Shown: positions 1-22,214 of the stretch, piece after piece | How the letters are laid out: every line of letters starts with the position of its first letter | How positions within the stretch are numbered: position 1 is the stretch's first letter | Virus record (IMG/VR): IMGVR_UViG_3300006736_000104 | Span: 1 to 22,214 of that record | Direction: 5' to 3' (one strand) | Source: a virus | DNA length: 22,214 bases | Translations under genes and position numbers: made by a program | Notes under the pieces: model-generated | What the model saw: only the letters and a program-made list of their open reading frames with translations | What the model was told of the DNA's origin: nothing | The model's database searches: none

Positions 1-2
1 AT

Positions 3-833
3 ACATCTAATGCACATATTGCGTTTGGTGATTCTGCAGATGTTGATGTTGGAGGTTTTGTATATAATCATGATACAGATTCTTTACATATTGTTACTGA
101 AGCCGCTAATACGGCTGTATTTGCTAATACCTATGGGGGTTCTCTGCAAATTGTTGGTGGAGACACATACTCAGCGGCGGGTCAGGCAGGCAAATTACAT
201 GTAAATGTTGGTTCTTCTGATGGTACAACAGGAATTTTTTTAGATTCAAATGATGTAGATCAAATAGGAATTTCAATTGATGCGGCACAAACAACTGCAA
301 ATATTTTTGAGATTAATTCTGATACAGCAACTTCAGGTCATGTTATGGCAATACATCATGGATTAGGAACAGGAACTTCTCATGCTATGACGGGTTCTAT
401 GCTTTCCATAACAGATAATAATAGTTCTACTTCTGCTAGAGCAGTTGTTGATATAAATCAAGATGCGACAGGTGCTTCTGGATCGTTAGGATTAAGAATT
501 ACTGCAGACGGTGGAGAAGGAATTCAGCTTCTACAAAATTCAGTAAGAACAGCAATGAATGTAGAATCATCTGGTGCTCATTCTACATCATTGATTATTT
601 TTAAATCAGCCGATACTTCCTCGACTGGAGCAACTTTATATGTACATGGAGCAACTAGTACAGGTGGAACAAAAATTCTGCATGTAGCAAATAATTCCGC
701 TGATATTTTTAACACCTATGCAAATGGATCTATCTATTGTACGGGTCCTATATTGTCGAATAACGGAACAGATACAGTTAATGCTAGATTACCCGTGAGA
801 GATTCGGGTGGAACAGTTGTAAATACAACGTAA
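3..833 (+). CDS. Virion fibre/appendage-like protein, C-terminal part (5' truncated)
   Basis: The reading frame is open from base 3 to the TAA at 831-833, so this is the last 276 or so codons of a gene that begins upstream. The translation is rich in Gly, Asn, Asp, Thr and Ser with alternating hydrophobics. Recurring beta-strand patterns such as GGFVYNHDTDSLHIVT and GKLHVNVGSSDGTTGIFLDS are typical of trimeric phage fibre or beta-helix shafts. The C-terminus (GPILSNNGTDTVNARLPVRD) has no catalytic motif that I recognise. In T4 the gene just before 13 is wac (whisker/fibritin), so an appendage role near the neck is possible, but that rests on position only. An in-frame ATG at 345 is internal and not the likely start. 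Confident it is coding; the exact product is uncertain. Confidence 0.7.
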   Translation, partial: TSNAHIAFGDSADVDVGGFVYNHDTDSLHIVTEAANTAVFANTYGGSLQIVGGDTYSAAGQAGKLHVNVGSSDGTTGIFLDSNDVDQIGISIDAAQTTANIFEINSDTATSGHVMAIHHGLGTGTSHAMTGSMLSITDNNSSTSARAVVDINQDATGASGSLGLRITADGGEGIQLLQNSVRTAMNVESSGAHSTSLIIFKSADTSSTGATLYVHGATSTGGTKILHVANNSADIFNTYANGSIYCTGPILSNNGTDTVNARLPVRDSGGTVVNTT

Positions 834-839
834 GGAAAA

Positions 840-1850
840 ATGGCAAAACCTAGCACAAGAGAAGAATTAAAACAATATTGCCTTAGAAATTTAGGAAAAC
901 CAGTTATTGAAATAAATGTAGAAGATGATCAACTGGAAGATCGAATAGATGAAGGCTTGCAATTTTTTCAAGAATATCATTTTGATGGTGTTGAAAGAAT
1001 GTATAATGTACATCGAATTACGGGTTCGACTGTTAAAATTGCTTCAAATACAGGTGCCTTTACAGTAGGCGAGAAAATAACTGGTGGAACATCAAATGCA
1101 ACCGCAAAAGTAGTTTCTTCAAATACTTCAGTTATTACATTTAAAAATCATAAAGACACAGATGATATTTCAAATAATGATGTAACATCTAGTTTTTCAA
1201 ATGGTGAAACAATAACTGGAAGTACAAGTGGATCTACTGCAGTAGCCGACACCGATGCATCATTGGTTACTTTTGGAGATGTAGATAATCATTATATTAC
1301 ATTAAATGATTCTATAATTGGTGTGACGGGTATTTTTGATATACAAGATACGGGTGGGGGACAAACATCAAGTGATTTGTTTTCATTTAGATATCAATTT
1401 CATTTAAATGAAATGCCGTATCTTACTGCAACTTCTATAATAAATTATAAGATGTCAATGCAACATTTACAATTGTTGAATGATATGTTTGTAGGAAAAA
1501 AACCCCTACGATTTAATAGACATCAAAATCGATTATATTTAGATATAGATTGGGGAAATGATGATCTTGAAGTTGATGAATATCTTATAGCAGAAGCATA
1601 TAGAATAATTGATCCAGCAACATTTACAGATGTATATAATGATATGTTTTTAAAGAAATATACAACCGCATTGATTAAAAGACAATGGGGGGCTAATTTA
1701 ATAAAATATGAAGGAGTTCAACTTCCAGGAGGAACGACACTAAATGGAAGAACGATGTTTGAAGAAGCAATACAAGAATTAAGAGAAACAGAAGAACAAG
1801 CATCTCTTAAATATGAATTACCAGTAGACTTTATGGTTGGTCCAGGATAA
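840..1850 (+). CDS. gp13: Neck protein gp13 (head completion)
   Basis: Homologue of T4 gp13, which joins gp14 in the neck after DNA packaging and forms the docking platform for the tail. The N-terminus (TREELKQYCLRNLGKPVIEI, then VEDDQLEDRIDEGLQFFQEY, residues 6-45) and the C-terminal half (FRYQFHLNEMPYL, DIDWGNDDLEVDEYLIAEAY, QWGANLIKYEGVQLPGG) match the family in marine T4-like phages. At 336 residues it is slightly longer than T4 gp13 (309). The excess is an insertion at about residues 71-140 with two related hairpin-like repeats, GEKITGGTSNATA and GETITGSTSGSTA. The start is ATG 840 with AAGGA at 832-836 overlapping the previous stop, an unusually tight 3-base spacing. The stop overlaps the gp14 start (TAATG), implying coupled translation. 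Confidence 0.93.
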   Translation: MAKPSTREELKQYCLRNLGKPVIEINVEDDQLEDRIDEGLQFFQEYHFDGVERMYNVHRITGSTVKIASNTGAFTVGEKITGGTSNATAKVVSSNTSVITFKNHKDTDDISNNDVTSSFSNGETITGSTSGSTAVADTDASLVTFGDVDNHYITLNDSIIGVTGIFDIQDTGGGQTSSDLFSFRYQFHLNEMPYLTATSIINYKMSMQHLQLLNDMFVGKKPLRFNRHQNRLYLDIDWGNDDLEVDEYLIAEAYRIIDPATFTDVYNDMFLKKYTTALIKRQWGANLIKYEGVQLPGGTTLNGRTMFEEAIQELRETEEQASLKYELPVDFMVGPG

Positions 1851-2710
1851 TGCCTACAAACTCTTATTTTAATCACTTACAAAATGCCTCAGAACAAAAT
1901 TTACATCAAGATTTAATTATAGAATCGATAAAAAATTTTGGCATAGATAACTATTACCTTCCAAGACAATATGTGAATGAGGATCTTCTTTATGGAGAAG
2001 ATACTATTTCACAATTTAATCAATCCCATTTAATAGAAATGTATGTTAAATCAGTTGATGGTTTTGAAGGAGAAGGTGATTTTATTTCAAGATTTGGATT
2101 AGAAATTAGAGATCAGGTTATCTTTTCTGTGGCGAGAAGAAGATGGGAAAATTTAGATACTGGTTATGATAGACCAAAAGAAGGCGATATAATATTTCTC
2201 CCATTAAACAAAAAACTTTATGAAATTAGATTTGTTGAACACGAATCAATGTTTTATCAATTTGGTAAATTGCCTATATTTGATTTAACATGTGAATTGT
2301 TTCAGTATGATGATCAAAGAATTGATACTGGTATTGAAGACATAGATGATATAGAAGATAAATATGCTTATTCAATAGAAGTAACTCTTGATTCAGGAGG
2401 TTCAGGAAATTATGTAGAAGATGAATATGTATATGTTGGTAGTACTGAAAGTTCTGCTAATACAAAAGGAAGAGTAATATCTTGGAATTCTACTGATAGA
2501 GTATTGAAATTAACAGATTTGATGGGAACTTTTACGTTAAGTCAAAATGTAGTTGGAAATACAAGTGGTGCTTATTATACAGTTGGTACTACACCCAATA
2601 CACAGGAATTTGTTAATGATACAACTGCAAATAATGTAACTATTGAAACCGAAGCAGATTCTATTATTGATTTCTCTGAAGGCAATCCATTTAGTGAAAG
2701 CAATTTTTAA
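1850..2710 (+). CDS. gp14: Neck protein gp14 (head completion)
   Basis: Homologue of T4 gp14, the partner of gp13 in the neck ring that closes the packaged head. Family-like segments are NSYFNHLQNASEQNLHQDLI near the N-terminus, GIDNYYLPRQYVNEDLLYGE (31-50), and RFGLEIRDQVIFSVARRRWE (81-100) followed by RPKEGDIIFLPLNKKLYEIR. It has 286 residues against 256 in T4. The extra length is a C-terminal insertion at about residues 183-250, with repeats (YVYVGSTESSANTKGRV and NVVGNTSGAYYTV) resembling those inserted in the gp13 homologue. The ATG overlaps the gp13 stop by one base. The 3' end overlaps the convergent minus-strand gene by 4 bases: the TTAA at 2707-2710 holds a stop for both strands. Confidence 0.92.
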   Translation: MPTNSYFNHLQNASEQNLHQDLIIESIKNFGIDNYYLPRQYVNEDLLYGEDTISQFNQSHLIEMYVKSVDGFEGEGDFISRFGLEIRDQVIFSVARRRWENLDTGYDRPKEGDIIFLPLNKKLYEIRFVEHESMFYQFGKLPIFDLTCELFQYDDQRIDTGIEDIDDIEDKYAYSIEVTLDSGGSGNYVEDEYVYVGSTESSANTKGRVISWNSTDRVLKLTDLMGTFTLSQNVVGNTSGAYYTVGTTPNTQEFVNDTTANNVTIETEADSIIDFSEGNPFSESNF

Positions 2711-3057
2711 GTTGTAGATTCTGGAAGAATTGTAATCATTCCCTCAACTACCCTTTCTTTTGTTACAGCATCCGCTTGGGTGTATTCAACATCATAAACA
2801 TATAATCCTGAAGACATATTTGCTGTTTGAGTAGCATTAGCGGTTATGGTTACATTACTACCAGATACTGCCGCTGTAAACGTTAGTATCCAAGAAGCAT
2901 TGGTAGTTGCATGATTTTTCTTCATTGAAGAAGCACAAGTACCAGTACTTATGGTCACATTTGAATTATTTGCATCTTTAGCAGTAAAAACTTTTTCAAA
3001 GTTACTGCCTTGATGCATTGTTAAATTTTCGCCTTGAGTTTTTATTGATAGTGCCAT
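2707..3057 (-). CDS. Small Ig-like/BppU-N-like protein of unknown role, antisense to the structural operon
   Basis: A 116-residue protein, all beta in appearance. It has an N-terminal QGSNFEKVFTAKDANNSNV and a C-terminal SGLYVYDVEYTQADAVTK leading into VVEGMITILPEST. This layout (Q-G-x-x-F...F-x-x-K-D near the start, G-x-Y-x-Y-D near the end) resembles the small beta-sandwich found at the N-terminus of BppU-type baseplate proteins and in small marine phage virion proteins. That resemblance is by eye. It is the only minus-strand gene between gp14 and gp15. It converges on gp14 with 4 bases of overlap and diverges from gp15 across a 47-base gap. A perfect TATAAATA lies exactly 5 bases before the ATG and no Shine-Dalgarno fits in that space, so the message may be leaderless. 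An internal Met at residue 14 is an alternative start. Confidence 0.75.
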   Translation of the reverse strand: MALSIKTQGENLTMHQGSNFEKVFTAKDANNSNVTISTGTCASSMKKNHATTNASWILTFTAAVSGSNVTITANATQTANMSSGLYVYDVEYTQADAVTKERVVEGMITILPESTT

Positions 3058-3062
3058 AAGAC

Positions 3063-3070
3063 TATTTATA
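3063..3070 (-). promoter_or_regulatory. T4-type late promoter box (TATAAATA) for the minus-strand gene at 2707-3057
   Basis: The minus strand reads TATAAATA, then GTCTT, then the ATG. This is a perfect match to the T4 late (gp55-dependent) promoter box. T4 late transcription begins a few bases after the box, so the transcript would start at or next to the A of the ATG. Confidence 0.65.
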
Positions 3071-3072
3071 CA

Positions 3073-3080
3073 ACTAAATA
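3073..3080 (+). promoter_or_regulatory. Possible late promoter box (ACTAAATA) for gp15
   Basis: ACTAAATA matches six of eight positions of TATAAATA and lies 24 bases before the gp15 ATG, with a GGAG ribosome-binding site at 3097-3100 between them. It forms a 6-base dyad (TATTTA...TAAATA) with the minus-strand box at 3063-3070, so the 47-base gap may be a compact divergent promoter. The match is weak and the call tentative. Confidence 0.35.
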
Positions 3081-3104
3081 ATATTACAATCTTTATGGAG
3101 TATT

Positions 3105-4043
3105 ATGTTAGGACAAACTTTTTATCATCAAACAATAAGAAAATACGTTGCGTTGTTTGGTACGCTATTTAATGATATTAATATTGAAAAAAAGGACTCG
3201 GGCGGTAATGTTTTATCTCGACAAAAAGTACCAATAGCTTATGGGCCAAAGCAAAAATTTCTTACAAGAATAAATCAAGATGCTAGTTTAGATAGACAAG
3301 TTGCTATTCAACTTCCTAGAATGGGATTTGAAATGACTGGTATTGCTTATGATCCTGTTAGAAAATTAAATACAGTAGGTTCATTGACACATAAAGAAAC
3401 GATAAATGGAAATCGTAATGTTAAGAAGATGTTTAATCCTTCTCCATATATTTTTGATTTTTCTTTATACGCTTTTGTGGAAAATGCTGAAGATGGTACT
3501 CAAATATTAGAACAAATTCTTCCGTTTTTTACTCCAGAATTTAATGTAACTGTTAATATTATAACAGATATGGGTATCTCAATAGATATTCCAATTGTTA
3601 TTCAAAGTGCGACAAGTGAAGATTCTTATGAAGGAGAGTTTTCTGCTAGAAGAACAATTATTTGGACAATATCTTTTATGATGAAAGGATTTATATATCC
3701 TGATATTAAATCTGGTCAATCAATTATTAAAACAATTGAAGTAGCATTTAAAGAAGTCTCTGGGGTCGGGGTCGATGCAAGTGATGAAATGTATCAATTA
3801 TTGTTAGAAACTTCTAATCCTTTTTCACAAGATCAATTTCTGTTGGAAACAGGTAGTCTTCTTTTAACTGAGAATAGTACAACTGAACTCGGTCAGGATA
3901 ATATAATCAGTAAAATTACAATTGTTCCTGAGGGAGGAGCAAACACATATATTACTCCAGGAGACGATTTTGATGCAAACACCACAATAACAGTTTATAG
4001 TCCACCAGTACGTTATGATGAATCAACTGGCACATATGAGTGA
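3105..4043 (+). CDS. gp15: Tail completion and sheath stabiliser protein gp15
   Basis: Homologue of T4 gp15, which caps the finished tail tube and sheath and joins the tail to the neck. Diagnostic stretches are MLGQTFYHQTIRKYVALFGT at the start, VPIAYGPKQKFLTRI (residues 42-56), DRQVAIQLPRMGFEMTGIAY (63-82) and RRTIIWTISFMMKGFIYPDI (182-201). It has 312 residues against 272 in T4. The difference is an insertion at about residues 220-266 built from short repeated segments (QLLLETSN, FLLETGS, LLLTENS). The start is ATG 3105 with GGAG at 3097-3100. It is the first plus-strand gene after the small antisense gene and is followed after 8 bases by gp16. Confidence 0.92.
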   Translation: MLGQTFYHQTIRKYVALFGTLFNDINIEKKDSGGNVLSRQKVPIAYGPKQKFLTRINQDASLDRQVAIQLPRMGFEMTGIAYDPVRKLNTVGSLTHKETINGNRNVKKMFNPSPYIFDFSLYAFVENAEDGTQILEQILPFFTPEFNVTVNIITDMGISIDIPIVIQSATSEDSYEGEFSARRTIIWTISFMMKGFIYPDIKSGQSIIKTIEVAFKEVSGVGVDASDEMYQLLLETSNPFSQDQFLLETGSLLLTENSTTELGQDNIISKITIVPEGGANTYITPGDDFDANTTITVYSPPVRYDESTGTYE

Positions 4044-4051
4044 GATAGATT

Positions 4052-4456
4052 ATGGTAAAAGATTTTGAAGATAAATTAAATGAAATATTAGAAATGCCAT
4101 CTGGCTCTATTGTTAAAAAACCTATTGAAAGAAAAGTTGTTGCATCTAATCCAGATGATTTAAATACTGATTATAAGTATGTTCGTGAAAATATATACAA
4201 TATTATTGAAAGGGGACATGATGCTATTGAAGATTTATTACAAGATGCAAGAGATAGTGGTAATGCTAGAATGTTTGAAGTTGTTGGACAATTAATTAAA
4301 ACTGTTGGTGAACAAAATCAAAATTTAATAAATGTCCATAAACAAGTAAAAGATATCAATCAAGAAAACAGTACAGGACCCAGTTCAGTAACAAATGCAT
4401 TATTTGTTGGTAGTACTGCAGAACTCCAAAAAATGTTAAAAGATAAAAAAGAATAG
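4052..4456 (+). CDS. gp16: Small terminase subunit gp16
   Basis: Homologue of T4 gp16, the small terminase that regulates and recruits the gp17 packaging motor to DNA. It has 134 residues, shorter than T4 gp16 (164). The helical core DYKYVRENIYNIIERGHDAI and the segment FEVVGQLIKTVGEQNQNLIN are typical of the coiled-coil oligomerisation region in marine T4-like small terminases. The C-terminal tail VTNALFVGSTAELQKMLKD is a family signature. It starts 8 bases after gp15 (ATG 4052). Its TAG overlaps the GTG start of the next gene (TAGTG). In T4, gene 17 follows directly; here a 473-residue gene intervenes. Confidence 0.88.
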   Translation: MVKDFEDKLNEILEMPSGSIVKKPIERKVVASNPDDLNTDYKYVRENIYNIIERGHDAIEDLLQDARDSGNARMFEVVGQLIKTVGEQNQNLINVHKQVKDINQENSTGPSSVTNALFVGSTAELQKMLKDKKE

Positions 4457-5877
4457 TGGCACATTTAGGACAAATCGACAGAAGAAATCCAGGACAGGTT
4501 GTTTTCACACGATATGTTACAGAAAATTCTGACTGGAAAAACTTGAAGCTGAGAATAGAGAATGGTCAGGTTGCGGAAATGTTCCAAGAAAATGTTAATG
4601 CATTAGAAAGCATGAATGTTACTATTCATCCAAGAACAGAAATAAAATTACTTTCAGAGAAATATAAAGAATTTGAAAGTAAAAAGTATGCTAATATTGA
4701 ATATCAGAGAAAAAAAGGATATGTATTAATTTCAAAAATAAGAAAACCAACAGATGATCTTGGTACAGAGAGACCAAAGAAATTACAAATATTAGCGGAA
4801 GATTTTACAGAAAAAGGTAATGATGAAAAAATAACCGTTCTTTCTAAAAAAGATGTTCCAGTAAAATTGTTTAAGACTTATGAAAATTTAAAAAAAAGCG
4901 TTATTTGGGGATTAGATAATAAAATTCATAATAATGATTATCTTGTAGAAAAAATAAAAACATATTTAGATAAAGATGATTTATCTGAAATTGATTTGAA
5001 GGGTATTGATGATAGTCATGTTGATGAGCTTGGTGTATATTTTGGTGAAATTTTAATAGGAATATTAGCATTTAAAAAGCAGTTATCAGACACTTGTACT
5101 CCTTCTGATATGTTTGGTATTAATTTACAATCTTTTAGTATTCCAACTGATCCTGCATTTAAACTTGTTGATAGTAGTTTGATATTTGATACGACTACCG
5201 TTAGTGTATCAAGTAAATATGATAAAGGCGCCGCCGCATCATTTATGTCGAATGTTCTTCCTTATGGTATGAAATATTATACTGATTATAGAGATTGTTT
5301 TTTTAAAAAAATGTGTGAAATCGCATCTAATATGGGATATACAACACAACAAGTAGGAGCGAATAGATTTAAATATTCAAAAAATATAACATTTGAAGTT
5401 GGATTAAGAGCAGTATTAAAAATAAAAAAATCAATTGTAAAAAATTCAAATCATTCTGTTTATGAGAGTATTCGAAAGGTTGCAATGAATCAGAGTCTTT
5501 CACCAAAAGAAAATGAAGAACTTGATGAAGTAATAGGAGCAATAGAAGATTATTTTATAAAGAGAAAAACTTTTGATGGAAGAGAACAAGTTACAGAAAC
5601 AATAAGAAATAATTATCCTTTTACAATTACTTCTTTTTTTAATTATTCTGTAGCAAGTATGTTAAATAATGATCGGTTATCAAGAAAATATGTTCACGAA
5701 ATAATTGGTGGTAAAGATTTTTATCAAGCAAATTTAAATAAAACTAAATGGAGAAAAGGTATTATTGATATAAAAATGGTTTCTCCTAAATCTGCTACAT
5801 TAAAAATATTAGGATCCATGTCAGGCGCTATGGATTTTACTGCAAAACAGGGTTTAGTAAATTACGAGTTAAAATAA
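4456..5877 (+). CDS. Unassigned 473-residue protein between the terminase genes, possibly nuclease-like
   Basis: I do not recognise this gene with confidence. It starts at a GTG overlapping the gp16 stop by one base and ends in a TAATG overlap with gp17, so it is translated as part of the packaging block. The N-terminal 180 residues are charged and Lys-rich (IHPRTEIKLLSEKYKEFESK). The centre holds a helix with an acidic residue (ELGVYFGEILIGIL, E198), then FKLVDSSLIFDTTTVSVSSK (residues 235-254, with D239, D245 and S252-x-K254), then YDKGAAAS. A helix-borne Glu, a strand-borne Asp and an (S/E)-x-K strand followed by Gly-Ala is compatible with a degenerate PD-(D/E)xK nuclease core, but this is only a pattern match. 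The C-terminus (FNYSVASMLNNDRLSRKYVH, IIDIKMVSPKSATLKILGSM) looks globular. A nuclease-like packaging or genome-protection factor or an accessory virion protein would both fit. Confidence 0.8.
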   Translation: MAHLGQIDRRNPGQVVFTRYVTENSDWKNLKLRIENGQVAEMFQENVNALESMNVTIHPRTEIKLLSEKYKEFESKKYANIEYQRKKGYVLISKIRKPTDDLGTERPKKLQILAEDFTEKGNDEKITVLSKKDVPVKLFKTYENLKKSVIWGLDNKIHNNDYLVEKIKTYLDKDDLSEIDLKGIDDSHVDELGVYFGEILIGILAFKKQLSDTCTPSDMFGINLQSFSIPTDPAFKLVDSSLIFDTTTVSVSSKYDKGAAASFMSNVLPYGMKYYTDYRDCFFKKMCEIASNMGYTTQQVGANRFKYSKNITFEVGLRAVLKIKKSIVKNSNHSVYESIRKVAMNQSLSPKENEELDEVIGAIEDYFIKRKTFDGREQVTETIRNNYPFTITSFFNYSVASMLNNDRLSRKYVHEIIGGKDFYQANLNKTKWRKGIIDIKMVSPKSATLKILGSMSGAMDFTAKQGLVNYELK

Positions 5878-7520
5878 TGGCTAGAGATACTTACGCAGGA
5901 AATCCTCTTCTTAAAGGGGCATATCAACCAGTAGAATATGATAAAGAAACTATAGAAGAATTTATTAGATGTGAGAAAGATCCCGTACATTTTGCAAAAC
6001 AGTATATGCAAATTATTCATGTTGATCACGGTTTAATGCCTTTTGATCTTTATGATTATCAAGAAGAAATGGTTCAGACAATGCATGAGAATCGTTTTGT
6101 TATTTGTAAAATGCCTAGACAAACTGGAAAATCAACAACGATTGTTGCTTACTTATTACATTTTGCTCTTTTTAATCCACAATCTAATATTGCTATATTA
6201 GCAAATAAGGGTTCTACTTCAAGAGAGATTCTTCAAAGATTAAAAACGGCTTATGAGCATTTACCAAAATGGTTGCAACAAGGTGTAGTTGTTTGGAATA
6301 GGGGTAATATTGAATTAGAAAACGGTAGTAAAGTTATATCCGCCTCAACTTCTTCTTCTGCAGTTCGTGGATCGTCTTTTAATATCATCTTTATGGACGA
6401 GTTTGCACACATTGATCCTCCTAAGTTAGCAGAAGATTTCTTTACTTCAGTATATCCTACAATTTCTTCTGGTAGCACCACTAAAGTTTTTATTGTTTCA
6501 ACTCCAAAAGGATTGAACATGTTTTATAAGATGTGGGTTGATGCTGAAGAGAAAAGAAGTAATTATGTTCCTATTGAAGTTCATTGGTCTCAAACACCTG
6601 GAAGAGATCAAAAGTGGAAAGAAGAAACGATAAAAAATACGAGTGAAATGCAATTTGCTCAAGAATATGAATGTGATTTTATTGGTTCACAAAATACATT
6701 AATTTCTCCTTCTAAATTAAGAACATTGCCATATAAACCACCTATTTCAAAGAAAGATAGTCTAGATGTATATGTTGAACCAGATCCTAAGCATTCATAT
6801 GTGTGTATAGTTGATGTTGCAAGAGGAAGGGGACAAGATTATTCTGCATTTTCAATAATTGATGTTTCTCAATTTCCGTATGAACAAGTTGCAAAATATA
6901 GAGATGAAAACATTTCTCCTATATTATTACCAAATATTGTTGATAATGTGAGTAGATATTATAATACTGCATATGTTTTAGTTGAAATAAATGATATTGG
7001 TGGTCAAGTAGCAGATATTTTACATCACGATTTAGAATATCCCAATATTTTTCAAACAAGTGTTATGGGAAGATCGGGTCAAACTTTAGGGGGAGGATTC
7101 GGAAAAAGTTCACAATTAGGAATTAGAACTACAAAAGAAGTTAAAAGAAAAGGATGTTCTAGTTGTAAAGATTTGATAGAGGGAGACAAATTACTTATTT
7201 GGGATCTTGACACTATTACTGAAATGACAACATATGTTGCTAAAGGATCAAGTTATGAAGCAGATGAGGGATATCATGATGACTTGATGGCGACATTAAT
7301 TTTGTTTGGTTGGTTAGTGAATCAAAAATATTTCACAGAAATTACAGATTTAGATTTACGTGAAAAAATGTTTAAAGAACAATTAGATGAAGCAGAATCA
7401 CAATTGATACCTTTTGGATATATAAATGATGGAAGAGATTCTTATGAGCCAGAAACCGTGGATATGGGTGGAGAAAAATGGATAGTAGATAAAAAATATT
7501 CTACTGATTATATACATTAA
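5877..7520 (+). CDS. gp17: Large terminase subunit gp17 (packaging ATPase and nuclease)
   Basis: Homologue of T4 gp17, the motor that cuts concatemeric DNA and drives it through the portal using ATP. ATPase domain: Walker A KMPRQTGKSTT (residues 78-88), Walker B NIIFMDEFAH (169-178, D174 and E175), and a coupling-motif-like FIVSTPKG (205-212). Nuclease domain of RNase H-like fold: D313 in IVDVARGRGQDYSAFSIID (311-329), E370 in YVLVEINDIGGQVADIL (366-382), and the D468-D469 pair in DEGYHDDLMATLILFGWL (463-480). KGCSSCKDLIEGDKLLIW (425-442) also matches the T4 C-terminal half. At 547 residues it is shorter than T4 gp17 (610). All key residues are present, so it should be active. The start overlaps the upstream gene (TAATG). 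The last 20 bases overlap the convergent HNH gene. Confidence 0.95.
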   Translation: MARDTYAGNPLLKGAYQPVEYDKETIEEFIRCEKDPVHFAKQYMQIIHVDHGLMPFDLYDYQEEMVQTMHENRFVICKMPRQTGKSTTIVAYLLHFALFNPQSNIAILANKGSTSREILQRLKTAYEHLPKWLQQGVVVWNRGNIELENGSKVISASTSSSAVRGSSFNIIFMDEFAHIDPPKLAEDFFTSVYPTISSGSTTKVFIVSTPKGLNMFYKMWVDAEEKRSNYVPIEVHWSQTPGRDQKWKEETIKNTSEMQFAQEYECDFIGSQNTLISPSKLRTLPYKPPISKKDSLDVYVEPDPKHSYVCIVDVARGRGQDYSAFSIIDVSQFPYEQVAKYRDENISPILLPNIVDNVSRYYNTAYVLVEINDIGGQVADILHHDLEYPNIFQTSVMGRSGQTLGGGFGKSSQLGIRTTKEVKRKGCSSCKDLIEGDKLLIWDLDTITEMTTYVAKGSSYEADEGYHDDLMATLILFGWLVNQKYFTEITDLDLREKMFKEQLDEAESQLIPFGYINDGRDSYEPETVDMGGEKWIVDKKYSTDYIH

Positions 7521-7923
7521 TACGGTGTATATTTTTAGGATCTTTTATTTGTTCTATTAATTTGTCTATATCATGTTTTAAATCGGGTCTTAGTTTTTTC
7601 AATTTCTGTAAATATCTTATAGATTCATTAAATATCATTTCAGGATTAATTCTTAATTCGTAGAATTTATTCCTAGTTTCACTTTTTGTAGTTAAATATA
7701 AATGCTCTGGTTTTACACAGTATGTATTATTACAGGATTGATGAACTATTTTATTTTGTTCAATAGGCCCTTTATAAGCAATATATGCAAATCTATGAGC
7801 AGGAATTGATTTTCCATCATAAGAAAACATACCATACCCCTGTTTTGTTTTACTTGCAGTCCAAAACCAACAATCATTTGTTTTTAAAATTTTCTTTTCA
7901 AATCTTTCAATAGCCTTCTTCAT
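7501..7923 (-). CDS. Free-standing HNH endonuclease (homing-like)
   Basis: A 140-residue protein. The N-terminal part CWFWTASKTKQGYGMFSYDG followed by PAHRFAYIAYKG is the usual lead-in of phage HNH_3-type endonucleases. The core IVHQSCNNTYCVKPEHLYLT (residues 59-78) supplies H61, N65/N66 and H74, plus the Cys pair C64/C69 that often binds structural zinc. A Lys-rich helical tail (residues 95-130) may contact DNA. The catalytic set looks intact. The gene lies antisense between gp17 and gp18, converging on gp17 with 20 bases of overlap. A perfect TATAAATA sits exactly 5 bases before its ATG. Homing endonucleases are common between late genes of T4-like phages; an HNH gene beside a terminase can also assist packaging in other phages. 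Homing is the likelier role here. Confidence 0.85.
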   Translation of the reverse strand: MKKAIERFEKKILKTNDCWFWTASKTKQGYGMFSYDGKSIPAHRFAYIAYKGPIEQNKIVHQSCNNTYCVKPEHLYLTTKSETRNKFYELRINPEMIFNESIRYLQKLKKLRPDLKHDIDKLIEQIKDPKNIHRINVYNQ

Positions 7924-7928
7924 TTAAT

Positions 7929-7936
7929 TATTTATA
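7929..7936 (-). promoter_or_regulatory. T4-type late promoter box (TATAAATA) for the HNH gene
   Basis: The minus strand reads TATAAATA, then ATTAA, then the ATG at 7923. The box and 5-base spacing are identical to those of the other minus-strand gene (box 3063-3070). No Shine-Dalgarno fits between box and start, so a leaderless late transcript is predicted. Confidence 0.65.
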
Positions 7937-7940
7937 TTAC

Positions 7941-7948
7941 AATAAATA
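7941..7948 (+). promoter_or_regulatory. Secondary late-promoter-like box (AATAAATA) upstream of gp18
   Basis: AATAAATA matches seven of eight positions of TATAAATA and forms a TATTTA...TAAATA dyad with the minus-strand HNH box, as in the gp14-gp15 gap. The perfect box at 7974-7981 is the better candidate for gp18. Confidence 0.3.
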
Positions 7949-7973
7949 ATAACAACTCCAAAATCAGCTAAAA

Positions 7974-7981
7974 TATAAATA
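7974..7981 (+). promoter_or_regulatory. T4-type late promoter box (TATAAATA) for gp18
   Basis: A perfect TATAAATA on the plus strand, 44 bases before the gp18 ATG, in the 102-base gap between the divergent HNH and gp18 genes. The predicted leader carries the strong Shine-Dalgarno at 8013-8018, so unlike the minus-strand genes this is a conventional leadered late transcript. Confidence 0.7.
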
Positions 7982-8012
7982 TATTGGAAGTAAATTTATT
8001 TTAAAATATTTT

Positions 8013-8018
8013 AGGGAG
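8013..8018 (+). promoter_or_regulatory. Strong ribosome binding site of gp18
   Basis: AGGGAG followed by AGATAAT and the ATG at 8026. One of the clearest Shine-Dalgarno sites in the window, fitting a protein needed in many copies per virion. It fixes the start codon. Confidence 0.7.
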
Positions 8019-8025
8019 AGATAAT

Positions 8026-10332
8026 ATGGCCTTTCAAGTCAGTCCAGGAGTAGCCGTAGCAGAAATCGACTTAACTACTAGAGTACCAATTCCTTCTATT
8101 TCGGATGGCGCTATAGCTGGTAATTTAACATGGGGACCCTTGGAGGTTGCTACATTAGTTACTTCAGAAGATGAGCTGGTTTCTGTATTCGGTAAACCAA
8201 ATGGAAACACATATAAAACATTTTTTAGTGCCGCAAGTTTTTTAAGTTATTCTAACAAATTAAGAGTTGTTAGAGCGGCAAATACATCAACTGCAAAAAA
8301 TGCAGTATCAGGTGGTACTGCAATATTAATCCGAAACGATTCTGAATATCAAAATACATACCTGTCAACAACAACTTCAGGAACAAGTTTTACGGCAAAA
8401 TATCCAGGTACACTTGGAAATTCAATGAAAATTTCTATTTGTCAAGCAGATAGAGCAAATACAAAAGTTAATGATAATGATTCTACTGTTTCTTTAGATA
8501 TTGATCCAACTGTTTCTCTTACAGGAACTGTTTCAAATAGTGATACTGGAGCGGGTATTGTTGGAACAGGTACATTATTTGATACAGAATTAAGAATCGG
8601 AGATGTTGTTAAGCTCACCGCTGGAGCAACTAATCATGGAATAGTAACAGCAATTACTTCTAATACTGTAGCCTCGATTTCAATGGCTAATACTGGAGTA
8701 GAGACTAATCAGATTGGAAATGCTTCTGCAGTAACCGATGCGACTCTTATTCGATTAAAGCGGTCTGCTTTTGAAGAGCCTACTGAAAATATGCAAGGTT
8801 CTCTTACTGCGGCGGCAAAATCAACCACAATAACAGGAACCAATACCAATTTTTCTCGACAACTTCATGTTGGAGATATTATTACAGTCAATGATTCAAC
8901 CGGTATTGAGGTTCAACGAAAAATATCAAGTATCACAAATACAACATCAATGGTAGTTTCAACTGCTTTTGATAGAGCGGTATCTGCACAAAGTACATGG
9001 TCAAGGAAATGGGAATTTCGTGATTCTTTTGGTACTGCACCTCTTACAAGTCCTTTTGCTTATAAAAAAACTGGATCAAAAGATGTTGGAGATCAGATTC
9101 ATCTTATAGTAGTAGATGAAGATGGAGACATTAAAGGAGCAAAGGATAAAAGAGGAGCGTTATCTAGTTCAAATAGACAAGTTATTCAAGCTGAACCAGG
9201 ATTATCAGTAGCGAATGGTGCTACTCATTATTATAAAGAAGTAATAAATAACACTTCCAGCTATATTAGATGGACAGATCATGATTCAATGGGAGATTCT
9301 CCGTTAGATGCTGGATCTAATAAAATTACTCATGATTGGGGAGATACTCTTACTCAAGGAAATACCAGTGCTAGATTTGCTGGATCTTTCAGTGGCGCAG
9401 GTGCAAATGGAATTATGACTGCTAGTATGTCAGGAGGAGTTGATGGATATAGTGCTACGGCATCAGATGAAATTGGTGCTTACAAGTATTTCAAAGATCC
9501 TTCAAAAATAGATGTTTCTCTTATAATTTCGGCAGAAGCATCAAATACTTTAGCTACATTTTTGATTAATGAAATAGCAGAAACTAGAAAAGATTGTGTT
9601 GTGTTTATTTCTCCTGAAGAAGCAGATGTTGTTAATACAGAGGGAAATGAAGTAACAAACGCAGTTGCTAGAAGGAATGCTTTACCAAGTTCAAGTTATG
9701 CCGTTATGGATGGAAGTTACAAATATATCAGCGATCCATATAATCAAGTTAATCGATGGGTTCCAATGAACGGTGATGTTGCTGGAATTTGTGCCCAAGC
9801 AGATAATACTAATGCTTATATTTCTCCTGCAGGATTTACAAGAGGAAATGTAAAAAATGCAACACATATAGCATATATTCCAAATAATGCAGAAAGAGAT
9901 GATTTATATGTGAATGGTATTAATCCAATAGCATCATTTCCTGGAAAAGGAAAAGTTCTATTCGGTGATAAAACATTGTTGGCAAGACCGTCTTCTTTTG
10001 ATAGAATTAATGTACGAAGACTTTTCATTATTCTAGAAAAAGCTATTGCAAATGCGGCTGAAAATTTATTGTTTGAGTTTAATGATGATTTTACACGATT
10101 AAACTTTATTTCTATAATAGAGCCCTTTTTAAGAGATGTTCAATCATCTAGGGGTATAGAAGCATTTCAAGTGATATGTGACGGCACAAATAATACACCT
10201 GCTGTTATAAATAGAAATGAGTTTAGGGGCGATATTTTCATTAAACCAACTAAATCTATTAATTTCATAGGATTAAACTTTGTTGCTGTTGCTTCCGGAG
10301 TTTCATTTTCTGAAGTTGTCAACGCAGTTTAA
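8026..10332 (+). CDS. gp18: Tail sheath protein gp18
   Basis: Homologue of T4 gp18, the contractile sheath subunit. The N-terminus VSPGVAVAEIDLTTRVPIPS with GAIAGNLTWGPLEVATLVTS is diagnostic. So are the C-terminal conserved stretches IAYIPNNAERDDLYVNGINP, FDRINVRRLFIILEKAIANA, and FRGDIFIKPTKSINFIGLNF, which forms the conserved inner domain and donated strands. It has 768 residues against 659 in T4. The excess lies in a surface-domain insertion at about residues 160-325 with two related beta modules (GTGTLFDTELRIGDVVKL and GTNTNFSRQLHVGDIITV). Sheath proteins are known to carry variable outer domains around a conserved core. It has its own TATAAATA box and strong ribosome binding site and is followed after 12 bases by gp19. 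Confidence 0.95.
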   Translation: MAFQVSPGVAVAEIDLTTRVPIPSISDGAIAGNLTWGPLEVATLVTSEDELVSVFGKPNGNTYKTFFSAASFLSYSNKLRVVRAANTSTAKNAVSGGTAILIRNDSEYQNTYLSTTTSGTSFTAKYPGTLGNSMKISICQADRANTKVNDNDSTVSLDIDPTVSLTGTVSNSDTGAGIVGTGTLFDTELRIGDVVKLTAGATNHGIVTAITSNTVASISMANTGVETNQIGNASAVTDATLIRLKRSAFEEPTENMQGSLTAAAKSTTITGTNTNFSRQLHVGDIITVNDSTGIEVQRKISSITNTTSMVVSTAFDRAVSAQSTWSRKWEFRDSFGTAPLTSPFAYKKTGSKDVGDQIHLIVVDEDGDIKGAKDKRGALSSSNRQVIQAEPGLSVANGATHYYKEVINNTSSYIRWTDHDSMGDSPLDAGSNKITHDWGDTLTQGNTSARFAGSFSGAGANGIMTASMSGGVDGYSATASDEIGAYKYFKDPSKIDVSLIISAEASNTLATFLINEIAETRKDCVVFISPEEADVVNTEGNEVTNAVARRNALPSSSYAVMDGSYKYISDPYNQVNRWVPMNGDVAGICAQADNTNAYISPAGFTRGNVKNATHIAYIPNNAERDDLYVNGINPIASFPGKGKVLFGDKTLLARPSSFDRINVRRLFIILEKAIANAAENLLFEFNDDFTRLNFISIIEPFLRDVQSSRGIEAFQVICDGTNNTPAVINRNEFRGDIFIKPTKSINFIGLNFVAVASGVSFSEVVNAV
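10206..10213 (+). promoter_or_regulatory. Possible late promoter box (TATAAATA) inside gp18, upstream of gp19
   Basis: A perfect TATAAATA within the gp18 coding sequence, 131 bases before the gp19 ATG. T4 late promoters can lie inside upstream genes and the tail tube is needed in large amounts. The box could also be a coding coincidence in AT-rich DNA. Confidence 0.35.
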
Positions 10333-10337
10333 AGGAG
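10332..10337 (+). promoter_or_regulatory. Strong ribosome binding site of gp19
   Basis: AAGGAG overlaps the last base of the gp18 stop codon and is 7 bases before the ATG at 10345. It supports both the gp19 start and efficient reinitiation after gp18. Confidence 0.7.
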
Positions 10338-10344
10338 AAAATAA

Positions 10345-10929
10345 ATGGCATTCAATATACATACATTTCGTAATGCAATGCATTATGATGGTCAAAGACC
10401 AAATTTATTTGAGGTTACGATTCCCACAACGGCTAATCTCTTTAACGGTTCGGACTTGAATTTGTTCGTTAAAGCAACATCAATACCTGGTGGTACTATT
10501 GGAACAGTTATAGTCCCGTATTTTGGTAGAGAAGTTAAAATGGCGGGAAATAGAACTTTTCCCGAGTGGACAGTAACAGTTATTAATGATGAAAATTTTG
10601 CGATAAGATCGCAATTTGAGGGGTGGATGCATAAAATAAACTCTCATGCGGCAAATTATCGAAATGCAGGAACCACATCGACATCATATACATCTACTGC
10701 TACTGTAAAGCAGTATGGTAAATCCTCATCTGTTTCAGCAACATATAGTTTTCAAAATCTTTTTCCAACTGATCTTTCTGAAATTACTCTAGATTGGGGG
10801 GATAATGATACTATTGAGGAATATACAGTAACTTTTTCGTATGATTTTTGGACCAGATCAGCAGGTTCATTGTCAGACGGGAAAGGAGTAGTTAGTGATA
10901 ATATTACTGCAGATGTAGATACTGGTTAA
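10345..10929 (+). CDS. gp19: Tail tube protein gp19
   Basis: Homologue of T4 gp19, which stacks as hexameric rings to form the inner tail tube. Family segments are MAFNIHTFRNAMHYDGQRPN and FEVTIP at the N-terminus, LFVKATSIPGGTIGTVIVPY, FGREVKMAGNRTFPEWTVTV, and the C-terminal strand pattern EYTVTFSYDFWTRS. It has 194 residues against 163 in T4. The extra residues sit in a Ser/Thr-rich loop (RNAGTTSTSYTSTATVKQYG) and a short C-terminal tail. It follows gp18 after 12 bases with an AAGGAG site, in the same sheath-tube-portal order as T4. Confidence 0.93.
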   Translation: MAFNIHTFRNAMHYDGQRPNLFEVTIPTTANLFNGSDLNLFVKATSIPGGTIGTVIVPYFGREVKMAGNRTFPEWTVTVINDENFAIRSQFEGWMHKINSHAANYRNAGTTSTSYTSTATVKQYGKSSSVSATYSFQNLFPTDLSEITLDWGDNDTIEEYTVTFSYDFWTRSAGSLSDGKGVVSDNITADVDTG

Positions 10930-10957
10930 TCTATCAAAAAACATAATTTTCTGATTT

Positions 10958-11011
10958 TGCGAGTGAATAAATATAAATTAGTACAGTACTATTATAATTA
11001 TTTAACTCGCA
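10958..11011 (+). repeat. Imperfect 54-base inverted repeat between gp19 and gp20
   Basis: The outer arms TGCGAGT (10958-10964) and ACTCGCA (11005-11011) are perfect complements. The centre AGTAC-A-GTACT (10980-10990) is a second perfect dyad on the same axis, and the AT-rich sequence between pairs imperfectly. The element encloses the promoter-like motif at 10966-10979 and ends just before the gp20 ribosome binding site (CAGGAAA, 11014-11020). There is no T-run, so a standard intrinsic terminator is unlikely. An mRNA hairpin controlling gp20 translation or an RNA-processing site would fit better. Confidence 0.45.
10966..10979 (+). promoter_or_regulatory. Candidate late promoter for gp20 (overlapping AATAAATA and TATAAATT)
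   Basis: Two overlapping 7-of-8 matches to TATAAATA lie in the 95-base gp19-gp20 gap, 46-59 bases before the gp20 ATG. This is similar to the 44-base spacing at gp18. The boxes sit in the left arm of the inverted repeat 10958-11011. Confidence 0.4.
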
Positions 11012-11024
11012 TTCAGGAAATTAC

Positions 11025-12707
11025 ATGCCTATTGATCTATTCGGTTTTTCAATCGGAAAAAAAGAAAATAAAAACCAAAAGGTTCAAACTTTTGCTGAGG
11101 CAGAATATGAAGATGGAGCCTTGTCCGTAGCATCAGGCGGTGTTTATGGAACATATGTTGATACAGAAGGGGCTATAAAAAGCGAGTCTGAATTGATAAA
11201 CAGATATCGTGATATGGGTCTTCAAGCAGAAGTAGAGAACGCTATTGATGATATTGTCAATGAAGCAATTGTGTCATCAAAAGATAAACCCGTTGTAAGA
11301 ATTAACGTGGATAATTTAAATGTTTCTGAGCCCATCAGAGACAAAATAAGACTAGAATTTAAGAGTATAAGTAAACTTTTAGATTTACAAAATTTAGGAT
11401 CTGATGTTTTCAAAAGATGGTATATTGATGGTAGAGTGTATTATCATGTTATTGTTGATGAGAATAATTTAGAAAAAGGTATTCATGAATTAAGAATATT
11501 GGATCCCAGAAAAATAAAGAAAATTAGAGAAAAGAAAAAAGAAAAACAACCGAACGGCAAAACAAAAACCGCTGTTGTGGAATATTTTGTTTATAATCAA
11601 AAAGGAATTTATCAATCACAGGGTCAAGTGATTGGAACCGCTTTTACAAGTGCCGCTAGTGGTTTAAAGATATCTCCTGATTCGATTGTATACACACATT
11701 CAGGACTAATGAATGCTACACGTTCATTAGTTTTATCCTACCTACACAAAGCAATTAAACCATTAAATCAGTTGAGAATGATTGAAGATTCTTTGGTAAT
11801 TTATCGTATTTCACGGGCTCCAGAGAGAAGAATTTTTTATGTTGATGTTGGTAATCTGCCTAAATTAAAAGCAGAGCAATATATGCGTGATTTAATGACC
11901 AGATACAAAAATAAACTTGTATATGATGCAAACACCGGTGAAGTTAGAGATGATAGAAAACATATGTCAATGCTTGAAGATTATTGGATGCCTCGTAGAG
12001 AAGGTGGTAGAGGAACAGAGATTTCTACTCTTCCCGGAGGTCAAAATCTTGGAGATATTGAAGATGTATTATATTTTCAGAAAAAACTTTATAAATCATT
12101 AGGTGTTCCTATTTCAAGACTTGAATCAGAAGCAAATTATACGATTGGTCGTGCTACAGAAATTTCAAGAGATGAAGTTAAATTTACACGTTTTGTTAAT
12201 AAACTTCAAAGTAGATTTAGTTTAATGTTTGATGAAATGATGGAAAGACAATTAACCCTTAAAGGTATAATGTCTAGAGATGATTGGAAAAATATTAAAA
12301 ATGATGTATTTTATGAGTTTGAAAATGATAGTCATTTTGCAGAAATAAAGCATAACGAACTTCTTCAAGATAGATTAAACATTTTAAGAGATTTACAAGA
12401 TTATACTGGAAAATATTTTTCACACGAGTATATAAGAAAGCATATTTTGATGATGACTGATGATGAAGTCAAAACTAATGATGAACAGATGCAAAAAGAG
12501 TTAGACGATCCTAGATTTTCGGGAGAGGAAGAAATGCAATTTAATTCTGTAGAAGTAGATACGGTCAATAAACAAGGTATCAATGAAGATATTGATAAAA
12601 AAATTGAGGAAAAATTTGAAGTTGCGAAAAAAGAAAATGAAATTAAAGATAAAGTAAATGATATTCTTTTTTCTGTTTTAGAAGATGATGAAAAATTTGT
12701 AAGTTAA
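11025..12707 (+). CDS. gp20: Portal vertex protein gp20
   Basis: Homologue of T4 gp20, the dodecameric portal at the special head vertex through which gp17 pumps DNA and to which the neck attaches. It has 560 residues against 524 in T4. Family-like segments are INRYRDMGLQAEVENAIDDI with VNEAIV near the N-terminus, WYIDGRVYYHVIVDE, HELRILDPRKIKKIREKKKE, YLHKAIKPLNQLRMIEDSLV with IYRISRAPERRIFYVDVGNL, and LPGGQNLGDIEDVLYFQKKL (336-355) with YKSLGVPISRLE. The C-terminus is acidic and Lys-rich, as in T4-like portals. The start is ATG 11025 with AGGAAA upstream. The genes that follow gp20 in T4 (67, 68, 21, 22, 23) do not occur here; fibre genes follow. Confidence 0.94.
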   Translation: MPIDLFGFSIGKKENKNQKVQTFAEAEYEDGALSVASGGVYGTYVDTEGAIKSESELINRYRDMGLQAEVENAIDDIVNEAIVSSKDKPVVRINVDNLNVSEPIRDKIRLEFKSISKLLDLQNLGSDVFKRWYIDGRVYYHVIVDENNLEKGIHELRILDPRKIKKIREKKKEKQPNGKTKTAVVEYFVYNQKGIYQSQGQVIGTAFTSAASGLKISPDSIVYTHSGLMNATRSLVLSYLHKAIKPLNQLRMIEDSLVIYRISRAPERRIFYVDVGNLPKLKAEQYMRDLMTRYKNKLVYDANTGEVRDDRKHMSMLEDYWMPRREGGRGTEISTLPGGQNLGDIEDVLYFQKKLYKSLGVPISRLESEANYTIGRATEISRDEVKFTRFVNKLQSRFSLMFDEMMERQLTLKGIMSRDDWKNIKNDVFYEFENDSHFAEIKHNELLQDRLNILRDLQDYTGKYFSHEYIRKHILMMTDDEVKTNDEQMQKELDDPRFSGEEEMQFNSVEVDTVNKQGINEDIDKKIEEKFEVAKKENEIKDKVNDILFSVLEDDEKFVS

Positions 12708-12712
12708 AAATT

Positions 12713-12720
12713 TATAAATT
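12713..12720 (+). promoter_or_regulatory. Weak late-promoter-like box (TATAAATT) before the fibre cluster
   Basis: A 7-of-8 match to TATAAATA in the 46-base gap between gp20 and the first collagen-like gene, 33 bases before its ATG. It could start a separate fibre transcript. A one-mismatch box in AT-rich DNA is weak evidence on its own. Confidence 0.3.
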
Positions 12721-12753
12721 GATTCTAGTGAAGATTTAGGTGCAGAGACATAA

Positions 12754-15393
12754 ATGAAAGACGATCAAAACGAGTCAAAAGACTTAGATTTAAGTAAAGT
12801 TTTAGCTACTGCTCTTGCTTATACTAAAAAAACACTTAAAAAGACTAAAGAAGAACTTGTTGTAGGTATAAAAGAAATTTTAGATCCTGTAACTGGTGAA
12901 AAAGTCAGAGTTCTTGAGATCAAAGGTACTGAAGGTTCCAAGGGCGAAAAGGGTGAAAAGGGAGAGCAAGGAGATCCTGGTCCCAAAGGTGAACGGGGAG
13001 AAGCAGGAAGAATTGGTCCACAGGGTGTTCTGGGTCCTAAGGGAGACCTAGGAGATGTTGGTCCCATAGGTCCAAAAGGAGACCAGGGAGAACCAGGTGA
13101 TGATGCTGATGTAACTAAACTTGCAAAAGAGTTAGATAATTTCAAATCAGTTGTTAAGAAAGTTAGCGAAAAGGCCACTCAAACTGCACAAAAAGTAGCA
13201 GGAGGAAGTGGTTGGGGCGACTCTGGAGGCGGTGGGGGCGGAGATACTTCTTCAGGATCTGCTGGATCTTCTGGATCGTCTGGTTTAACATATGCTTCTT
13301 CTGGATCTGCAGGAAGTTCTGGAAGTGCTGGTGGAACAGGATCATCTGGATCTTCTGGGACAACGGGTTCGTCTGGATCTTCTGGGACAACGGGTTCGTC
13401 TGGATCGTCTGGTTTAACATATGCTTCTTCTGGATCTGCTGGAACTGCTGGTTCTGCAGGATCGTCTGGTTCTTCTGGAATTGCTGGTTCTTCTGGATCT
13501 GCTGGTTCTGCAGGAAGTGCTGGTTCTTCAGGAACTTCTGCTACAAATGGAACATCTGGTACATCAGGCGTAGATGGCGAACAGGGAGATGAGGGACCAG
13601 GAGGAACTTCTGGCTCTTCGGGAACTACTGGAACACATGGAAGTTCTGGTTCTGCTGGATCTTCTGGGACATCTGGTACATCAGGAGCAGATGGAACTGA
13701 AGGAGACACGGGTCCTCAAGGAACTGGGGGAACATCTGGATCATCTGGAAGCGCAGGAAGTGCAGGATCGTCTGGCTCTGCAGGAAGTGCTGGCTCTGCT
13801 GGAACTGCTGGTTCTGCAGGATCGTCTGGTTCTTCTGGAATTGCTGGTTCTTCTGGATCTGCTGGTTCTGCAGGAAGTGCTGGAACATCCGGATCAGATG
13901 GATCAGATGGAACTTCAGGATCATCTGGACAAGATGGCGGTTTTGGCGGTGCTTCATTTGCATATCGCTACAGTACAGATCAAACAACAAATGATCCAGG
14001 CACAGGTAAATTAGCATTTACATTAACTTCTGGTACTTTTACATATCCCAATACTGCTAATAGATTAAGAATAAGTGATACCGATCAAGATGGTACAACA
14101 ATTGATTCTTTCTTACAGACAATCGATGATGTTGCTTTTAGTGATCCAAAAGGCCATTTTCGGGTTTATGATAAATCAGCTCCTGAAGATTTTTTCTTAT
14201 ATGGTATCAATGGATTTGACACTACAAATCCTTCATGGTATTATGTAAATGTTACATTTTTAGACTCTTCATTAAATAATTTTCAAAACAATACTGAACT
14301 TGTTGCATCATTTGCGAGAACTGGTGATTCTGGAACTTCTGGAAGCGCAGGAAGTGCAGGAAGTGCTGGATCATCTGGATGGACTTATGCATCATCTGGC
14401 TCTGCTGGATCGTCTGGTTTAACATATGCTTCTTCTGGATCTGCTGGATCTGCAGGAAGTTCTGGAACTGGTGGAGAAACAGGATCGTCTGGTACTACTG
14501 GTTCTTCTGGATCTGCAGGAAGTGCTGGATCATCTGGACAAGATGGTGGTTCTTGGATTCATGTTCAAAATTCAGCTTCAAGTGTTTGGTTGATAAATCA
14601 TAATTTAGGAGTTAGACCTTTAAATATTGAAGTTGTAAATACTGATTATGATGTAATTTATCCAGAATCAATTCGTTATATAAGTTCAAATACTGCTAAA
14701 TTAGTTTTTACTTCTGCAATAGCAGGATGGGCGGCATTAACTTTTGGAGAAGGATCTTCTGGAACTTCTTGTTCTTCTGGAACATCTGGAACCTCTGGAA
14801 CCTCTGGAAGTGCAGGAAGTGCTGGAAGTGCTGGAAGCGCAGGAAGTGCTGGTTCTGCTGGAAGTGCAGGAAGTGCTGGTTCTTCTGGGTGGACTTATGC
14901 ATCATCTGGATCATCTGGTTCTGCAGGAAGTGCTGGCTCTGCTGGATCGTCTGGCTCTGCGGGAAGTGCAGGAAGCGCAGGAAGTGCTGGCTCTGCAGGA
15001 AGCGCAGGAAGCGCAGGATCATCTGGTTCTGCAGGAAGTGCTGGATCATCCGGACATATGCTAATAAATAATCGTGCGGAAGATCGTGTAATAACTATTA
15101 GTTCTGATACTGATATTGGTGATGCAGAAACAAATTTAACATTTGATGGTAATGAATTAGAAGTAACAGGTAAAACAATTTTAGTGGGTACAAATGGAAC
15201 AACGGGTTATTTACAGATGAATCAGAGAGATGATGTTTCTGCTAATAAACCTACTTTATCTGCAGGACAATCTGCAGTTTTTTCTGCTTCTTCAGGAGCT
15301 GGAGGAACTGGAATATATTTTAAACAAGGTACTGGAGACCCTGATGAATTGGTTTCTAGAAAAAAAGCAATAACTTATGGATTAATATTCTAA
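12754..15393 (+). CDS. Collagen/silk-like tail fibre or appendage protein (879 residues)
   Basis: Residues 1-57 form a helical, charged head. Residues 58-117 are 20 uninterrupted collagen triplets with Pro, Lys and Glu ([18 protein letters not shown]). A short helical segment follows (about 118-148, [20 protein letters not shown]), then a Gly-rich hinge. Gly-Ser-Ala/Ser/Thr triplet linkers occupy about 168-391, 527-594 and 667-766. Globular domain A (392-526) starts [15 protein letters not shown], contains DPGTGKLAF and ends FARTGDSG. Domain B (595-667) starts [11 protein letters not shown], contains [17 protein letters not shown] and ends LTFGEG. A and B resemble domains recurring in collagen-like phage fibres. 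The C-terminus (767-879, [20 protein letters not shown]) is a beta-rich fibre tip. Proline is almost absent from the linkers. Two 89-base exact repeats lie in the first linker. The start is ATG 12754 with GAGA upstream. Confidence 0.85.
13255..13926 (+). repeat. Gly-Ser-Ala/Thr triplet-coding array, first linker of the 879-residue protein
   Basis: Tandem 9-base units coding for GSA, GSS, GTS and GTT triplets (residues 168-391), with a few charged triplets ([18 protein letters not shown]). Codons vary synonymously. Two G(L/W/F)TYASSG breaks occur at 13282 and 13411. Confidence 0.85.
13435..13883 (+). repeat. Pair of 89-base exact direct repeats within the first linker
   Basis: Bases 13435-13523 are identical to 13795-13883, offset by exactly 360 bases (120 codons), so the reading frame and triplet register are kept. 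Flanking bases differ on both sides. The loss of synonymous variation points to a recent duplication or gene conversion. Confidence 0.75.
14752..15051 (+). repeat. Gly-Ser-Ala triplet-coding array, last linker of the 879-residue protein
   Basis: About 100 residues of GSA/GSS/GTS triplets between domain B and the C-terminal tip (residues 667-766), with one GWTYASSG break at 14887. It includes a lone Cys codon (TGT, in [10 protein letters not shown]), unusual because the linkers otherwise lack Cys. The linker between domains A and B (14332-14535) is of the same type. Confidence 0.8.
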
Positions 15394-15394
15394 T

Positions 15395-15718
15395 ATGTCT
15401 ATCGAAACAAATTTAATAGCGAGTACATCATCTGCTAGTCCTACTACAGTTTATACTTCATCGCCAGCAGAGTCCGCCGTTACAACAATATTTTTTTGTA
15501 ATACGGATTCTTCTGCTATTGATATAACAGTTTGGATTGTTCCTAATGGTGAAACATTGGGTGATGAGCATATGATAATGAAGGAATTAACAATAAATGC
15601 TACTGATACTTTTGCTTTTGGAAGTGAAAGAATTTTGATGGGAACAAGCGATACTATTCAAGCAATCGCTGGTACAACTAATAAAGTTTCAGTAGTAATT
15701 AGCTATACGAGTATTTAA
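15395..15718 (+). CDS. Small beta-rich virion-associated protein of unknown function
   Basis: A 107-residue protein with a Ser/Thr-rich N-terminus, then TTIFFCNTDSSAIDITVWIV, PNGETLGDEHMIMKELTINA and RILMGTSDTIQAIAG. It looks like a single beta-sandwich of the kind often encoded next to tail genes in marine phages (CN-(T/N)...V-x-(I/L)-V-P...GDTIQA). No catalytic motif is visible. It sits between the two giant fibre genes, one base after the first and 3 bases before the second. That suggests co-translation and a structural role in the same appendage, such as a cap, joint or decoration. No clear Shine-Dalgarno is present. Confidence 0.75.
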   Translation: MSIETNLIASTSSASPTTVYTSSPAESAVTTIFFCNTDSSAIDITVWIVPNGETLGDEHMIMKELTINATDTFAFGSERILMGTSDTIQAIAGTTNKVSVVISYTSI

Positions 15719-15721
15719 TTA

Positions 15722-18700
15722 ATGGCATTATTTCTTAAAGGCGAATACGCAGAATATAGTATAAAAGACTATACAACTTCTGGGTCTGCAGGATCCGCAG
15801 GAAGCGCAGGAAGTACAGGGAGTTCTGGCTCTGCTGGCTCTACAGGGAGTGCTGGATCATCTGGTTCTGCTGGAACTTCTGGATCTGATGGATTAGCAAC
15901 GGCTTCATCTGGTACTGCTGGATCATCTGGACAAGATGGAGTCTTTGGTGGACACGCTCTTGAATACGTTTTTGATGATGATGCATATGTTGGCTACCCG
16001 ACCGCCCAAGAGACAGCACCAGGTATGTGTAGGCCAGGACGTGATATCGGCTCGTATCCGGGTTCCAACCCTTTCTCCTACACCGATAGAATTGCTCTAA
16101 GTGAAGAGGATGTACATGGTGCAAATACAGCAGATTTATTGGCTCAAGTTTATACTTCTACATCTGAGATTAGAGGTCATTTAAGAATATCGAAAAAATT
16201 TGATGAGTCTGAGTATGTAACGTTTGATATTGATGGTGGTACAAATCAAACGGGTTTTCAAGAAATACACGTTACAAGAATCCAAGGACTAAGTGACTTC
16301 TTTGATGATAATGCAAACGTAATTGTTACATTTGACAGAACTGGTGATGCTGGATCTTCTGGCTCTGCTGGCTCTGCAGGAAGTGCTGGAAGTGCTGGTT
16401 CTGCTGGATCCTCTGGAAGTGCTGGCTCTGCAGGAAGTGCTGGATCTGCTGGATCGTCTGGTCGTGATGCTTCTTCAGGAACCGCAGGAAGTGCTGGCTC
16501 TGCTGGAACATCTGGTTCTGCAGGAAGCGCAGGAAGTGCTGGAACATCTGGAACTTCTGGATCGTCTGGCTCTGCAGGAAGTGCTGGCTCTGCAGGAAGC
16601 GCAGGAAGTGCTGGTTCTGCTGGAACTTCTGGATCCTCTGGAAGTGCTGGCTCTGCAGGAAGTGCTGGCTCTGCTGGAAGTGCTGGCTCTGCAGGAAGTG
16701 CTGGCTCTGCTGGTTCTGCAGGATCTTCTGGATTTACATATGCATCATCTGGATCTTCTGGCTCTGCTGGAAGTGCTGGTTCTGCTGGATCGTCTGGTCG
16801 TGATGGTGGTTCTTGGATTCATGTTCAAAATTCAGCTTCAGTAGTTTGGTTAATAAATCATGGTTTGGGTACTAGACCGATAAACATTCAAATTGTTGAT
16901 TCTAATTATAATGCAATAACTGCTGAATCAATTCAGTACGTAGATTCAAATAATATAAAAGTGGTATTTACTACTGCAGTAGCTGGATGGGCCGCAATCA
17001 CTTTTGGAGAAGGGTCTTCTGGAACTTCTGGTTCTTCTGGAACATCTGGAACCTCTGGCTCTGCAGGAAGTGCTGGTTCTGCTGGAAGCGCAGGAAGTGC
17101 TGGCTCTGCAGGAAGTGCAGGAAGTGCTGGATCTTCTGGATCATCTGCAACTGCAGGAACTTCTGGTTCATCTGGACAAGACGGTGGTTTTGGTGGCGCG
17201 GCTTTTGAATATTATTTTGAAGATACAACATTTACGGGTGCCGCTAGTGATCCAGGCTCGGGCAGAGTTGAAGTGGGTATTGATACTGGAACTGCTCCTA
17301 CAGATTTTTCTACAGTTGATAGAATTTCTTTGAGTGAAGCTGATATAAATGGTACATCAACCGAAAGTTTTCTAGATCAACTTGATGGCGCATCATCTGC
17401 GATTAAAGGTCATGTCAGATTTGCTGAATTGCTTGATGCGAGTAAATATGTAATGTTCACTATTACAGATTTAGATAATGATTCTGGTTTTCAAGAACTA
17501 ACAGTTTCAAAAATTGGTGGGAATGATGCTTTATTTAGTGATGATCAAAAAATACTCGTTACATTTGCAAGAACTGGTGATGCTGGAACTTCTGGAACCG
17601 CTGGTTCTGCAGGAAGTGCTGGTAGTGCTGGAAGTTCTGGCTCTGCTGGAAGTGCTGGCTCTGCTGGTTCTGCTGGAAGTGCTGGAAGTGCAGGATCATC
17701 TGGTCGTGATGGTAGTTCTTATCTTCATACTCAATCTTCAGCTAATAATACTTGGACTATACCTTATAATTTAGGACTTAGGCCAATAAACATTGAAGTT
17801 ACTGATTCTAATTTTAATGTAATATATCCAGAATCTATTCATTTTCCAGATTCTGATACTGCAAAAATAATTTTTCCTACTGCTCAAGCAGGATATGCCG
17901 CAGTAACTTTTGGAGAAGGATCTTCTGGTTCTTCTGGTTCTTCTGGATTAACGTATGCTTCATCTGGTTCTTCTGGAACCTCTGGAACCTCTGGCTCTGC
18001 AGGAAGTGCTGGTTCTGCTGGAAGCGCAGGAAGTGCTGGTTCTGCAGGAAGTGCTGGCTCTGCTGGAACATCTGGTTCTGCAGGAAGCGCAGGAAGCGCA
18101 GGAAGTGCTGGCTCTGCAGGAAGTTCTGGTTCTGCTGGAACATCTGGATCATCTGGAAGTGCTGGCTCTGCTGGAACATCTGGATCATCTGGAAGTGCTG
18201 GAAGTGCTGGATCTTCGGGAACTTCTGCTACTGCTGGATCTGCTGGATCGTCTGGTTCTTCTGGTTCTGCAGGAAGTGCTGGCTCTGCTGGAACTTCTGG
18301 AACATCTGGAACCTCTGGAACATCTGGAACCTCTGGAACCTCTGGAACTTCTGGCTCTGCAGGAAGTGCTGGTTCTGCTGGCTCTGCTGGAACATCTGGA
18401 TCATCTGGAAGTGCTGGTTCTGCTGGATCTTCGGGAACTTCTGCTACTGCTGGATCTGCTGGATCGTCTGGTTCTTCTGGTTCTGCAGGAAGTGCTGGAA
18501 GTGCTGGTTCTGCTGGATCTTCGGGAACTTCTGCTACTGCTGGATCTGCTGGATCTGCTGGAACATCTGGATCATCTGGAAGTGCTGGTTCTGCAGGAAG
18601 TGCTGGTTCTGCTGGATCGTCTGGCTCTGCAGGAAGCGCAGGAAGCGCAGGATCATCTGGTTCTGCTGGAACTGCAGGTTCATCCGGTAGTGATGGTGGT

Positions 18701-20761
18701 TCTTATATTCATACTCAAGGTTCAGCTTCAATTGTCTGGTTAATACCTTATAATCTTAATACACGACCTGTAAATATTGAAGTTGTAGATAATAATTATA
18801 ATGTAATTTTTCCAGAATCAATTCAATACATAGATTCAAATACTGCAAAAATAATATTTCCTACTGCAGTAGCGGGATATGCCGCAGTAACTTTTGGAGA
18901 AGGAAGTTCTGGAACTTCTGGAAGTGCTGGAAGTGCTGGAAGTGCTGGCTCTGCTGGAACCTCTGGAACTGCTGGATCATCTGGACAAGATGGAAACTTT
19001 GGTGGTGCATCTTTTCAATTCGTTTTTGAAGATACAACATTTACAGGAGCAGGAAGTGATCCTGGTACTGGTAAAATTGAAGTGGGTATTGATACTGGAT
19101 CTGCACCTACTGATTGGTCTACAGTTAATAGACTTTCTGTAAGTGAAACAGATACAAATGGTTCATCAGTTGAAAGTTTTCTAGATCAAGTTGATACATC
19201 ATCTTCTGCAATTAAAGGACATATAAAATTATCAAAAACGTTTGATCCATCTGAATATGTAATGTTCACAATTAATGATCTTACTAATAATTCGGGTTAT
19301 CAAATTATAGAAGTTGATAAGGTTGGAGGAGTAACTTCATTATTTCCTGATGACGATACTGTACTTTTTTCTGTTGCAAGAACTGGTGATGTTGGAACAT
19401 CTGGAACTTCTGGTTCTTCTGGAACATCTGGAACCTCTGGAACCTCTGGAACCTCTGGAAGTGCAGGAAGTGCTGGAAGCGCAGGAAGTGCTGGTTCTGC
19501 TGGAAGTGCAGGAAGTGCTGGCTCTGCTGGACTAGATGGTTCTTCTGGATCTGCTGGCTCTGCAGGAAGTTCTGGTGCTGATGGTGTGGCTGGCGGTTCT
19601 TATTTACATACACAATCTGTATCTTCCCTTACTTGGTTGGTAAATCATTCTCTAACTGCTCAACCAGTAAATATTATTATTACAGATTCTAATTATAATG
19701 TTATCATTCCAGAATCTATTCAATTTATAGATTCGAATAATGCAAAAGTAGTATTAGCTACCACATCAACTGGTTATGCCTCAGTAACACAGGGATCGGG
19801 AACTTCTGGAACTGCTGGCTCTGCTGGAACTTCTGGTTCTTCTGGAACATCTGGAACCTCTGGAACATCTGGAACCTCTGGTTCTTCTGGTTCTGCTGGA
19901 AGTGCTGGCTCTGCTGGAACCTCTGGAACTGCTGGATCATCTGGATTAACGTATGCTTCTTCTGGCTCTGCAGGAAGTGCTGGAGCTGATGGTGCGGGCG
20001 GAACTTCTGGAACTTCTGGAACTTCTGGAACTGCTGGAACTTCAGGTGCTACATATGGTGCTCCAGCAGGAGCCGCTGGATATATTCAATGGTATTATGA
20101 TTCTCAAAATATGGGGGCACATGCAAATTTATTAGTAGATAATGTTGCTACACCAACTCAATTGGCCGCTAATATGCCCATCTATTCTTCAAGTGGTGTA
20201 ACGGGAGTAGCTAAATTTAAAGTACATGGAACTTCTGGACTTGATGGAGCAACTAATGTAGGAGGAACTTTAACTACAGTAAATGTTGTTCCTGTTTCAA
20301 ATAATACGTATGATATTGGTACATCAACAATGGTGTATAATGACATGTATGCAGTTACATTTAATGGAAGAGCAACATCAGCAAACTGGTCTGACTTGGC
20401 CGAGAGATATGAATCTGATGAAATCTATGAGCCCGGAACTGTTTTAGCAGTTGGAGGAATAAAAGAAGTTACTTTGTATCAAGCTGAAATGCCTTATGCT
20501 GGTGTTGTTTCAGATAAACCTGGATTGAGAATGAATGATGGTATGAAACAAAGAGAAAATGAATTTATGCTCTTTATTTGTTTGAAAGGAAGAATATTAG
20601 TTAAGATTGAGGGAGGATGTAACAAAGGGGATCTTATAGTAGCTTATAATGATGGAACAGGAAAGGTTATAAATAAATATGAATACAAGCCACATAAACA
20701 TGATTTGATTGGAATAGCATTAGCTAATAGTAATGCAGGATTTGTTGAAGTAAAGGTTTAA
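15722..20761 (+). CDS. Giant modular silk/collagen-like fibre or appendage protein (1679 residues)
   Basis: A short head (1-19, [19 protein letters not shown]) leads into Gly-Ser-Ala/Thr linkers carrying globular modules. In order: A1 70-210, B1 359-430, A2 485-621, B2 661-732, B3 989-1060, A3 1088-1224, B4 1285-1357. A modules start GQDG and end RTGD(A/V)G. B modules have SYIHTQ...W-x-I/V-x-(H/Y)-x-L...P-(V/I)-NI and mostly end TFGEGSSG. Linkers are roughly 43 percent of the protein; the longest is about 256 residues (733-988). The C-terminal part (from about 1442) includes [40 protein letters not shown], and a conserved end with [16 protein letters not shown] and [20 protein letters not shown]. 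This end resembles the tip/chaperone-like domain closing many marine phage fibres; self-cleavage is possible but unproven. The start ATG 15722 follows the 107-residue gene after 3 bases. Confidence 0.87.
16352..16795 (+). repeat. Gly-Ser-Ala/Thr triplet-coding array between modules A1 and B1
   Basis: 148 codons of GSA/GSS/GTS triplets (residues 211-358), interrupted by one GRDASSG segment and one GFTYASSG break at 16730. Shorter arrays of the same type lie at 15779-15928, 17012-17173, 17585-17701, 18902-18982 and 19394-19573. Confidence 0.8.
17918..18685 (+). repeat. Longest Gly-Ser-Ala/Thr array (256 codons) between modules B2 and B3
   Basis: Residues 733-988, the longest linker in the window. 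It contains three copies of a [10 protein letters not shown] segment in which Ala replaces one Gly without losing register, a run of seven GTS triplets, and one GLTYASSG break at 17945. It sits where the A-B alternation predicts an A module. Confidence 0.82.
18206..18498 (+). repeat. 77-base exact direct repeat inside the longest linker
   Basis: Bases 18206-18282 are identical to 18422-18498, offset by 216 bases (72 codons). Near-identity continues upstream from about 18165 with one synonymous Gly-Ser codon-pair difference. A third, shorter copy begins at 18512. This is a recent in-frame tandem duplication. Confidence 0.75.
19793..20044 (+). repeat. Gly-Thr/Ser-Ser triplet-coding array before the C-terminal domain
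   Basis: 84 codons (residues 1358-1441), richer in GTS and GTA than the other linkers, with a GLTYASSG break at 19943 and a GADGAGG segment. It joins module B4 to the C-terminal tip domain. Confidence 0.78.
20668..20675 (+). promoter_or_regulatory. Possible late promoter box (TATAAATA) inside the 3' end of the giant fibre gene
   Basis: A perfect TATAAATA 87 bases before the ATG at 20763. It could drive the block of three small genes downstream. It lies in coding sequence (KVINKYE), so chance is not excluded. Confidence 0.35.
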
Positions 20762-20762
20762 T

Positions 20763-21230
20763 ATGAGTGATTATCCAAATATAACTGATGCTCCCTTTTG
20801 GTCTAATCTTGATTTTGATAGCGAGATAGATGATGAAATGCTATTGATAGAAATATATTGTTCTGTTATAGCAAGCACTAAAAATAGATTTACCCGTGAT
20901 ACGATAGTTGGAATGGCAGATTATATTGATGATGAGTGGGAAGGAGCGGAAGACTATAAAAATCAATTACTAGAGCCCGGCCCCAATTTTGTTCATCCAT
21001 CCATTGTTCAAAGGAATAAAGTTTTTGAAGATTTCGATTCTTTGTCAGTTAAATATGGTGAAGAACATTTCACAAATTTTATACAAACTTTTTATGATAC
21101 TTATCCTAAAGCAGAATATTCTACACCAATAGAATATTTAGATTCACTCAACGCAAATAACGTTTTTCATATCAAATGGGCCTCCATTTATGATATGTTA
21201 TTTTTTATACAGGAATATTTGAAAAAATGA
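20763..21230 (+). CDS. Unrecognised 155-residue acidic protein
   Basis: No family recognised. The protein is acidic and appears largely helical (FWSNLDFDSEIDDEMLLIEI; GMADYIDDEWEGAEDY), with aromatic-rich segments (YGEEHFTNFIQTFYDTYPKA). There is no signal peptide or membrane segment. It starts one base after the giant fibre stop, with AAAGG at 20753-20757 as a plausible ribosome binding site inside that gene. Its end overlaps the next start (ATGA). Position right after the fibre suggests an assembly or chaperone role, by analogy with T4 gp38/gp57-type helpers. That is inference from position and composition only. Confidence 0.7.
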   Translation: MSDYPNITDAPFWSNLDFDSEIDDEMLLIEIYCSVIASTKNRFTRDTIVGMADYIDDEWEGAEDYKNQLLEPGPNFVHPSIVQRNKVFEDFDSLSVKYGEEHFTNFIQTFYDTYPKAEYSTPIEYLDSLNANNVFHIKWASIYDMLFFIQEYLKK

Positions 21231-21793
21231 CTAAAGATGAATGTAGAGCAATATTTAAAACGGCTTGGTATAAGGCTATACAGAAAGATATATATCCAAG
21301 GCATATAATGGGTTCTTATATTGGAAGAGCTTATTTTATGAGTGAAATTTGTATGTTATTGTTTCCTGAAAATAATATTGCAGATCAACTAAATTTTGAT
21401 GCATATGAAAAAACCTCTGGAACACAGTCTCGTTCAACTCAAAATGATTTCAAAAGTCTTGGAATATTAACAGCTCCGTTTGAAGAACAGGAGTTGTCAA
21501 GTTTAACTAAAGGTAATGTTGTTTTTTTAATAATAGAAAATCCGACATTACTAAAGAAACTGGCAGGAAAAATAACAAGTTATCTTTATATGGGAGAAAA
21601 TTGTTTATTTAATGCTAATATGGGGTGTATAATAAATTGGTCTGAATGGAAAGAGAATACAGAATGGATACCTCGTTTATTATTTTATGCCCAAATTTCT
21701 TGCAATAATTCAATATCACTAGATGGTAAACAATTTCGTCCAAATGGCGATGCAGATAAACTAATATGGGAAGAATTTTGGAGTAAAGTATAA
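21227..21793 (+). CDS. Unrecognised 188-residue protein
   Basis: No family recognised. The N-terminus is helical with basic and aromatic residues (DECRAIFKTAWYKAIQKDIY), followed by SYIGRAYFMSEICMLLFPEN. A hydrophobic strand lies near the middle (KGNVVFLIIENPTLLKKLAG), with a Trp-rich C-terminal part (NWSEWKENTEWIPRLLFYAQ). Four Cys residues are scattered, without a clear metal-binding spacing. The start overlaps the previous gene by 4 bases (ATGA) with no evident Shine-Dalgarno, so translation is probably coupled. The stop overlaps the next start (TAATG). Confidence 0.7.
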   Translation: MTKDECRAIFKTAWYKAIQKDIYPRHIMGSYIGRAYFMSEICMLLFPENNIADQLNFDAYEKTSGTQSRSTQNDFKSLGILTAPFEEQELSSLTKGNVVFLIIENPTLLKKLAGKITSYLYMGENCLFNANMGCIINWSEWKENTEWIPRLLFYAQISCNNSISLDGKQFRPNGDADKLIWEEFWSKV

Positions 21794-22214
21794 TGGGTTC
21801 ACCGTGTCCAACAAATTTAACATCGACAGGAAGTGATGGAGCGCATTCGAGTGCAGGAGTTCCAGCAGTAGCAGGAACTGTAATCGAACAAACACCATTT
21901 GATACGTTGCGACTCTCTACAAATCATGAATTCACTCGGCGTAGTCTGCCAACCGTTTCATGGACTGGTTACCTGAATCCAATTGAAACCATTATTTATA
22001 ATGAAATACGTGATCACATTGCAACCAAATTAGGTACAAATACTCCTGCTAGTAATCCATTAGGAACTACAGTTTCAGCAGGACAGTTAATTGAAGCTGA
22101 TGGCACATCACCCGCATCTTATAATGATTTAGTAGATCGATTAGATGAATGGAAAGTAGCATGTGTATGTGATTGTGATCATTGTCCTTGTGATTGTGAC
22201 CATTGTCCCTGTCA
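21793..22214 (+). CDS. Protein with tandem Cys/His-rich repeats (3' truncated by window end)
   Basis: An open frame from ATG 21793, overlapping the previous stop by one base (TAATG), to the window edge: 140 complete codons. GGAG at 21779-21782 is a usable ribosome binding site. The N-terminal 120 residues are an ordinary globular sequence (VSWTGYLNPIETIIYNEIRD; ASYNDLVDRLDEWKVA). At residue 124 it switches to CVCDCDHCPCDCDHCPC, with the CDCDHCP unit repeated in tandem up to the edge. Dense Cys with Asp and His suggests metal binding or a disulfide-linked spike; I cannot tell which. I recall similar C-x-C-(N/D) repeats in uncharacterised marine T4-like phage proteins, but did not search. The upstream gene order suggests a virion-associated role. 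Confidence 0.75.
   Translation, partial: MGSPCPTNLTSTGSDGAHSSAGVPAVAGTVIEQTPFDTLRLSTNHEFTRRSLPTVSWTGYLNPIETIIYNEIRDHIATKLGTNTPASNPLGTTVSAGQLIEADGTSPASYNDLVDRLDEWKVACVCDCDHCPCDCDHCPC
22168..22209 (+). repeat. Two 21-base tandem repeats coding CDCDHCP
   Basis: Unit 1 is 22168-22188 and unit 2 is 22189-22209. They differ only at two synonymous third positions (GAT/GAC and CCT/CCC). A third unit begins at 22210 and is cut by the window end, so the true copy number is unknown. Confidence 0.8.

Follow-up and report, generated by a model that had tools for sequence, protein, structure and literature searches.

We propose that in a group of marine T4-like phages a late box of the type recognized by gp55 is placed so that the predicted transcription start falls on the A of the ATG start codon, giving rise to a genome-wide class of late genes with leaderless messages; we put the probability of this reading at roughly 0.83. 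Two genes in the window, by which we mean the whole stretch of 22,214 bases of viral DNA that was analyzed, led to this proposal, namely an antisense gene for a tail protein and a gene for an HNH endonuclease. T4 late boxes occupy positions −13 to −6 (PMC1524935), and with a box in this place and a spacing of five bases the +1 position falls on the A of the ATG. The T4-type box would be recognized by RNA polymerase together with gp55, the late sigma factor of the phage, and transcription would start on that A, so that the late mRNAs of both genes would be leaderless, and ribosomes would then initiate by recognition of the 5′-terminal AUG rather than by Shine-Dalgarno pairing. The two genes would thus be instances of a second late-gene class that exists genome-wide beside the ordinary leadered late genes.

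Two Minus-Strand Genes with the Same Box and Spacing

The minus strand from 3070 to 3055 consists of TATAAATA (3070–3063), GTCTT (3062–3058), and ATG (3057–3055), and this ATG starts an ORF of 116 codons (2707–3057). The HNH gene (7501–7923, minus strand) is likewise preceded by TATAAATA (7936–7929), which is followed by ATTAA and then by the ATG. The features of the two loci are as follows.

2707–3057, minus strand: LtfC-like tail protein gene, 116 aa, antisense, between gp14 and gp15
3055–3057, minus strand: ATG start codon; its A is the +1 predicted from T4 geometry, and Met1 is invariant in 22 homologues
3058–3062, minus strand: 5-base spacer GTCTT, predicted −5 to −1, without a Shine-Dalgarno sequence
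3063–3070, minus strand: T4-type late promoter box TATAAATA, exact match, predicted −13 to −6
3073–3080, plus strand: late-type box ACTAAATA, 24 bases before the gp15 ATG at 3105
7501–7923, minus strand: HNH endonuclease gene, 140 aa, likewise predicted to be a leaderless late gene, the second in the window
7929–7936, minus strand: late box TATAAATA of the HNH gene, 5 bases before the ATG
7941–7948, plus strand: late-type box AATAAATA, back-to-back with the HNH box and 4 bp from it

The box alone is not significantly enriched in the window (6 occurrences vs. 2.8 expected), whereas TATAAATA-N5-ATG occurs twice against a mean of 0.07 in dinucleotide shuffles, in which the maximum was 1 and none of 100 shuffles contained two; the unusual element at both loci is therefore the spacing. 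The preliminary description had reported the box and the five-base spacing at both genes and had judged the layout not to be accidental. The letters are as it gave them, and its judgment agrees with the shuffles as well as with the reversed-pattern controls described below. Its count of only two minus-strand TATAAATA boxes in the window has to be corrected to three, the third (21993–22000) lying within a plus-strand ORF and having no gene start downstream of it.

At both genes late-type boxes on opposite strands stand back-to-back, 2 bp apart at 3063–3080 and 4 bp apart at 7929–7948, and this arrangement is conserved in relatives. The gene on the other side of the first pair, gp15, is leadered (GGAG at 3098–3101), and the columns of ACTAAATA are conserved among relatives; at the place of AATAAATA, a box of the form (A/C)TAAATA recurs in most relatives of the HNH family. 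With an opposite-strand box only 2–4 bp away, the two promoters of a pair should compete for polymerase. A search for an intrinsic terminator near the antisense gene found none, and the RNA structure at the 5′ end of the predicted message showed nothing notable.

Profile hits for the antisense protein are phrog_3304 ("L-shaped tail fiber protein assembly"; e value 2.8e-13), phrog_1084 (1.4e-14), and, below the cut-off of 27 bits, the Pfam model LtfC (PF23926; 3e-5, 24.9 bits); a search of solved structures gave no significant match. Judged by these matches, the product is probably an LtfC-like tail protein. The ORF is conserved, with variation mostly at third codon positions, and lies within a T4-like structural module between gp14 (head closure) and gp15 (tail sheath stabilizer), and homologues are also found among the tail genes of HTVC008M, Mosig, and Melnitz, which are phages of SAR11/OM43 bacteria. 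The antisense gene and gp14 overlap tail to tail by four bases (2707–2710), where TTAA provides both stop codons. The HNH protein matches HNH_3 (PF13392; 4.5e-8) and phrog_3593 (6e-22).

The portal protein of the window has at best approximately 53% identity to portals of sequenced phages, those of cyanophages being closest. The same module is present, with a gp14 that is 95% identical, on a contig of 161 kb (PAAV01000055.1, 161,038 bases), which is from the same phage clade and was binned in the Chloroflexi MAG NAT137, either a possible hint at the host or a binning error. Between gp16 and gp17 the window contains an ORF of 473 aa with a GTG start (4456–5877) that is conserved in relatives and has no PHROG match. 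Two very long genes (12754–15393 and 15722–20761) encode proteins that consist in large part of GSAGSAG/GSSG repeats and are probably tail fibers, and the repeat gives rise to long open stretches in other frames.

Conservation in Relatives of the Two Genes

We compared the antisense gene with 80 relatives from IMG/VR. All 46 loci of its clade, which are antisense to gp14 and gp15 and 63–100% identical, keep (T/A)ATAAATA-N5-ATG, and none of the 46 has a Shine-Dalgarno sequence before the start. The spacer is five bases long in every one of them, and its letters differ in the more divergent loci (GTTGT, ATAGT). Among 27 distinct haplotypes, all eight columns of the box are invariant and the spacer is nearly so, compared with 14.5% of third codon positions. 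Met1 is invariant across 22 aligned homologues including those of HTVC008M, Mosig, and Melnitz, and Met14 is not conserved; Met14, which the preliminary description had named as the start whose conservation in homologues would speak against its prediction, was rejected as the true start for this reason.

In three further antisense loci (L047–L049) the gene has a Shine-Dalgarno leader, with TATAAATA approximately 40 bases upstream. At the 31 more distant loci the LtfC-like gene does not run antisense to gp14 and gp15; in those of the loci that were listed, it has the sense orientation, immediately precedes gp13, and mostly starts after AAGGAG or AAGGAA. The gene has moved: in L050–L080 it precedes gp13 in sense and has a Shine-Dalgarno-like leader, and in L001–L046 it is antisense and predicted to be leaderless.

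Of 27 distinct variants of the HNH family, 19 have their first in-frame ATG 5 bases after the box; in six others the spacing is 4, in one it is 6, and in one it is 7. The letters of the spacer and the length of the N-terminus vary in this family while the spacing stays at 4–7.

The preliminary description had suggested searching related phages for the box-N5-ATG layout upstream of antisense late genes. The layout proved to be conserved and enriched over controls; the link to antisense genes did not hold. Antisense orientation was rejected as its cause because most families with the layout are encoded in sense, many of them virion parts, and because L047–L049 are antisense yet have Shine-Dalgarno leaders.

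A Spacing Class in Marine T4-like Phages

Across 24 related records, some of whose contigs are near-duplicates of one another, WATAAATA-N5-ATG gave 51 matches, and its reversed-pattern control gave one. In four SAR11/OM43 isolates (0.57 Mb), MTAAATA-N5-ATG gave 32 matches against two for the controls, and a control pattern with a spacing of 7 showed no excess (8 vs. 7). Histograms of the distance from box to ATG for ORFs of at least 60 aa in HTVC008M, Mosig, and Melnitz have an isolated peak of 21 ORFs at spacing 5, with 0–3 ORFs at every other spacing from 0 to 14, and a leadered class at approximately 15–33 after this gap. The layout with spacing 5 was identified in 48 genes that represent 20 families in 16 genomes or contigs, and the start codons at the peak are 48 ATG, one GTG, and no TTG. 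A Shine-Dalgarno sequence is missing from 47 of the 48 genes, compared with 35 of 128 genes that have boxes 15–49 bases away. Annotated members in HTVC008M include a baseplate wedge subunit, the DNA end protector, head closure, the tail completion protein, the baseplate tail tube cap, a putative tape measure, CsgF, and a cyclase. The predicted ATGs coincide with the starts annotated by the depositors in 12 of 12 cases in HTVC008M and in all four that were checked in Mosig and Melnitz.

Among the IMG/VR matches listed, TATAAATAGTnnTATG fronts an ORF of at least 60 aa at 106 of 123 sites, compared with 23 of 121 when the spacer is one base shorter and 44 of 118 when it is one base longer; these scans measure the fraction of listed sites that front an ORF, not totals. 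A measure based on upstream stop codons was dropped because the spacing-4 pattern itself contains an in-frame TAG. The 161-kb contig from the clade of the window has six genes with spacing 5 and none with spacing 4 or 6. A gp55 homologue (41% identity, e value 1e-21) is encoded on this contig and on a 77-kb contig of the same clade as well as in HTVC008M, Mosig, and Melnitz; gp55 is absent from the 22-kb window itself. Comparative genomics lends good support to the leaderless late mRNA that the preliminary description had predicted, in that box, spacing, and Met1 are kept and the same spacing forms a peak in the SAR11/OM43 phages. At the predicted +1 of the leadered late genes we counted A in 57 cases, G in 18, T in 13, and C in none; the region is A-rich throughout, which makes this purine preference weak.

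In HTVC008M (NC_020484), the divergent genes for the DNA end protector and head closure at 18916 (minus strand) and 18943 (plus strand) have abutting late boxes, both with spacing 5. Their start codons are approximately 26 bp apart, and both genes are predicted to be leaderless.

The layout is not supported as a general trait of T4-like phages. In T4, KVP40, ten cyanophages, and C48C1 (2.52 Mb), MTAAATA-N5-ATG gave 32 matches against 25 reversed controls, which places T4, KVP40, and the cyanophages near background. One T4 match lies inside mobB and not at a gene start, and two cyanophage genes have the layout at annotated starts (P-SSM2 25115 and P-HM1 101883). The distance from box to ATG in T4 and three cyanophages peaks at 20–28, with a small count of five at spacing 5.

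Several other readings of the layout have to be weighed. Transcription might start one to three bases to either side of the A, or from several adjacent positions, and ribosomes would use a very short 5′ end. The HNH variants with spacings 4, 6, and 7 favor such loose placement, as does the higher fraction for spacing 6 than for spacing 4 among the IMG/VR matches listed, and together the HNH variants and the spacing-6 sites (44 of 118 listed) require that leaders of 0–2 bases, or slight displacements of the start site, be tolerated. However, in the complete isolates and in the clade of the window the peak is at exactly 5 and spacings 4 and 6 are nearly empty, which is tighter than a loose choice of start site would need, and we consider this reading improbable. 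Chance in AT-rich DNA, a by-product of constraint on the opposite gp15 promoter, or a start codon misplaced from Met14 could also be invoked, given that the window shows no enrichment of TATAAATA by itself and that the nearest box on the other strand is 2 bp distant. These explanations are hardly credible against the shuffles, the reversed-pattern controls, and the spacing-7 control without excess, the invariance of Met1 but not of Met14, and the presence of the layout at many other genes.

The late promoter could, alternatively, be real while the message that is translated is a longer one without a Shine-Dalgarno sequence that reads in from upstream, the spacing then reflecting genome compaction only. 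Leadered translation without a Shine-Dalgarno sequence occurs in bacteria, the intergenic space is short with 47 bases between the divergent starts, and there is a weak sigma-70-like match at 3131–3102. Sigma-70-like matches in the region are nevertheless below the shuffle mean (2 vs. 3.6 expected), and compaction alone would yield neither one exact spacing in 20 families nor a near-empty zone at spacings 6–14, which makes read-in very unlikely. Placement of the box for a start on the A of the ATG remains our preferred reading. The restriction of the spacing-5 peak to AUG fits leaderless initiation in Escherichia coli and Caulobacter, where AUG is preferred (PMC9031893). The near-empty zone between the two spacing classes resembles the split between leaderless and leadered messages in Lactococcus, in which leaders were either shorter than five bases or close to 40, with none of 4 to 14 bases observed (PMC10986495).

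Relation to Known Systems and Implications

Both leaderless mRNAs and T4 late promoters are already known. The late promoters of T4, which depend on gp55, gp33, and gp45, share the 8-bp TATAAATA box with the clade described here, which also has a gp55 homologue; the ATG in T4, however, mostly follows the box by 20–29 bases and in our test never by fewer than 13, whereas here it often follows by exactly five. The cI gene of phage lambda differs from the genes described here in being a single gene of a temperate phage with a host-type promoter and not a late-gene class. The cI mRNA is leaderless (PMC9031893), so that a phage mRNA beginning at AUG is common to both, as a prediction in the present case. 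Bacterial leaderless genes have a −10 box approximately 12 bp before the start codon (PMC3160421) and resemble the layout in having a promoter box roughly one helical turn before the start codon and in lacking a Shine-Dalgarno sequence; they use host sigma-70-type boxes, whereas the box here belongs to a phage late sigma factor and fronts a late-gene class of lytic phages. The T4 homing endonuclease genes I-TevI and segB have close late promoters (PMC2988022) and thus, like the HNH gene, are endonuclease genes with their own late promoter just upstream. The late transcript of those T4 genes frees a Shine-Dalgarno sequence from a hairpin, whereas the HNH gene has no Shine-Dalgarno sequence.

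Late-promoter prediction in pelagimyophages was unsuccessful in a 2020 study (PMC7029224). Our literature search, which covered few subscription journals, found no report of a leaderless late-gene class set by a late-sigma box in T4-like phages. The rule N[AC]TAAATA-N5-ATG would mark late promoters and start codons together in phages of very abundant ocean bacteria. From the layout one would expect some of the virion genes to be translated without Shine-Dalgarno pairing, a prediction that the cultured phages HTVC008M, Mosig, and Melnitz allow to be tested directly, and the LtfC-like family, with its predicted leaderless and its leadered forms, offers a natural comparison. A more tentative proposal, which we think has a minor chance of being correct, is that T4-like phages of the SAR11/OM43 type split their late genes by promoter placement for joint control of virion genes at the level of translation, with the divergent boxes serving as compact two-way promoters. 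If so, back-to-back late boxes, including those of the HTVC008M pair at 18916 and 18943, would act in both directions from one compact site, and a late-infection shift in translation, such as one involving initiation factors or free 70S ribosomes, could jointly govern how much a group of virion genes produces.
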